64,000 bases of DNA, taken from positions 62,001 through 126,000 of the forward strand of contig CANJII010000001.1 of assembly GCA_947474435.1 (NCBI GenBank), read 5' to 3'. The DNA is from Chitinophagaceae bacterium (GTDB lineage: Bacteria > Bacteroidota > Bacteroidia > Chitinophagales > UBA10324). The notes beneath the pieces are model-generated. The model saw nothing but the letters and a program-made list of their open reading frames with translations. It was not told where the DNA came from and searched no databases. The position numbers and the translations under genes are program-made. Shown in pieces: positions 1 through 64,000 of this stretch; within the stretch, counting starts at the first letter, position 1; each line of letters starts with the position of its first letter.

Positions 1-674
1 CCTGCCATGCAGCATTAAAAAGATTGAAGGTTGATTACCTCGATTTATATTTCTGTCACCGCCCTGATGTGAATACGCCGATTGAAGAAACTGTCTGGAC
101 AATGAATCAACTCGCCTTGCAGGGAAAAATATTATACTGGGGAACAAGTGAGTGGAGCGCAAAACAAATTACTGAAGCACACACTGTGGCCAAACAATTA
201 AATCTGTTGCCGCCAACAATGGAGCAACCGCAATACAATCTGTTTCATCGCGAACGGTTTGAAAAAGAATACGAGAAATTATATTCTGATTTCGGAATGG
301 GAACCACCATATGGTCGCCCCTTGCCTCAGGTGTGTTAACAGGAAAATACATGGGTGGAGTTCCGAAAAATTCGCGACTCGGATTAAAGGGGTTAGAATG
401 GTTACGCGAAAGTGCATTGGGTGATAAAGAGAAATTGGAAAAAGTAAAAAAATTATTTGCGCTTGCTGAAAAATTGGAAATTCCATTGAGCAGACTTTCT
501 TTAGCGTGGTGCCTGAAAAATCCAAATGTGAGTACGGTAATTATTGGTGCAACAAAACTGGAACAGTTAAAAGAAAATTTAAAATCAACAGATGCTGTTG
601 AAATTTTAACAGATGATGTGATGAAGGAAATTGAAAAAATACTTGGGAATAAGCCAAAGCTTAGTGCAGCATAA
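1..674 (+). CDS. Aldo/keto reductase, C-terminal part (5' truncated by window edge)
   Basis: This is the C-terminal part of an NADPH-dependent aldo/keto reductase, probably of the branch related to potassium-channel beta subunits. The frame is open from position 3 onward and reads CHAALKRLKVDYLDLYFCHRPD, so the TTG at 24 is internal and the true start is outside the window. Family features seen are the LDLYFCHRPD strand with the H of the active-site region, the KILYWGTSEW segment, and the PQYNLFHRERFE and TIWSPLASGVLTGKY segments. A late NVSTVIIGATKLEQL segment corresponds to the cofactor-binding end of the barrel. It is a soluble oxidoreductase acting on an unknown carbonyl substrate. The gene ends about 175 bases from the convergent pth operon. 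Confidence 0.85.
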   Translation, partial: CHAALKRLKVDYLDLYFCHRPDVNTPIEETVWTMNQLALQGKILYWGTSEWSAKQITEAHTVAKQLNLLPPTMEQPQYNLFHRERFEKEYEKLYSDFGMGTTIWSPLASGVLTGKYMGGVPKNSRLGLKGLEWLRESALGDKEKLEKVKKLFALAEKLEIPLSRLSLAWCLKNPNVSTVIIGATKLEQLKENLKSTDAVEILTDDVMKEIEKILGNKPKLSAA

Positions 675-849
675 TTTTAAACTTGATATAAGAAAATCAA
701 GTCTTCTTATAAAATAGGCAATGCTCCTCACCTTTTCTGATATAATTCAAGTGGATCATACAGTACATAAATTTGAAAGTTCAGTGATGATTAAAAAAAC
801 ATACCATCTTATATTGAGAATGGGAATTTAAACCAACCTGAAATAATTT

Positions 850-1416
850 TTATTTCTGTGTATTGTAAATATTCATGGAGCGTTCCAACCCGATACCGAT
901 TATGCTTTTTATTGCTTCGGCAGATACTTTAATTCGTTCTGCAAGAATTTTCTTTTCATCTACATTCCATTCTCCCAATACATAATTCACCTGCGAACCT
1001 TTTCGGAATTCACTGCCGATTCCAAATCGCAATCGAGGATATATTGTGGTGTTTAAATTCTGCTGCACACTTGTTAAACCATTGTGTCCACCATCACTTC
1101 CCTTGCTGCGCAATCGTATTTGTCCGAATGGAATTGCCAAATCATCCAACACAACAATCAATCGCTCAACAGGTATATCCAATTCATTCATCCAGTAACG
1201 AATTGCTTTTCCGCTTTCATTCATGTAAGTTGTTGGCTTAATCAAATGAACTGATTTTCCTTTCCATTTGTATGAAGCATGAAAAGCTAACCGCTCTAAA
1301 ATAAAAGAAGCACCTGCTTCTTCAGCAAGTGCTTCCACTATTTTAAATCCGATGTTGTGTCTGGTGTTGGTGTATTCGTCACCAATATTTCCGAGACCTG
1401 CTATCAGGTATTTCAC
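850..1416 (-). CDS. pth: Peptidyl-tRNA hydrolase
   Basis: It cleaves the ester bond of peptidyl-tRNAs released from stalled ribosomes, recycling tRNA. The 188 residues match the usual length of bacterial Pth. Seen motifs are the N-terminal LIAGLGNIG, NTRHNIGF with the catalytic His20, TYMNESG around residues 63-69, LDDLAIPFG with Asp91/92, and the GSDGGHNGL loop at about 107-114. Translation appears to start at GTG (1414-1416). It is the last gene of a prs-rplY-pth operon, only 7 bases after the rplY stop codon, so all three are probably co-transcribed. The rplY-pth pairing is common in bacteria. Confidence 0.97.
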   Translation of the reverse strand: MKYLIAGLGNIGDEYTNTRHNIGFKIVEALAEEAGASFILERLAFHASYKWKGKSVHLIKPTTYMNESGKAIRYWMNELDIPVERLIVVLDDLAIPFGQIRLRSKGSDGGHNGLTSVQQNLNTTIYPRLRFGIGSEFRKGSQVNYVLGEWNVDEKKILAERIKVSAEAIKSIIGIGLERSMNIYNTQK

Positions 1417-1423
1417 TTAAAAA

Positions 1424-2077
1424 TTATTTCTTTTTTGCAGCAGGTTTAGCAGCGGCGGCAGGAGCAGCAGCGCCAGCAGCAGGTACGGCAGCTGCAGCGG
1501 CAACAGGTGCAGCAGCAGTTGGAGTTTCTTCTTTAATTGCACGAGGAATTAATACAGAAACAACAGGGAATTGTAGTGGATTTAAAATTTCCATTCCATC
1601 CAATTTCAAATCAATCACGCGTATTGATTTTCCCAATTCAATGTTTTCAATATTGATTTGAATTCTTTCAACTAATTTTTCAGGAGTGGTTTTTACTCTC
1701 AGTTTTTTAATGCGCTGTGTAATTTTCCCACCATCTTTTGCTCCTTTCGGAGTACCATTTAACTGCAATGGAATTTCAACAATTAATTTTTTACCCGGAA
1801 CCAATTCCAGAAAATCAATGTGAACGAGTTCATCAGTTACCGGATGAAACTGCAATTCCTGAATCACACAATTCACTTCTTTATCACCCAACTTAATGGT
1901 TGCCGTTTTAAAATTAGGTGTGTAAACCAGGTGTTTAAATGATTTTACCGGAGCTGAGAAACTGAAATTTTCAACTCCATTGATATTACATGGAACTTCT
2001 TCGTTCTTGCGTAAATCGTTTGATAATTTTTTTCCTGAATTTGCGCGAAGTGTTCCTTCGATAACTATTGATTTCAT
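1424..2077 (-). CDS. rplY: 50S ribosomal protein L25 (Ctc/TL5 long form)
   Basis: This is a 5S rRNA-binding protein of the large ribosomal subunit, in the long two-domain form known as Ctc or TL5. Residues 1 to about 95 form the L25 RNA-binding domain (start MKSIVIEGTLRANSGKKLSN), and residues about 97-180 form the beta-rich second domain. Residues about 185-217 are a tail made almost only of Ala, Pro and Val, ending in KPAAKKK. Such Ala/Pro/Lys tails are frequent in L25 proteins of this phylum. It lies between prs (16 bases upstream) and pth (7 bases downstream) on the same strand. Confidence 0.95.
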   Translation of the reverse strand: MKSIVIEGTLRANSGKKLSNDLRKNEEVPCNINGVENFSFSAPVKSFKHLVYTPNFKTATIKLGDKEVNCVIQELQFHPVTDELVHIDFLELVPGKKLIVEIPLQLNGTPKGAKDGGKITQRIKKLRVKTTPEKLVERIQINIENIELGKSIRVIDLKLDGMEILNPLQFPVVSVLIPRAIKEETPTAAAPVAAAAAVPAAGAAAPAAAAKPAAKKK

Positions 2078-2093
2078 TGTTAATTGAATTTAC

Positions 2094-3038
2094 TTAGTTG
2101 ATGAATAATGAACTGATTGATTTGTGTTCGTGCATGTTCCGGATTGCCGAAGCAAATAACGGAGCAACAGAAAGCACTTTTATTTTCGGAGATAACTGAC
2201 GAAGAGGAATGGTATTACACACAACCAACTCAGTGAGTTTTGAATTATCAATTTTTTCTATTGCGTTTCCGGAAAGTACAGGATGTGTACACATGGCGCG
2301 AACACTCTTTGCACCTTTGTCAATTAATAATGAAGCTGCATTACATAAAGTAGTTGCAGTGTCAATTATATCATCAACCAAAATCACATTTCTTCCTTTC
2401 ACATCGCCAATTAAAGTCATACCTGCAATTTCTCCCGGACGCTTGCGGTGCTTGTCCACTATTACCATTTCCTTTTCAAAATGCTGAGCAAGAATTCGAG
2501 CACGATTGGTACTTCCAACATCGGGTGATGCAAAAGTCATATCATGCAAATTCAATTCTTTTAAATAGGGAATGAAGATGGTGTTGCTTTCCAAATGGTC
2601 AACCGGAATATCAAAAAATCCTTGAATCTGAGGTGCATGTAAATCCATGGTCATTACTCTATCAGCACCGGCAGCGGTCAATAAATTTGCTACCATTTTA
2701 CTCGCAATAGAAACACGAGGTTTATCTTTTCTGTCCTGACGCGCATAACCAAAATATGGAACTACAGCGGTAATGTATTCGGCCGAAGCTCTTCGGGCTG
2801 AATCAATCATAAGCAAAAGCTCCATTAAATTATCAGCAGGTGCAAATGTGCTCTGCACCACAAAAAAATAATCGCCGCGAATACTTTCATTGATTACGGG
2901 CTGCATTTCGCCATCATTGAAACGATACAATTTTGCCAAACCTAAATCAACACCATATTCCAATGCAATTTCTTTTGCAAGGTATTCCGATGCTGTACCG
3001 GCGAAAATTTTAACTTTTGATTCGATTTCAGATGACAT
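2094..3038 (-). CDS. prs: Ribose-phosphate pyrophosphokinase (PRPP synthase)
   Basis: It makes 5-phosphoribosyl 1-diphosphate from ribose 5-phosphate and ATP, for nucleotide, His and Trp synthesis. The 314 residues are typical of class I enzymes. Seen are the flexible-loop/ATP segment FGYARQDRK (96-104), the metal- and ribose-binding MDLHAPQIQGFF (131-142) and the PRPP-binding loop VDDIIDTATT (221-230). It is the first gene of the prs-rplY-pth operon. A good housekeeping promoter is visible just upstream (3058-3087), giving a 5' leader of about 15 bases. Confidence 0.97.
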   Translation of the reverse strand: MSSEIESKVKIFAGTASEYLAKEIALEYGVDLGLAKLYRFNDGEMQPVINESIRGDYFFVVQSTFAPADNLMELLLMIDSARRASAEYITAVVPYFGYARQDRKDKPRVSIASKMVANLLTAAGADRVMTMDLHAPQIQGFFDIPVDHLESNTIFIPYLKELNLHDMTFASPDVGSTNRARILAQHFEKEMVIVDKHRKRPGEIAGMTLIGDVKGRNVILVDDIIDTATTLCNAASLLIDKGAKSVRAMCTHPVLSGNAIEKIDNSKLTELVVCNTIPLRQLSPKIKVLSVAPLFASAIRNMHEHKSISSLFIN

Positions 3039-3057
3039 TAGCCAAAAAATTGGGGTG

Positions 3058-3087
3058 CAAATATAGAAGAAACTGTCGCTTTAGCAA
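3058..3087 (-). promoter_or_regulatory. Bacteroidota housekeeping promoter of prs
   Basis: On the minus strand TTG (3087-3085) is followed after exactly 19 bases by TATATTTG (3065-3058). This matches the TTG/TTTG-N19-21-TAnnTTTG consensus of the Bacteroidota primary sigma factor. It sits between the tRNA-Gln terminator and the prs start, so it should drive prs-rplY-pth. Confidence 0.75.
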
Positions 3088-3093
3088 CTTCAT

Positions 3094-3127
3094 AAAAAAA
3101 ATAAAGCCCCCGATGAAATCAAGGGCT
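3094..3127 (-). terminator. Rho-independent terminator of tRNA-Gln
   Basis: Read on the minus strand, AGCCCTTGAT pairs with ATCGGGGGCT around a TTC loop (10 pairs with two G-U), followed by TTTATTTTTTTT. It lies directly behind tRNA-Gln and ahead of the prs promoter, separating the two units. Confidence 0.85.
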
Positions 3128-3133
3128 AAAATG

Positions 3134-3206
3134 TTGACCGACTAGGTTTCGAACCTAGACTCTTCTGAACCAAAATCAGACGTGTTGCCAGTTACACCAT
3201 CGGTCA
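3134..3206 (-). tRNA. tRNA-Gln (anticodon UUG)
   Basis: This is a 73-nt cloverleaf. The acceptor stem TGACCGA pairs perfectly with TCGGTCA. The anticodon stem TCTGA/TCAGA encloses the loop TTTTGGT, giving anticodon TTG. The T-arm is CTAGG-TTCGAAA-CCTAG, and the discriminator base is A. The 3' CCA is not encoded, because the next bases are CAT. It has its own promoter and terminator. Confidence 0.95.
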
Positions 3207-3215
3207 ATAAGGGCG

Positions 3216-3245
3216 CAAATGTATAAACTCATTTACTTTATGCAA
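3216..3245 (-). promoter_or_regulatory. Promoter of tRNA-Gln
   Basis: On the minus strand TTG (3245-3243), a 19-base spacer and TACATTTG (3223-3216) match the Bacteroidota consensus. The -7 element ends 9 bases before the tRNA. The rest of the gap up to the lipoprotein at 3505 is AT-rich and shows no other recognisable feature. Confidence 0.75.
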
Positions 3246-3500
3246 TAGCCTTGATTAAAATGAAAATAATAATTTCAGAAAACTTGATAATATCAATATA
3301 GAAAATGCCATACAGACTTTATTGTTTACCAAAACTCTAACTTGAATATATATATTAAATTGATGAATAAAGTTGCTCTACAATAACAAAGAAGGATTTA
3401 TTTACTGAGCATTTAATAAGAAAATCAATTTGTAAAATTGAGAATTATCATTGCTGATTGAAAAATATTTCGTCAACTTTCATTTTTAAAAACAATAATT

Positions 3501-3547
3501 GAACATGAACATGAACATGAACAGGAACAGGAACAGGAACAGGAATT
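3501..3547 (+). repeat. Hexanucleotide tandem repeat over a translation start
   Basis: The unit GAACATG/GAACAGG repeats with a six-base period: about three AACATG units, then four AACAGG units, ending in GAATTTG. It encodes MNMNMN followed by RNRNRNRN. Because the unit is six bases long, slippage would add or remove two codons and shift no frame. Each of the first units supplies an in-frame ATG. Confidence 0.9.
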
Positions 3548-4506
3548 TGATTTTCATTTCTATCCTTCTTCTTTTCGCATCATGTGCCACCACCCTAATG
3601 ACTGTAAAAGTCACCTACCCTCCGCATCTTTCTCTTCCTGAAAACATAAAAAACATTGCGGTGTTTAACCGCACAAAAGTTGACAGCATAAAAAAAGATG
3701 ATAATATTATTGAATCAGTTTTAACAGGTGAAGCAATGGCAGGAGATTTGATTGGCGCTGAAGAATGTGTGAACTCTTTTGTGATTGAAATGAACCGTTA
3801 TGATTCGCCTCATGCATTTGTACCTGTCAATCATTTGCTTTTCAGAAAACAGGTTAACATAAAAACTCCTGAGCCTCTTTCATGGCAGGTTGTTAAAACT
3901 CTTTGTCGTAAAAACGGTTGCGATGCATTGATGGTTCTTGAAACTTTTGATACCAATTCAGATAATTTACTCAACACTGTTTTTTCGGGAATGAACATTG
4001 TGAAGAGTGGCGGATACATTGCACCAAAACAAATTAATTACAGCGTTACTTATTCGTGGCGGTTGTATGATACGCTGAGCCAATCGGTGTTCGATCAGTT
4101 TGGTGATCAGTTGCAACAATCAGTAACAGTTTCACCGGTTGAGTCGGTTCCTACTTCTGCTATTCGCACTACCGGAAATTACATTGGTGATAATTCTGCA
4201 AGAAGATACTTACCTGTTGTGGTGTGGCAGGACAGAAAAATTTTTAAAGGAGGAAACGATCAACTGAAAGTTGCGTGGCGAAAAGCAACAACCAATGACT
4301 GGACCGGTGCTATGGAAAAATGGAATGCACTTTCAAAATCAGTTAACAGTAAAGTTGCAGGGCGCGCGTGTTTTAACATGGCGCTTGGTTGCGAGGTAAC
4401 CGGTAAAATTGATATTGCAAAAAGCTGGGCGCAGCAGGCATACACAGATTATAAAGTGCGCAAGGCAAAAAATTATTTGGATGTGCTGAATCATTTGCCG
4501 CAATAG
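3505..4506 (+). CDS. DUF6340-type lipoprotein
   Basis: This is a predicted lipoprotein of about 333 residues. A basic Asn/Arg repeat n-region is followed by the hydrophobic LIFISILLLFASC, a lipobox whose Cys would be lipidated. The following text (VTYPPHLSLPENIKNIAVFNRT) and the later YSWRLYD segment resemble the DUF6340 family of Bacteroidota. The C-terminal region (WRKATTNDWTGAMEKWNALS, then NMALGCEVTGKIDIAKSWAQQAY) looks like one or two TPR helices. Its function is unknown; envelope location is inferred from the lipobox. The start is ambiguous: TTG at 3499 and in-frame ATGs at 3505, 3511 and 3517 all lie in the hexamer repeat. I chose the first ATG. It stands alone and converges on ftsZ. 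Confidence 0.75.
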   Translation: MNMNMNRNRNRNRNLIFISILLLFASCATTLMTVKVTYPPHLSLPENIKNIAVFNRTKVDSIKKDDNIIESVLTGEAMAGDLIGAEECVNSFVIEMNRYDSPHAFVPVNHLLFRKQVNIKTPEPLSWQVVKTLCRKNGCDALMVLETFDTNSDNLLNTVFSGMNIVKSGGYIAPKQINYSVTYSWRLYDTLSQSVFDQFGDQLQQSVTVSPVESVPTSAIRTTGNYIGDNSARRYLPVVVWQDRKIFKGGNDQLKVAWRKATTNDWTGAMEKWNALSKSVNSKVAGRACFNMALGCEVTGKIDIAKSWAQQAYTDYKVRKAKNYLDVLNHLPQ

Positions 4507-4518
4507 TTTATCTGATAT

Positions 4519-4554
4519 AAAAAAGTCCCGCAGGCTTCGCAGCATGTCGGGACT
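4519..4554 (-). terminator. Terminator behind ftsZ (end of dcw cluster)
   Basis: On the minus strand AGTCCCGACA and TGCGGGACT form a stem with a loop around GCTGCGAAGC, followed by TTTTTTATATC. The T-run follows only on the minus strand, so it mainly ends the division cluster. It lies in the gap shared with the convergent lipoprotein gene. Confidence 0.8.
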
Positions 4555-4614
4555 TACCAAACCAAAACCCACTTACTGGGTTATCTTGAGATCAGCATTT
4601 AGCTAAGTGCTTGC

Positions 4615-6105
4615 TTAATCTACTTTATCGTGACCATGAAGAAAAGAGTTATTCTTTTTCAATTCATGTTTTCCATCTGTTCCTTCGCTTAAGTACAATG
4701 TACTGATGTTTGATTCTGAACTGTGAGGTATGTCTTTCAGATTCAGATTTCTTCTTTTGTATGCAGGTTCTTTTTCCAATTCAGAAAGCACTTCACCATT
4801 CTTCATGCTGAGTCCGCGTAGCTTTTGAATGCGGCGCATTTTTTCGTCGTGCGAAAGTCCGCTGTCGTCAATCAGATTATTTTCTGCTTTTGCTTCTTTA
4901 GTAATCAGGTGCATTTGACCTTCCAGATTTTCTGCTGTAGCCATACCTGGTTCAACAATAACATTGGCTGTAATATTTGGCGTGAGTTCAATTTCATTTT
5001 CCTGTTCTATTTCAGCAGCAGGTTTTACTTGTATTGGCGGGCGGTTAATTTCCAGCACATTACCATCCAGAGCCTGGGGTGTATTTTTTCCTTCGAGTAA
5101 TAATTTTTCAATGCGGCTTCCTTGTTCCTTCCGTCCGAAATCCTGCGATTCAAATCCGGTAGCAATTACTGTCACACTAATTTTATTTCCCAATGCAGCA
5201 TTGTAACAATTTCCCCAAATGATATTAGAATCATATCCTGCCTGCTGTTGAATGTATTCGGTGATGCTGCTGATTTCATCGAGTGTAACTTCTTCGTCAC
5301 CGGAAGTAACATTCAACAAAATATTTTTCGCACCCTTAATCTGATTGTCGTTTAACAATGGTGAATTCAGTGCAGCTTCAATAGCAACCTCCGCGCGGTT
5401 CTCACCTTCAGCACTCGCAGTTCCCATAATGGCAACACCGCTGTCGCGCATAACTGTATTCACATCTTCAAAATCAACATTCACATAACCGGGAATTGTA
5501 ATAATTTCTGCAATGCTTCTTGCTGCATTCGCGAGAATGTTATCGGCATGAGAAAATGCTTCACCCAATTTTAAGTTGCCATAAACCTCGCGCAGTTTAT
5601 CGTTGCTGATTACCAAAATAGTATCAACATAATTTTTTAATTCTTTTATGCCATCCATCGCCTGAGTTAAACGGCGTGGACCTTCAGCACCAAATGGAGT
5701 AGTCACCAATCCCACAGTAAGAATTCCTAATTCTCTTGCAGCTTTTGCAATAACGGGAGCACCACCGGTACCGGTTCCTTTTCCCATTCCTGCAGTGATG
5801 AAAACCATTTTGGTATTGTCTTCCAACACTTTCATTACTTCATCAAGCGCCTCAATGGTTGCGCGCTTTCCCACTTCAGGATTCATGCCCGCACCTCTGC
5901 CTTGCGAAATATTATTTCCCAATTGTATTTTAAACGGAACAGGACTCAGGTCGAGCGCCTGCTGGTCGGTGTTGCACACCACAAAATTTACTCCTACTAT
6001 TCCCTGACGGAACATGTGATTCACGGCATTGCCGCCACCACCTCCCACACCAATTACTTTAATGATGGAAGTTTTTGTAGTTGGTACATCGAATTGTATG
6101 CTCAT
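4615..6105 (-). CDS. ftsZ: Cell division protein FtsZ
   Basis: Tubulin-like GTPase that assembles the Z-ring at midcell. Residues about 12-320 are the GTPase core. They include GVGGGGGNAVNHM (19-31), the tubulin signature MGKGTGTGG (107-115) and the T7 loop N209-x-D211-xx-D214, which completes the GTP site of the neighbouring subunit. A disordered linker of about 100 residues follows. The tail carries EPAYKRRNLNLKDIP and NNSFLH, a form typical of Bacteroidota FtsZ and different from the enterobacterial C-terminal peptide. It is the last gene of the dcw cluster, 73 bases behind ftsA, and is followed by a terminator. Confidence 0.98.
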   Translation of the reverse strand: MSIQFDVPTTKTSIIKVIGVGGGGGNAVNHMFRQGIVGVNFVVCNTDQQALDLSPVPFKIQLGNNISQGRGAGMNPEVGKRATIEALDEVMKVLEDNTKMVFITAGMGKGTGTGGAPVIAKAARELGILTVGLVTTPFGAEGPRRLTQAMDGIKELKNYVDTILVISNDKLREVYGNLKLGEAFSHADNILANAARSIAEIITIPGYVNVDFEDVNTVMRDSGVAIMGTASAEGENRAEVAIEAALNSPLLNDNQIKGAKNILLNVTSGDEEVTLDEISSITEYIQQQAGYDSNIIWGNCYNAALGNKISVTVIATGFESQDFGRKEQGSRIEKLLLEGKNTPQALDGNVLEINRPPIQVKPAAEIEQENEIELTPNITANVIVEPGMATAENLEGQMHLITKEAKAENNLIDDSGLSHDEKMRRIQKLRGLSMKNGEVLSELEKEPAYKRRNLNLKDIPHSSESNISTLYLSEGTDGKHELKKNNSFLHGHDKVD

Positions 6106-6178
6106 ATTAATTTGTTATTAGTTGATTGTTATTCGTAATTAGTTATAAATGTTCTGTTCACAGCTTACTGATTACTAT

Positions 6179-7546
6179 CTAATTTTTTCCTCCGAAATTT
6201 TCATCCACTTCTTCACTAAAAATTTCCTTTACTCCCTTTAATATTCCATTGAAAAAACTTTTGCGTGGCTTTTTTTCTTCCTGTTCTTCAATCTCCATCA
6301 CAGGCATTTCAATTTTTTGTGGTTGAGGTTGAGAGAGAATTTCTTCCTTTCTTTTTTCTGAAAGAACGGCCTGCTCTCTGTCTTTCTCTTCCCAATCTTC
6401 AATGCCTTTCAATATCAAACCAACACCGGTTGAAAACATCGGATGTTTTAACTGGTCAACTTTTACTGAAGCAAGATGCTCGGTAGGTAAACCAATGCGG
6501 GCATCCATTCCTGTTTTAAACTGCACAAGCTGAACCAAGTGTTTCATGTAAGAACCTCCACCTGTCAACACGATGCCTGCAATCAATTTGTGTTTGTATC
6601 CTGAAGACATTATTTCTGCATCAATCATTTCAATCATTTCCTCCATGCGCGCTTGTATGATGCGCGAAAGATTTCGAACTGAAATTTCTCGCGGCTCTCT
6701 TCCACGCAAACCCGGAATGCTCACCACCTGATTATCCTGTGTCTCCTGTTCCAATGCAGAACCGAAGCGCACTTTCAACAATTCAGCGTGAGCACGCATT
6801 ACCTGACAACCATCCTTTATATCTTCAGTAATTATGTTTCCACCAAACGGTATAACACAAGTGTGACGAATGATTCCATCCTGAAAAATGGCAATGTCAG
6901 ATGTACCACCACCAATATCAACCAATGCAACACCGGCTTCTTTTTCATCAGCACTTAACACCGCACTAGAAGATGCATGTGGTTCTAAAAACATTTCAAC
7001 CAAATTCAATCCGGCTTTCTCAATGCACTTACGGATATTTTGTATCGCACTAACTTGTCCAGTGATGATGTGAAAATCAGCTTCCACTTTTGCACCACAC
7101 ATTCCAACAGGGTCTTTAATTCCTAATTCATTGTCAACAATAAATTCCTGCGGAAGAGAATCTATAATGCGGTCGCCTGCGGGAACAGCCAGGCGGCGCA
7201 TGTCTTGTACTAATTTTTTTATTTCGTCAACTGTGATTTCTGTTTCCGCATTGTTGCGCAACAATTGTCCGCGATGCTGCATGCTGCGAATGTGTTGGCC
7301 TGCAATTCCGACATACACATTTTTTATTTCAACACCACTGCTGTCTTCAGCTTCCTTCACTGCTTTCTTAATGGCATCAACAGTTTTATCAATGTTCGAT
7401 ACCACACCGCGCATTACACCATGCGAATCAGATTTTCCGATTCCAACGATTTCAATTTTTTCGTGTTCGTTTTTTCTTCCGACCAGCACACAGATTTTGG
7501 TTGTTCCTATGTCGAGTCCTACAATGAATTCCTGAGAGTCAATCAT
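6179..7546 (-). CDS. ftsA: Cell division protein FtsA
   Basis: Actin-like ATPase that anchors FtsZ to the membrane. The phosphate-1 motif GLDIGTTKICVLVG is at 10-23, the SHS2 (1C) domain is at about residues 85-170, and the phosphate-2 motif GGGTSD is at 212-217. The adenosine motif IVLTGGGSYMKHL is at roughly 330. The C-terminal part has a charged Glu/Lys-rich linker and ends in a short helix (KSFFNGILKGVKEIFSEEVDEN) that could be the membrane-targeting helix. It starts 13 bases after ftsQ and is followed by ftsZ. Confidence 0.97.
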   Translation of the reverse strand: MIDSQEFIVGLDIGTTKICVLVGRKNEHEKIEIVGIGKSDSHGVMRGVVSNIDKTVDAIKKAVKEAEDSSGVEIKNVYVGIAGQHIRSMQHRGQLLRNNAETEITVDEIKKLVQDMRRLAVPAGDRIIDSLPQEFIVDNELGIKDPVGMCGAKVEADFHIITGQVSAIQNIRKCIEKAGLNLVEMFLEPHASSSAVLSADEKEAGVALVDIGGGTSDIAIFQDGIIRHTCVIPFGGNIITEDIKDGCQVMRAHAELLKVRFGSALEQETQDNQVVSIPGLRGREPREISVRNLSRIIQARMEEMIEMIDAEIMSSGYKHKLIAGIVLTGGGSYMKHLVQLVQFKTGMDARIGLPTEHLASVKVDQLKHPMFSTGVGLILKGIEDWEEKDREQAVLSEKRKEEILSQPQPQKIEMPVMEIEEQEEKKPRKSFFNGILKGVKEIFSEEVDENFGGKN

Positions 7547-7559
7547 TTTTTTGTTTGGT

Positions 7560-8414
7560 TTAATTCAGTTTGCTTGAATCAGTTACAGCAACCTGCGTAA
7601 GTATTTTTGGCTGAGGAGCGGCAACATCTCTGCGTGTTGCATACACCTGATTTTTAAATTTTAAATTCACTAAACTGTATTGCTGCCATCCCACTTGGTT
7701 TAATCCATCGCGATAAAATGAGCGCAGCTTTTCTGTTTTCTCCTGTAAATCATTGATATCTCCCAACAGAATAATGTGATTGCCGATTTTGGGAACCAAT
7801 TGAAATTCATTTTCGTCAGTGATGAATATCTGTTCGGTTAATGCACTGAGTAATGAATCTGAATTGATGAATGATGCCAATTGAAATAATTTTTTTGTTA
7901 ATGCTGAGTCAGAAAAATCTTCGTTCAATCCTGAATCAACAATGTTTCCAGTTGCTACTGTAACACGCGCGGTAAATTTATCAGAGAGTGGAAGCTTCTT
8001 CCCTTGCTTATCAATGTAAAAGCCAACACCGTTTTTGTTAATAATCCTTAATATCGGAAGGCGCTGTTGCACATACACATCCACATCACCGCTTGGTGTT
8101 AAAACAATTTCAGATTTTTCGGCGAACGGATTGTTCTCAATAATTTTTTCCAATCGGTTGTAATCAATCTCACCTGATGCAGTTCCTTTTCGCGAAGCAT
8201 AATTATTATCCCTGATAATCTGATTCACATCATTCTCATCCAGAAAATAAATTCCATTTTCGGTATTGATGTGAATGCGATAATCAGTGCAAGGAATATT
8301 CTGCTGGTGATTTATAGCAGCGACTGAAACAATAAGAAATACCAATCCGATAGAACAATATCCTGCGATACGCAGAACAGGTTTTAATTTTTGGAATTTC
8401 TTTTTCACGCGCAC
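7560..8414 (-). CDS. ftsQ: Cell division protein FtsQ/DivIB-like
   Basis: This is a single-pass inner-membrane divisome protein. A basic cytoplasmic N-terminus (MRVKKKFQKLKPVLR) is followed by one helix at about residues 16-34, then a POTRA-like domain (FLDENDVNQIIRDN, then NRLEKIIENNPFAEKSEIVL) and a beta domain with VYVQQRLPILRI. Sequence conservation of FtsQ is low, and the assignment rests on topology, the POTRA-like segment and position between murC and ftsA. The C-terminal tail is Ala/Pro-rich. Confidence 0.88.
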   Translation of the reverse strand: MRVKKKFQKLKPVLRIAGYCSIGLVFLIVSVAAINHQQNIPCTDYRIHINTENGIYFLDENDVNQIIRDNNYASRKGTASGEIDYNRLEKIIENNPFAEKSEIVLTPSGDVDVYVQQRLPILRIINKNGVGFYIDKQGKKLPLSDKFTARVTVATGNIVDSGLNEDFSDSALTKKLFQLASFINSDSLLSALTEQIFITDENEFQLVPKIGNHIILLGDINDLQEKTEKLRSFYRDGLNQVGWQQYSLVNLKFKNQVYATRRDVAAPQPKILTQVAVTDSSKLN

Positions 8415-8484
8415 TAAAGTATTTTTTCAATACCTCGTATAACGGAATTGTATTGCACATCAATACATCTGTTAGTTGATTTTT

Positions 8485-9849
8485 TTAGGCAGTCTTCGAA
8501 AAATATTTTCGAATGGGCTCCAATAACATATCGATATCACCTGCGCCGCAGGTAACTAATACTTCAGGTTTGCTTAAATCCAGTGCGCGAATCAAATCTT
8601 CTTTTTGTACTACGCGAACATTCACTCCTTCCATTCTATCGCGAATCATTTCTGAATTCACTCCGATAATTGGTTCTTCCCGTGCAGGATAGATTGGTAA
8701 AAGAAATACATCATGAGCCAATGAAAGGGATTCTGCAAACCCATCAGCGAAATCTCTGGTGCGCGAATACAAGTGTGGTTGAAACACACAAGTGATTTTT
8801 TTATCGGGAAAAATTTCGCGCACTGCAGTAAGAAATGCTTTTAACTCCTGCGGATGATGCGCATAATCATCAATGAATATAAAATCGTCGGTGCGAATGA
8901 TGTATTCAAAACGGCGCTTCACTCCTTTGAACGATTCGAGTGCTTCACGAATTTTTTTCGGAGAAATTTTTAACAGCATACCAACCGCTGCTGCTGCTAC
9001 TGCATTTTCTACATTGTGCATTCCGGCAACAACAAGATGAATTTCATTAATGGTATTTTCTCCGGCAATTAAATCAAACTGAAAAGTTCCATTCAATAAA
9101 ATTTCGTTTGTACATGTAAAGTCGGCTTCATAATCAGAAACGGAATACGAAAAATGTTTTAACTCATGCAATGAATTCCGGAAAGGCAATTCGTGTTTTA
9201 CAATTAAACTTCCTTCCTTTTTTAACTGATGGGCGAAATCAATAAATGATTTTACCACCTCCTCTCCTGTTCCATAAATATCAAGATGGTCAGCATCGGC
9301 TGATGTGATAATTGAAATATCAGGATGCAGTTTTAAAAAGCTGCGGTCGTATTCATCTGCCTCCACCACAATCACATTGTTTTTTCCAGAAAGAAAATTT
9401 GTGTTGTAGTTCACCGTGATTCCCCCCAAAAAAGCAGTACAATCATAACCAGATGATTTCAGCAAGTGCGCAATCATACTTGTTGTTGTGGTCTTACCAT
9501 GAGTACCTGCAACTGCAATGGTGAATGCATCCTTCGTCACCTGTTCTAATAAATCAGAGCGTTTGATGGCTTCGAAATTATTTTTTCGGAAGTAAACCAA
9601 CTCAGTATGTTCACTGGGAACTGCAGGTGTGTAAACAACCAACTCAACATCTTTCGGAAGCAATGAAATATCCTCTTCGAAATGAATTTTGATACCTTCT
9701 GATTGCAATTCATCAGTTAGATGCGAAGGTGTTTTATCGTAACCGGAAATTTTTATTCCGCGATTATTAAAGTAACGCGCAAGCGCACTCATTCCAATTC
9801 CTCCGATACCGATAAAGTAAATAGATTTTATTTCAGAGAGGGGTTTCAT
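8485..9849 (-). CDS. murC: UDP-N-acetylmuramate--L-alanine ligase
   Basis: It adds L-Ala to UDP-MurNAc, the first step of the peptidoglycan stem peptide. The N-terminal Rossmann domain has YFIGIGGIGMSALA (11-24), which distinguishes MurC from the other Mur ligases. The P-loop GTHGKTTTT is at 115-123, and EADEYDRSFL and DDYAHHPQEL are further hallmark segments. At 454 residues it is full length. It lies 42 bases behind murG. Confidence 0.97.
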   Translation of the reverse strand: MKPLSEIKSIYFIGIGGIGMSALARYFNNRGIKISGYDKTPSHLTDELQSEGIKIHFEEDISLLPKDVELVVYTPAVPSEHTELVYFRKNNFEAIKRSDLLEQVTKDAFTIAVAGTHGKTTTTSMIAHLLKSSGYDCTAFLGGITVNYNTNFLSGKNNVIVVEADEYDRSFLKLHPDISIITSADADHLDIYGTGEEVVKSFIDFAHQLKKEGSLIVKHELPFRNSLHELKHFSYSVSDYEADFTCTNEILLNGTFQFDLIAGENTINEIHLVVAGMHNVENAVAAAAVGMLLKISPKKIREALESFKGVKRRFEYIIRTDDFIFIDDYAHHPQELKAFLTAVREIFPDKKITCVFQPHLYSRTRDFADGFAESLSLAHDVFLLPIYPAREEPIIGVNSEMIRDRMEGVNVRVVQKEDLIRALDLSKPEVLVTCGAGDIDMLLEPIRKYFSKTA

Positions 9850-9891
9850 TCATGAATTTTGCGCCTGCAAATAAAAGCAACAATATCACTT

Positions 9892-10983
9892 TTACTTCTT
9901 GATTAGTTTAAGAATCTCATCACAAATCAATTCATCTGCATTGGGCATTGCGAGTTGGATAATATTTTTTTTCAGGTCAATCAATTTGCTTTCATCATTC
10001 AAAACTGAAATAGTTGTGGCAATTAATTTTTCTTTTGCTTCATTATCTTTCACCAACACGGCAGCATTTTTATTTACTAATGCCATTGCGTTTTTTGTCT
10101 GATGGTCTTCTGAAACATTGGGAGAAGGAACCAGCACTGTTACTTTTCCTAACACGCACAACTCCGAAATGCTCAATGCACCTGCACGACTGATTACAAC
10201 ATCAGCGGCACTATAAGCCCTGTCCATACGATTGATGAAATCAAAAACTTTTACATCTGCATTTATTGCCGCTACTTCTTTTGCTTTTGCGAAATAACTT
10301 TTTCCTGTTTGCCAGATGAGTTGAATGTTGTTGGAACTGAATGCAGAAATGTTTTGTGCGATGGATTCATTGATTGTTCTAGCACCCAAACTTCCACCAA
10401 TTACTAAAATTGTTTTTTTATTTGACTGTAACTGAAAAAAATTCAGCGCTTCTTCTTTTGAGATGGATTGCTTCGTCACATCTTTTCTGACCGGGTTTCC
10501 GGTGAGCACAATTTTTTTATCAATGAAGAACTGATTCATTCCTTCGTAAGCCACACAAATTTTCTTTGCTCTTCTTCCAAGAATTTTATTGGTAATTCCG
10601 GCAAAAGAATTTTGTTCCTGAATCAAAGTCGGGATTCCCTGCAACGATGCAGCAAATAGTACCGGACCACTTGCATAACCGCCAACACCCACCACCGCAT
10701 CCGGCTTAAATGATGAAATGATCCTGCTCGCTTTCCATAAACTGTTCAGCACTTTGAACGGAAGCAGAAAATTTTTCAAATCCAGTTTCCGTTGCAAACC
10801 TGCAATCGGCAATCCGATAATCTTATAACCGGCAGCAGGAACTTTTTCCATTTCCATTCTGCCTTCAGCACCAATAAATAATATTTCTGCTTTCTCGCCC
10901 AGGCGATTTTTAATGGCATTGGCAATAGCAACTGCAGGGAAAATATGTCCGCCTGTTCCGCCACCGCTTATGATTACTTTCAC
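9892..10983 (-). CDS. murG: UDP-GlcNAc--undecaprenyl-PP-MurNAc-pentapeptide GlcNAc transferase
   Basis: It converts lipid I to lipid II on the inner face of the cytoplasmic membrane (GT28 fold). The first glycine-rich loop GGTGGHIFPA is at 8-17 and the second, GGSLGARTINESI, at about residue 196. The donor-site segment ISRAGALSISELCVLGK lies near 265-280. It has 363 residues, the family size. It follows ftsW after a 95-base gap that holds short word-like repeats. Confidence 0.97.
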   Translation of the reverse strand: MKVIISGGGTGGHIFPAVAIANAIKNRLGEKAEILFIGAEGRMEMEKVPAAGYKIIGLPIAGLQRKLDLKNFLLPFKVLNSLWKASRIISSFKPDAVVGVGGYASGPVLFAASLQGIPTLIQEQNSFAGITNKILGRRAKKICVAYEGMNQFFIDKKIVLTGNPVRKDVTKQSISKEEALNFFQLQSNKKTILVIGGSLGARTINESIAQNISAFSSNNIQLIWQTGKSYFAKAKEVAAINADVKVFDFINRMDRAYSAADVVISRAGALSISELCVLGKVTVLVPSPNVSEDHQTKNAMALVNKNAAVLVKDNEAKEKLIATTISVLNDESKLIDLKKNIIQLAMPNADELICDEILKLIKK

Positions 10984-11078
10984 TTTAGATTAAAAATTAA
11001 ATATTAGAAATTAAAAAAGTTTGCAATTCCAGTGGCGAAAAAATCTGCATACTGCTTCTTTATACTGCATACTGATTC

Positions 11079-12233
11079 CTACTCGCTTTCAACTTCTGCA
11101 TCAACTCCTTTTTCATTCTGTTCAACAAACCGACTCACACTCAGAATTATTCCGATTGCCAAACTGGTGAACCACAATGATGTTCCTCCCATACTTACCA
11201 ATGGTAGTGTTACTCCCGTCACCGGAAGCAAGTTGGTAACAACTGCCATATTAATCATTGCCTGAATCACTAAAGCAAAACTTAACCCCACAGCGAGAAA
11301 GGCGCCGAACGCGCCCGGGCATTTGACAAAGAGTTTTATGCACCGGAGTAAAAACAAAATATAAATCAGCAGAATTATAAAGCCTCCGAACAAACCGTAT
11401 TCTTCAATGATGATTGAGAAAATAAAATCGGCGTACGGGCTTGGTAAAAAATTTCTTTGTGTGCTGTTGCCCGGACCTTTACCAAAAAATCCTCCCTGTG
11501 CTATTGCAATTTTTGCTTGTTGCACCTGGTAACTTCCTTTCGGGTCCTTGGTAAAATTTTCAATGCGACTCTCCCAAGTGTAAACACGCGCTTTGAACGG
11601 AGTGAACAATGCAATGAGAATAATAAATGTGAGCACAATCAATCCGCCTCCAAGAGTTATGAAAATATATTTCATGCTCACTCTGCCAATGAACATCAGC
11701 AACAAACAAGTTGCAAATAAAATGGCGGCAGTTGAAAGATTGGATGGAGCAATGAATGCACATGTGAGAACCGGAGGAATCATAACAGGAATAAATCCTT
11801 TCCAGAAATCTTTAATCATCTCCTGTTTTTTTGAAAGCACACGAGCCATGTACATGATGAGCGCCAACTTTGCTAAGTCAGAAGTTTGAAACGACATGTT
11901 GATTAACGGAATCGTTAGCCACCTTCGTGCATCATTAATTTCTACACCGAAAAAAAGTGTAAATAATAAAAGCGGAAGTGTAAGGAAAATTAACAGCAAT
12001 GAAATTTTAGAATAGAATTTATAATTAACAAGATGGGCGAGATACATGAGGAACAAACCGAAAGCAAAAATTCCAAAGTGCTTGATGAGATAGTATTCTG
12101 TATTCCCGCCCTGGTATTTAAATGCAAGCGAACCAGTGCTGCTGTATACAGCGAGCATAGAAATAAGTGTGAGTACAATCACGATTAACCAGATGAAACG
12201 GTCGCCCTTTGTTCTGTTAAAAATTGCCTGCAT
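11079..12233 (-). CDS. ftsW: Septal peptidoglycan polymerase FtsW (SEDS family)
   Basis: This is a multi-pass lipid II polymerase that works with the transpeptidase FtsI. About ten hydrophobic segments are visible. SEDS hallmarks include DARRWLTIPLINMSFQTSD and the conserved extracellular GGFFGKGPGNSTQRNFLP, and near the end LPVTGVTLPLVSMGGTSL. The last is the signature SEDS C-terminal motif. The position between murD and murG fits FtsW rather than the elongation paralogue RodA. Confidence 0.95.
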   Translation of the reverse strand: MQAIFNRTKGDRFIWLIVIVLTLISMLAVYSSTGSLAFKYQGGNTEYYLIKHFGIFAFGLFLMYLAHLVNYKFYSKISLLLIFLTLPLLLFTLFFGVEINDARRWLTIPLINMSFQTSDLAKLALIMYMARVLSKKQEMIKDFWKGFIPVMIPPVLTCAFIAPSNLSTAAILFATCLLLMFIGRVSMKYIFITLGGGLIVLTFIILIALFTPFKARVYTWESRIENFTKDPKGSYQVQQAKIAIAQGGFFGKGPGNSTQRNFLPSPYADFIFSIIIEEYGLFGGFIILLIYILFLLRCIKLFVKCPGAFGAFLAVGLSFALVIQAMINMAVVTNLLPVTGVTLPLVSMGGTSLWFTSLAIGIILSVSRFVEQNEKGVDAEVESE

Positions 12234-12241
12234 TTTTTATT

Positions 12242-12287
12242 ACGAGTTTCGAGTTTTGGGTTTCGAGTTAAGAGAGTTTCGGGTTAA
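12242..12287 (-). repeat. Word-like quasi-tandem repeat between ftsW and murD
   Basis: The ftsW-murD gap (149 bases) contains drifting copies of CGAGTTT: CGAGTTTCGAGTTTTGGG, then TTTCGAGTTAAGAGAG, then TTTCGGGTT. No gene, promoter consensus or terminator is visible here. Similar drifting short-unit tracts occur in several other gaps of this window. Confidence 0.7.
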
Positions 12288-12382
12288 TTGCTAGTTTATT
12301 TCCTTCTGCAAATTCAAAGATTAATTCTTAGAACAACAGAAAGATTTTCAGCTATTGCACACAACAATCAGTGAATTGAATA

Positions 12383-13726
12383 TTATTCAGGAAGTGAATT
12401 CACTACCTGCTTAAATTTTTGTCCGCGTGCTTCGTAGTTCTCAAACAAATCGAAACTTGCACATGCCGGTGAAAGAAGAACAATATCTCCATTATTGGCA
12501 AAATGCTGAGCAGCCGCAATTGCATCTTCCATGCTTTCAGTATTTACAATCAGGTCAACTGATTTTGAAAATGCTTCGTGAATTTTACGATTGTCTTTTC
12601 CCAAGCAAACAATTGCTTTAACTTTTTCACGAACAAGGTCTGTGATTTTAGAATAGTCATTTCCTTTATCAACTCCGCCAGCTATCCAAACTACAGGTTG
12701 CTCCATACTTTCCAATGCATACCAAACTGAATTCACATTGGTAGCTTTTGAATCGTTGATGTACAGGATTCCATTTTTATGACCTGCTTCTTCCAGGCGG
12801 TGTTCAAGTGAATGAAAATCACTCATTGATTCTCTGATGACTCCTTCTTTCAATCCGATTGAAGTGGCAGCAAGACCGGCTGCCATTGAATTGTACACAT
12901 TGTGTTTGCCGCGTAGGCTGAGTTGGTTAAGGTTCATGGTGATGGTGTTTTGATTTTGGTTTATGAAAAGTTTTTCGTTGTTGGCGTAGGCTCCCTCCAG
13001 AATTTTTCGTTCAAGGCTGAATGGTAATTTTTTGGCAGAGATGTTATGTTGGGAAAGACTATATGTCAGATAAAAGCTATCCACTCCATAGATAAAGTAG
13101 TCTTTTTGGGCAAGATTTTGAGCAATCCGGAACTTAGCAGCAGCATATCCTTCAATTTTATAATTGTATCTGTCTAAATGGTTTTCAGTGATATTGAGAA
13201 TCATGGCAATGTGCGGATTGAAATCATAACAATCTTCAAGTTGAAAACTGCTGATCTCCATTACATAGTAAGCGGCATCGCGTTCCGCAACCTGGCGCGC
13301 GAAACTGTAACCGATGTTGCCGACAAGTGCTGCATCCAAACCTGCCTTAGTCAGAATGTGATGTGTGAGTGAAGTGGTTGTTGACTTTCCATTCGTGCCG
13401 GTGATGGCAATGATCGGAGAGTTAGTATATCGAGCTCCGTATTCAATTTCAGAAATGATGGGAATGCCTTTCGATTTTATTGTTTGAATCAGAGGAACCT
13501 TAGCGCTGATGCCCGGACTTTTTATAACTTCAGTTGCTTTCAGAATTTTTTCTTCTGAATGACTATTTTCTTCGAACGGAATATTATTTTCAATCAGAGT
13601 TTGTTTATACTTTTCTTTAATTTCTCCTTTTTCAGAAACAAAAACATCTGCACCTTGCTTGATGGCAAGCAAGGCTGCACCAATTCCGCTTTCCGCCGCT
13701 CCGAGTATTACTATGAATGGTTGCAT
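12383..13726 (-). CDS. murD: UDP-N-acetylmuramoyl-L-alanine--D-glutamate ligase
   Basis: It adds D-Glu to UDP-MurNAc-L-Ala. The N-terminal domain carries FIVILGAAESGIGAA, the P-loop ITGTNGKSTTT is at 108-118, and MEISSFQLEDCYDF is the MurD-specific SSFQL segment. NDSKATNVNSVWYALES is the DSKATN motif of the C-terminal hinge. At 447 residues it is complete. It lies 7 bases after mraY and clearly belongs to the same unit. Confidence 0.97.
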   Translation of the reverse strand: MQPFIVILGAAESGIGAALLAIKQGADVFVSEKGEIKEKYKQTLIENNIPFEENSHSEEKILKATEVIKSPGISAKVPLIQTIKSKGIPIISEIEYGARYTNSPIIAITGTNGKSTTTSLTHHILTKAGLDAALVGNIGYSFARQVAERDAAYYVMEISSFQLEDCYDFNPHIAMILNITENHLDRYNYKIEGYAAAKFRIAQNLAQKDYFIYGVDSFYLTYSLSQHNISAKKLPFSLERKILEGAYANNEKLFINQNQNTITMNLNQLSLRGKHNVYNSMAAGLAATSIGLKEGVIRESMSDFHSLEHRLEEAGHKNGILYINDSKATNVNSVWYALESMEQPVVWIAGGVDKGNDYSKITDLVREKVKAIVCLGKDNRKIHEAFSKSVDLIVNTESMEDAIAAAQHFANNGDIVLLSPACASFDLFENYEARGQKFKQVVNSLPE

Positions 13727-13733
13727 TAAATTT

Positions 13734-14993
13734 CTATCTGAGTTTTAGTGTGATGATGGTGAGTACTGCGAGCATTATTCCGACAATCAAAAAGCGCATT
13801 ACGATTTTTGGTTCAGGATAATTTAATTTCTGATAGTGATGATGAAGCGGTGACATTTTAAAAACTCTTCTGCCTTCGCCGTATTTTCTTTTTGTGTATT
13901 TGAAGTATGCAACCTGAATAATTACTGAAAGATTTTCTACCAGAAATATTCCGCACAGAATCGGAATCAATAATTCTTTGCGAAGCACCAACGCCAAGGT
14001 GCCGATGATTCCGCCAAGTGCAAGTGAACCGGTATCGCCCATGAAAACCTGCGCCGGATAAGTATTGTACCAGAGGAATCCAATGCAGGCTCCAATAAGT
14101 GCCGCAAGAAAAATCACCAACTCGCCGGAGTTGGGTATGTACATTATGTTTAAATAATTCGCTGTGTTGATGTTGCCACTCACATAAGCAAACACACCGA
14201 GAGTCGCACCAATAATTGCACTTGAACCTGCAGCAAGTCCATCAATTCCATCTGTAATATTTGCACCATTTGAAACGGCAGTGATTATGAATATTACAAA
14301 TGGAATAAAAATTATCCAGGTATATTTTTCCCAATCGGCATTGAACCAGGTAAGCAATTTTGAATAATTGAATTCGTGATTCTTTACAAATGGAATGGTA
14401 GTAATCGGTGTATGTACATCCACAAACTTTTTAGAAATAGCAGTGTCTCTTTCAGCAACCGATTGAAATTCACTCATCTCAATTCTTTCTTTTGGATCAG
14501 CTTTTACAATTTCACGGCGCACTGTAACGGCATCACTTGTATAAAGAATAATTCCGATTACCAAACCCAGAATTACCTGACCCAACACTTTAAATTTTCC
14601 TGCTAATCCTCTTTTATCTTTTTTGAAAACCTTGATATAATCATCAATGAAACCAATCATACCCAACCACACAGTGCACATCAGCATGATGATGATATAT
14701 ACATTTTGAATTTTTGCAAACAACAATGTTGGGATCAATATTGCAGCAAGAATGATGAGCCCTCCCATTGTTGGAGTGCCTTGTTTTTTTAATTGTCCTT
14801 CCAAGCCAAGGTCGCGAACAATTTCGCCCACTTGTTTTTTTTGTAAGTAACGGATTAAACTTTTACCAATAACAAGTGAAATAATTAATGAAGCAATAAT
14901 GGCAAATGCAGCTCGGAACGAAATGTATTGAAACACTCCGGCTCCCGGAAAATTGAAATGCTCATTAAGATATTGAAAGAGGTAGTACAGCAT
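13734..14993 (-). CDS. mraY: Phospho-N-acetylmuramoyl-pentapeptide-transferase
   Basis: Polytopic enzyme that makes lipid I from UDP-MurNAc-pentapeptide and undecaprenyl phosphate. Catalytic [16 protein letters not shown] has Asp117 and Asp118. Further landmarks are [15 protein letters not shown] (242-256) and the HHH motif SPLHHHYQK near 388. At 419 residues it is about 60 longer than the Proteobacterial enzyme, because of a hydrophilic insert at about 155-225 between membrane helices. Such long forms are known in Bacteroidota. Its ATG shares one base with the murE stop codon (TAATG), which suggests translational coupling. Confidence 0.97.
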
Positions 14994-16459
14994 TATTTCA
15001 TTTGCGATTTAAAAGTTTCGTCCAGTACCTGCTTATCGTCGAAAGGATGTTTCACTCCTTTTATCTCCTGGTATTTTTCGTGACCTTTTCCGGCAAGAAT
15101 TATTATATCTCCGCTGTGCGCGAGTGATACTGCCGTTTTTATTGCTTCTTTTCTATCGGAAATTGAAAGCACATTCGGAATCATTGTTAATGGAATTCCG
15201 GTTTTCATTTGACTTAAAATTTCATCCGGGTCTTCGCTTCGTGGATTATCAGAAGTGAGAATTACTTTATCACTTAACTCCGCTGCAACTTGCGCCATCA
15301 TTGGGCGTTTGCCATTATCTCTGTCGCCTCCGCAACCAATGATTGTTAAAATCCGCTCGTTGTTGGTGCGAATACTTTTTACAGTCGACAAAACTTTTTC
15401 CAATGCATCAGGTGTGTGCGCATAATCAACGATGCCAACAATTTTCATTTTATCTGAAATGATAAAATCAAATCTTCCTTCAGCAGGTTGCAATGCGCTG
15501 AGTGCAGTGAGCACTTTCAGTTTTTCTTCTCCTAATAAAACAGCTGCAGAATAAATTGACAATAAATTATACGCATTGAATTCGCCAACGAGATGAGTGG
15601 ATACATCTACTCCATCAATGTTCATCAGCAAACCATTAAAAGAATTTTCTAAAATCTTCGCTGTATGATCTGCAGCAGTAGTTAAACTATATGAATATTT
15701 TTTTGCTTTTGTATTTTGAATCATCACGATGCCGCGCTTGTCATCAATGTTTGTTAAAGCAAACGCTTCAGAAGAAAGATTATCGAAGAGTTTCTTTTTT
15801 GCGGTGATATAATTTTCAAAAGTTTTATGATAATCGAGATGGTCGCGTGTGATGTTTGTAAAAATTGCACCGGCAATATTTAATCCGCTCAATCTGTTCT
15901 GGTCAATGGCATGCGAGCTTGCTTCCATGAAACAATAAGTGCAACCTGCATACAACATATCTTTCAGCAAACGATTAATCTGAATGGCATCAGGTGTTGT
16001 GTGTGTTGCTGCAATAGCAGAATCATTGATTCTGTTTTCTACCGTAGAAAGTAATCCGCAGGGATAACCAAGAGATTGAAACAAGCGATACAACAAAGTG
16101 GCAACAGTTGTTTTTCCATTGGTGCCGGTGACACAAACAATTTTTATTCTTGATGATGGCTGGTCGAAATAATTATCGGCAATGATTCCAAGAGCAACAG
16201 AACTATCCGGAACTTTCAGGTAAGTGATTCCATCTTTTATATCGGATGGAAACTTATCGCATACAATTGCAACGGCTCCTTTTTCAATGGCAAGGTCAAT
16301 GTATTTATGCCCATCAGTGGCTACTCCCCTCACCGCAATGAACAATGAACCTTCTTTTACTTCGCGCGAATCAAAAGTGATATCGAGCACATGAATACCT
16401 GTATCGCCCTTCAATTCCTGAAGATTCACTTTATATAATATGTCGGAAAGTTTTTTCAA
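14993..16459 (-). CDS. murE: UDP-MurNAc-L-Ala-D-Glu--meso-diaminopimelate ligase
   Basis: It adds the third residue of the stem peptide. The P-loop TGTNGKTT is at 111-118, and the DNPRSEDP motif (404-411) is the established mark for meso-diaminopimelate rather than lysine as substrate. So the cell wall is predicted to be DAP type. At 488 residues it is complete. It overlaps ftsI by 4 bases upstream and mraY by 1 base downstream. Confidence 0.97.
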
Positions 16460-18570
16460 GTATTGAGTGTGATGGTGATGAATTGACCTTTAAATATTTT
16501 TGTTCCAGCAGGAAGCGATTGATTTTTTACCATTCCTATTCCTTCCACTTTCACTTGCAATCCGCTACTCTCCAATAAATAAATTGCATCGCGCAGTCCC
16601 ATTCCTTTTACATCAGGAACCACTCCGGCAATTACTGTTTTGTTTGAAGAAGTGAGTTCAACTAATTTTTCGTTTGCTATTTGTTGCAACCATGTTCCTT
16701 CTTCATTATTGATAAATGGAATTCCTAAATTGCTGAACAGGTATTTTAAATCAGCACTGTAACCAGTTTTAACAATTGGCAAGGTTGCATTGTAGTTAGT
16801 TGTGTCTTTTTCCAATGCAGGATGCATTTCCAGATTGGTAGAAAAAATATTATCAGCAATTTCTTTGAACACAGGACCTGCCACGGCAGATCCATAATAA
16901 ATTCCGTTTGACGGAGCATTGATAACAACTGCTATAGAATATTGCGGAACATCAGCAGGGAAGTATCCATAGAATGACGATTGATAGACTTTATTTTTAT
17001 ATCCACCACCACTGTTTGTTATTTGTGCAGTTCCTGTTTTTCCGGCAACACTGTAATATGGATTGAAAAGATTGTGTGCTGTTCCACTGATTACAACTTC
17101 ATTCAATATTTCTTTTAATGAATTGAGTGTGGCATCACTGCAGATTTTCTGATTGATAACGATTGGCTGAAATTCTTTTGTGGGTTCACCATACTCCTGA
17201 ATGGATTGAACAATGTATGGTTTCATCATCACCCCATTGTTTGCAACAGCATTGTACAACGACAAAAGACGAAGGGGAGTAATGTTCAACTCATATCCAA
17301 CTGCCATCCACGGAAGAGAAACACCGCTGTTCCAATATTTGTCCTTCGTATTTTTTATGTAAGGAATCCGTTCACCGGGAATTTCAATTCCAACTGCGGT
17401 ATCCAATTGTAAATCGCGCAGGTGCTGTAAAAATTTTTCCGGATTCTTATAATAGTTCTGGTACACCAATTTCGAAACTCCGACATTGGAACTGATGGCA
17501 AAACATTTTTTTATTGTCACTCTCGAATCGCCATGATCTTCCGCATCCTTCATTATTTGCTTGCCATAAATTTTATGGCCGTGTTCGGTGTCAACCGTGT
17601 CACTTAATTTCACATAACCATCCTCGAGCAACGCGAGCATTGATGCCAACTTGAAAGTTGAACCCGGTTCATGCGCTTCTCCAATTGCATAATTGTATAA
17701 CTCTTTGTAAACAGAATCTCTATCGCGACCGAGATTGGCAATTGCTTTTATGGCTCCGGTTTTTACATCCATCACAATTACACAACCATGATTTGCATTG
17801 TTCTTCAATAATGTTTTCAGCAATGCATTTTCAGCAACATCCTGTATGGATACATCGAGCGTTGTGATTATATCTTTTCCGTTTTGAGGGTCAAATTCAT
17901 AATCGTCATTCACAGGCATCCAAACACCGCCGGAAATTTTCTGCATTAATCTTTTTCCCTGAACACCATTTAAATCTTTATTGAATTTCGCTTCGAGACC
18001 AACGGGTTTTGTTCCATTGTCTCTTACATAACCGATTGTTCGGTTAGCTAAAACTTTAAAAGGATAAGCGCGTTTATTTTTTTGTGTAACAATCAATCCG
18101 CCCTTGTACTGTCCATCTCTGAAAATCGGAAAATCTTTTATTGTTTGTAACTGAGTATAAGAAATTTCCCGTTTCAGTAAATGATAACGCTCCTTATTCT
18201 TTCTCGCGTTGGTTAATTCAAAACGATAATCATTTGATGATTTGTCGTTGAATAATTTTGAAAGCGCATCAGCTAATTTTCCGATTGTGCTGTTGAAATA
18301 TTCATCTTCCAGCCCTTCCGCTCTTGCATCGAATCGAATTTCAAAACTTGGAAGTGAGGTAGCCAGCAAACGATTATCACTTGAATAAATATTACCCCGA
18401 TCAGCAGGAATTGCATAATACCTGGTTGTTAAACTATCGGCCATTGAGCGCCAGTAATTTCCTTCTACATTTTGTATCTGAAAAATTTTCCAGAGAATGG
18501 CGAGTGCAAAAACCACTATCACCATAAAGGCAATAGCGATTCTCCAATAGATGTCGCGCTTAATTCCCAT
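16456..18570 (-). CDS. ftsI: Septal peptidoglycan transpeptidase FtsI (class B PBP) with one PASTA domain
   Basis: It cross-links septal peptidoglycan together with FtsW. A short cytoplasmic N-terminus and one helix (about 10-30) anchor it. The pedestal begins with AIPADRGNIYSSDNRLLA. Penicillin-binding motifs are S304-T-F-K307, S360-S-N362 and KTGTAQ (511-516). Residues about 640-704 form a single PASTA domain (VVPDVKGMGLRDAIYLLESSG), which many Proteobacterial FtsI lack but Bacteroidota homologues often have. It overlaps the upstream ftsL-like gene by 11 bases and murE by 4. Confidence 0.97.
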   Translation of the reverse strand: MGIKRDIYWRIAIAFMVIVVFALAILWKIFQIQNVEGNYWRSMADSLTTRYYAIPADRGNIYSSDNRLLATSLPSFEIRFDARAEGLEDEYFNSTIGKLADALSKLFNDKSSNDYRFELTNARKNKERYHLLKREISYTQLQTIKDFPIFRDGQYKGGLIVTQKNKRAYPFKVLANRTIGYVRDNGTKPVGLEAKFNKDLNGVQGKRLMQKISGGVWMPVNDDYEFDPQNGKDIITTLDVSIQDVAENALLKTLLKNNANHGCVIVMDVKTGAIKAIANLGRDRDSVYKELYNYAIGEAHEPGSTFKLASMLALLEDGYVKLSDTVDTEHGHKIYGKQIMKDAEDHGDSRVTIKKCFAISSNVGVSKLVYQNYYKNPEKFLQHLRDLQLDTAVGIEIPGERIPYIKNTKDKYWNSGVSLPWMAVGYELNITPLRLLSLYNAVANNGVMMKPYIVQSIQEYGEPTKEFQPIVINQKICSDATLNSLKEILNEVVISGTAHNLFNPYYSVAGKTGTAQITNSGGGYKNKVYQSSFYGYFPADVPQYSIAVVINAPSNGIYYGSAVAGPVFKEIADNIFSTNLEMHPALEKDTTNYNATLPIVKTGYSADLKYLFSNLGIPFINNEEGTWLQQIANEKLVELTSSNKTVIAGVVPDVKGMGLRDAIYLLESSGLQVKVEGIGMVKNQSLPAGTKIFKGQFITITLNT

Positions 18571-18955
18571 GATTTGCTTCTACTATTTTTTTTGGTGGTA
18601 CTCTTAATTCTTCCAGTCCGGTTGTTACAACCATTCTTCCTACTTCCGACATTTTACTTGAATATTCCAATTCACTTTTAGTTGTGGTGAATTCCCATTT
18701 CAATTCCTTCATTTGCTTTTCAAGTGTGTTTGATTCACGAACTGATTTTTCAACCCGATGTGAATTCCAGATGTAAACAATTCCTAACGCTGCGATGAAA
18801 AGCACAAATGGAAGATTGCGGATAACAGTTTCGTAACTCACCCAACTGCTTACATCAAGCAAATCCATGAGAGTTGATTTTTTCTTCCTGCTCTTTTTTT
18901 CTTCCTGAACAGGTTCTGTATTTCCAATAAGTTCATCCTCCTTCTCTCTTTTCAC
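18560..18955 (-). CDS. FtsL-like division protein
   Basis: A 131-residue single-pass protein. A charged cytoplasmic part of about 45 residues (rich in Lys and Glu, RKKKST) precedes one helix (LPFVLFIAALGIVYIWN, about 49-65). A predicted coiled coil follows (RVEKSVRESNTLEKQMKELKW). This topology and the location between rsmH and ftsI match FtsL, which bridges FtsQ and the FtsWI complex. The sequence itself is too divergent for certainty. It starts 4 bases after rsmH and overlaps ftsI by 11 bases. Confidence 0.8.
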   Translation of the reverse strand: MKREKEDELIGNTEPVQEEKKSRKKKSTLMDLLDVSSWVSYETVIRNLPFVLFIAALGIVYIWNSHRVEKSVRESNTLEKQMKELKWEFTTTKSELEYSSKMSEVGRMVVTTGLEELRVPPKKIVEANHGN

Positions 18956-18959
18956 TTCA

Positions 18960-19874
18960 TTAATTTTTTATTGCTATTCTCAATTTTGCGCTTCTTGCTC
19001 TCGGGTTTTCCTTTATTTCCTCTTCAGTTGCTGTAATTGGTTTTTTGTTCACCAGCGTAAATAATTTTTCGCTGTGCCCGAATAAATCTTTCTCAGTTTC
19101 TCCTGTTGCATTACCTGCTTTGAAAAAATTCTTTACCATACGGTCTTCAAGCGAGTGATAGGTAAGCACCACCATTCTTCCGCCCTTAGTCAATACTTCA
19201 CTGCTTTGTTTCATCAGTTCTTCCAGTGAATTCATTTCCTGATTCACTTCCATTCTTAAAGCCTGAAAAACCTGAGCGAGGTAACGCGGACGATGACCTC
19301 TGATGCACGAATCAATTCTGGAAATGAAATCTGTTGTGGTGGTGAAAGGAGAATTCAATCTTTCTTTCACAATTAATTCAGCCAATGTTTTTGAATTTCT
19401 TAACTCACCATAGCTGCTAAAAATATTTTGCAACTGTTCTGCTGAATAAGTATTGAGAATATCTGCTGCAGTTGTTTCCAGTGAAGCATCCATTCTCATA
19501 TCAAGGTTTGCTTCGTATCTAATGGAGAATCCTCTTTCAGGTGTATCAATCTGGTGAGATGAAATGCCGAGGTCGGCTAAAATTCCATTATAACCATTGG
19601 TGCTATCGACATCATAGACTTTCAAAAAACGCCGAAGGTGCCGGAAATTTTGTGGGACGAAAACCAAGCGCTCATCATCAACAATATTTTCTGCAGCGTC
19701 CTTATCCTGATCGAAGGCAAATAATTTTCCATTGGCATTTAAATGTTCCAATATTGCGCGGCTGTGCCCGCCGCCTCCGAAAGTGACATCAACATATTTT
19801 CCGGAAGGATTAATCGCCAACGCGTCCATACATTCTTTGAGCATTACCGGTTTATGAAAGATTGATGTTGCCAT
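18960..19874 (-). CDS. rsmH: 16S rRNA (cytosine(1402)-N(4))-methyltransferase
   Basis: SAM-dependent methyltransferase acting on C1402 in the decoding centre. Seen are FHKPVMLKECMDAL, the SAM loop YVDVTFGGGGHSRAILE (about 27-43), ILADLGISSHQID and ERGFSIRYEANLDMRMD, all RsmH hallmarks. The late LTYHSLEDRMVKNFF segment closes the catalytic site. At 304 residues it is complete. Its start overlaps the end of mraZ by 23 bases. Confidence 0.97.
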   Translation of the reverse strand: MATSIFHKPVMLKECMDALAINPSGKYVDVTFGGGGHSRAILEHLNANGKLFAFDQDKDAAENIVDDERLVFVPQNFRHLRRFLKVYDVDSTNGYNGILADLGISSHQIDTPERGFSIRYEANLDMRMDASLETTAADILNTYSAEQLQNIFSSYGELRNSKTLAELIVKERLNSPFTTTTDFISRIDSCIRGHRPRYLAQVFQALRMEVNQEMNSLEELMKQSSEVLTKGGRMVVLTYHSLEDRMVKNFFKAGNATGETEKDLFGHSEKLFTLVNKKPITATEEEIKENPRARSAKLRIAIKN

Positions 19875-20325
19875 TTACTTTTCCCATTACCTGTTCTGAA
19901 AGTTTTACGAAGTCACGAGGTTCTTCATCCATCTGTTGGTGGTAATTTTTCTTACTCCAAACCTCAATGCGATTGTTGTAGGCAAAAAGCACCACATCTT
20001 TTTCAATGCCTGCATATTCCAATAATGGTTTCGGAATAAGTATTCTGTTATTCGCATCGAGAGATATTTCTGTGGCTCCGCGAAAAAAGTAACGCGCAAA
20101 ATCACGATTATCTTTTACATACAAATTCAACTTGTTGATTTCATGCGAAATAATTTTCCAATCATTTATAGGATAGAGCACCAAACATTTTTCAACTCCG
20201 CGATTGATCACCAACTTGTCATGAGAGTCGGCAGGCAACTGACGCTTGAGCGCAGAGGGAACCATCACCCGTCCCTTTGCATCAAGGTTAATTTCGAACT
20301 CGCCTATTAGTTGTGTCTGACTCAT
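19852..20325 (-). CDS. mraZ: Transcriptional regulator MraZ
   Basis: DNA-binding AbrB-fold protein that controls the division and cell-wall cluster and sits at its head. Two SpoVT/AbrB-like repeats are visible: IGEFEINLDAKGRVMVPSAL and ATEISLDANNRILIPKPL, each with the D-x-K/N-x-R-hydrophobic pattern. I start it at ATG 20323-20325 (MSQTQLIGEF, 157 residues). The open frame extends 13 codons further, but those read through the likely leader. Upstream are three direct repeats that fit an MraZ operator, so the cluster is probably autoregulated. Confidence 0.95.
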   Translation of the reverse strand: MSQTQLIGEFEINLDAKGRVMVPSALKRQLPADSHDKLVINRGVEKCLVLYPINDWKIISHEINKLNLYVKDNRDFARYFFRGATEISLDANNRILIPKPLLEYAGIEKDVVLFAYNNRIEVWSKKNYHQQMDEEPRDFVKLSEQVMGKVNGNINLS

Positions 20326-20342
20326 TTTTATTGGTAGCGGAA

Positions 20343-20350
20343 CAAATGTA
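20343..20350 (-). promoter_or_regulatory. Likely -7 element of the dcw cluster promoter
   Basis: TACATTTG on the minus strand (20350-20343) matches TAnnTTTG and lies 18 bases before the mraZ ATG. No clear TTG is seen 19 bases upstream; that space is taken by the MraZ repeats. Confidence 0.5.
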
Positions 20351-20354
20351 AACA

Positions 20355-20385
20355 CATTTTCCACTTTTCTCCCTTTTTAGCCACG
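20355..20385 (-). promoter_or_regulatory. Putative MraZ operator (three direct repeats, 10-bp period)
   Basis: On the minus strand GTGGCTAAAA, AGGGAGAAAA and GTGGAAAATG follow each other with an exact 10-base period (box cores at 20384, 20374 and 20364). Known MraZ boxes are direct TGGGN repeats separated by 5 bases, which gives the same period. The repeats lie just upstream of the -7 element, where binding would block the promoter. Confidence 0.65.
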
Positions 20386-20598
20386 ATTAGCTACTAACGA
20401 CATATAAATCAGCTTTATTGCGTGTGAATATCAACCATTTATGTTTTTAACATTGAGTTTGTGAATTGAGATTTTTGGCAAATAATTTTTGAAAATGGGA
20501 AACTGATACACCTTCATCAACATGATTTCATTTGAAAACAATGTTGTGAGCAATGAGTTGGTGAATTATAAAAATAAAATGGAGAATTGTGGGAACAC
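20386..20598. other. Non-coding gap between dcw promoter and pgk terminator
   Basis: Together with the promoter and operator this makes about 300 bases without a gene. The stretch is AT-rich. It holds some plus-strand TGGGA-like words (GAAAATGGGAAACTG, ATTGTGGGAAC) but no regular spacing. I see no gene or RNA in it. Confidence 0.6.
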
Positions 20599-20629
20599 AA
20601 AAAAGCCCCCTGAAATAGCAGAGGGCTTT
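20599..20629 (-). terminator. Terminator of pgk
   Basis: On the minus strand AAAGCCCTCTGC and TTTCAGGGGGCTTT form a stem (AAAGCCCTCT pairing with AGGGGGCTTT), followed by a run of T. It lies 25 bases behind the pgk stop and insulates the division cluster from the glycolytic genes. Confidence 0.85.
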
Positions 20630-20653
20630 GTAAAACTTATTTCTAATCAAATT

Positions 20654-21853
20654 CTAATCATGCATAATCGCAGCAACACCCGGTAATTCCTTTCCTTCAA
20701 AATATTCTAACAACGCGCCACCACCGGTTGATACATAACTGACTTTATCAGCGAAACCAAATTGATTAACAGCAGCAACACTATCACCCCCACCGACTAA
20801 TGAATATGCACCTTGCTGTGTTGCATTCGCAACTGCTTCAGCAATTTTTACAGTGCCGTTTCTGAAATTGCTCATTTCAAAAACACCCATTGGTCCGTTC
20901 CATAAAATAGTTTTTGAATTCATAATTGTTTGCGTGAATTCTTCTACTGCTTTTGGTCCGATATCAAGTCCCATAAATCCAGTTTCAATATTTTTACTGT
21001 CGGCTGTTTTTCTGTTTCCATCATTTCCGAAAACATCCGAAGTCATTGAATCAGCTGGCAATAAAAATTTTACATTTTTCTGCTTTGCTTTTTCTAAAAG
21101 TTTAATTGCATTATCGATTCTGTCATTTTCGCACAATGAGTTTCCGATATTTCCACCCATTGCTTTGAAGAAGGTGTATGACATTCCACCACCCACAATA
21201 ATGTTATCAGCTATGTCAACCAACTTTTCAAGAATCAAAATTTTATCAGAAACTTTAGCCCCGCCGATAATTGCGGTGAATGGATGCTGTGTGTTCTTCA
21301 TCACTTTATCAGCACTTGCAATTTCACTCGCCATCAAGTAACCGAACATTTTATTTTCTTTCGAAAAATAGTTTGCAATGATAGTAGTTGAGGCATGGGC
21401 ACGATGCGCAGTACCGAATGCATCGTTCAGATACACATCAGCAAGCAATGCTAATTCCTTCGCAAAATTTTCATCCCCCTTTTCTTCTTCAGGATGAAAG
21501 CGAAGATTTTCCAGCAACAATACTTCTCCTGATTTCAGATTTGCGGCTGCTTGTTTTGCTACTTCTCCAATACAATCGTTTACAAATTTTATTTCTCTTC
21601 CTAACAATTTTGAAGCGTGTGCAACAATATGCTTCAACGAATATTTTTCTTCGGGTCCGGTTTTCGGTCTTCCGAGATGTGACATTAAAATAACTGAACC
21701 CCCATCATTCAATATTTTACTGATTGTTTTTAAAGAAGCTCGGATTCTTGAATCATCAGTAATCTCAAAAGTTTTTTTGTCCAACGGAACATTGAAGTCA
21801 ACGCGGATGATTGCTTTCTTTCCTGAAAAAATGAAACTGTCGATTGTAGTCAT
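20654..21853 (-). CDS. pgk: Phosphoglycerate kinase
   Basis: Glycolytic enzyme making ATP from 1,3-bisphosphoglycerate. The N-terminal [11 protein letters not shown] is the family signature. [15 protein letters not shown] carries the substrate-binding [19 protein letters not shown] and, near the end, [14 protein letters not shown] form the nucleotide-binding domain. At 399 residues it is full length. It lies 77 bases after gap; a hairpin terminator between them should make pgk expression partly independent or reduced. Confidence 0.98.
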
Positions 21854-21877
21854 TGTATTGAAATATAAAAATGGTGA

Positions 21878-21910
21878 AAGAAAAATGCCCCTGAAAAATC
21901 AAAGGCATTT
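21878..21910 (-). terminator. Terminator between gap and pgk
   Basis: On the minus strand AATGCCTTTGA pairs with TCAGGGGCATT (11 pairs with two G-U) around a TTTT loop, followed by TTTCTTTC. It lies 20 bases behind gap. No clear promoter is seen between it and pgk, so read-through may feed pgk. Confidence 0.75.
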
Positions 21911-21929
21911 TAAATTTTATTCAGAATAA

Positions 21930-22943
21930 TTATTTCTTAATCAGTTCCGCAAAATACTTCACGGTGCGAACCAACTGTGATACATAACTCATTTCATTAT
22001 CGTACCATGAAACAGTTTTTACCATTTGTTGATCTCCCACAGTCAATACTCTTGTTTGAGTTCCATCGAACCATGAACCGAATGAAATTCCGATTACATC
22101 GCTGCTAACAATTTCATCTTCAGTGTACCCGAATGATTCATTTGAGGCGGCCTTCATTGCTGCGTTGATTTCTTCAACAGAAGTTTTCTTTCCCAATACA
22201 GTTGTCAATTCAGTTAACGAACCTGTGAGAGTCGGAACACGCTGAGCAGTTCCATCTAATTTTCCTTTCAATGCAGGAAGAACCAAACCGATTGCTTTTG
22301 CAGCTCCTGTACTGTTGGGAACAATGTTTTGTGCCGCAGCACGGGCACGACGCAAATCTCCTTTCGGATGCGGAGAGTCCTGAGTGTTTTGGTCATTGGT
22401 ATATGCATGAACAGTAGTCATCAAACCTGCAATGATTCCGAATTTTTCTTCAAGAACCTGTGCCATTGGTGCTAAACAATTGGTAGTGCATGATGCACAT
22501 GAAACAACTGTTTCAGTTCCATCTAAAATTTTATGATTGACATTGAACACGATTGTTTTCAAATCACCGGTTGCCGGCGCTGAAATCACCACACGCTTTG
22601 CTCCTGCTGTAATGTGACCTTCTGCTTTTTCTTTATCAGCAAAAAATCCGGTGCATTCCAAAACCACATCAACATCATGATTTTTCCAGGGAATAGCTGA
22701 AGGACTTTTTTCAGCATAAATTTTTATTTCATTTCCTTCTACAATAATGCTGTTGTCAGTTGAAGTGACATTTTTATTGAACCGACCTTGAGCCGAATCA
22801 TACTTTAAAAGATGAGCCAGCATTTTAGGATTCGTTAAATCGTTTATGGCTACAATATCAATTCCTTTCATATCGTAAATCTGGCGGTAAACCAGGCGAC
22901 CGATACGACCAAATCCGTTAATGGCTACTTTAATGTTTGACAT
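21930..22943 (-). CDS. gap: Glyceraldehyde-3-phosphate dehydrogenase
   Basis: It oxidises glyceraldehyde 3-phosphate with NAD+ and phosphate. The NAD-binding start is [16 protein letters not shown]. The catalytic segment is [12 protein letters not shown], with the nucleophilic Cys. [15 protein letters not shown] is the conserved C-terminal part. I start it at ATG 22941-22943 (337 residues, [10 protein letters not shown]). The open frame extends 15 codons further upstream, but a promoter at 22986-23014 places transcription initiation near 22979, so the longer form would begin before the transcript. Confidence 0.97.
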
Positions 22944-22985
22944 GTATTGAGTTTGAATTTTAGTTTGAAATTTTTTTTGAGAGCG

Positions 22986-23014
22986 CAAATTTATTCATTC
23001 ACTTTTCGGGTCAA
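22986..23014 (-). promoter_or_regulatory. Promoter of gap
   Basis: On the minus strand TTTG with TTG at 23014-23012, an 18-base spacer and TAAATTTG (22993-22986) closely match the Bacteroidota consensus. The predicted leader of gap is about 35 bases. Confidence 0.65.
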
Positions 23015-23047
23015 AGGATTATAGTCATATTTTTTCAAAGCGCGCTC

Positions 23048-23077
23048 TTGGATAGGTAGCTTTAGTGTATATATTTG
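23048..23077 (+). promoter_or_regulatory. Promoter of tRNA-Glu
   Basis: TTG (23048-23050), exactly 19 bases, then TATATTTG (23070-23077) match the Bacteroidota consensus. The tRNA begins 20 bases later. Confidence 0.75.
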
Positions 23078-23097
23078 CGCCCCGCCAATGAAAACAT

Positions 23098-23169
23098 GGA
23101 GCGTTGGTCAAGGGGTTAAGACGCTTCCCTTTCACGGAAGAATCACGGGTTCGATTCCCGTACGCTCTA
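23098..23169 (+). tRNA. tRNA-Glu (anticodon UUC)
   Basis: A 72-nt cloverleaf. The acceptor GGAGCGT pairs with ACGCTCT (one G-U at the end). The anticodon stem CTTCC/GGAAG encloses loop CTTTCAC, giving anticodon TTC. The T-arm is ACGGG-TTCGATT-CCCGT. The discriminator is A, and CCA is not encoded. It is followed directly by a terminator. Confidence 0.95.
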
Positions 23170-23170
23170 C

Positions 23171-23205
23171 AAAAAAAGGCAATCCAAATGGATTGTCTTT
23201 TTTTT
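23171..23205 (+). terminator. Bidirectional terminator behind tRNA-Glu
   Basis: GGCAATCC pairs with GGATTGTC around AAAT and is followed by eight T. Seven A precede it, so the reverse strand also reads as stem plus T-run. It can therefore also end the convergent minus-strand operon finishing at 23268. Confidence 0.9.
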
Positions 23206-23267
23206 CATATAGTTACTATTTTCAATTGTTTAAGGCTTTTGAATTATAAATTGATTTGCATCAATTT

Positions 23268-24302
23268 TTAATAAATCATCACTTCCACTTTCCCTTTCTT
23301 ATCAATACTTCCACGAAACATTCCTTCGGTATTAAAAGGCATTTCAATGTTTCCTTTTTTATCAATGCAGATGCAACCGCCTCTTCCGCCTATCTCGACT
23401 AATTTTTCCATGATCACTTTTTTCGATGCCTGCTTCAAACTTTTATGCTTGTATAACATCAACGAAGAAATATCGTGTGCAACAACGAGGCGAATAAAAT
23501 CTTCACCTTTTCCTGTACACGAGATTGCGCAGGACTTATTGTTGGCATATGTGCCGCAACCAATCAATGGTGAGTCGCCAATGCGATTGAATTTTTTATT
23601 TACCAATCCTCCGGTTGAAGTTCCGGCTGCAAGATTTCCGAATTGATCGAGCGCCACACAACCCACTGTTCCGAATTTATCTCCTTCCTTATTATCACCT
23701 GGCAAAATCATTCCGGTTGTATCAGTATGATCAAGCACAACTGTATCTGAATTAATAATTTTCTCCAACTGCTTCTTTCTGAACTCGGTTACAAAGTAAG
23801 AAGTGTCAACTATTTCCAATCCATGTTTTGTTGCAAACTCCTCCGCACCCTTTCCTGAAAGCAAAATAAATTTAGAACTATCTAAAATTTTCCGTGCTGC
23901 ACTTATCGGATTTTTTATTGTTCGAACTCCAGCCACTGCCCCGGCTTTTAAAGTATTGCCATCCATAATTGCTGCATCCATTTCCACTGTTCCCTTATGT
24001 GTGAGCACCGAACCCCTGCCTGCATTAAACAGCGGTGAATTCTCCAACACATTTATAGTTGCCTGCACAGCATCAACCGAGGTTCCTCCGTTTTTTAAAA
24101 TGTTATAACCAGCTTGCAAAGCAAGCGCAAGTGTGTCCTTGTATGCCTTCTCTTGTTCGGGTGAAAGATTCATTGTTTTTAAACTTCCGGCACCCCCGTG
24201 AACAGCAATTGCAAATGATTGATTTAAATTTTTTGACTGAGCCATAACATGATTTGATAAACAAAATGAGAGAAGAAAGAATAACCAGAAAAATATTTTC
24301 AT
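23268..24302 (-). CDS. Secreted isoaspartyl peptidase / plant-type L-asparaginase
   Basis: N-terminal-nucleophile hydrolase of the family that cleaves isoaspartyl (beta-aspartyl) dipeptides and asparagine. Residues 1-21 form a signal peptide ending in VMAQ, so it acts in the periplasm or outside. Seen are FAIAVHGGAGSL (30-41), NAGRGSVLTHKGTVEMDAAI (93-112), and the autocleavage site GDKFGTVGCVALD, with Thr212 as the predicted nucleophile of the mature beta subunit. GTSTGGLVNK is the substrate-binding loop. At 344 residues it is complete. It starts 21 bases after the beta-barrel gene and is probably the last gene of the operon that begins at 28685. Confidence 0.92.
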   Translation of the reverse strand: MKIFFWLFFLLSFCLSNHVMAQSKNLNQSFAIAVHGGAGSLKTMNLSPEQEKAYKDTLALALQAGYNILKNGGTSVDAVQATINVLENSPLFNAGRGSVLTHKGTVEMDAAIMDGNTLKAGAVAGVRTIKNPISAARKILDSSKFILLSGKGAEEFATKHGLEIVDTSYFVTEFRKKQLEKIINSDTVVLDHTDTTGMILPGDNKEGDKFGTVGCVALDQFGNLAAGTSTGGLVNKKFNRIGDSPLIGCGTYANNKSCAISCTGKGEDFIRLVVAHDISSLMLYKHKSLKQASKKVIMEKLVEIGGRGGCICIDKKGNIEMPFNTEGMFRGSIDKKGKVEVMIY

Positions 24303-24323
24303 GATTAAATATCAGTATTATTT

Positions 24324-25004
24324 CTAAAACTTAAAATAACAAATTACTCCTGTGGTAAAATAATTAATTCTGCTCACCCGATTTAAGCCATTGTCAATTG
24401 AATAATAGAATTCAGTTTTGAAAAAGTCGTTGATGTTAAAAAAGCATCCGGCGGTATATCTGATATCAGTCAGAATTCTTTTTCCTGTGGCATTCAGGTT
24501 CATGAAATTCTCAACTGATATATAAGGATTCAGGTAGTAATTAATTTTATACCGAAGTGTAATTTTATTCCGATTATAAATCTGAGGTGCACGATAGTTC
24601 AATGAAAACAGTTTTGGATAATACTGCACCTGGAATCGCGAACGAACTGAAAAACTAAATCGCGAATAATATTTTGAATACGCAGCATCAACATAAATCA
24701 TCTGCCGATCATCGTAAAAGTTTTCAAGGTTTTTTCTTTTTACAAAACGATAATTCACACCAAAAGAAAAATGCCGATTCAATTTGTAATTAACTCCGGC
24801 ATCGGCAAACGCAACTCCTAATTCGTTCAGGTTCTGATTAAATATTTCATTGTTCAAAAATGAAAATGAAAACGAGCGGGATAATTTTTTTTCAATACTG
24901 AATCCTGTTACCATTCTGAAATCATTCTGCGGTTGTGCAAAATTTCGAATTGAAGTGAACAACAGAAAAATGAAAATCAAAATCGATTTAGTAGGTATAG
25001 ACAT
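24324..25004 (-). CDS. DUF2490-like outer-membrane beta-barrel protein
   Basis: A 226-residue predicted outer-membrane barrel. A signal peptide (about 1-23, ending FAQ) is followed by alternating amphipathic strands such as FSFGVNYRFVKRK and KITLRYKINYYLN. It ends in INYFTTGVICYFKF, an aromatic-terminated beta signal. Pattern and length resemble DUF2490 proteins of Bacteroidota, whose function is unknown. Its first 17 bases overlap the end of the preceding gene, so the two are translated from one message. It may form the outer-membrane partner of the ABC transporter encoded two genes upstream, but that is only context. Confidence 0.6.
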   Translation of the reverse strand: MSIPTKSILIFIFLLFTSIRNFAQPQNDFRMVTGFSIEKKLSRSFSFSFLNNEIFNQNLNELGVAFADAGVNYKLNRHFSFGVNYRFVKRKNLENFYDDRQMIYVDAAYSKYYSRFSFSVRSRFQVQYYPKLFSLNYRAPQIYNRNKITLRYKINYYLNPYISVENFMNLNATGKRILTDIRYTAGCFFNINDFFKTEFYYSIDNGLNRVSRINYFTTGVICYFKF

Positions 25005-25554
25005 ATTCTCTTGAATAAATTATCTCGTTCTTTTCGTTAAGTATTTTTTTTGAAGTCAACATTCCTTTCGAATCGTATTCGTACAAAGTTGTTCTGATAA
25101 TCTTTTCAGTTCCATTGGTGGTTACTTCCGTTACCAGATCATTGTCCGGATTATAGGTGTAATCAGTTTCCTCGACAATATTTCCATCCCCATCCAATAC
25201 CGTTTTTATTTTTGCTTCATTCCATTTATCATAAACTGTTCTGGTTGACTTTATAGTTTTTCCGGTGCTGTCAACTACACTACTTTCAGTTTCATCGCCA
25301 TGCAAATTGTAATCGTATTTCTCGTGACGGGTTTGCGCTCCACTTTTATCATATTCTAATAACTCAATGGTTTTTCCTGCTGCATTATAAAATGTTCTGG
25401 TGTGACGAAATACATTTTCTCCTTTGCGGATGTCATTGGTGGTAGATTCAACACACGAAATTTTCTTATCGGCAATTTCTCTTTGCGACTGCGAATAAGA
25501 AGCAGTTACGGAAAAGAGAATTAATAAAACGAGGTTTAAAATTTTCTTTTTCAT
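24988..25554 (-). CDS. Secreted protein with YD-like repeats
   Basis: A 188-residue exported protein of unknown function. The signal peptide is about 1-21 (ASYSQ). The rest is made of short beta repeats of the type Y-(D/N)-x-x-G-x-x-T-E, for example KYDYNLHGDETESS, TVYDKWNEAKIK, YTYNPDNDLVTEV and YEYDSKGMLTSK. These resemble the YD/RHS or MORN-like repeat units of surface proteins, here about six copies. No sorting domain is visible, so it is likely periplasmic or surface-associated. Its ATG overlaps the previous stop by one base, and its end overlaps the next gene by 17. Confidence 0.6.
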   Translation of the reverse strand: MKKKILNLVLLILFSVTASYSQSQREIADKKISCVESTTNDIRKGENVFRHTRTFYNAAGKTIELLEYDKSGAQTRHEKYDYNLHGDETESSVVDSTGKTIKSTRTVYDKWNEAKIKTVLDGDGNIVEETDYTYNPDNDLVTEVTTNGTEKIIRTTLYEYDSKGMLTSKKILNEKNEIIYSREYVYTY

Positions 25555-25970
25555 CAGTTAAAGATATTAAGTGTATCAGTGGATATCACATCTTTCCTAC
25601 CAACGACCCTAATTTGCTGAATGACCGGAATCATTCCTGAAGAAGAACTTTGATGGTTTGAAAAAGTGGAGTCAATCGAATAACAGTAAACCGTGTAATC
25701 ACCTTTGTATAAATACTTGAATTCAAAATCACCATTGTAATCGCTCTTGATTCTTTTGAGATAAGTCTGATCGTTTCCGGCAACGAGATACACATACACA
25801 TCAGCCCCTTCATACTCACTTATAAATTGCGTGAAGGTGGAATTGAAATGCTGCACATGAATGTGACCGTTGATTGTTGCATCACCACCAATACCCGGTT
25901 CTTTCTTACAGGAAGAAAATCCTGCGACTGTAAAAATTAAAACAATGAAAAAGGATATTCTGAAATTCAT
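25554..25970 (-). CDS. Small lipoprotein with carboxypeptidase-regulatory-like fold
   Basis: A 138-residue predicted lipoprotein. The lipobox is AGFSSC with Cys at 21, followed by KKEPG. The remainder reads as one beta-sandwich: NGHIHVQHFN, VYVYLVAGNDQTYLKRIKSD, and YNGDFEFKYLYKGDYTVYCYS. This pattern fits the CarboxypepD_reg-like/peptidase-associated domain common in Bacteroidota lipoproteins. It begins one base after the ABC transporter gene and overlaps the next gene by one base. No enzymatic residues are visible; a scaffold or binding role is inferred. Confidence 0.6.
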   Translation of the reverse strand: MNFRISFFIVLIFTVAGFSSCKKEPGIGGDATINGHIHVQHFNSTFTQFISEYEGADVYVYLVAGNDQTYLKRIKSDYNGDFEFKYLYKGDYTVYCYSIDSTFSNHQSSSSGMIPVIQQIRVVGRKDVISTDTLNIFN

Positions 25971-25971
25971 A

Positions 25972-27654
25972 TCAGTTTGTGTTTTTAGTATTCAATAAAA
26001 TGATTTGATCAGGTTGCAATGAACGATAACCTTCACCGGAAGCGGCTATGATTATTGTTCTTTTACTTCTCAATTTATTAATCCTTTCGGTAATGATTTC
26101 ACGATTCGCTGCATCCAATCCCTTGAATGGTTCATCGAGTAACAAAACTTTTTTTCGTGTAAGCAAAGCGCGACTGAACATTAACATCTTGCGTTCACCA
26201 TAAGAAAGATTTCCGGCAAAGTCATTCAGTTTTCCATTGAGTGTTTCTACAGAAATTTCATTTGAATTAAATTTCAATTGTTGCAATGAAGAAATTGCTT
26301 TCTCTCTCTTCTCCAAGCTTCTGGAATAAGAAACAGCTTTGAAAATGGTATTGCCAGTCAATGGAAAATCATCGCCAACGATGGTTACATTTTTTCGTAT
26401 CAATTTAGGAGTCATGAATGAATAGTTGAAATCATCCAACAAAATTTCTCCGGCATTAACTGGATAAAGATTCATAATCAATTTCAATAAAGTTGATTTA
26501 CCGGTTCCTGCTGCTCCCTCAATAATTGTTAATGAATTTTCATTTGCCTTGAATGAAAACTGATTGAAAATATTTTTTCCTTCCTTGTATGAAAAGGAAA
26601 TATTCTTCATTTCAATTTGTCCGATTGCATCATAATCTTCAATCACTGTTTGCGATTCAACAGGTCGGTTAATCACATTCAATAATTTGTTGTACGAAAC
26701 TGTTCCGGCTCTCCACACCATGTTCACACTAAGTATTCTCCTGAAAACCCGTTGCATGTAAAGCAGAATTAAAATGTAGGCAAACACATCTGCTTTTCGA
26801 ATTCCATACGGTTTTGATTCACGCAATATCATTACATCATACAATACAATTCCTACTGTTGCATAAAATAAAACCGGCAAAAGAGTTTGTACAAACGAAT
26901 AGCGACGGAAATATTTTAAACCGAAATCATAAATTTTTTTTGAACGCGAATTGAATTGTTCTTCTTCCGGTTTCTCCCGATTAAATGCTTTCAGACTGAT
27001 GAACGATTGAAAACGATTCGCCACAAATCCAAGCAATGCACTTTTTGAATTTCGTCTCAACACAATTACATTTCTTAATTCTGTTGTGAAAAAGTAGATG
27101 ATAAAAAATCCAATCAGCAGAACAGAGAAAACAATTATTGTTAATCCCGAACTTGTAGAAAACAAAACCATGAATGCAAGCGACAGAAAAATTAAATCTG
27201 CACTGAACTCAATGATTCCTGTTGTAATAAATTTCTGAATGAAAATTAAATCACCGCTGTAACGGAGTAAGTACTTGCCCGCCGGTTTTTCTTCAAACAC
27301 ACGCATTGGTTGTTTTAACTGAGTGCTGAATGCGAGTTCTCTTATTTCTTTCGAAAACTTTTCGCCAATCACTCCGGCAAAATATTTATGAAAGAAAACT
27401 GTTACACCTGTAAGCAGAATAATTGCTGCGAAGAATAAAAAGAACTGATTGCCAGATACAACTTCAACCGGAAGGTAGTTGAACAATCTGCCTTTCAGTG
27501 AATTTTCATGCAATGCAATTTCATAAAACTTTCCGATGCTGAGTGGTAATAGAATATTCAGCAAGCTGCCCATAACTGCAAAAAACAAAGTTGAGTTAAT
27601 GAGCAGGAAATGTTTTTTTGAAAATTGCAAAATCAATTGCGTACTGGTAATCAT
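25972..27654 (-). CDS. ABC transporter, fused permease and ATPase, with altered Q- and H-loops
   Basis: A 560-residue half-transporter of the exporter type. Residues about 15-330 form a six-helix transmembrane domain. The ATPase domain is about 345-556, with Walker A GAAGTGKST (380-388), signature LSYGE (483-487) and Walker B LLLDEP with Glu508. Two landmarks differ from the norm. The Q-loop reads VTIVGDD with no Gln, and the H-loop reads TIIIAASGE, with Ser near 539 where the switch His is expected. ATP binding is plausible but hydrolysis may be slow or depend on a partner. Its ATG overlaps the stop of the P-loop gene (ATGA). The substrate is unknown. Confidence 0.85.
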   Translation of the reverse strand: MITSTQLILQFSKKHFLLINSTLFFAVMGSLLNILLPLSIGKFYEIALHENSLKGRLFNYLPVEVVSGNQFFLFFAAIILLTGVTVFFHKYFAGVIGEKFSKEIRELAFSTQLKQPMRVFEEKPAGKYLLRYSGDLIFIQKFITTGIIEFSADLIFLSLAFMVLFSTSSGLTIIVFSVLLIGFFIIYFFTTELRNVIVLRRNSKSALLGFVANRFQSFISLKAFNREKPEEEQFNSRSKKIYDFGLKYFRRYSFVQTLLPVLFYATVGIVLYDVMILRESKPYGIRKADVFAYILILLYMQRVFRRILSVNMVWRAGTVSYNKLLNVINRPVESQTVIEDYDAIGQIEMKNISFSYKEGKNIFNQFSFKANENSLTIIEGAAGTGKSTLLKLIMNLYPVNAGEILLDDFNYSFMTPKLIRKNVTIVGDDFPLTGNTIFKAVSYSRSLEKREKAISSLQQLKFNSNEISVETLNGKLNDFAGNLSYGERKMLMFSRALLTRKKVLLLDEPFKGLDAANREIITERINKLRSKRTIIIAASGEGYRSLQPDQIILLNTKNTN

Positions 27655-28685
27655 GCTACCATTAATGATTGGCGAATAAATAAATGGTTGAACCTACCGG
27701 TCATTATCTGGTCAATGGTGAGTACTGGAATGTTGAGGTTGTGTTTCACTTCTTCAATCAGCAACGGACTCATGGTAAACATGCCACTCACAAATGACAC
27801 CATCACACCATACTCGCGCAACAACTGCACGCCGTAATGCGCACTCAAACTATCACCACTCGAAAACACGACTGAGTGAATGGTATTCATAAACTCTTTT
27901 GACTTCAACAGAAAATTTGTTTCGCGCTGATACAATCCATCAGCAATTTCCATTACGATGTAATCCACTTTTTCTGATTCCAGAGAATTTAAAAGTGACT
28001 GATACAAATCAAGCAGATCTTTTTTCTCGCACATGTAAGTGGATGGAAATCCCATGTCGGAAAAATCAAGTGACACATCAGCACCGCAATCAAATACATA
28101 ATCTTTGTCCTTGGTGTGCGCGGTTCCGGTGAATTTTATGAATGCCACTTTATTATTTTTTTCTTTCAGTCCGCGTGCAATGTGAGCGGCTGTTGTCGTT
28201 TTTCCACTGTCCATTGTGGAACCGATAGACAAAATAATTTTCGCATTGTTCGGAACATGACCGCTGAAGGTAGTTTTGGTTTTGTTGTAAAACTTGGTAT
28301 TTATCACTGCACCATTTTCATCGCAGCAATAACCAACCAGTTTGATTTTTGTTGGCTCAATATCTTTCAGCGCATAGTTTTTTGTTTTCACCACTCCTAC
28401 TGCTCCACCTGCTGACAGCATATCATACAATTCCATCGGTTCTTCCGGAACATATCCTTCGTACTGCGCGGTCGCATATCGATCAGCGAATGCAGCCATA
28501 ATAATATCTCCTTCGAAAATCGAAACTGTTCGTTTCAAATCAGACTGAATGGTTTCGTGCTTTCCGCGTTCAACAATTTCGAACAACCCCACATCACCTG
28601 CAATTGGCTTGTAAGAGTTGATGATTGTTTGATTGAAATTATATTTCTGAATGTCTTTGGTGACAATTGTTTTTTTGATTTTCAT
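27651..28685 (-). CDS. DUF1611-like P-loop NTPase
   Basis: A soluble 344-residue protein. The N-terminal domain (about 1-145) has FEGDIIMAAFADRYATAQYEG. The C-terminal domain has a P-loop IGSTMDSGKTTTA (154-166), AFIKFTGTAHTKDKD (181-195), and a second acidic stretch MEIADGLYQRET (245-256). This layout resembles DUF1611-type NTPases, some of which are amino-acid N-acyl or N-acetyl transferases linked to D-glutamate metabolism; I do not claim that activity here. It begins 22 bases after an SBBP gene and overlaps the ABC transporter gene by 4 bases. It may heads a six-gene cassette ending in an isoaspartyl peptidase. Confidence 0.6.
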   Translation of the reverse strand: MKIKKTIVTKDIQKYNFNQTIINSYKPIAGDVGLFEIVERGKHETIQSDLKRTVSIFEGDIIMAAFADRYATAQYEGYVPEEPMELYDMLSAGGAVGVVKTKNYALKDIEPTKIKLVGYCCDENGAVINTKFYNKTKTTFSGHVPNNAKIILSIGSTMDSGKTTTAAHIARGLKEKNNKVAFIKFTGTAHTKDKDYVFDCGADVSLDFSDMGFPSTYMCEKKDLLDLYQSLLNSLESEKVDYIVMEIADGLYQRETNFLLKSKEFMNTIHSVVFSSGDSLSAHYGVQLLREYGVMVSFVSGMFTMSPLLIEEVKHNLNIPVLTIDQIMTGRFNHLFIRQSLMVA

Positions 28686-28707
28686 GATTTATGATTTTAA
28701 GAGTTGA

Positions 28708-31617
28708 TTAAAAGTTTGTGTGAAAAAGTTTGAAAGTTTTTAGTGTGGAATTTTCTGTTGCTATTGAAGCGAAATAAATTCCGGATGAAAGTGCAGGAAC
28801 CGAAACGCGGTAGTTTCCATTGGAAGGAAGCTGTGTTTCAGTAATTAATTTTCCCGTTACATCAAAAAGTTTAAATGAATAAACTGAATGATTACTACCA
28901 GAAATATTTACAGCTAAATAATTATTGAAAGGATTTACAATACTGACTTCAAAATTTTGCTGTAGTAAATCATTGGTGCCAACATAAAATCCGCTGTACT
29001 TAACAACTAAAATATCGCGTTGATTATTTGTTTGCCAGGTGCTGCCCCCAACATACAATGAACTATCGCTGCACCACATCACATTCGGAACATCCAACGA
29101 ATCAGTAGTTGGATTACTAAAGTTTGAATTCCAATAGGAAGTAGTGAGTGAATCAAATGCGCTCAACGAAATATCATAATTCACTGATGATGAATTTCCC
29201 GTATCAATGTGCCCTGCAAAAAAAGTGTGCTGAATGTTGTTGACTAAAACCGCATCACCGATTTCATCCTTCGCGGTTGGATTTAAATTTATCCATTGCT
29301 CATTTCCGTTTGCATCATACGCAATATTTACTTCATCAAAATTTATTGCACCAGAAGCATCAGCATCAGAATATCCGGTCACAATGCAAGTGCCATCAGC
29401 TTTTAATGCACAAGCAGTTGCAGCATCGCCGCCATTCGTGTTGTTAAATCTTTTATTCCATAATAACGAACCCCCAGTCGAATATTTTACAGTAAGGTAA
29501 TCCGATGAATCGGTTGCACCGGCGCTAGCGCCAGTGAGATAAATTTCTTCAGCAGCATTTATTTCCATTGCCGCCGGAACATCATCGCCAAAAGTTCCGT
29601 CAAAAGTTTTTACCCATTGCTGTGTTCCGTTGTTATCATATTTGATAATTAAAAAATCATTATCAGTTCCATTGAAAGTTCTTCCACCTATATACACATT
29701 TCCTGAACCAGCAACACGAATAAAACTTCCGCGATCAGCATTGTTGCCTGTGCCGTTAAAAGTTTTTACCCAAACTATATTCCCGTTTGCATCATACTTA
29801 ATGGTGTTCACATCGTCGTTTGAATTAATGCTTGGGTCAGTATCCACTCTTCCTGTTACATAAATATTTCCCGAGCCATCCAACTTCATATCATACCCCT
29901 TATCATTATTATGCGCAGGCGAATCATAAAACCGATTCCACAACGAATCACCGTTCGAATTATACTTAACTAAAGTAAAATCACCCGATGTTCCCTTGTT
30001 CTTTGTGAAACCCGAAACAAGAATGTTCCCCTGATTATCCAACTCTACTGCATTGGCTTCATCATCACTGTCCGGCGACGAACCATCCACATACTTCATC
30101 CAACTTAAAATTCCGGTTGCATTAAATTTTAACAGAGTGAAATTTCGGTTGCTTCCTTTTCCAACTGAATAACCCGCAGCATACACATTACCTGCACCAT
30201 CTGTTTTTATTTCGCGAATGTTATCGGAGTTATCACCTACGCCATCAAAAATATTAGCGAACGATTGCACACCACTAGAATTATATTTCAACAACACAGC
30301 ATTGCTTTGCTCCGTTGAATTATCCGTGCGACCAACCACAAACACATTTCCGTTTGCATCCGCGCAAATTCCATTTCCTTCATCGTTAAAATTTCCGGTA
30401 CCGTTGTAAGTCTGCGTCCACAACAAAGTTCCGGCAGCGTTGTAGCGCAGCACAGCAATATCATTATTCGAAACCGGAGTTGCATCACTGTCTGATGATC
30501 CCGCAACCACAATGTTTCCGTTCGAGGCAATCACGATTGAAGTAGCCACATCATCATTGCCACCTGCGCCTTCAAATGTTTTCACCCATTGTTGCGTGCC
30601 TGCTGCATTGTATTTTATGGTAGTGAAATTATAGTTTGTGAAAGCCGAAGCATCCGCATCACTCTGACCTGTTACATACACATTGCCGCTGTTGTCAACT
30701 GCAATGGCATTCGCGCGATCGTGTTCAACATTGTCAAATTCCTTTGTCCATACTTCTGTTCCTGATGAATTGTACTTGATTGTAAAATAATCATCGTTGT
30801 TTCCGTTGCTGCTTCGGCCGGTTACATAAATGTTTGCGACATTATCAATGGCCATTGCCAATGCGCGGTCATTATTATTCTGGTCGCCGTACTTCAACCA
30901 GAGCTGCACACCTGATGCGCTGTACTTGATGGTTACATAATCATCATCCACGCCATTGTAACTTCTGCCCGTTACATAGATGTTGTTGCTTCCATCAACA
31001 ACAACTTTAACTGCACGGTCAATTCCATTACCTAATCCATTGTATCGTTTCTCCCACAAAAAATTACCTGTTGCTGAATATTTTATTGTGAGGTAATCAT
31101 CATTTGAAAGTGCAGCCGGGTCCGAATCACTCTGACCGGTTACAATTACATTTCCCTGGTGATCAACTGCAATTGAATTTGGTTGGTCATATTCATTTGA
31201 CAATGCATCGTTGTAAATCTGAGTCCACTGCAAAACTCCATTTGTGTTATATTTCTGTGTCAGGTAATCATCACCTGCTTCAATACTTTTTCCGAATCCG
31301 GTGATATAAATGTTGTTTAATGAATCAGTGACAATAGCAAGCACTTCATCTGGTCCATTGCCTTCATCATTAAATTCTCTTCTCCAAATTTCAGTTCCGC
31401 TGTTACTGAATTTCTGCAACAAAAAATCCCGACTGGTTCCAATGTTTACTGTTGAACCGGCGGTGTAAATATTTCCCTGTACATCAGTTGTGGTGCAGGT
31501 GTAGCGGTCGCTGAAATCGCCTTCGCCATTCCAGGTGGTTGACCATAGTTGTGTTTGCGCCATTGTACTCACGCTCAGCAAAAGCTGTAGCATGAACAAT
31601 GAAATTTTTATTTTCAT
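28708..31617 (-). CDS. SBBP-repeat beta-propeller protein with type IX sorting domain
   Basis: A 969-residue secreted protein. The signal peptide (about 1-20) ends in STMAQ. Roughly 15 SBBP-type repeats of about 50 residues follow, each with a form like GNIYVTGRSYNG--DDDYVTIKYSASGVQLW. Such repeats fold into beta-propeller blades. The last 80 residues (VSIVNPFNNYLAVN, then FKLFDVTGKLITETQL, ending LKTFKLFHTNF) are a type A sorting domain for type IX export. The function is unknown; surface binding or adhesion is typical. It is a paralogue of the 1407-residue protein at 32308-36531. It follows the small gene at 31714 after 96 bases and may share its promoter. Confidence 0.9.
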   Translation of the reverse strand: MKIKISLFMLQLLLSVSTMAQTQLWSTTWNGEGDFSDRYTCTTTDVQGNIYTAGSTVNIGTSRDFLLQKFSNSGTEIWRREFNDEGNGPDEVLAIVTDSLNNIYITGFGKSIEAGDDYLTQKYNTNGVLQWTQIYNDALSNEYDQPNSIAVDHQGNVIVTGQSDSDPAALSNDDYLTIKYSATGNFLWEKRYNGLGNGIDRAVKVVVDGSNNIYVTGRSYNGVDDDYVTIKYSASGVQLWLKYGDQNNNDRALAMAIDNVANIYVTGRSSNGNNDDYFTIKYNSSGTEVWTKEFDNVEHDRANAIAVDNSGNVYVTGQSDADASAFTNYNFTTIKYNAAGTQQWVKTFEGAGGNDDVATSIVIASNGNIVVAGSSDSDATPVSNNDIAVLRYNAAGTLLWTQTYNGTGNFNDEGNGICADANGNVFVVGRTDNSTEQSNAVLLKYNSSGVQSFANIFDGVGDNSDNIREIKTDGAGNVYAAGYSVGKGSNRNFTLLKFNATGILSWMKYVDGSSPDSDDEANAVELDNQGNILVSGFTKNKGTSGDFTLVKYNSNGDSLWNRFYDSPAHNNDKGYDMKLDGSGNIYVTGRVDTDPSINSNDDVNTIKYDANGNIVWVKTFNGTGNNADRGSFIRVAGSGNVYIGGRTFNGTDNDFLIIKYDNNGTQQWVKTFDGTFGDDVPAAMEINAAEEIYLTGASAGATDSSDYLTVKYSTGGSLLWNKRFNNTNGGDAATACALKADGTCIVTGYSDADASGAINFDEVNIAYDANGNEQWINLNPTAKDEIGDAVLVNNIQHTFFAGHIDTGNSSSVNYDISLSAFDSLTTSYWNSNFSNPTTDSLDVPNVMWCSDSSLYVGGSTWQTNNQRDILVVKYSGFYVGTNDLLQQNFEVSIVNPFNNYLAVNISGSNHSVYSFKLFDVTGKLITETQLPSNGNYRVSVPALSSGIYFASIATENSTLKTFKLFHTNF

Positions 31618-31713
31618 TTTTCTTTTTTAAATCAATAATTAGGAAATGTTCCTTTTAAAACAGAAACAGCATTTTGATTTCAATGATGAAATCATCAGAA
31701 GAAATATTTATTC

Positions 31714-32094
31714 TCAGCAACAAGGTGGTTTAATAATTCCGGAAAGAAAACCGGATAGCAATACTTTATTTAAATAAGGGAATTTCTGTACTGAATAATT
31801 TTCGTCAGGAAATAATTTTAATAATACCGGACTCTCGTAGTAAAGAATATTTGCTGCAACCGATGTTCTTGTTTTAAACGGAACTGAGCGATGCCGATTT
31901 TCGAGCCATTGAGTATGATCGCCATCTAAAAAGTGAATGTAAATGAAGTGTGTGAATGTGTAATTCGGGTTTCGGTTAACATGATATCGGAAGTGCCGAA
32001 AATATCCATCCCATTTGCTCATTTCCTTCTCGAGCATTCCGCCCGAAAAGAAAAGTGCAATTGCAAACCAGATGAATATTTTTTTAAGAAACAT
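31714..32094 (-). CDS. Small exported protein of unknown function ending in Cys-Cys
   Basis: A 126-residue protein I do not recognise. An N-terminal hydrophobic stretch (KKIFIWFAIALFFSGG, 4-19) serves as signal peptide or anchor. The rest is rich in aromatic residues and histidine (YFRHFRYHVNRNPNYTFTHF), followed by LDGDHTQWLENRH, and ends in IIKPPCC. No known motif is visible. The gene is real by its position: an ECF-like promoter stands directly before its ATG, leaving almost no leader. It lies ahead of the 969-residue SBBP gene, with which it probably shares a transcript. Confidence 0.6.
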   Translation of the reverse strand: MFLKKIFIWFAIALFFSGGMLEKEMSKWDGYFRHFRYHVNRNPNYTFTHFIYIHFLDGDHTQWLENRHRSVPFKTRTSVAANILYYESPVLLKLFPDENYSVQKFPYLNKVLLSGFLSGIIKPPCC

Positions 32095-32099
32095 ATAAT

Positions 32100-32162
32100 G
32101 ATGATACCTGCACCCCTTGAATGGTTGCGTTAGTTAAGGTGTTGGGTGCTGAATGGGAATAT
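32100..32162 (-). promoter_or_regulatory. ECF-type promoter region (copy 1)
   Basis: On the minus strand it reads TATTCCCATTCAGC, then TAACGCAACC (32132-32123), 14 bases, then GGTATCATC (32108-32100). The AAC core and spacing fit an ECF -35/-10 pair. The same words occur at identical spacing upstream of 36531. The -10 ends 5 bases before the ATG at 32094, so the message would be leaderless or nearly so. Confidence 0.65.
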
Positions 32163-32307
32163 TGTGGAGTTGAATGGTTGAAACCATTCTCTTTACCGTT
32201 CTGCACTGTACTGAAATTTCTTTTAAAATTATTTTTCGAAGATTGTAAGGTTATCATTATTGGAAATTGAAAAATATTTTTTTGCCTATCAAAATTTCAT
32301 TTTGCAA
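32163..32307. other. Gap between SBBP gene and ECF promoter copy 1
   Basis: This AT-rich stretch lies behind the 1407-residue SBBP gene. It contains no gene and no clear hairpin with a T-run. Confidence 0.5.
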
Positions 32308-35300
32308 TTATTGTACTTCAAATCGTTTCACAATTATTTTATCGGCTTGTTGAATTCTTAAGAAATAAATTCCTTTTGCAAACCGGCTAACATCAAAACT
32401 CATTTCATTCATTCCGAATTCAGCGTTGATTTTTTTCTCATCCATTTTTTGTGAGAGAAGATCCAGAATTTGAATTTCACTTTCAGCATTTATTAAAGAA
32501 GAAAACCGAAGTGTGATATAATCGGAAGTCGGGTTTGGAAAAATTTCCAACGATTCACTTGCCATTTCTTCCTCACGACAAGTGATTGAAACTGCGAGTG
32601 ATTTTGTTGCACTGTTTGCACACGCATTGGTTGCATACACTGAAACATTGCCGGCTGTGCTACCGAAATTTATTGATACACTTATTGTTCCCTGCCCGCT
32701 AATAATGCTTGCGCCAACCGGAGCTGACCATGTATATGAAGTTGCTCCGCTCACTGCGGCAATGGAATAAATGACTGCTGCCTGATTTGCACACACAGTT
32801 GCAGTGCCTGTAATTGCAGCCGGTGTTGCAGGGCGTGCATACGCATTTAATGATTTATCAATGCTGCTTCCACAACCATTTGTAGCGTGAACTTTTATGG
32901 TTCCGGAAACAAATGCTGCTGCGAAATTTATTATCACTGCATTGGTTCCCTGTCCGCTTACGATGGATGTGTTTGCAGGAACCGACCATGTATAAGATGT
33001 TGCGCCTGCCATTGCCGTGCAACTGTAATTTTTATTTCCTGCGTTGCATAAATTATTTGTTAAGCCTGTAATAGTTGTTGGTACTGCGGGAACAGAACCG
33101 ATGGCTGCGGTGCGCACTGCACTGGTGCCGCAACCGTTGCTTGCTGTAACAGTGAGGTTTCCATTGGTGAATGTTGCTCCGAAATTTATGGTGACAGATG
33201 TGGTTCCCTGTCCGCTGATGATGGTAGAATTAAGAGGAGCCACCCATGTGTAAGTAGTTGCATTGGCAACGGGAGCAATGGAATAAATAACTGCTGAGGT
33301 GCCCGCGCATACTCCTGTAGTTGGTCCGGTAATAACACCGGGAGTAGCAGGTTTGCTTTTGAGTGCTTTTGTTTTATTGGCGCTTGAACCAAAACAGTTG
33401 ACAGATTTTACACTGAGGTTTCCGCTCACCCATGCGGCTCCGAAAGAAAGTGTGATGGCATTGGTTCCCTGTCCACTGAGGATGGTGGTGTTTGCAGGTG
33501 CTGTCCATAAATAAGAAGTGGCAGTGGCAACCGCAGCGATGGAATAATTAGCTGTAGTGTTCGCACATGAAACAGCGGGGCCGGTAATGGTTCCGGGAAC
33601 GGTAGGAACAGCAACTGTAACAGTGTAATCAAAAGAGGCAACAGGACTTGCGCCGCACACTCCGTTTGCAACCACGGTGATGGAAGCAGAATTAGCAATT
33701 GCAGAAAATGAAAGTGTAACACTGGTGGTTCCCTGCCCCGCAGTAATGGATGCGCCTGAAGTAACAGTCCATGTATAAGAAGTTGCACCTGCAACGGGAT
33801 TGATGGAATAAACCACTCCGGTTTGATTGCGACAAACTACTGCGGTAGTAGTTGTAAAAACAGGAAGAGAAAGCGGCGAACAAAATTTAAGCGTAGTTAA
33901 ATTCAAACCTGTGTTGGTGGCTCCGGTTGAATAACCTGTTACACAAATATTTCCGGCAACATCAACCGCGCCTGTGCGACCAACATCTTCGCCATTGCCG
34001 GTGCCGTTGTATTTATAATTCCAGCTTACAGTTCCGGCATCGTTGTACATGAGTGTAATGAAATCGCTGCCCGATGTAGTACTGAAAGTTTCGCCGACTA
34101 CATAAATATTTCCTGGATTATCAACCATCACATCGTTTCCTCTATCGAATGATAAACCGGTTCCATTGAATCGATTCAACCACAATTGCGCGCCGGTGGT
34201 TAAGTTTAATTTGATGGTGACAATGTCACCTGTATCGGTTATTGAATTTAGTGCACTTCGCCCGGTAAGATAAACTCCATTGGCGTTTGCGGTGATTCCG
34301 TAAGCGCGGTCAACAAAATTTCCGGTGCCGTTGTAATTGTAAGTCCACTGTAACACTCCGCTGTTGTTGTATTTTTTTGCGAAGTAGTCATCATCGTTCG
34401 CAACAGTTCCGGTGTTGCCTGCAACGAATGAATTTCCGCTTGCATCAATAAATAAATCGCGTGGCTGATCATTGAGATTTGCTGCGCCCGCGAAAGCTGA
34501 CAACCAGAGTTGTGTGAGTGCTCCGTTGTATTTTATTACCACTGCATCTTCGTTAGTGCCGTTAAACATTCTTCCGGTGACCCAGATGTTGCTTGCGTTC
34601 AATGCAAAAACTTTCACGCCACGATCAGCGCCATTGCCGGTTCCGTTGTAACGGATAACAGCTTGCTCCACTCCTAAAACAGAAAGTTTAATGGTGGTGA
34701 TATCGTAATTGCTAACGAGGTTCGAAATATTCTGATCACTGTATCCGGTAATAAATGAAGTTCCATTTGGCAATACAGAAATAGAAACCGCTACATCAGC
34801 TTCGTTCACAAAGTTGTATCGGTAAGTCCAAGTGATATTTCCGAGCGTATCGAACTTCACAACTACATAATCATCACTTGTTCCGCTGCCGATGCTGCTG
34901 CCGCAAACATAAATTCCACCCGCAGTGTCTATACCAATTGCTCTTCCTTCATCATCATCAAAAGAGAAATCATAAGTCTTGTTCCAGACTGTTACACCTG
35001 CCGAATTTATTTTTGAGCAGAACAAATTTCTCTTCTGCTCAGCAGTAATTACATACCCCGTGATGAAAATATTTTTATGATTGTCGGTCATCATTGCATT
35101 TACCTTATCGGTAAAATCTCCCTTGCCATTGAATTTTTTACTCCAGAGAAATGCGCCTGTTGCAGTTGCGTAACTGATAACGGCAGCATCTCTTTGTGTT
35201 ACCAAATTTTCTGTTCCGCCAACAATCACCGGATTTCCTGCTGCATCTAAAAACATTCCTTCTGCAATATCATCACTGACTGTTGAAGTTCCGTTCAGAT

Positions 35301-36531
35301 ACACCGCCCACAATTGTGCGCCTGCAGAATTATATTTTACAGTTAAAAAATTATTGGTAGTAATAGATGCAAGTGCATCCATGTCACTTTTCCCTGTAAC
35401 AAAAACATTTCCGTTATCATCCACTAAAATTTTATTCGGGTCTTCTGCATTCAAAACCGGATTGCCGTAAAGCGATGCCCATAGTTGAGTTCCAACAGAA
35501 TTATATTTTATGGTTACATAATCGTAATCGGTATTACCACCTGAATTCTGTATATCTGTTTGCCCTGCCACATACACATTTCCGGTTGCATCAACAGCAA
35601 TGGTGTTTCCGAAATCGTTATCTACATTGTCGTACATCTTAGTCCACTGCGCCACTCCTGCTGAGTTATACTTGATGGTCATGAGGTCGTAATCATTTGC
35701 ATTTTCCGAGCGACCTGTTACATAAATATTTCCGGAAGCATCGCGTGTGATGTCTTCTCCGCGGTCGTTTCCGAACCCGCGATCATAAATGGTTTGCCAT
35801 GTAACTGTTCCAGTTGAAGAATAACTGATGGTGATTACATCATCAAACAAAAGTGAAAATGTTCTACCTGTAATCACACAACCACCAAGATTATCTCCGG
35901 TGATTGCGGTGCCGCGATCGGTAGCGTTCCCTGTTCCGTTGTAGCGTGCCGCCCATAGTTGCACACCTGAAGTATTGTATTTTATGGTGATGATGTCATC
36001 ATTAACTATTGCAGAAGAATCTCTATCACTTTGTCCGGTTACGAAAACATCTCCGGCAGTATTTATAAATAATCCGAGCGGAGAATCATCCTGATTGAAT
36101 GGCAAATAATTGTAAGTAGCAGACCATAATAAAGTTCCGGCATTGGAATATTTCTGTGTGAGAATATCATTCTGAAAAACAGAGCCGCCATCTGTTACAC
36201 CACATACATAAATATTATTTGATGCATCGAGCGCTATGAACATTGCCTTATCGCTTCCGTTTCCATTGGTGTTGTTGTACTGACGAGTCCATACTGTATC
36301 ACCAACAGAATTCATTTTCACCACCAAGTAATCTTTGTCTTGCGCGGTGTTGAATGAATATCCGGCAGCATAAATATTTCCGGCTACATCTTTTACTACA
36401 GCATTGTAACGGTCGGAGTTATCGCCAGTGCCAGATTGTGTGTTCGTCCATTGAGGAGTGACCTGCGCGGAAATTTTTAACGATGCATTTAATAACAGGA
36501 ATACTGAGAGAATAGTAATTCTAAACTTCAT
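32308..36531 (-). CDS. Large SBBP-repeat and PKD-like surface protein with type IX sorting domain
   Basis: A 1407-residue secreted protein. A signal peptide (about 1-22, KISAQ) is followed by about 16 SBBP blades to about residue 860 (GNIYVTGRSENANDYDLMTIKY is one). Then come about six Ig/PKD-like repeats of roughly 80 residues each, built around SYTWSVPANTSIVSGQGTN and ending in GCGSS-like turns. The last 80 residues form a type A sorting domain (LEIFPNPTSDYITLRF and GIYFLRIQQADKIIVKRFEVQ). The function is unknown; extracellular binding is likely. It carries its own ECF-like promoter and lies directly downstream of the sigma/anti-sigma pair, on the same strand. Confidence 0.92.
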   Translation of the reverse strand: MKFRITILSVFLLLNASLKISAQVTPQWTNTQSGTGDNSDRYNAVVKDVAGNIYAAGYSFNTAQDKDYLVVKMNSVGDTVWTRQYNNTNGNGSDKAMFIALDASNNIYVCGVTDGGSVFQNDILTQKYSNAGTLLWSATYNYLPFNQDDSPLGLFINTAGDVFVTGQSDRDSSAIVNDDIITIKYNTSGVQLWAARYNGTGNATDRGTAITGDNLGGCVITGRTFSLLFDDVITISYSSTGTVTWQTIYDRGFGNDRGEDITRDASGNIYVTGRSENANDYDLMTIKYNSAGVAQWTKMYDNVDNDFGNTIAVDATGNVYVAGQTDIQNSGGNTDYDYVTIKYNSVGTQLWASLYGNPVLNAEDPNKILVDDNGNVFVTGKSDMDALASITTNNFLTVKYNSAGAQLWAVYLNGTSTVSDDIAEGMFLDAAGNPVIVGGTENLVTQRDAAVISYATATGAFLWSKKFNGKGDFTDKVNAMMTDNHKNIFITGYVITAEQKRNLFCSKINSAGVTVWNKTYDFSFDDDEGRAIGIDTAGGIYVCGSSIGSGTSDDYVVVKFDTLGNITWTYRYNFVNEADVAVSISVLPNGTSFITGYSDQNISNLVSNYDITTIKLSVLGVEQAVIRYNGTGNGADRGVKVFALNASNIWVTGRMFNGTNEDAVVIKYNGALTQLWLSAFAGAANLNDQPRDLFIDASGNSFVAGNTGTVANDDDYFAKKYNNSGVLQWTYNYNGTGNFVDRAYGITANANGVYLTGRSALNSITDTGDIVTIKLNLTTGAQLWLNRFNGTGLSFDRGNDVMVDNPGNIYVVGETFSTTSGSDFITLMYNDAGTVSWNYKYNGTGNGEDVGRTGAVDVAGNICVTGYSTGATNTGLNLTTLKFCSPLSLPVFTTTTAVVCRNQTGVVYSINPVAGATSYTWTVTSGASITAGQGTTSVTLSFSAIANSASITVVANGVCGASPVASFDYTVTVAVPTVPGTITGPAVSCANTTANYSIAAVATATSYLWTAPANTTILSGQGTNAITLSFGAAWVSGNLSVKSVNCFGSSANKTKALKSKPATPGVITGPTTGVCAGTSAVIYSIAPVANATTYTWVAPLNSTIISGQGTTSVTINFGATFTNGNLTVTASNGCGTSAVRTAAIGSVPAVPTTITGLTNNLCNAGNKNYSCTAMAGATSYTWSVPANTSIVSGQGTNAVIINFAAAFVSGTIKVHATNGCGSSIDKSLNAYARPATPAAITGTATVCANQAAVIYSIAAVSGATSYTWSAPVGASIISGQGTISVSINFGSTAGNVSVYATNACANSATKSLAVSITCREEEMASESLEIFPNPTSDYITLRFSSLINAESEIQILDLLSQKMDEKKINAEFGMNEMSFDVSRFAKGIYFLRIQQADKIIVKRFEVQ
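32582..33880 (-). repeat. Tandem coding repeats (PKD-like modules)
   Basis: About six units of roughly 220-240 bases encode the PKD-like modules. Recurrent words such as CCCTGTCCGCT and CCATGTATAAGA mark equivalent points in successive units on the plus strand. The similarity is high enough for unequal recombination. Confidence 0.7.
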
Positions 36532-36567
36532 TGGTTTGGGTTTATGGTTTTGTGTTATGGTTGATAG

Positions 36568-36630
36568 GATGATACCCTTACCCTGATTAGGGTTGCGTTA
36601 TAAAAGCAGTAAGTTGCTGAACGGGAATAA
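36568..36630 (-). promoter_or_regulatory. ECF-type promoter region (copy 2)
   Basis: On the minus strand it reads TATTCCCGTTCAGC, then TAACGCAACC (36600-36591), 14 bases, then GGTATCATC (36576-36568). All three words have the same offsets as in copy 1 at 32100. It lies 37 bases before the ATG of the large SBBP gene. The remaining bases up to 36777 hold nothing else recognisable. Confidence 0.65.
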
Positions 36631-36777
36631 TAAATATCTGAGCAAAACAATTTCAGGTAAAATCATTTAAAATCAAATTTAAAATTCATCGATAAAAATC
36701 GAATTGATATCCGTTTGTAGCATTAAGAATATTTTTATCGAATTGGAATTACTTACAATTAAAATTTAATGAAAGCA

Positions 36778-38307
36778 TTAAAAACTATAAAACAAGCCGG
36801 TTTTTACTCCCAAAGAAAAAGGATAACAGTTAACCGAAATATTTTGTGTTAGCGAATTTACTGAGCCACGATACGATGGTTCAATAAAAAATCCAAGATG
36901 ATTGAATGCACGATAACGAACACCCGCTCCCAATAGAAAACCATAATTCATTTTCTTAACACCATCTATTTCATTGAAAAAAGTTTTATCAGCATTGTTC
37001 AATTGCAGTCTTGCTTTTGCCTGCATTAAAAAATTTGCAGCAATACCGGAGTACCCATAAAAGCTGAACCGGTTTTTTGTTAGCTGATAATTTACCGTGA
37101 ATGGAATGCTGATGAATTTTACTGAAAGCAAACAGGTGGTATTTAATTTCAGGCTGTCACCTTTTTGCAATGGTGTTACATTATCATTCGGAATTTGGAT
37201 GTTGCCGCATGAAGTGGTGTATAAATAATTAATTTGATTCTGGTCATCATAATCTGCGTAAATGGTTGTTAAATCAGAAGAATAAGAGAGTGTGGAATAG
37301 GTAAGACCTGTTGTGAAACCAAAATGCTTTGTTAAACCATATTGCAATTTTATTCCGGTGCTAAACGCATATTTAACTTTCTCGTGATCGTAATATTCTA
37401 TAACAGGTTCTGAACCACCGGAGCTATTTGGAGTCAACCGGTTTTTTGTAAAATCAGGGGAATAAAAAACAGCAATAGAAAGATTGTTTTTGTTTTTTTT
37501 GTTGAGTGGAATATTATTTAATGCGGTGTCGCTGTTGGTAATTGCAATATTTTTATTTTCATCAGTGATGATAGTTTCTTTTGTTAAAGTGTCTTCATCG
37601 ATTTTATCCGAAATACTGTTTTCAGTTACAACCGTTACACTTTGCGAATTGTTTGTGGTATTGTTTTCAATAGAAACAAGAATATCTGAACCAACCACTT
37701 TTTCGACATCAGAAATATTTTCAGTTGAGGGATTAATTTTTTCTTCTGTTATAATTAATTGTTTATCCGAAACAGCATTCAGCTTTTTGTTCTCAGGATT
37801 TACCGATTCATTTTTAGTTTTTTTTTCGCCTTGCTGATGTACAACTTTGTTTTCGCTTTCAGATTTTACAACTGACGAATTTGAATTGCGATCAGATATT
37901 TTTGTTAATGTACTTTTCGTCTTGTCTGTTGTTGCTGAGCTAACAGATGTAGAATTCTGATTTGCCGGGTTTGTCAAATCATTATTGCTTTCTTCTGTTT
38001 TCTTTTTGTCTTCTATTGATGCATTGTTGTCAGCATTTTTAACAACCGGCATTTCCTTACTTAAATTATTACTGGTTGATTCGGGATTCTTATTTGGTAA
38101 AACAATAAAGTAAGTAACAACTGAAATGAGCAATAAACTAATTCCTATGACAATTGCTTTACGCGCAGTAAAACCACCTTTGTTTTCAAGCGCCATTTTT
38201 TTATCGAGCGCAGAATTCAGCAAATCCCACGCATTATCAGGCGGATCCATTTTTAGCTTATGGACTTCAGCAGGCGTTAAAAAATGTTTATCGTTACTTG
38301 CTTCCAC
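36778..38307 (-). CDS. Trans-envelope anti-sigma factor fused to an outer-membrane beta-barrel
   Basis: A 509-residue protein in three parts. Residues 1-48 are a soluble N-terminus (TPAEVHKLKMDPPDNAWDLL, then LNSALDKKMALE) suitable as a cytoplasmic anti-sigma segment. One membrane helix follows at about 49-69 (AIVIGISLLLISVVTYFIVL). Residues about 72-270 are a Ser/Thr/Asn/Lys-rich linker. The C-terminal part is a PorT/OMP_b-brl-type barrel with YAFSTGIKLQYGLTKHFGFTTGL and a final FSLGVKTGLFYSF beta signal. This arrangement matches the dual membrane-spanning anti-sigma factors described in Bacteroides. It overlaps the ECF sigma gene by 14 bases, so the pair is co-translated. Confidence 0.75.
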   Translation of the reverse strand: MEASNDKHFLTPAEVHKLKMDPPDNAWDLLNSALDKKMALENKGGFTARKAIVIGISLLLISVVTYFIVLPNKNPESTSNNLSKEMPVVKNADNNASIEDKKKTEESNNDLTNPANQNSTSVSSATTDKTKSTLTKISDRNSNSSVVKSESENKVVHQQGEKKTKNESVNPENKKLNAVSDKQLIITEEKINPSTENISDVEKVVGSDILVSIENNTTNNSQSVTVVTENSISDKIDEDTLTKETIITDENKNIAITNSDTALNNIPLNKKNKNNLSIAVFYSPDFTKNRLTPNSSGGSEPVIEYYDHEKVKYAFSTGIKLQYGLTKHFGFTTGLTYSTLSYSSDLTTIYADYDDQNQINYLYTTSCGNIQIPNDNVTPLQKGDSLKLNTTCLLSVKFISIPFTVNYQLTKNRFSFYGYSGIAANFLMQAKARLQLNNADKTFFNEIDGVKKMNYGFLLGAGVRYRAFNHLGFFIEPSYRGSVNSLTQNISVNCYPFSLGVKTGLFYSF

Positions 38308-38899
38308 TGTAGTTTAACTTTTGCGCTGATTTAATTTCTTCATCCTTAATGGCGTTCTGCAAAATTACTTTTGCCCGCGACAAGTTTGATTTTGATGTTC
38401 CTTCCGAGATACCCAATTGAGTAGCAATTTCATGATGCTTTAATCCTTCTAACTCATACAAATTAAAAACTAATTTATATGCAGGTGGCAAATTATCAAT
38501 CAACTTCATAATCTTATTCGCTTCTGTTTGGCCAACAAAATCATCAGAGTAATATTGATTTGATTTATTCTCCACCTCTGCCACATCTTCAATGTTCACG
38601 ATTTCCAACGATTTCTTCTTGAATTTTTTCAGTGCCGTGTTTACCATTATTCTCCGCATCCAACCTTCAAGTGGTCCTTCGTTTCTGAAATTTTTTATGT
38701 TTTCAAAAATCTTCATGAATCCTTCGTGAAAAGTATCTTCTGCTTCTTCACGACTGTTTGAGTAGCGATAGCATACGGCAAACAGTTGAGAAGAAAATTG
38801 TTTGTAAAGTTCATTCTGAGAAGTACGATTCCGTTCGACACACCCTTTAATAAGTGCCTCGAAATTTTCACTAACAGAACCGATTTGCTTTTCATCCAT
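38294..38899 (-). CDS. ECF RNA polymerase sigma factor
   Basis: An ECF sigma of about 201 residues. Region 2 has AVCYRYSNSREEAEDTFHEGFMKIFENI and the downstream WMRRIMVNTALKKFKK. Region 4 has LPPAYKLVFNLYELEGLKHHEIATQL, then LGISEGTSKSNLSRAK, the helix-turn-helix that reads the -35 box. I start it at ATG 38897-38899 (MDEKQIGS). A TTG five codons upstream is possible. The gene overlaps its anti-sigma partner by 14 bases. Probable targets are the two ECF-type promoters at 32100 and 36568, and possibly its own promoter at 38904. Confidence 0.93.
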   Translation of the reverse strand: MDEKQIGSVSENFEALIKGCVERNRTSQNELYKQFSSQLFAVCYRYSNSREEAEDTFHEGFMKIFENIKNFRNEGPLEGWMRRIMVNTALKKFKKKSLEIVNIEDVAEVENKSNQYYSDDFVGQTEANKIMKLIDNLPPAYKLVFNLYELEGLKHHEIATQLGISEGTSKSNLSRAKVILQNAIKDEEIKSAQKLNYSGSK

Positions 38900-38903
38900 A
38901 GAG

Positions 38904-38934
38904 ATAGATTCCAAACTTGGAAAATGGTTGCTTT
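38904..38934 (-). promoter_or_regulatory. Possible autoregulatory ECF promoter
   Basis: On the minus strand GCAACC (38931-38926), 13 bases, then GGAATC (38912-38907) resemble the GCAACC-N14-GGTATC of the two ECF copies, with one mismatch and one base less spacing. A separate TACCTTFG-like housekeeping -7 word, TACCTTTG, lies at 38960-38953 without a paired TTG. Either could drive the sigma gene. Confidence 0.35.
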
Positions 38935-39331
38935 GATTTTTTTATTCGGCGCCAAAGGTATTCGGTAGTCAATATTTAAAAAATAAATTCGGTCATAGTT
39001 AACTATTCTGAAATATTATAAGTTTAACAATATGAATTTTTAGCTTGCGTAAAAAACTTCAAATATTTTCAATGAGATAATTTTGACATGATTGACTGAT
39101 AAAATCCTGTTTCATGCAGGATTTTTTTTTGAAAATAATTTAATCAGAATATTTAAAATGGATATTCTGATTTCTCCTTCTCATAAATTCACTTTTCATT
39201 TTCGCACCACTTCAACAAATATTTTTTTATCAACATCCAATCCACGACAAACTGATTTTTCTCCACAGGATTTTTTTGTAATTATGGAAACGGCGAAGAA
39301 TGTTTTCTATTCTTGTCGCCCCGCAAAAATA
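38935..39331. other. Divergent gap between ECF sigma gene and dnaB
   Basis: About 400 AT-rich bases. They hold the orphan terminator at 39101-39130 and a possible sigma-gene promoter. An open frame in phase with dnaB extends back to 39092, but its amino-acid sequence does not look like a DnaB N-terminus. No clear dnaB promoter is seen. Confidence 0.5.
39101..39130 (+). terminator. Orphan plus-strand terminator upstream of dnaB
   Basis: AATCCTG pairs with CAGGATT around TTTCATG and is followed by nine T. No plus-strand gene lies upstream within the divergent gap, so it ends either a short unannotated RNA or forms part of the dnaB leader. Confidence 0.6.
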
Positions 39332-40870
39332 ATGAACGAGCAAAACGACGAAGTAAGAATAGAGCGACCAAGAGTAATTGGAAAGCGTACAACAAAACTT
39401 GATTTATCAATTTTAGAATATGGTCGTGTGCAACCGCAAGCCCGTGATTTGGAAGAAGCAGTGCTCGGTGCCATGATGCTGGAGAAAGATGCCGTAGCAC
39501 TCGTAATTGATATCTTAAAACCTGAGAGTTTTTATGTAGAAGCACATCAGTTTATTTACAAAGCCATTTTCAGTTTGTTCAACCGCTCGCAGCCTGTAGA
39601 TATTTTAACTGTAACGGAAGAGTTGCGAAAACAAGGTGATATTGAAAAAGTAGGAGGCGCTTTTTTTGTTGCTGAATTAACAAACCGGGTAGGAAGCGCT
39701 GCGAATGTTGAATATCATGCTCGTATTATCAGTCAGAAATATATTCAACGCGAGTTAATAAAAATAAGCACAACCATTATTGGCGATGCTTATGAAGACA
39801 CTACTGATGTACTGGAGTTGCTGGATAAAGCGGAGAAAAATATTTACGACATCACCGATAAAAATCTCCGTCGGAATTTCAGTTCCATTTCTGAACTCGT
39901 TACAAAAAATATTAAGCAGGTTCAAAGTCTGCGCGATAATAAACTTGATTTCAATGGTGTTCCATCCGGTTTTACTGAGTTGGATAGAATTACAGGTGGC
40001 TGGCAAAAAAGCGATTTAATCATTGTGGCCGCACGACCCGGTATGGGTAAAACTGCATTCGTGCTTTCTCTTGCACGCAATGCTGCGGTTGATTTTAAAA
40101 AACCTGTCGCATTTTTCTCCCTTGAAATGAGTGACCTGCAATTGACATCGCGTTTGATTTCTGCTGAGACACAAATTCCTTCTGATAAATTGCGCAAAGG
40201 AAACTTAGAAGAATATGAATGGACACAACTGACTTCGAACATTGAGAAACTTTCTGATGCGCCTATTTTTATTGATGATACTCCTGCCATAAATATTTTT
40301 GAGCTGCGTGCAAAATGCCGTCGCTTAAAAATGCAGCACGATATACAACTCATTGTGATTGATTACCTGCAACTGATGAGTGGTGGCACGGGCGATAAAT
40401 CGTTTAACCGCGAACAGGAAATAAGTACCATATCGCGCTCGCTGAAAAGTATTGCAAAGGAATTAAGTGTGCCGGTTATTGCACTTTCGCAATTGAGCCG
40501 TGCGGTGGAAACCCGCGGTGGCAGCAAGAAACCGCAACTGAGCGACCTGCGCGAATCGGGAGCCATTGAGCAGGATGCTGATATGGTTATGTTTATCTGG
40601 CGACCTGAATATTACAACATGAGTCAGGATGAAGCGGGGCAGCAATACAATGGACTTGCAGAAATATTGGTGCAGAAACATCGTAACGGTGCGCTCGGCA
40701 CTGTGCAACTGAAATTCATTGACCGCTTTGCCAAGTTCGAAGATTACAATGTATCGCCGTTCTCTTCGGGTGTGGCGCGCGAAGGTTTTGCGCAGAACGA
40801 TGAAGGCTCGGTGCAAATTATGAAATCGAAAAACTGGGATAACAAACCCGATGAAGGTTCTCCGTTTTAG
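39332..40870 (+). CDS. dnaB: Replicative DNA helicase DnaB
   Basis: Hexameric helicase of the replication fork. I start it at ATG 39332 (MNEQNDEVRI, 512 residues). ATG 39284 is a second possibility. The N-terminal domain (about 30-180) carries PQARDLEEAVLGAMMLE. The RecA-like domain has Walker A ARPGMGKT (234-241), the Walker B region IQLIVIDYLQLMSG, and SQLSRAVETR, the conserved segment with the arginine-rich end. HRNGALGTVQLKF closes the core. It stands alone and is followed by a hairpin with a T-run. Confidence 0.96.
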   Translation: MNEQNDEVRIERPRVIGKRTTKLDLSILEYGRVQPQARDLEEAVLGAMMLEKDAVALVIDILKPESFYVEAHQFIYKAIFSLFNRSQPVDILTVTEELRKQGDIEKVGGAFFVAELTNRVGSAANVEYHARIISQKYIQRELIKISTTIIGDAYEDTTDVLELLDKAEKNIYDITDKNLRRNFSSISELVTKNIKQVQSLRDNKLDFNGVPSGFTELDRITGGWQKSDLIIVAARPGMGKTAFVLSLARNAAVDFKKPVAFFSLEMSDLQLTSRLISAETQIPSDKLRKGNLEEYEWTQLTSNIEKLSDAPIFIDDTPAINIFELRAKCRRLKMQHDIQLIVIDYLQLMSGGTGDKSFNREQEISTISRSLKSIAKELSVPVIALSQLSRAVETRGGSKKPQLSDLRESGAIEQDADMVMFIWRPEYYNMSQDEAGQQYNGLAEILVQKHRNGALGTVQLKFIDRFAKFEDYNVSPFSSGVAREGFAQNDEGSVQIMKSKNWDNKPDEGSPF

Positions 40871-40918
40871 TTTTTTTATTTAGGGAAAAGATATACAGCC
40901 CACTCTGGTTTGTTGCTG

Positions 40919-40943
40919 CCCGTTTACAGAACGCGGGTTTTTT
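40919..40943 (+). terminator. Probable terminator of dnaB
   Basis: CCCGT...GCGGG with TTTACAGAAC in between, followed by six T, lies about 50 bases behind the dnaB stop. The stem is short (4-5 pairs), so confidence is moderate. Confidence 0.55.
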
Positions 40944-41451
40944 GTTACTGCATCTCCGCTTGCAGCGGAGTAGGTTTTGCGTTATATCGTTTCAAGTATT
41001 TTATTCAAAGCATGGAAACATTTCGGTCCAAGTGTTGAGTTGGCTGTTTCAATTACTTCTCGTAGTAATTGCGAAAAAACTGTAATCATTTATTGAAGCA
41101 ATCCTTCGCTGCTGTTCGTGACTGAATTATTCGTGTCTGGTTTGCTGGTGCTTCGCTGAAAGATTGCTTCGTCGAGTGAATACATTCTCCTACCATTGAC
41201 ATTTTCGTTTGTGATTTTTTCTACTAAGTTTTTTTTGCAAATATGATTTTCACGACTGAAAATTTCTTTAACTTATTGAGATAACCCAAAAGGGGTGACA
41301 TGATTGTAAAAAAATACTTTGCATAAAATTAAAACCCACTTTGGCGGGGGTGACAGCACTTCATCAAACAGATTACTTTTATTTTTTTCACCTGTTGTAT
41401 AACCCATTCTGGGTTCTGTGTTTGTTGCGATGTAGTTTTAACAATCATATC
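40944..41451. other. Non-coding gap of about 500 bases with several hairpins
   Basis: No gene is visible. It holds the inverted repeat CTCCGCTTGCAGCGGAG (40954-40970) and three short hairpins with ACCC/GGGT arms near 41283, 41333 and 41401 (the last, AACCCATTCTGGGTT, is perfect). Two of these are followed by GGGGTGACA. The middle part is TTCGC-rich and may be decayed sequence. Confidence 0.5.
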
Positions 41452-41477
41452 ATCCCATCGGGATTTTTTATTTTTTG
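41452..41477 (+). terminator. Terminator-like hairpin directly before the membrane glycosyltransferase
   Basis: ATCCC-ATC-GGGAT followed by TTTTTATTTTTT. It ends only 15 bases before the ATG at 41492, so it either separates an upstream transcript or acts in the leader. Confidence 0.5.
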
Positions 41478-41491
41478 CATTCTAAGATTTT

Positions 41492-43207
41492 ATGTTTCGA
41501 AGATATTTTATTTGGAAGATTTTTGTTTTGGTTAATTTGTGGTTGATAAAAATTTCGATTCGCGAAAATAAAATTTCAGAATGTGATTTTGTTAATACAT
41601 TTCATAAGTATCAACCATTGAAAAATAAAACACCTGTTATCTACTGGGTTGTATCAGGGGTAATTACAGGTTTATTTGTTTACATCCGTTTGCGTTTATT
41701 ATCTCTTCCGCTTGAAAGTGATGAGGGAGAATATGCTTATGCAGGTCAGCTAATTTTAAAAGGCATACCTCCTTACAAAGAAATTTACAGCATGAAATTT
41801 CCGGGAGTTTATTATTTCTATTCCTTTTTTCTTATTCTGTTTGGTGATAGTTCTAATGCAATCCGTATTGGAAGTTTAATTGTGAATTTATGCAGTGCTT
41901 TTTTTATTTTGAAAATTGGTGAACTGTTACACAATCGCATTACAGGAATATTTGCTGCTATCGGATTTATTGCATTATCAGCTGCACCGCGGTTTCATGG
42001 TTTGATGGCTAACACTGAGCATTTTGTTAACCTGTTTGTAATTGCAGCAGCGTTTTGTTTTTTGCTTTGGCTAAAAAAAAGAAAAACTATTTTATTGTTT
42101 CTGTCAGGAGTTTTATCAGGCTTCGCATGCATTATGAAGCAGCATGGTGCATATTTTTTGTTGGTTATTATAGTTGCATTAATAATTGAACAAATAACTA
42201 ACCGGCAATTAATATTCAAATCAATAAAAAAACACCTTCTTGTTTTATCAGGATTTACACTGATCATTCTCAGTTTGTTTTTTTTAGTTTGGGTAAACGG
42301 GACTTATCAAAAGTTTATATTCTTTACTATTGAATATGGTCGGAGCTATATTTCTTATAAAACATTTGGTGAGGAATTTTTCAATTTCTTTTTCTTTTTG
42401 GCGGGTCGAATTGTAAATAATCACATCATGTGGCTTTTAATTATTTGCGGTGTGTTTTCTTCTTTCAAAACGATGGGAAGAAATATTTCGTTATTGATTC
42501 ATTGCTGGTTTATGATATCAATAGCTGCAATCTTTCCCGGATATTATTTCCGACCACATTACTATTTGTTGATGATTCCGGTTGCAGCAATTTATTTCGG
42601 AATTTTTTTTAATTCACTTTTTGAATGGAGCAATCAAAGTAAGAATCTTAAAAGGCACATTGCTCCCATACTTTTTTCAGCCTGTTTACTTTACTATCTG
42701 ATTGGAGAAAGGCAAGTGTTTTTCAGCTTAAATCCAAACGATGCAGCTGCAAACATGTATTTTGGAAATCATATTTTCAGTGAAGCTGTTACAATTGGCA
42801 ATTACATTAACAAACATTCCAAACCAACTGATAAAATATTAGTAGTTGGTTCAGAACCTGAAATTTATTTTTATGCTCAACGGAAATCCTCAACAGGATA
42901 TATCTATGATTTTCCTCTTGTTGAAAATCATCCTTTGAAGGATTCCATGGTTAATGAATTCAGGAATGAGATTTTACAACATTTCCCAACATTTGTTATT
43001 AATACCAAAAGCCATTGGTATGATGAATGGTTTCATGGCTGGGTTTTGAATAATGTGCTTAATGTAAATTCAGAATATGATTTAAAAGGTTTTTGCATTC
43101 GGAACGAAACAGGAGACGGAATTTTTTTATGGATTAATAATGATAGCAACTTTGCGAAGGATAAAATTTTATGGGAGATTTATAAAAAGAAAGAAATTAA
43201 AATATAA
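41492..43207 (+). CDS. Membrane glycosyltransferase, GT-C/GT-39 type (ArnT/PMT-like)
   Basis: A 571-residue polytopic protein, probably transferring a sugar from a polyprenyl-phosphate donor to a lipid or protein outside the membrane. The first periplasmic loop after helix 1 carries the acidic GT-C motif LPLESDEGEYAYAG with Asp77, Glu78 and Glu80. At least ten hydrophobic segments follow. MKFPGVYYFYSFFLILFGDS and MKQHGAYFLLV recall the PMT_2 family. The C-terminal part (about 440-571) is a soluble domain (ILVVGSEPEIYFYAQRK). The start is the first ATG; the first 45 residues are poorly conserved, and a later start is possible. It stands alone. Confidence 0.8.
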   Translation: MFRRYFIWKIFVLVNLWLIKISIRENKISECDFVNTFHKYQPLKNKTPVIYWVVSGVITGLFVYIRLRLLSLPLESDEGEYAYAGQLILKGIPPYKEIYSMKFPGVYYFYSFFLILFGDSSNAIRIGSLIVNLCSAFFILKIGELLHNRITGIFAAIGFIALSAAPRFHGLMANTEHFVNLFVIAAAFCFLLWLKKRKTILLFLSGVLSGFACIMKQHGAYFLLVIIVALIIEQITNRQLIFKSIKKHLLVLSGFTLIILSLFFLVWVNGTYQKFIFFTIEYGRSYISYKTFGEEFFNFFFFLAGRIVNNHIMWLLIICGVFSSFKTMGRNISLLIHCWFMISIAAIFPGYYFRPHYYLLMIPVAAIYFGIFFNSLFEWSNQSKNLKRHIAPILFSACLLYYLIGERQVFFSLNPNDAAANMYFGNHIFSEAVTIGNYINKHSKPTDKILVVGSEPEIYFYAQRKSSTGYIYDFPLVENHPLKDSMVNEFRNEILQHFPTFVINTKSHWYDEWFHGWVLNNVLNVNSEYDLKGFCIRNETGDGIFLWINNDSNFAKDKILWEIYKKKEIKI

Positions 43208-43242
43208 AATCAAATTCCATTTGATTACAACATGAAACTATT

Positions 43243-44337
43243 TTATTTCGGCGCCAACCGCAGCAGCACCAATGCAATGAGCAGGTACAATATATTCGGT
43301 ATCCACACTGCTACCACTGCCGGCAAATTTCCGTTGATAGAAAAAGTGGAGGAGAACTGCAGAAATAAAATGTAAGAAAAACTGAGTGCAATGCCCAGCC
43401 CTATGTGCATGCCCGTGCCGCCGCGGGTTTTGCGCGAAGAGAGCGCCACCGCAATGAGTGTGAGTATGAGTATTGCAAACGGAAAGGCGGTGCGCCGGTA
43501 TTTTTCCACTTCAAACGAGGGCACATTCTGCGAGCCTTTTAACCGCTCATCGGCAATTACATCGTTCAGTTCTTTTGCATTGAGTGTGGTGGCTTCGTCC
43601 ACCTTGCGCGCAAAATCTTTCGGCGAAAAATTATAAGTCACCAGTGTGTCTTTGCCGTGATTGAGGCTCTCACTCATTCTACCATTTCGTCGTTCGGTGT
43701 AGTTAATAATTTTCCATTTTTTAGTTGGATAATTCCAAATGACACGGTCACTCTTTAGTTTGTACACCAGATTATCACCTGTAAATTTTTCAACCGCAAA
43801 GCGGTAACCGGTGCTATCGCTGTAATTATAATTCTGCAGATACATGTACAACCCTTTTTCAATCTGCATGTGAATGTTTGATTTGTCTACACTCCACGAG
43901 GTATTGATGTAAGTGCTTTCGAAACCCACACGCGTTTTATTTGCCTGCGGTACTATCCAGTGGTTTGCATAAATATTCAGCAACATGATAATTGAAGCAG
44001 CAATAAAAAACGGAACGAGCATGCGGCGAAAAGTCATTCCTGCATTGAGTATGGCCACTATCTCGGAGTTGGCTGCCATTCGCGATGTAAAAAATATGAC
44101 CGACACAAAAAGAAACAGTGGTGTAAAAGTGACTGCGAAAAAAGGAATGAAACTCAGGTAGTAAGTAAAAACAATTTCGATAAAAGGAACATGGCCGTCA
44201 ATAAAATCATCTAACTTTTCGGTAATATCGAAAACAATGGCAATGACAATGAATAAAATAAGGGCAAAGAAAAAAGTAGTCAGAAATTTTCTGATGATGT
44301 ATCGGTCAATGGTTGTAAATCCGGGAATATTTTTCAC
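43243..44337 (-). CDS. LPS export ABC permease, LptF/LptG family
   Basis: A 364-residue YjgP/YjgQ-type permease. With LptB it lifts LPS from the inner membrane to the LptC-A-D bridge. Four to six membrane segments (for example FFFALILFIVIAIVF near the N-terminus and three at the C-terminus) flank a periplasmic beta domain (about 130-250). The start IDRYIIRKFLTTFFFAL is the family hallmark. Bacteroidota carry separate LptF/LptG proteins; I cannot decide which this is. Its ATG overlaps the tgt stop by 4 bases. Confidence 0.88.
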   Translation of the reverse strand: MKNIPGFTTIDRYIIRKFLTTFFFALILFIVIAIVFDITEKLDDFIDGHVPFIEIVFTYYLSFIPFFAVTFTPLFLFVSVIFFTSRMAANSEIVAILNAGMTFRRMLVPFFIAASIIMLLNIYANHWIVPQANKTRVGFESTYINTSWSVDKSNIHMQIEKGLYMYLQNYNYSDSTGYRFAVEKFTGDNLVYKLKSDRVIWNYPTKKWKIINYTERRNGRMSESLNHGKDTLVTYNFSPKDFARKVDEATTLNAKELNDVIADERLKGSQNVPSFEVEKYRRTAFPFAILILTLIAVALSSRKTRGGTGMHIGLGIALSFSYILFLQFSSTFSINGNLPAVVAVWIPNILYLLIALVLLRLAPK

Positions 44338-45464
44338 AATCTGTTTGATACCTGCTTAACCATTTTGTTTTTCCATTTCAGAAAAGTGCCTGCAATAATC
44401 TGTTGCCGTGCTTCTTTCGCCAGCCAAAGATAAAAACTCAAGTTGTGTATGCTTGCAATTTGCAACGCGAGAATTTCCTGCGAAATAAACAAGTGACGCA
44501 AGTATGCTTTCGAATAAAAATTGCTCACGCCGTTATCCAGTTCATCATCAATGAGCGAAAAATCTTTCTGCCATTTTTTATTTTTCATGTTGATGATTCC
44601 TTGCGAAGTAAACAACATTCCATTGCGGCCATTTCGTGTCGGCATCACACAATCAAACATATCAATGCCCAACGCAATACACTCTAAAATATTTGCCGGA
44701 GTTCCAACACCCATTAAGTAACGCGGTTTTTCTTTCGGCAGAAAACTGCAAACCCATTCAGTCATTTCGTACATGACTTCAGCAGGTTCACCAACCGATA
44801 AACCGCCAATAGCGTTTCCATCGCAATTGTAACTACTCACTGTTTCTGCACTTTGTTTCCGCAAATCTTTATACACGCTTCCCTGCACAATTGGAAAAAG
44901 TGTTTGCTTGAAATCGTACAATGGTTTGGTTGTTTTCAAATGGTCAATGCATCGCTTCAACCAACGATGTGTTAACTCCATTGATTTTTTTGCAGGAATG
45001 TATTCACATGGATAGGGAGTGCATTCGTCAAATACCATTATGATATCACTGCCGAGTGTGCGTTGAATGTCCATCACATTTTCAGGAGTGAATAAATGTT
45101 TGGAGCCATCAATGTGCGAATTAAAAAGCACTCCCTCTTCCTTCATCTTTCTGTTTCCTGATAACGAAAAAACCTGGTAGCCACCACTGTCGGTCAGTAT
45201 CGGTTTATCCCAACCAATAAATTTATGCAACCCTCCTGCTTCGCGAATAACATCCAACCCGGGACGAAGAAATAAATGATAAGTATTGCCAAGAATTATT
45301 TGCGCCTTGATATTTTTTTTCAGTTCGTATTGATGTACTGCTTTCACGCTTCCAACGGTTCCAACAGGCATGAAGATGGGAGTTTCAATTTTTCCGTGAG
45401 CGGTTTTAATAATTCCTGCTCTTGCGTTGGAATGTTTATCGGCAGTAACAACTTTAAATTTCAT
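44334..45464 (-). CDS. tgt: tRNA-guanine transglycosylase without the zinc cysteines
   Basis: It exchanges guanine-34 in GUN anticodons for the queuine precursor. Substrate and catalytic segments are present: ILTDSGGYQVFSL with Asp92, GVLFNSHIDGS, VQGSVYKDLRKQS, GGLSVGEP and GIDMFDCVMPTRNGRNG. The usual C-x-C-xx-C zinc site is missing: that stretch reads DFSLIDDELDNGVSNFYSKAYLRHLF with no cysteine. The same replacement is, to my knowledge, usual in Bacteroidota, so the enzyme is probably active. At 376 residues it is complete. It overlaps the LptF/G gene by 4 bases. Confidence 0.95.
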   Translation of the reverse strand: MKFKVVTADKHSNARAGIIKTAHGKIETPIFMPVGTVGSVKAVHQYELKKNIKAQIILGNTYHLFLRPGLDVIREAGGLHKFIGWDKPILTDSGGYQVFSLSGNRKMKEEGVLFNSHIDGSKHLFTPENVMDIQRTLGSDIIMVFDECTPYPCEYIPAKKSMELTHRWLKRCIDHLKTTKPLYDFKQTLFPIVQGSVYKDLRKQSAETVSSYNCDGNAIGGLSVGEPAEVMYEMTEWVCSFLPKEKPRYLMGVGTPANILECIALGIDMFDCVMPTRNGRNGMLFTSQGIINMKNKKWQKDFSLIDDELDNGVSNFYSKAYLRHLFISQEILALQIASIHNLSFYLWLAKEARQQIIAGTFLKWKNKMVKQVSNRL

Positions 45465-45604
45465 GTGGATAATGCGGCAGAAAATGAATGCAAGTCAAAT
45501 CTAATTTGCGCGCCAAACCTAAATGAATTTACCAATAGAAATGAATTGAAAAAAATTCTCCGGTGAATTAATAATTTTTTCAAAATAAGACCAAAGCGAA
45601 ATAA

Positions 45605-46717
45605 ATGTTGTTGCTGAATGTGATTCTTTATGTGTTTTATGCTGCTGCAGCCATTCAGATTTTTTATTACTTGTTTTTTTTCATTCGCGTTGCTTTCTAC
45701 AAAAACAAAACAGCAAGATCATTCCCACTCACACCAGTTTCAGTTATTATTTGCGCAAAAGATGAAGAGCATAACCTGCGCAATAATTTACAATCCATTT
45801 TAGAACAGGATTATCCAGACTTCGAGGTGATAGTGGTGAACGATAATTCATCAGATGAAAGCATGAATGTGTTGTTCGATTTTTCTTACAAATATCCGAA
45901 TCTTGTTTTCAGAAATCTGCATCAGGAATCGCGCGTTCTGATGGGAAAAAAATACGCCCTCACTATTGGATTGAAAGCCGCGAAGAATGATATAGTTGTT
46001 GTCACCGATGCTGATTGTGTTCCTGCATCGAAACACTGGTTGCGTGAAATGCGATTGAAGTTTGAAGAGAACAAAGAAATTGTTTTGGGTTATGCGCCTT
46101 ATAAAAAACTACCCGGATTTTTAAACAAGTGCATTCGCTATGAAACTTTTTGGGCGGCTTTGCACTACCTGTCTTTCGCAATGGCAAAAACTCCTTACAT
46201 GGGTGTAGGTAGGAACATGGCTTACAAACGAAAATTATTTTTCAATCAGAATGTATTTGTAAAAAATCCGGAACTTCTAAGCGGCGATGATGATTTATTC
46301 ATTAATGAAATTGCCACATCACGCAACACAAAAGTGCAACTCACACCCGAAAGTTTTATTCTCAGTTCTCCGAAAATTACATGGGACGAATGGATATATC
46401 AGAAGAAACGACACATCAGCACCGGCATGCATTATAAATTCAAGCACCAGTTTTTATTGGGAATGCAAACACTTTCACTGGTCATTTTTTATTTATCGTT
46501 TATACTTTTAGTTTTATACAGCAATAAACAAATTGAAATACTTGGTATTTTTGGAATCCGTTACTTCATCATGGCATTTGTTTTCATTCCTTCGATGCGC
46601 CGTCTGAAAGAACTCGATTTGTTTTTCTGGTTCCCTGTAATGGATTTACTTTTGCCTTTGTATTATTACATAATGACTCCCTCGCTTTTAAACCCAAACA
46701 CCCGAACATGGAAGTAA
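45605..46717 (+). CDS. Family 2 glycosyltransferase, membrane-bound
   Basis: A 370-residue inverting sugar transferase. A membrane helix (about 5-27) precedes the GT-A domain: PVSVIICAKDEEHNLRNNL, FEVIVVNDNSSDES and VVVTDADCVP, which holds the DxD metal site. LLSGDDDLFINEI and the YQKKRH motif (Q/R-xx-R/K-W-like) are the acceptor side. Two or three hydrophobic segments close the C-terminus. The product is unknown; envelope polysaccharide is likely. Its end overlaps the sigma factor gene by 10 bases. Confidence 0.88.
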   Translation: MLLLNVILYVFYAAAAIQIFYYLFFFIRVAFYKNKTARSFPLTPVSVIICAKDEEHNLRNNLQSILEQDYPDFEVIVVNDNSSDESMNVLFDFSYKYPNLVFRNLHQESRVLMGKKYALTIGLKAAKNDIVVVTDADCVPASKHWLREMRLKFEENKEIVLGYAPYKKLPGFLNKCIRYETFWAALHYLSFAMAKTPYMGVGRNMAYKRKLFFNQNVFVKNPELLSGDDDLFINEIATSRNTKVQLTPESFILSSPKITWDEWIYQKKRHISTGMHYKFKHQFLLGMQTLSLVIFYLSFILLVLYSNKQIEILGIFGIRYFIMAFVFIPSMRRLKELDLFFWFPVMDLLLPLYYYIMTPSLLNPNTRTWK

Positions 46718-47379
46718 AAGAAAATTTTCAGGAAGAAGAATCAGGACCTAAAAAGCCCAGTGTTTTTTCCGCTACGGGTAACCCCAATTTTTCTATTCGC
46801 GCCAAAGAAGATTATGATTTAGTTAAGTTGTGTATCGAGATAAAAGATCAATCAGCTTACGCTAAATTGTTATCGCGTTATCGCGATAGTATTTATTTCA
46901 TGGTATTAAAAATGGTGCATGACCCTGATGATGCTGATGATTTAACCATTGAGGCATTTGGAAAAGCATTCCATAATCTTGATAAATACAGTCCTGATTT
47001 TGCATTCAGCACCTGGCTATATAAAATCGCACTGAATAATTCAATTGACTGGATTCGTAAAAGAAAACTGGAAACTCTTTCAATTGATGAACAGGTGGAA
47101 AGCGAAAGCGGAGATAGTTATTCCATTGAAATAAAAAGTCATTCACTTGACCCTGAAGAAAAATACATTAAAGAACAACGGGCAAGATTAATGCGCGAAC
47201 TCATTGACAAATTGAATCCGAAATACCGTATGCTGATTGAAATGCGATTCTTCGATGAACTTTCATATGAAGAAATAGCAGAGAAAACCAATTTGCCATT
47301 GGGAACCGTGAAAGCACAATTGTTCAGAGCGAAAGATTTATTGTATCAGGTATTAGCACCGAAAAAAGGAAGGTATTAG
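46708..47379 (+). CDS. ECF/RpoE-type sigma factor
   Basis: A 223-residue sigma-70 family protein. After a variable N-terminus of about 35 residues, region 2 reads SRYRDSIYFMVLKMVHDPDDADDLTIEAFGKAF, followed by FSTWLYKIALNNSIDWIRKRK. Region 4 reads LNPKYRMLIEMRFFDELSYEEIAEKTNLPLGTVKAQLFRAKDLL. No anti-sigma gene is adjacent, unlike the ECF pair at 36778-38914. It overlaps the upstream glycosyltransferase gene by 10 bases. The combination suggests that envelope glycosylation and this sigma are expressed together. Confidence 0.92.
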   Translation: MEVKENFQEEESGPKKPSVFSATGNPNFSIRAKEDYDLVKLCIEIKDQSAYAKLLSRYRDSIYFMVLKMVHDPDDADDLTIEAFGKAFHNLDKYSPDFAFSTWLYKIALNNSIDWIRKRKLETLSIDEQVESESGDSYSIEIKSHSLDPEEKYIKEQRARLMRELIDKLNPKYRMLIEMRFFDELSYEEIAEKTNLPLGTVKAQLFRAKDLLYQVLAPKKGRY

Positions 47380-47415
47380 TCAGTTAACAGTAGGCAGTAA
47401 ACAGTATGCAGTCAG
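47380..47415 (+). repeat. Word-like quasi-tandem repeat
   Basis: Drifting copies of CAGT-rich words: CAGTTAACAGTAGGCAG, then TAAACAGTATGCAGTCAG. A related tract (CAGTATGCAG in reverse orientation) lies at 11045-11075 between murG and ftsW. A short CCTGC/GCAGG hairpin follows near 47455. The gap shows no gene. Confidence 0.65.
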
Positions 47416-47511
47416 CTACGAAAAAAAATTTCCTTGCAAATAAACTTATGAATCCCTGCTTGCGGCAGGCAAGTTTGTCGATATTTTTTTTTATTAATAA
47501 TCTTTGAAACT

Positions 47512-48147
47512 TTGGCTGACTCTTCGATTGAAATTATTAAAAAATATTTTCCTGAACTCACTTCAAAACAAGTTTCTCAGTTCGAACAACTGCAACCGCT
47601 TTATGCTTTATGGAATGAACGCATCAATGTTATTTCAAGAAAAGATTTCGAACACTTTTATGAGCGACATGTTTTGCATTCATTGAGTATCGCCAAATTA
47701 ATTTCATTTGCACCTCAATCGGAAATACTTGACTTCGGAACCGGTGGCGGATTTCCAGGAATACCACTTGCCATCTTTTTTCCTGAAGTAAATTTTCATT
47801 TAGTGGATAGCATCGGAAAAAAAATTCAAGTGGTGAATGAAGTGTTGAAAGAATTGAATTTAGAAAATGTGTTTGCTGAAAAAGCAAGAGTGGAAGAAAT
47901 GAAAACAGAATACGATTTTATTACCTGCAGAGGTGTTGCAGAAATTCCACGATTGATATCATGGACCAAAAATTTATTGAAAAGAGAAAATAATAATTCG
48001 CTAAAAAATGGCTGGTTACTTTTGAAAGGAGGTGATTTAAAAGAGGAATTAAAATTCAATAATATCTTTTATCAGTTCTATTCCATTTCTGATTTTTTTG
48101 AAGAAGAATATTTTATAGAAAAGAAAATTGTATACCTGAGAAAATAA
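47512..48147 (+). CDS. rsmG: 16S rRNA (guanine(527)-N(7))-methyltransferase
   Basis: SAM-dependent methyltransferase that modifies G527 of 16S rRNA. Seen are INVISRKDFEHFYERHVLHSLSIAKL, the SAM loop LDFGTGGGFPGIPLAIFFP, and FITCRGVAEIPRL. At 211 residues the length is typical. The start is TTG (47512-47514). The frame is open a little further upstream but has no ATG, and family members begin near the EIIKKYFPELT segment, so TTG is the best choice. Its stop codon abuts the stop of the next gene on the opposite strand. Confidence 0.93.
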   Translation: MADSSIEIIKKYFPELTSKQVSQFEQLQPLYALWNERINVISRKDFEHFYERHVLHSLSIAKLISFAPQSEILDFGTGGGFPGIPLAIFFPEVNFHLVDSIGKKIQVVNEVLKELNLENVFAEKARVEEMKTEYDFITCRGVAEIPRLISWTKNLLKRENNNSLKNGWLLLKGGDLKEELKFNNIFYQFYSISDFFEEEYFIEKKIVYLRK

Positions 48148-49626
48148 TTATCGCAGCAAAGTCACATTACCGGTCATATTTCCGGTTAGTTGCTGGTCTG
48201 TATTTTCACCGAGCATTTTATATTTCAATGTCCATAAATAAACACCGATTGGCAATGGCTCACCTTTAAAAGTTCCATCCCATGCATTATGAATATCTGT
48301 AGAACTATAAATTAAATCACCATAACGATTAAAAACTGTTAATTCCAAATCTTCCAATTTACACTTGTTTGCATTTAGTGGTCGGAAGTAATCATTCATT
48401 CCATCACCGTTTGGTGAAAAAGCAGTTGGTACCACAACATTGCATTCACAAATTTTTGTTTCAACAACAATTGAATCTTTAGAAATACAATTGTGATCAA
48501 ATGCAGTAACTATGTATTTACCGGGCTCCCAAACAGCAATTGATAATGTCTTTGCTCCAGTTGACCATTCAACATTCGTTACATTAGAAACATGAAGCAA
48601 AACTGTATCGCCATTGCAAAATGGTATGGGGCTGCTTGAATTAACATAAGGGATAATACATATATCGTCATTAATAATTTTATAAGTTGCAGTTAAAAGT
48701 GTTTGGCCATCACAGTTTGCGTCCAGCAATTGTCCGCCGGCATCAGCAGCTACAATTGAAATAGAAACAGTTTCGTCCTGTTCAATTGTATCATCATCAT
48801 ATATTGTAAGCGGAAGTGAAAATGAAACAGCGCTGCTACCGCTATATTCCCCCTCCGGAATCACGAGTGAAGTATTTATGGTAAAATCATTTCCGGGTGT
48901 TGCAGTACCACCTGCAATGGCAAAAGTTAAATTCATTCCACCGGTCGGAACGGTTCCTTTCACTCTTATTCTTGGTAAATTATTTCCAACATGTTCAACA
49001 CCTGAATAATTTTCCTGAATGAATTCAACAACCGGATGAAAAGAAAGGGCGACTCCATCCAAAAAATTTCCAACTGCCGGATTATGAGTAGCAGTAGAAA
49101 CTGACTCAAAGGAAACCTGATAAAATCCTGTAGCACCAGTGAATATTGAAGAACCAGAATAAGGTTTCCAAGTTTGAGGTGAATTTGCAGTTTCAAAAAC
49201 CTGAATTTTAGATGTGCCGTCAAGGCTGTAAACATTAAACTCAGTAACATCAAAACCAGCCCGACCGCGATGCAAAAAATTCCAATCAATTTTTTCTCCC
49301 TGTATCAAACAAACAATCTGATAAATCCTGGAGTTTTCGCTACAATTAATTTCTGCAAATTGATTTCCATATCCTATTGGTGCCACAACTCCACTATAAC
49401 CAGTCGACCATATTTCCATTGGATGCTGAAAACCATTGTATGCCCCGTTTGTGGTATACCAGCCCGGTATTGATGGGACAGGATCATTCTGTGCACCAAG
49501 AAACTGAACAGTAGCAATATCAATAGCTGGTATTTCAAAACTCGGATTAATGATTCCTCTTGTTTGTGCGAATGATATTTCGCCTGCAAACAAAATCATT
49601 ATTAATAATCCAAGTTTATTTTTCAT
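48148..49626 (-). CDS. Secreted protein with Calx-beta-like domain and type B type IX sorting domain
   Basis: A 492-residue secreted protein. The signal peptide (1-20) ends in ISFAQ. Residues about 25-195 resemble a lectin-like or choice-of-anchor domain (NPSFEIPAIDIATVQ, PGWYTTNGAY). About 205-325 is a Calx-beta-like domain (GTATPGNDFTI, YDDDTIEQDETVSI). The last 90 residues are the gliding-motility-associated C-terminal domain: VVPTAFSPNGDGMNDYF, VFNRYGDLIYSS and GVYLWTLKYK. That domain directs type B export by the type IX system. The function is unknown. There is no gap to rsmG: the two stops touch as TAATTA. Confidence 0.92.
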   Translation of the reverse strand: MKNKLGLLIMILFAGEISFAQTRGIINPSFEIPAIDIATVQFLGAQNDPVPSIPGWYTTNGAYNGFQHPMEIWSTGYSGVVAPIGYGNQFAEINCSENSRIYQIVCLIQGEKIDWNFLHRGRAGFDVTEFNVYSLDGTSKIQVFETANSPQTWKPYSGSSIFTGATGFYQVSFESVSTATHNPAVGNFLDGVALSFHPVVEFIQENYSGVEHVGNNLPRIRVKGTVPTGGMNLTFAIAGGTATPGNDFTINTSLVIPEGEYSGSSAVSFSLPLTIYDDDTIEQDETVSISIVAADAGGQLLDANCDGQTLLTATYKIINDDICIIPYVNSSSPIPFCNGDTVLLHVSNVTNVEWSTGAKTLSIAVWEPGKYIVTAFDHNCISKDSIVVETKICECNVVVPTAFSPNGDGMNDYFRPLNANKCKLEDLELTVFNRYGDLIYSSTDIHNAWDGTFKGEPLPIGVYLWTLKYKMLGENTDQQLTGNMTGNVTLLR

Positions 49627-49804
49627 TGCTGTAAAAATTGAACTTTCTGTTAAAAAATTCCTGCGAAAGGTACATCAAAAACTTCAGTTGAAAAAAGCGG
49701 AATGTCACTTAAATAATTACCTGCCCAAATTTCTTCTTTTTCAAATACATCTTTACACTTCAAGCCTGAAAATCAATAATGAATTTTTGGTTCATTACTT
49801 ACTC

Positions 49805-52036
49805 TTACTTGCTCATCTCCTTTCCAATTGCATTTTCATATAACTCTTTCCAGAAAGAAACAACTCCGAATTCATCACCATCAATGTACAATGGTTCATT
49901 TGTTACTTCACCCAACATACTGAAATCAATTTCATGTTCGGTCATGGCTTCTATAAACTGATCTTGCAATTCTTCTGCAACACTTATCACAATTCTGCTT
50001 TGTGCTTCACCAAAAAGAAATGCATCCTTACGGAAAAAATCATCGGTTGAAATATCAAATCCTTTATTTCCTGCAATAGACGATTCAAGGAGTGTAACAA
50101 ACAAACCACCGTCGCTGCAATCGTGTGCAGATTTGATTAAATTTTTTCTGATTAAATCTTTCACAGCATTCTGCACTTTTACTTCTTCATCCAGATTAAA
50201 ATGTGGAGATGGTGAAAGTTTTACTCCGCAAATATTTGCGAGGTATTCTGATGCATTAATATCATTGTGTGTTTCACCAATAAGATAAATATAATCACCT
50301 TCGGTTTTGAAGTCGAGGGTCATGCGGTTTTTAATATCATCAATTAAACCAAGCATTCCGATAGTTGGGGTAGGAAACACCGGACCATCATCAGAGGATT
50401 GATTGTAGAAACTCACATTTCCTCCGGTAACCGGAGTTGAAAATGCACGACACGCATCACCCATTCCTTTAATTGCATTTTCAAATTGCCAGTACACTTC
50501 GGGGTTGTATGGATTACCAAAATTGAGGCAGTTGGTAATTGCACTTGGTTCACCACCTGTGCAAACAATGTTTCGCGCCGCTTCGGCAACTGCGATTGCT
50601 GCACCATTGTATGGATCGCAATAAACATAGCGTGCGTTGCAATCAACTTTCAAAGCAAGTGCAGCATCAGAATTTTTTAGACGAACCACTGCAGCATCAC
50701 TTGGCGCGTTGGTGGAAGAATTATTAATTCCAACCATTGAATCGTATTGTTCATACACCCATTTCTTGGAAGCAATGTTTGGCAGTTGAACCAATTGTTC
50801 AGCTACTGCTCTGATATCATTTGGTTCGGGAATGGAGTTGATGTTGAATTTTTTTGCTGCAGAAAAATATTCAGGTTCTTTTGATTCACGGGTGTAAACA
50901 GGAGCGCCGCCACCGAGCACCAATGATTCAGCAGGAACATCGGCCACCAATTCATCATACATAAAATATTGCAATCTGTCGCCATCGGTTACTTCACCAA
51001 TGCATACACAATTCAAATCCCATTTATCAAATACTTTTTGAATTTTATCTTCCATTCCTTTTTTCACCACGAGCAACATGCGCTCTTGCGATTCGCTCAA
51101 CAGAATTTCAAATGGTTTCATGTTCTTCTGGCGAAGCGGAACTTTATCCAGATAAATTTTCATTCCTGAATTTCCTTTCGCACTCATTTCAGAAGTGGAA
51201 CAAGTTATTCCTGCTGCTCCCATATCCTGCATTCCAATCAATGCACCGGTTTCAATTATTTCGAGTGATGCTTCCAGTAATAATTTTTCCTGAAAAGGAT
51301 CGCCAACTTGTACGCTTGGTAATTTTTCTGCGCTGTCTTCTGTTATATCTGCTGAAGCAAATGTGGCTCCGTGAATTCCATCTTTTCCTGTTGCAGAACC
51401 TACAATGAAAACAGGATTTCCCGCACCGTACGAAGTCGCAGAAACATTTTTTCCTACTTCAACTATTCCGGCGCTGAAAGCATTAACTAATGGGTTAGTT
51501 GAATAACACTCATCAAAAAAAACTTCGCCGCCAACAGTGGGAACACCAAATGCATTTCCATAATCACCAATACCCTTCACTACTCCGCGTAGTAAGTGTT
51601 TTGTTTTTTCATCGCTCAGATTTCCGAAGCGAAGAGAATTTAATGCGGCAACAGGTCGTGCGCCCATTGTAAAAATATCACGGTGAATGCCACCAACTCC
51701 TGTTGCTGCACCTTGATATGGTTCAATGGCAGAAGGATGATTATGCGATTCAATTTTAAATGCACAGGCTAAACCGTTTCCGATGTCAACGAGTCCGGCG
51801 TTTTCTTCTCCTGCTTTTGCAAGCAACTTATCTCCTTCTCTTGGCAATGTTTTTAAAAGCCGTATAGAATTTTTATACGAACAGTGTTCGCTCCACATCA
51901 CTGAATAAATACTGAGCTCGGTAAAATTTGGAGTGCGACCTAACACTTCCTTTATCTTTTTAAATTCTTCTTCCAGCAACCCTAATTGTTTTGCTGTTTC
52001 AAGTGTTGGTGTAATTTCTTTTGTTGCTGATGACAT
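49805..52036 (-). CDS. purL: Phosphoribosylformylglycinamidine synthase subunit PurL
   Basis: It makes FGAM from FGAR, ATP and ammonia in purine synthesis. This is the small form of 743 residues, which needs separate PurS and PurQ subunits. Seen are [38 protein letters not shown], and [11 protein letters not shown]. The later GGNVSFYN and [13 protein letters not shown] belong to the C-terminal half. I start it at ATG 52034-52036 ([10 protein letters not shown]); the open frame extends 26 codons further, but those residues derive from a repeat tract. It stands alone. Confidence 0.97.
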
Positions 52037-52084
52037 GTTTTGGGTTCGGGTTGCGAGTTTGTGATTTCGCGTTATTGTTCGGGG
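52037..52084. repeat. Word-like quasi-tandem repeat upstream of purL
   Basis: Drifting GGGTT/CGAGTTT words (TTTTGGGTTCGGGTTGCGAG, then TTTGTGATTTCGCGTTATTG). They resemble the tract between ftsW and murD. They extend the purL frame without adding conserved sequence. Confidence 0.6.
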
Positions 52085-52187
52085 CGAAATTAGTCGAAAT
52101 GAAAAGACAACCATTGTTAAGGTGTCAACAAATTTCTATTGAAAACTGATTTGGAATTCCGAATCTTTCAGCAAATAAATTTTTACC

Positions 52188-52895
52188 ATGAGCGAAAAAG
52201 TAACGAGCATTATTTCAGGGAAAGAAAAAAAACTAAACGAATGTTACAGAGTGAGTGAGTTACCTGATAATTTAGTAAAGCTGATTCAAACTCAATTTCC
52301 GGTTATTCAACCTTCTGATTATATAAGCATTGAAGAAGTTCAACCATTCAGAAAGAAATTATTGGAGAAAATTATTGAAGAAGAAATTAGCGAGATGAGC
52401 CGCATTGATGAAATTATTTCGAACACGGTTAAGAAGGAAGAAAAAATTTCGCGCGACATTGATGAGGAATTTGACACGCAACTTTCTTATGGAGAAAGAC
52501 TATCGGACAGTATTGCTTCGTTCGGTGGTAGTTGGCGGTTCATTATAATTTTTGGTGTTATACTTTTTGTCTGGATTGTGATAAACTTGGTTGTGACCAA
52601 ACCGCTTGATCCGTTTCCGTTTATTTTATTGAACCTGATACTCTCCACCATTGCTGCATTGCAAGCCCCAGTAATTATGATGAGCCAGAACCGGCAGGAA
52701 ACAAAGGACCGCCTGCGTTCGCGACACGATTACATGGTGAACCTGAAAGCGGAAATAGAAATCAGTTCGCTCAACGAAAAATTAGACCGGCTGCTGAAAG
52801 AACGATGGACGCGATTATTAGAAGTGCAGCAAATACAGTTTGAACTGATGCAGGAAACATTGGATAAAATTGCGAAGAAGGAAATGAAGGATTGA
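52188..52895 (+). CDS. DUF1003 membrane protein
   Basis: A 235-residue inner-membrane protein of unknown function. A soluble N-terminus of about 100 residues (VSELPDNLVKLIQTQFP) is followed by two helices at about 113-131 and 145-163 (FIIIFGVILFVWIVINLV and FILLNLILSTIAALQAPVI), the DUF1003 core. MMSQNRQETKDRLRSRHDYMVN is the most conserved DUF1003 segment. The C-terminal part is a coiled coil (EIEISSLNEKLDRLLKERW). It is divergent from purL. The next 60-codon frame overlaps its last bases. Confidence 0.88.
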   Translation: MSEKVTSIISGKEKKLNECYRVSELPDNLVKLIQTQFPVIQPSDYISIEEVQPFRKKLLEKIIEEEISEMSRIDEIISNTVKKEEKISRDIDEEFDTQLSYGERLSDSIASFGGSWRFIIIFGVILFVWIVINLVVTKPLDPFPFILLNLILSTIAALQAPVIMMSQNRQETKDRLRSRHDYMVNLKAEIEISSLNEKLDRLLKERWTRLLEVQQIQFELMQETLDKIAKKEMKD

Positions 52896-53074
52896 GATTA
52901 AGGATTTGGAATGAATCGAAACGCAGGGTTCTGAATACAGTAACCCTGCTGGGACAAATGGTTGCAACACAAAAAACAGAGAGTATAAATATTGAATCAC
53001 TTGCAAAAGGAATTTATATTCTCAACATAAGAAACGGCAATGCAATTAAGAATTACAAGATTGCGATATTGTAA
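52892..53074 (+). pseudogene. Orphan fragment of a type A (type IX) sorting domain
   Basis: A 60-codon frame starting at TTG. Residues about 13-60 (VLNTVTLLGQMVATQKTESI, NIESLAKGIYILNIRNGNAI, KNYKIAIL) read as the last part of a type A sorting domain: LLGQxV, then LAKGIYILNI, then a basic end. The passenger and signal peptide are missing. It touches the stop of the DUF1003 gene. The best reading is the remnant of a deleted type IX cargo gene; a translational fusion or recent frame-shift is less likely. Confidence 0.65.
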
Positions 53075-53093
53075 TTCAGCAGTGCAATAACTT

Positions 53094-55544
53094 TTACATC
53101 TTCACAAATCTTTTCTTAGCAATCAGCAATCCATCTTTCGAATAAAAATTTAATTCATACACACCTTGTGCAAGTGATTGAATTGCGAGGGACAAGGGCG
53201 AGGGACGAGGGGAAAGGGTTTGCGCTATAATTATTTTACCCTCCACATTAATGATTTCTATTCTATCGAAACCGGATTGATTGGATTGAATGAACAATAC
53301 ATCGGTTGCAGGATTTGGATAAACAAGAAAGCTGCTATTTACAATTGACCATTCACCATTCACAATATTCTGGTTCAAAGTATCAGTATAAGTATCGGAA
53401 CAACCATTTGCTCCATACACTGTAAGCGTTACTACAGATGGAGAATCAGGCAAAACTGTGGTCGGATTTATTTGACCCGAAATATTTCCATTGCCAAAAT
53501 CCCATATATAAAAAGTTGCGTTGGAATTAACAGGAGTAAAAGAGTAGGCATTGTTTCCCAATGAAGAATAAGTGAATGATGCATCGGGCAATGGAAGAAT
53601 AGTTGCATTAAAATTATCGTTGTTATCAGGGCAGCCATAAATACTTGAAACAGTTACCGCATAATTTCCGGAAGAACTGATTGGAATGCTTTGCGTGGTT
53701 TCTCCCGTGCTCCATAAATAATTAAACATCCACGCATTTCCCTGATTGGCATTTACAACTGCTCCATCACAAACCTGAATGTCGGAGAGGTTTAATGTAG
53801 TGCTTACAAATTCAGAATCGGGCAGTGCATTATCAATCCAATCATTGCGGTCATGAATAAAATCTTTCAAATCGGTGACCTGCGCATCGTAATCTGTTAC
53901 ACCTAATTCGGGCCAGCGCATAAAATTGCGGCTCGCAGCATCGTGAATGTAATTGCTGATGGAATCGATGTAAGTATAAAATGCAGTATCACTTAAAGTA
54001 GAAGTGCGCAATGTGTGCCAACGACAAAATAAGTCGCGCATGAAAACAGAATCTTGCCTGAACTTGCTCCACCAGAATGGAAACGGCCAGTTAGGGTGAG
54101 TAATTTCGTGTACCCAACCGGTTTGTGTGCCGGTGGCAAATGCGCGGTCATAATCCCATGCTGGTCCAATGTGCAACTTACCTCCGTCGGTAATTTTTTC
54201 TTTATACAGGTAAGTGCTTCTTCCGTATGAATCGTAGTTGGCGCTGAACTCATTCACAATTAAAAAATCAACGAACGAACCTTCGCCCGCAAATCTTCTC
54301 CAGCCAGTTGTCGTGTTTTGAAAATCAGAATTCCATAGTGAATTTTCAAAACTATCGACAAATGATTTGATGTAGTAATGCTGTGGTGCATTTATGCTGT
54401 CGGATTTCGGATAAACATGTTTGAACTCAACAGGCAAATTACAGGTGGCATTATTGATTGGATAGTATGTTGAATTCCAAGCACCGGGTTCGCCATTGAT
54501 GTTCATTTCAATAATGTAACCGCCGGTAACATCGGCACCGGAAATATCTGTTGGAGTCAGTTTAGAAATATTAACCCGGTTTGAATCTCGTTTTACTTTT
54601 TCAGTTAAAGTATACACACCCATGTATTCACCATTCACCAACACTTCACAAAAAACGGTGCGTGGTGCATAGCGACCCATTCGTCGTGCCATTTCATAAG
54701 TAACTGCATTTTTTATTAATGATGGATCAAGATATTCTGCTTTTAAAATCCAATCGTTTTCTGATGGCATACCGAGTAACGAAGTATCAATATCAATTCC
54801 GCCGTTATCCGTTAAATCAAAATCATAATTTTTCTTTGGATAAAAAGGACCGGTATATCCCTGCAATTCAACCATCATGTTTCCGGTGAGAGAATAACTG
54901 GTTTGATTAAAGTAATTCCAGTTACCACTTCCATTGTCAATAATGTTGAACAATGCAGGAATTTTTATTGCATCTTGAATTGCATTTCCGCCGGTGTTGA
55001 TATTAATAATGGGCAATTTGGTACTGTCAAGTGCTAAACCCGGAGCAGGATTTATACTGAATGTGATGCTGATAAAAGAAACTGTTCCAACATCAACCCC
55101 TGCCTGATCCTGAAACTGAAACTCCCAGATTCCATTTGGATTTTGACCATTATTAATTAATCCCATCATTCCCATGGGTTGATAGCTACCGGTAAATGGT
55201 GCTGCCCCATTTGTAATATTTGTTGTTGCATCCCACTTTAAAGTTGTGTTTGTAAAATTTGCACCAGCTCCGCCAACATTATCAAATAATAAAATGGTGG
55301 TTCCATCGGGAGCTTTTAACCATGCAGCCATATCGCTATCATAAGTGTGTGTCATTGAGAAATTAACTTTCTCTAATCCCCAAGAATTATTAAGGGCAGG
55401 TGGCAACAAACCGCTTACTGTAATTGGTATCGATATCACCGGGCCATTATCCGGAATACTAACATTAACTGTTTGCGAAATGGTTTGAGCATTGGTAAAT
55501 GCAGAAAAACAAATTGCTAAAAAGAGGAGGTGAACTTTTTTCAA
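53094..55544 (-). CDS. CotH kinase-like surface protein with P-domain and type IX sorting domain
   Basis: An 816-residue secreted protein. The signal peptide is about 1-19 (FTNAQ). Residues about 22-165 form a proprotein-convertase P-domain (DSDMAAWLKAPDGTTILLF, and NPNGIWEFQFQDQAGVDVG). About 185-590 is a CotH kinase-like domain: RRMGRYAPRTVFCEVLVNGE, GVYTLTEKVKRD and KLHIGPAWDYDRAFAT. The last holds the DYDRAF metal site. A PKD-like module (YIWDFGNGNISGQINP) and a type A sorting domain (VYPNPATDVLFIQSNQSG, ending AKKRFVKM) follow. CotH proteins phosphorylate partners on the surface in spore formers; the substrate here is unknown. It lies convergent to the sorting-domain fragment. Confidence 0.9.
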   Translation of the reverse strand: MKKVHLLFLAICFSAFTNAQTISQTVNVSIPDNGPVISIPITVSGLLPPALNNSWGLEKVNFSMTHTYDSDMAAWLKAPDGTTILLFDNVGGAGANFTNTTLKWDATTNITNGAAPFTGSYQPMGMMGLINNGQNPNGIWEFQFQDQAGVDVGTVSFISITFSINPAPGLALDSTKLPIININTGGNAIQDAIKIPALFNIIDNGSGNWNYFNQTSYSLTGNMMVELQGYTGPFYPKKNYDFDLTDNGGIDIDTSLLGMPSENDWILKAEYLDPSLIKNAVTYEMARRMGRYAPRTVFCEVLVNGEYMGVYTLTEKVKRDSNRVNISKLTPTDISGADVTGGYIIEMNINGEPGAWNSTYYPINNATCNLPVEFKHVYPKSDSINAPQHYYIKSFVDSFENSLWNSDFQNTTTGWRRFAGEGSFVDFLIVNEFSANYDSYGRSTYLYKEKITDGGKLHIGPAWDYDRAFATGTQTGWVHEITHPNWPFPFWWSKFRQDSVFMRDLFCRWHTLRTSTLSDTAFYTYIDSISNYIHDAASRNFMRWPELGVTDYDAQVTDLKDFIHDRNDWIDNALPDSEFVSTTLNLSDIQVCDGAVVNANQGNAWMFNYLWSTGETTQSIPISSSGNYAVTVSSIYGCPDNNDNFNATILPLPDASFTYSSLGNNAYSFTPVNSNATFYIWDFGNGNISGQINPTTVLPDSPSVVTLTVYGANGCSDTYTDTLNQNIVNGEWSIVNSSFLVYPNPATDVLFIQSNQSGFDRIEIINVEGKIIIAQTLSPRPSPLSLAIQSLAQGVYELNFYSKDGLLIAKKRFVKM

Positions 55545-55685
55545 CGGGGAATTATTTTATGTGACGAATGTAAGAGAGGAAAAAGAAATAAAATATTTTT
55601 TAGTTTGAATGAATTAAAAAAACATATCGAAAAAAATGAGGCATCACATCGCCTAATAGACAGACAAACCCTATTCTTTAAATAT

Positions 55686-56078
55686 TCAGATGCTTCTTCT
55701 GATCCGCTCTGCAATTTCAGCCAATTCTCTTTCAGCAGGCTTTAATTTAGGTCTGGAGAAATTGATATCATCCATTGTGTTTAATGGAATTAAATGGATA
55801 TGGGTGTGTGGAACTTCTAACCCGATAACTGCCATACCAATTCGTTTACACGGAATTGCCTTCTCAATGGCAGGAGCAATTTGTTTTGAAAATAATATTA
55901 AGCCGCTAAGTGTTGCATCATCAAGATTAAAAATATAATCAACTTCAATTTTGGGTATAATTAAAGTATGCCCCATGGCAAGCGGCATAATATCCAGAAT
56001 AGCAATAAACTCTTTTGACTCGGCTATTTTATAACAAGGTATTTCTCCTGAAATAATTTTAGAGAAAATAGTTGCCAT
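55686..56078 (-). CDS. HIT family nucleotide hydrolase
   Basis: A 130-residue histidine-triad protein acting on nucleoside phosphoramidates or dinucleotides. FSKIISGEIPCYKIAE is the N-terminal family segment. The triad HTHIHLIP has His91, His93 and His95; the middle His is the nucleophile in the family. It starts 18 bases behind greA on the same strand, so it is probably expressed from the greA promoter. Confidence 0.95.
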   Translation of the reverse strand: MATIFSKIISGEIPCYKIAESKEFIAILDIMPLAMGHTLIIPKIEVDYIFNLDDATLSGLILFSKQIAPAIEKAIPCKRIGMAVIGLEVPHTHIHLIPLNTMDDINFSRPKLKPAERELAEIAERIRRSI

Positions 56079-56096
56079 TGAAATTGCTGTTGTTTT

Positions 56097-56570
56097 TTAA
56101 AAAGTAATTTCAATAATTTCCATTTTCATTTTGCCATTCGGAACAGTTATCTCCACCACCTCGCCAACAATTTTTCCTAACAACCCCTGACCTATTGGTG
56201 ACCCTATTGAAATTTTTCCTATTTTAATATCTGCTTCTTTTTCTGATACCAATGTAAAATGATGGTGAGATTTTGTGCCTAAATTTTTCACTTTCACTTT
56301 TGAAAGAATCATCACCTTACTGTTATCCATTTTACTTAAATCAATCAATTTTGAATTAGCCAGTGTTGTTTCGAGTTGATTGATTTTCATTTCAAGCATT
56401 CCCTGAGCATCTTTTGCAGCATCATACTCAGCATTTTCTGATAGATCTCCTTTGTCCCTGGCATCTGAAATTGCTTTCGAAATTTCGGAGCGGCCTTTTG
56501 TCCTTAGTTCAGAAATTTCCTTTTTCAGTTTATCAAGTCCTTCCTGTGTAAAATAATGTGTTTCAGACAT
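56097..56570 (-). CDS. greA: Transcription elongation factor GreA
   Basis: It binds RNA polymerase and stimulates cleavage of backtracked RNA. The N-terminal coiled coil has LDKLKKEISELRTKGRSEISKAI and the acidic tip DLSENAEYDAAKD (about 47-59). The C-terminal domain has ISIGSPIGQGLLGKIVGEVVEI. At 157 residues it is complete. Its promoter lies at 56648-56676, inside the end of the PorV-like gene, and a terminator hairpin stands in its leader. Confidence 0.97.
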   Translation of the reverse strand: MSETHYFTQEGLDKLKKEISELRTKGRSEISKAISDARDKGDLSENAEYDAAKDAQGMLEMKINQLETTLANSKLIDLSKMDNSKVMILSKVKVKNLGTKSHHHFTLVSEKEADIKIGKISIGSPIGQGLLGKIVGEVVEITVPNGKMKMEIIEITF

Positions 56571-56589
56571 GGTATTCGGTTGTTCGGTA

Positions 56590-56627
56590 AAAAAAGAAAA
56601 ACGCTTCAGTATTTTTCTGAAGCGTTT
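56590..56627 (-). terminator. Terminator hairpin in the greA leader / behind the PorV-like gene
   Basis: On the minus strand AACGCTTCAG pairs perfectly with CTGAAGCGTT around AAAAATA and is followed by TTTCTTTTTTT. It can end the TonB-PorV operon. Because the greA promoter lies upstream of it, it also sits in the greA leader. Confidence 0.85.
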
Positions 56628-56647
56628 GATTGCTTATTATGTGGGTG

Positions 56648-56676
56648 CAAATTTATAAATTTATTCGAGCCCCCAA
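56648..56676 (-). promoter_or_regulatory. Probable promoter of greA
   Basis: On the minus strand TTTG with TTG at 56676-56674, an 18-base spacer and TAAATTTG (56655-56648) match the Bacteroidota consensus. It overlaps the last codon of the PorV-like gene, so the greA leader would be about 70 bases and include the hairpin. Confidence 0.6.
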
Positions 56677-57729
56677 AGTATGAGTTCCACCCCACGGATT
56701 GGATGCTCTGTATGAATAATCCAAAGCAACAGTAGATTTGTTTTTCTTAGTGGGCAATTCAAATGTAAATCCTCCGGCAAGACCTGTATAAGCATTTGTG
56801 CGCGCAGCCTCATTCAATAATTCAGATTCATAGTTATAACCTAAACGAACCATGAACTGATCTTTCAAAGAATATTCTCCTCCCACTCCAATATTATCGC
56901 GTTGAAAGGAATGAGAAGTAAAATTCATGGCAATAGTCACACGGTGTGTAGTTTTATTTTCGCCGGTATTTTTTCCAAAATGAAGATCATACGAAGCTCC
57001 GATATTCAGCAGTGATGGCAATTCAAATTGCTGCGATCGTTGCGAAACCGTCAATTGATAATCACCTTGAGCTGCATTGCCTTTATAAGTTAAGGCATCG
57101 CCTTGAAATTTTAAAGGTGTACCAATGTTACGAAGCGCAATTCCGAATTTTACACGATCATCAAATTTTTTATCGCCGGTTTTGTACTGAATACCTGCAT
57201 CAAAAGATAAGCCGGCAGCTTTTGCATCAGCCACACTTTCGGTAATAGCTCTAACAACAAAACCACCATAAATACTATTAGAAAAACTTTTTGCATAGGC
57301 AATTCCTAAATTAATGAATTGAGGATGAAAGGTTCCTAAACCTCCTTCAGGTAGATTTACAGTAGTAACCATAATATCGCCGAAACTCATTGCCATTAAA
57401 TTTATTCCTAACACTCCTCCTGATTTTCCAAGTGCCTGACTGAACCCAAATGCATTAATATTTATGCCGGTTCCATTTAGATAAATAGAGTGAGCAAAAA
57501 GCACTTCCGTTTTTTCAGTAAAAGATAAACCTGCAACATTCAGGTTCATGGCTTCTAAACCACGAGCGCCTGCTGTGTTTAATCCGTGCCAACCACTGCT
57601 GCGCGCCCACGGATTAATAAGCAATTCATAAGCACCTGCTTGCCCTGCTCTATCCTTATTGCCGGCATAAGCTGAAAGCATCGATGTAAAAAGAACTACA
57701 ACTACGATTGATATTTTTTTCATTTCCAT
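56653..57729 (-). CDS. PorV/PorQ family outer-membrane protein
   Basis: A 358-residue FadL-like outer-membrane barrel of the PorV/PorQ family. A signal peptide (about 1-23, SAYAG) precedes GQAGAYELLINPWARSSGWHGLNTA and GARGLEAMNLNVAGLSF, the conserved family start. The rest alternates barrel strands. It ends THTLGARINL. PorV acts as a shuttle for type IX cargoes in Porphyromonas. Here it follows, by 27 bases, a 1241-residue secreted protein and a TonB receptor, so it probably serves that cargo. Confidence 0.88.
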   Translation of the reverse strand: MEMKKISIVVVVLFTSMLSAYAGNKDRAGQAGAYELLINPWARSSGWHGLNTAGARGLEAMNLNVAGLSFTEKTEVLFAHSIYLNGTGININAFGFSQALGKSGGVLGINLMAMSFGDIMVTTVNLPEGGLGTFHPQFINLGIAYAKSFSNSIYGGFVVRAITESVADAKAAGLSFDAGIQYKTGDKKFDDRVKFGIALRNIGTPLKFQGDALTYKGNAAQGDYQLTVSQRSQQFELPSLLNIGASYDLHFGKNTGENKTTHRVTIAMNFTSHSFQRDNIGVGGEYSLKDQFMVRLGYNYESELLNEAARTNAYTGLAGGFTFELPTKKNKSTVALDYSYRASNPWGGTHTLGARINL

Positions 57730-57756
57730 TTCTTTGGATTTGCTTAATTATTAAAA

Positions 57757-60700
57757 TCAGAAACTATCGAAATCAGCCGGACGCATTACGCCGAACCACT
57801 TTAAAGTTTTTTCACCAATTCCTTCCGCATTTATGTGTATGAGATAAACACCACTTGCAATAGGAACTCCTACATTGTTTTTTAAATCCCAATCTAAAGA
57901 GGTGATTGAATTATCGTCGCGTTCGAATCGTCGGATTAAAATTCCATCAATGCTGAAAATTGAGATAGTGCATTTTTGCGGGAGGTTTGTAATTTTAATT
58001 TTCGTATCGTTCTGGCTGCTTTCGTAACCACTATAAGAGTAGTACGGATTAGGAACAATATTTATCGTATCAAGTGCGCTTGCGGCAGTAGATGCATCCC
58101 CTTTTATGGCCGCTAAATTACTTGTGTTAAAAGTGTATCTCGGATAGCCTCCATTTGTTTCAGGATTTCCTGTATAGAAATGAGTATAAGCTTTGTTTAC
58201 CCAAATGTAGATGGTTGTTTCAGTTGGAATTAATCCATCGGCAAATGATTTAAGCTGAAATCCGGAATTCAACATTGCCATGCTCACCCATGAAATCTTT
58301 TTGTAAACATTTGCAGCTGATAAAACATTTAATATACCGCCTGAAATGGTCAGGTTATTTCTGAAATCAACACATTCATCGTAGCGTGTTCTTGATACAT
58401 AAATATAATGACGGCCACCCAGTAAGACTTCCTGTGTAGAAGAAAAGAAGTTGGAAGTTGGATTCCAAATCATATCAGCTCCGTTGTCAGAAATGTTTCT
58501 GGAATCTTCAGAGAACATGATGTTTAAGCGAGTGCCTGTTTCCAAATCAACCGCATAACCCGGGAACCATGAATAACCTGTTGACCAAGGATCAGCAGTA
58601 TTTATTGTTTGATAAGTACCATCTAAATTTAATGATCCATGATTTCGAATCGCCATTTTTGGGGTTACACCTCCTTCAGTTAAAGCTTTTTCAGGTTGTG
58701 CTTCTACTACCAGACAGTGAGTCCATTTCGATTTATCAGAAGTAAAAACAATTTTAACACTGCTTAAGCTATCTAACTTATTAAATATTCGGGTGTTGTT
58801 ATTTGACCAGATAGGTCCCCAACTCAAATCTTGTGAACAAAGCGTATAGGGTGCCCAGGTGCGGCCTATAATATCTTCAAAATTCTGGTTGTCATCTACA
58901 CCAACATAATCAGGATGTTTCGCATCTGTTGGATTAAAAGTGCCTGCACGAATCCAATTCAAATCATCTTCACCTTCCTGATCAGGAATACCTCCAAGCC
59001 ATGTAATTTGTGGCTCAGCATATGTTATTGATGATTCAATGAAGCCATTGTTTTCGCTAATTAATTTGCTGCCTGGATTGCTAACTTGTTTTACATAAAC
59101 TGAAAGTCCCCAATCCGGTTTCATTTGTTCATTTCCAACTTCAATGGTTGTATCGCTATAAACAACATCGCCGGTTGTAATGTTGGTTAGTTTCCAATAG
59201 GTTCCGGTATCTTTCATAATTGAATTCGTAGTAACCGAATCGATTAATGTCAATTCAAATTTTGCATCCGGAACATTTTTAGGATCAATTACCTTTATTC
59301 CAACAGGACCCATTGCACCTACATATTCAACTCTGGAATCATAACCATCTCTTAATATTTTTGCTATTGAACTATCAGTTATTTCTAATTTTAAACCACC
59401 ATTTCCTCGTCCTTCTTCGCGAATAATTTGTGGTCCATCTCCATATTCTGAATTAACAATTAAACCGTTAAACTCCGGTGCCGGTATATGTGGAATTGCA
59501 GTATAAATTTTTGTGTTTTTTCTTCCTTGCAAATATTTTGTTTTTTGTAAATCAGACCCGTTGTATGCATAAGATACCACCATGTAATAATATTTTTTAT
59601 GGTTAATTAACCTTTTGTCGCCACTTGCAAATGCATCATTAACAAATTCAAATGAATGTTGGATACCGATGTTTGCTCCGTTTACTTTTAATACCGGAAC
59701 ATCTGCTTCCAATAATGGGTCATATGTAAAGTTTACAATTTTAGAAACAAGATCTTTATTATCGCATTGAGCAACCAAGCGCGCTTTTGCAGGATCACCT
59801 AATTCCTGCGCACTAACCTGTGTATTTACTAATTGAAAAATTTGATATCCTTGAAAATAATAAAGAGAATCGGGATCATCCAATGCAACTAAAATCGGGT
59901 CAGAATCATGATATTTTTCTATGTCTTTATTAAATGTGTTAACCAGATTTAAAATTAATGTTTTATCCAATTCAACAATTTCAGCCTCTGGCGCTTTTGG
60001 ACCATCTAATATTTTAAAATTTGAATCGAATAATGCTTGTGCTTTATCATCAGCAGTTTGCAACAAATTAAAACTTGGACAAGGATAAGATCCAACCGGA
60101 GGTCGAACCCAAACAACACCCACAATAATTTCATTACTTGCACCCGGAGCCAATTTAAATGCTCCTGATGCTTGTACAAATCGACGATCAGCTGCTACAT
60201 TATTTTCGGCACATTCAGACCAACCTGTAGGATTGTTAGGAACATCAGGAAAAACATACTTGGTAGGAACAGAACCGCCATATGCATTGCCTCCTTCGGT
60301 ATAAGGAGTTCCGTCTTTCCAGGAACCTGACAGGTAACCATAAAAATGTGCAGCGTTTTCAGGGTTTCCTCTTACGCTAAAATCATTATCGTAATATAGG
60401 AATGATGACATACCCAGTTCAACACTATCTTCATCCAATGGCCCTTTAAAATAATCAATTCCTAATAAAGGTGGTTGATCTAAATAACCAACCGGGCACG
60501 CTTCATCCATCGCATCAGCATTGTAAATAATTCCTAATCCTCTGGTTGTATCGCAACCTATATAATCATCAGTATAACATCCTAAATCAGGATCGGCCCA
60601 TTGCCCCATGTAAACTGAATCAAGTGTTGTAGTCGCTTTGTTAAGTAAAACATATTTGTAAAAAGTCATGTTATCAACCTCATCAGTTGTGTGATAAGCA

Positions 60701-61482
60701 AATGCAAGTGTTTGAATTTCCATTCCAATTGCCTGTCCTCCTGATTCGGTATGAATGTTTCCTTTATCATTATAAACCCACCAAATCATTTGGTCGGCAT
60801 AATTTTGAAACGAGGCATTTATTACAGGGAAATCTCCCATTGTGGCATCATATTCCTGATTGCCATCGTAATCATAAAAAGGTGCAAGATCTCTTGCCCC
60901 AACTAACTGATTATTGGGATTATTGTTAGCAGGCCAGTTTAAAATATTTGGTGCAATATCACTTGGACTAGCTTGAAAACCCAATGGTTGATTTACAAAT
61001 AATTGCCGTTGTGCATCAATTTCAGCACCTAAAACCTGCCACATTTGATCAAAGTCAGTGCATGTTGTTTGGTCTATTTCACCATTGGCATCAAGTGGAC
61101 CGGGATAGTAATCATTACCAGTTTGACGGTAAGTAGCTCCTGCAACTTTCAATTGCCCGCCTTGATCAATTCCACCAATCCAAACAGCGCCGGCAAATAA
61201 AGAACTTACACGAGGATCATTGCTTCCAACCTGAACTTTTGGTACTTCATACTTGGCAGCATCAGTTAAATCCCACCACATATCGCCACCGTTCATTAAT
61301 CGGGCGCGAATGTTATTAATGTTTAAATCAATTTGGGCTGTTGCTGGTTTGCAATCTCCCGCTTCAATTTTAAATCCTGATTCTACCTTCTCAGGTAACC
61401 CAATATTTTTATAAGCTTTTGAACTGGTTGATAAAGCAACAAAAAATGTTGCTAAAACAATGGAGGAAGTAAGTTTTTTCAT
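57757..61482 (-). CDS. Large secreted protein with FlgD-like/type IX C-terminal region
   Basis: A 1241-residue protein of unknown function. The signal peptide is about 1-23 (SKAYK). The N-terminal region (NNIRARLMNGGDMWWDLTDA, AGAVWIGGIDQGGQLKVAGA) recurs in a Bacteroidota-specific family usually encoded next to PorV-like genes. The C-terminal region (PNPYYSYSGYESSQND, ITNLPQKCTISIFSIDGILI and GVPIASGVYLIHI) is a FlgD-like Ig/sorting module. It ends GVMRPADFDSF rather than with a basic tail. It lies 21 bases behind the TonB receptor gene and 27 bases before the PorV-like gene. Confidence 0.85.
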   Translation of the reverse strand: MKKLTSSIVLATFFVALSTSSKAYKNIGLPEKVESGFKIEAGDCKPATAQIDLNINNIRARLMNGGDMWWDLTDAAKYEVPKVQVGSNDPRVSSLFAGAVWIGGIDQGGQLKVAGATYRQTGNDYYPGPLDANGEIDQTTCTDFDQMWQVLGAEIDAQRQLFVNQPLGFQASPSDIAPNILNWPANNNPNNQLVGARDLAPFYDYDGNQEYDATMGDFPVINASFQNYADQMIWWVYNDKGNIHTESGGQAIGMEIQTLAFAYHTTDEVDNMTFYKYVLLNKATTTLDSVYMGQWADPDLGCYTDDYIGCDTTRGLGIIYNADAMDEACPVGYLDQPPLLGIDYFKGPLDEDSVELGMSSFLYYDNDFSVRGNPENAAHFYGYLSGSWKDGTPYTEGGNAYGGSVPTKYVFPDVPNNPTGWSECAENNVAADRRFVQASGAFKLAPGASNEIIVGVVWVRPPVGSYPCPSFNLLQTADDKAQALFDSNFKILDGPKAPEAEIVELDKTLILNLVNTFNKDIEKYHDSDPILVALDDPDSLYYFQGYQIFQLVNTQVSAQELGDPAKARLVAQCDNKDLVSKIVNFTYDPLLEADVPVLKVNGANIGIQHSFEFVNDAFASGDKRLINHKKYYYMVVSYAYNGSDLQKTKYLQGRKNTKIYTAIPHIPAPEFNGLIVNSEYGDGPQIIREEGRGNGGLKLEITDSSIAKILRDGYDSRVEYVGAMGPVGIKVIDPKNVPDAKFELTLIDSVTTNSIMKDTGTYWKLTNITTGDVVYSDTTIEVGNEQMKPDWGLSVYVKQVSNPGSKLISENNGFIESSITYAEPQITWLGGIPDQEGEDDLNWIRAGTFNPTDAKHPDYVGVDDNQNFEDIIGRTWAPYTLCSQDLSWGPIWSNNNTRIFNKLDSLSSVKIVFTSDKSKWTHCLVVEAQPEKALTEGGVTPKMAIRNHGSLNLDGTYQTINTADPWSTGYSWFPGYAVDLETGTRLNIMFSEDSRNISDNGADMIWNPTSNFFSSTQEVLLGGRHYIYVSRTRYDECVDFRNNLTISGGILNVLSAANVYKKISWVSMAMLNSGFQLKSFADGLIPTETTIYIWVNKAYTHFYTGNPETNGGYPRYTFNTSNLAAIKGDASTAASALDTINIVPNPYYSYSGYESSQNDTKIKITNLPQKCTISIFSIDGILIRRFERDDNSITSLDWDLKNNVGVPIASGVYLIHINAEGIGEKTLKWFGVMRPADFDSF

Positions 61483-61503
61483 AATGACTAATTTTTCTAT
61501 CGA

Positions 61504-64000
61504 TTAAAAATCAAATGACAACCCACAACGAATTCTGCGAGGTAATGTATAGTTGCCAGGGTTATTTATTCTGATTGCGTATTGATCCAGATATGCCTCA
61601 CGGCTTAATTGTGCCTCCAATGATTGTTGACCTATTGCAGATGATAAATATCCATCGTCATCAGGATTACCTGTGTATGAATACACCCCTAAAACATTTT
61701 TAGTGTTTAAAGCATTTTCAATTAAAATATATCCATTTATATAAAACGGATTGGTTTCATTTCCTTCTTTACCTATTCTGAAATTTTTATCAAGTTTCAA
61801 ATCAAATCGAAATGTCCATGGCAGGCGTGCCCCGTTTAATGTTCCTTGCAAAGATGATTGAGATGCTACTCCTGAAAGCCCCTGAGGTGTAGGATTGCTT
61901 TGACGAGTGTATGGTGTTCCTGATCCTCCTGTAAATATTACATCCAAGCCAGTGTTAGCAAAAATTGGTTTTTTGTTTTTACCAACTACAGGACCATTAT
62001 AGTTTTTTCCTTCGCCATAACGATAATCAAAAGTGGTTGTAATGGTATGTCTTTGATCGTAGTTTAAAGGTGTAATTGTTTTTAAATTCGGATTTGTTTC
62101 ATTAATCAAACCGCCGGCTGATGATTGGTCAGAACCGGTTCCATCAGCAAACTGCAAAGTATAATTTACTTCCATACGAATGTTGTTTGTTCGGCGCATT
62201 TCATATGAAACCAGGAACGATTTGGCTGTACCGAAATCTTCATTTCCATAAGTTGTATAATTAGTCGGGTATGCATAAAAATATTTTTTTATCTGCACCT
62301 GATTTTTAAACTCACGGTAAATTCCTGAAATTGAAAGTGACGAATTTTTTCCGATTACCTGTTCAAAACCCACCTGGTAGTCAATGGTTTTTTCTGATTT
62401 TAAATTTGGGTTTTGCAGTGTAGAATTTACAGCAATGGATTGCAAGAAATAATAATTAAACGGATTTCCTCTATTGTTAGTAGGTCGTTGAGAAAGAACA
62501 TCGTAATGCGCAAAGAAAAGGGCTTCATCGCTTATTGGAAATGAGAAAGCAATACGGGGCATTAATGTATATTGAGGATCATAATCTTTAAATGCATCAG
62601 CGGTAACTTTTAAACTATCCGTACTTGAACTGCTTAAATACGGAGCAATTTTACCTGTTGATGTTGAGAGTGCAATAACCTGTGGGTTTGATACTTCAGT
62701 ACCATCACCATCGTACCAGGTATTTCCATTTCTGTACCCGACAATATTTTTGGGATCTGTTGGATTATCAACATAAACCACATAATCTTCTCCGATTGAT
62801 GTTGGATGTTTGATTCCCACACCATTTATTTCGGTTACTTCAGAAGCAGTTTTTGCAGGATATAAAAGATATGGATCCTTTAAAACTTTTTGATTCGCAT
62901 CATAATAATCTACACGCAAACCAATGTTAAAAATCAAATCTTTAAAATTGAATTTGTCCTGAATGTATCCTGCAACATAGGTTGGGCGATAGGCTCCGAT
63001 TTTACGCGAGTATATTACATCATCCGGATTTTTATTAAAAAAATCATCAAAGCTTGGTTGTTTCTTCAACACATTTCCAAGATAATCGTAACCATAATAA
63101 CTTACATAAGCACTTCCATTGTTAAATAACTCGTCAGGACTAAACATATCAAGTGAAAGCAATGAGGGATCTACTTCATCCACATTTATAAAATCGGTGC
63201 CACGACGATCCAATCCTAATTTATCACGAAGGTTCAGGTCAAAATAGGCCTGATCATTTCCAACCAAGCGGTTATAATTTATTGTATCCTGAAAAATTCC
63301 AAATTCATCATAAACCAATACAGGATTTCTGGTATCTAAATTTAAAATGTGTTTGTTGGCTAACTGACGAGCCAATCCCCATAATCCAATTGGCGCAACA
63401 GTATATGCACGATCAGACCGCTGTTCGTATTCAATTCCGAATTCAATTGCGTGCCTGTTCTTTTCACCTTTTTCCTTTGATGGACGAACAATATCAACTG
63501 AACTATAAAATGCTAAACGATACTGGTCATTATTTGTTAAACCATATTGGCCAATCGGAGAACCGGTGTTGCCATACATTGAGTAAACTGACGAAGGTCC
63601 ATCACCATTTATTAACCCACCTCCTGATGATATATCAGAAAGAGATGAGTAATAAAGAAATTGATTATCTAGACTTACATCCTGTAAACCGTAAACTCCA
63701 TTTATGGGCTCACTTCCTGATAAAGTATAATACTGTTTAGTATAATTCGACATTAAACCATTTTCAGTTCCGGGTTCGAAAGTGACTAAGGTATCTCTGT
63801 AACCAACCAAAGTTAAACCGCTATAAATTTTAGGAATTCCATTTTCCCAAACCGTATCCTGACTTGGAAAATAAACAGGAGTACGATATGTTTTGAATTT
63901 TCCAATGTATCCATATTTAAAGGCATCAAATCCTTTGTCTTTGTCTTCAAATTTTCTTAAAAATTTACTATAGTCAAGTTGAATGCTGTAATAAGCATTT
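61504..64000 (-). CDS. TonB-dependent receptor, C-terminal part (5' end outside window)
   Basis: The C-terminal part of a TonB-dependent outer-membrane transporter. The frame is open to the window end and reads DAFKYGYIGKFKTYRTPVYF upstream of position 63810, so the apparent TTG start there is internal. Barrel landmarks are YVAGYIQDKFNFKDLIFNIGLR, NLKSEKTIDYQVGFEQVIG and a final IRCGLSFDF beta signal. Large Bacteroidota receptors of this group have a carboxypeptidase-regulatory domain and plug before the barrel; these are not in the window. The substrate is unknown. It is the first gene seen of the operon with the 1241-residue protein and the PorV-like protein. Confidence 0.92.
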   Translation of the reverse strand, partial: NAYYSIQLDYSKFLRKFEDKDKGFDAFKYGYIGKFKTYRTPVYFPSQDTVWENGIPKIYSGLTLVGYRDTLVTFEPGTENGLMSNYTKQYYTLSGSEPINGVYGLQDVSLDNQFLYYSSLSDISSGGGLINGDGPSSVYSMYGNTGSPIGQYGLTNNDQYRLAFYSSVDIVRPSKEKGEKNRHAIEFGIEYEQRSDRAYTVAPIGLWGLARQLANKHILNLDTRNPVLVYDEFGIFQDTINYNRLVGNDQAYFDLNLRDKLGLDRRGTDFINVDEVDPSLLSLDMFSPDELFNNGSAYVSYYGYDYLGNVLKKQPSFDDFFNKNPDDVIYSRKIGAYRPTYVAGYIQDKFNFKDLIFNIGLRVDYYDANQKVLKDPYLLYPAKTASEVTEINGVGIKHPTSIGEDYVVYVDNPTDPKNIVGYRNGNTWYDGDGTEVSNPQVIALSTSTGKIAPYLSSSSTDSLKVTADAFKDYDPQYTLMPRIAFSFPISDEALFFAHYDVLSQRPTNNRGNPFNYYFLQSIAVNSTLQNPNLKSEKTIDYQVGFEQVIGKNSSLSISGIYREFKNQVQIKKYFYAYPTNYTTYGNEDFGTAKSFLVSYEMRRTNNIRMEVNYTLQFADGTGSDQSSAGGLINETNPNLKTITPLNYDQRHTITTTFDYRYGEGKNYNGPVVGKNKKPIFANTGLDVIFTGGSGTPYTRQSNPTPQGLSGVASQSSLQGTLNGARLPWTFRFDLKLDKNFRIGKEGNETNPFYINGYILIENALNTKNVLGVYSYTGNPDDDGYLSSAIGQQSLEAQLSREAYLDQYAIRINNPGNYTLPRRIRCGLSFDF

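Follow-up and report, generated by a model that had tools for sequence, protein, structure and literature searches.

We identified what is probably an autoregulated circuit of an ECF sigma factor and an anti-sigma factor of the dual membrane-spanning (Dma) type, with large surface proteins secreted by the type IX system as its candidate regulon. The pair lies in a 64,000-nucleotide stretch of a Chitinophagaceae bacterium genome, hereafter the window (the genome itself is G000). A shared regulon of surface proteins had been proposed by the original prediction, and reading the sequence further we found support for it in the sharing of promoters, in their conservation and in a locus unlinked to the pair. 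The features in the window are collected in Table 1.

Table 1. Features of the candidate regulon in the window.
Feature	Position	Strand	Basis or remark
16-kb block	23176..39210	.	Missing in G001 and G003, where gapA adjoins dnaB
Terminator-like hairpin, unit end	23180..23195	-	Weak alone: 13 such sites vs 11.5 expected
Downstream genes, likely SBBP2 operon	23268..28685	-	Gaps ≤22 nt; same order in G002
SBBP2	28708..31617	-	Propeller (SBBP) repeats, type IX sorting tail (Por_Secre_tail); 87% identical in G002
Small exported protein (small1)	31714..32094	-	Paralogue (small2) at unlinked G000:C15
Small-gene/SBBP2 operon promoter GCAACC-N14-GGTATC	32103..32128	-	ATG 9 nt downstream
Upstream box TTCCCATTCAGC at small-gene/SBBP2 promoter	32148..32159	-	Composite-pattern search
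SBBP1	32308..36531	-	Propeller (SBBP) repeats, five PKD_6 stretches, type IX sorting tail (Por_Secre_tail)
SBBP1 promoter GCAACC-N14-GGTATC	36571..36596	-	Identical in G002
Upstream box TTCCCGTTCAGC at SBBP1	36616..36627	-	19 nt ahead of -35
Predicted trans-envelope anti-sigma, Dma type	36778..38307	-	PF13568; hydropathy, composition
ECF sigma	38294..38899	-	Sigma70_r2 and r4_2; start moved to ATG 38899
Sigma-gene promoter GCAACC-N13-GGAATC	38907..38931	-	ATG 8 nt downstream; whole element identical in G002

Architecture of the sigma/anti-sigma pair

An ECF sigma gene overlapping an anti-sigma gene had been predicted here, and we confirmed both reading frames with their domains, coordinates included. 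Regions 2 and 4 were found in the sigma reading frame at 38294-38914 of the minus strand (Pfam E values of 6e-14 and 1e-15), and its scores against specific NCBIfam models were under their cut-offs. The location of the sigma gene held, but its start is most likely ATG 38899 in place of TTG, because a variant promoter at 38907-38931 overlaps the TTG. The pairing of the two proteins was supported by the overlap of their genes and by the sigma adjacency retained among relatives of the anti-sigma.

The anti-sigma comprises an N-terminal domain, a transmembrane helix at about residues 52-70, a polar tether at about residues 70-280, and a C-terminal barrel. Its sole hydrophobic stretch by hydropathy (about residues 44-74, peak 2.8) corresponds to a single transmembrane helix on the N-terminal side. 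The tether, of about 208 residues, is 75% polar or small and contains no Trp, Phe, Tyr, or Cys; judged by composition alone, it would be long, disordered, and periplasmic. The barrel matched PF13568 over the Pfam cut-off (E = 2.3e-7) and has phenylalanine as its C-terminal residue, and among the 20 proteins aligned as its family, 16 matched PF13568 as well. A single-sequence AlphaFold model of the protein had a pLDDT of 33. The topology predicted for the anti-sigma runs from the cytoplasm to the outer membrane. Assignment of the pair to the Dma type was made by architecture (helix, tether, barrel, and adjacent sigma).

An ECF sigma with an envelope anti-sigma is also the general plan of classical FecR-like cell-surface signaling, in which a TonB-dependent receptor would feed the anti-sigma. 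It is highly improbable that the pair works in this manner, given that the anti-sigma has no FecR domain, that here and in most relatives it carries the barrel within its own polypeptide, and that the genes scanned in the surrounding block revealed no TonB-dependent receptor.

Surface-protein genes and their operon

The two SBBP propeller proteins with type IX tails and the small open reading frame were located as predicted. The C-terminal sorting domains of SBBP1 and SBBP2 scored above the Pfam cut-off, by which we assigned both as type IX cargo, and a Pfam search with the small reading frame (31714-32094) returned no family. The candidate transcription unit reaches past 28708 and down to a terminator-like site, a probable long operon that the original prediction did not contain. 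Genes at 23268-28685 encode a P-loop protein, an ABC transporter, a lipoprotein-like protein, an RHS-like protein, a DUF2490 protein, and an asparaginase/isoaspartyl peptidase. These six genes behind SBBP2 likely belong to its operon, and the short gaps between them together with the gene order in G002 suggest that the small1 promoter may drive them as well. A search without a positive control did not find the P-loop gene in four congeners.

A shared promoter and a second upstream box

ECF-type promoters had been proposed before SBBP1 and before the small gene. Exact GCAACC-N14-GGTATC occurred twice in the window against zero expected, and a pattern search of the whole 3.5-Mb genome returned exactly these two sites. 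When one mismatch was allowed, the genome held 12 further matches compared to 4 for a reversed control. We checked whether the motif was scattered randomly over the genome; it was not, and it is also preserved in the sole congener that carries the pair. Exact matches with N13 and N15 spacing elsewhere in the genome were treated as chance.

Beyond the predicted promoters, we found a variant, GCAACC-N13-GGAATC, before the sigma ATG in both G000 and G002. Its spacing is N13, as opposed to N14 at the SBBP1 and small1 promoters, and it would serve as an autoregulatory site. Start codons stand 8-9 nt past the -10 box (38899-38931 and 32092-32128 in the window), and this short distance suggests that the messages of the sigma and the small gene are leaderless.

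A second box, TTCCCRYTCAGC, lies upstream of the surface-protein promoters, whereas the sigma gene has at most a weak form of it ahead of its promoter. Among 398 genomes of the order, exact TTCCCRYTCAGC-N19-GCAACC was found six times, three times in G000 and three times in G002, with no match in the remaining 396. At one mismatch there were 15 scattered matches elsewhere, compared to 5 for the reversed control. The second box appears to mark surface-protein promoters only, and an activator may bind there.

The third exact composite site in G000 is at an unlinked locus on contig 15, where small2 (G000:C15:18197) is preceded by TTTCCCGCTCAGC-N19-GCAACC. The operon comprises small2, a DUF7948/CHU_C protein, and proteins of 705 and 679 amino acids, both with fn3 domains and type IX tails; the sorting domains of the contig-15 proteins are PF18962 or CHU_C. 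Having a boxed promoter before type IX surface proteins at an unlinked locus is the main evidence that regulation probably acts in trans. This operon keeps its promoter in G000 despite the unlinked position, while its counterpart in G002 adjoins SBBP1. The promoter has survived whichever rearrangement took place between the two genomes.

We considered whether the sigma drives only itself and its immediate neighbors, with the other boxes being relics of duplicated promoter segments. SBBP1 and SBBP2 are indeed paralogues, as are small1 and small2. However, the small proteins are only 23% identical and the SBBP proteins 41%, the unlinked contig-15 copy retains boxes and spacing, and these survive within decayed flanks. 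In two of the three orthologue pairs, those of SBBP1 and small2, likeness of the upstream flanks has fallen to near random (23/77 and 20/77), while the box segments still agree at 13/14 and 11/14 positions. We regard relic boxes as very unlikely and favor a sigma that would act on all of these promoters. The -10 of small2 is unlike between orthologues (TGAATC vs GGCATC).

Conservation within the genus and across the order

Only one other genome of the genus shares the system. Among six genomes, the anti-sigma (67% identical) and the small gene are common only to G002, the metagenome-assembled genome Chitinophagaceae bacterium nzgw146, and the anti-sigma, small gene, and box are absent in four congeners. 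The sigma orthologue in G002 is 93% identical. There, the SBBP1 and small1 promoters are retained at the orthologues, the SBBP1 and SBBP2 orthologues sit on other contigs, and a further copy of the motif separates the anti-sigma gene from that of a giant DUF7948 protein. Gene content at the ends of G002 contigs 445, 179, and 362 suggests one continuous cluster that was left unassembled. The candidate regulon is present in two genomes only. Motif matches in G001, G003, G004, and G002 contigs 105 and 233 had other surroundings and lacked the box; we regarded these as chance or unrelated occurrences.

In G001 and G003, homology to the window ends at about 23175 and restarts at about 39211, delimiting the block in Table 1. 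Its GC content (38.1%, vs 38.4% and 37.2% in the flanks) gave no sign for or against horizontal origin. G003, which does not have the pair, encodes a 1406-amino-acid SBBP1-like protein without the motif (L159:10523-14743). A further ECF sigma followed by an anti-sigma-like gene lies between this pair and dnaB in G002 (L030:6108-7665), and a similar pair adjoins dnaB in G004 (L166:7935-9264).

We then compared related pairs across the order. Upstream of the sigma, (G/C)CAACC was found at 15 of 25 pairs (background 8.2%, P ~8e-11) and was missing at the other 10, and it was found downstream of the anti-sigma at 7 of 25 (P = 0.003), these P values and the next being optimistic because the C variant, unlike the GCAACC seed taken from the window, was introduced once some of the loci under test had been looked at. 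A(T/C)C occupied the -10 position at 15 of 19 distant sites (background 14%, P ~3e-10; two of the 19 overlap). No (G/C)CAACC was found upstream of five other ECF genes. Because (G/C)CAACC precedes the sigma in 15 of 25 pairs, autoregulation by the sigma looks family-wide. One genome, G140, holds two distinct pairs of the same type (L092 and L093).

Conservation of the targets was different. SBBP genes had been expected to recur beside the pair in Bacteroidota, an expectation that the order-wide comparison did not support: no SBBP gene lay downstream of any of 20 distant pairs. Genes for small lipoprotein-like products were common there, and in 3 of the 20 one of the next genes encodes a type IX protein. 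The SBBP link extends no further than the two congeners.

The boxes could instead be an operator bound by some other activator or repressor, with the sigma pair a mere neighbor. With its length of 12 bp and constant 19-nt distance to GCAACC, the second box does resemble a protein site near -62, and its absence or weakness at the sigma promoter is as this explanation would have it. Nonetheless, (G/C)CAACC and A(T/C)C stand at fixed spacing before sigmas order-wide without the box, and the regulon promoters are missing where the pair is missing. We consider a separate regulator of this kind unlikely, and retain the sigma as the probable link among the promoters.

Discussion

In the circuit that we propose, the N-terminal domain of the anti-sigma would capture the sigma at the inner membrane, with the rest of the protein tethered through the periplasm and ending in an outer-membrane barrel. 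Once the barrel or the tether receives a signal, the sigma would be freed and would bind (G/C)CAACC-N13/14-G.ATC at its own gene, SBBP1, the small-gene/SBBP2 operon, and the contig-15 operon. A putative activator would act at the surface-protein promoters only, through the second box that precedes their -35 by 19 nt. It is conceivable, although doubtful, that the arrangement amounts to a two-input gate: the barrel responds to a state of the cell surface and frees the sigma, a separate factor acts at the TTCCCRYTCAGC box, and the giant type IX proteins need both while the pair is simply autoregulated.

Known systems resemble parts of this circuit. In Bacteroides thetaiotaomicron, Dma1/Das1 and Dma2/Das2 likewise have a sigma beside an anti-sigma with an N-terminal domain, transmembrane helix, disordered tether, and barrel (PMC13088901). 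A dma2 mutant strongly up-regulates the sigma gene and its neighbors (PMC13088901), which fits autoregulation with local targets and supports our reading by analogy only. The Dma1 and Dma2 systems act on NigD1 or DUF genes and on polysaccharide loci, with increased vesiculation (PMC13088901), whereas the candidate targets here are large type IX-secreted SBBP/DUF7948 proteins. ECF sigmas have also been tied to type IX secretion: PorXY-SigP of Porphyromonas gingivalis controls components of the secretion machinery (PMC4800418), as do SM6 ECF promoters of Flavobacterium psychrophilum, where the -10 holds CGT (PMC9723704). In contrast to both, the candidate targets here are cargo, the anti-sigma is predicted to be trans-envelope, and the promoter is different. 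We found no link between SBBP proteins and such an anti-sigma in the literature searched, a weak negative given that it mostly excluded subscription papers.

Our best reading is a sigma circuit of the Dma type with a probable regulon of surface proteins. Anti-sigmas of this type were described only recently, and little is known of the signals they respond to or of their direct promoters. The present pair offers a candidate promoter consensus for Dma-type pairs over an order. One member of a recently described sensor class appears to gain concrete target genes, in several operons under the same promoter. SBBP surface proteins, whose function is obscure, look here to be under the joint control of a sensor in the outer membrane, which provides a handle on them. 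With a compact list of surface-protein targets and a block that is present or absent among congeners, signal, promoter, and output become testable jointly.
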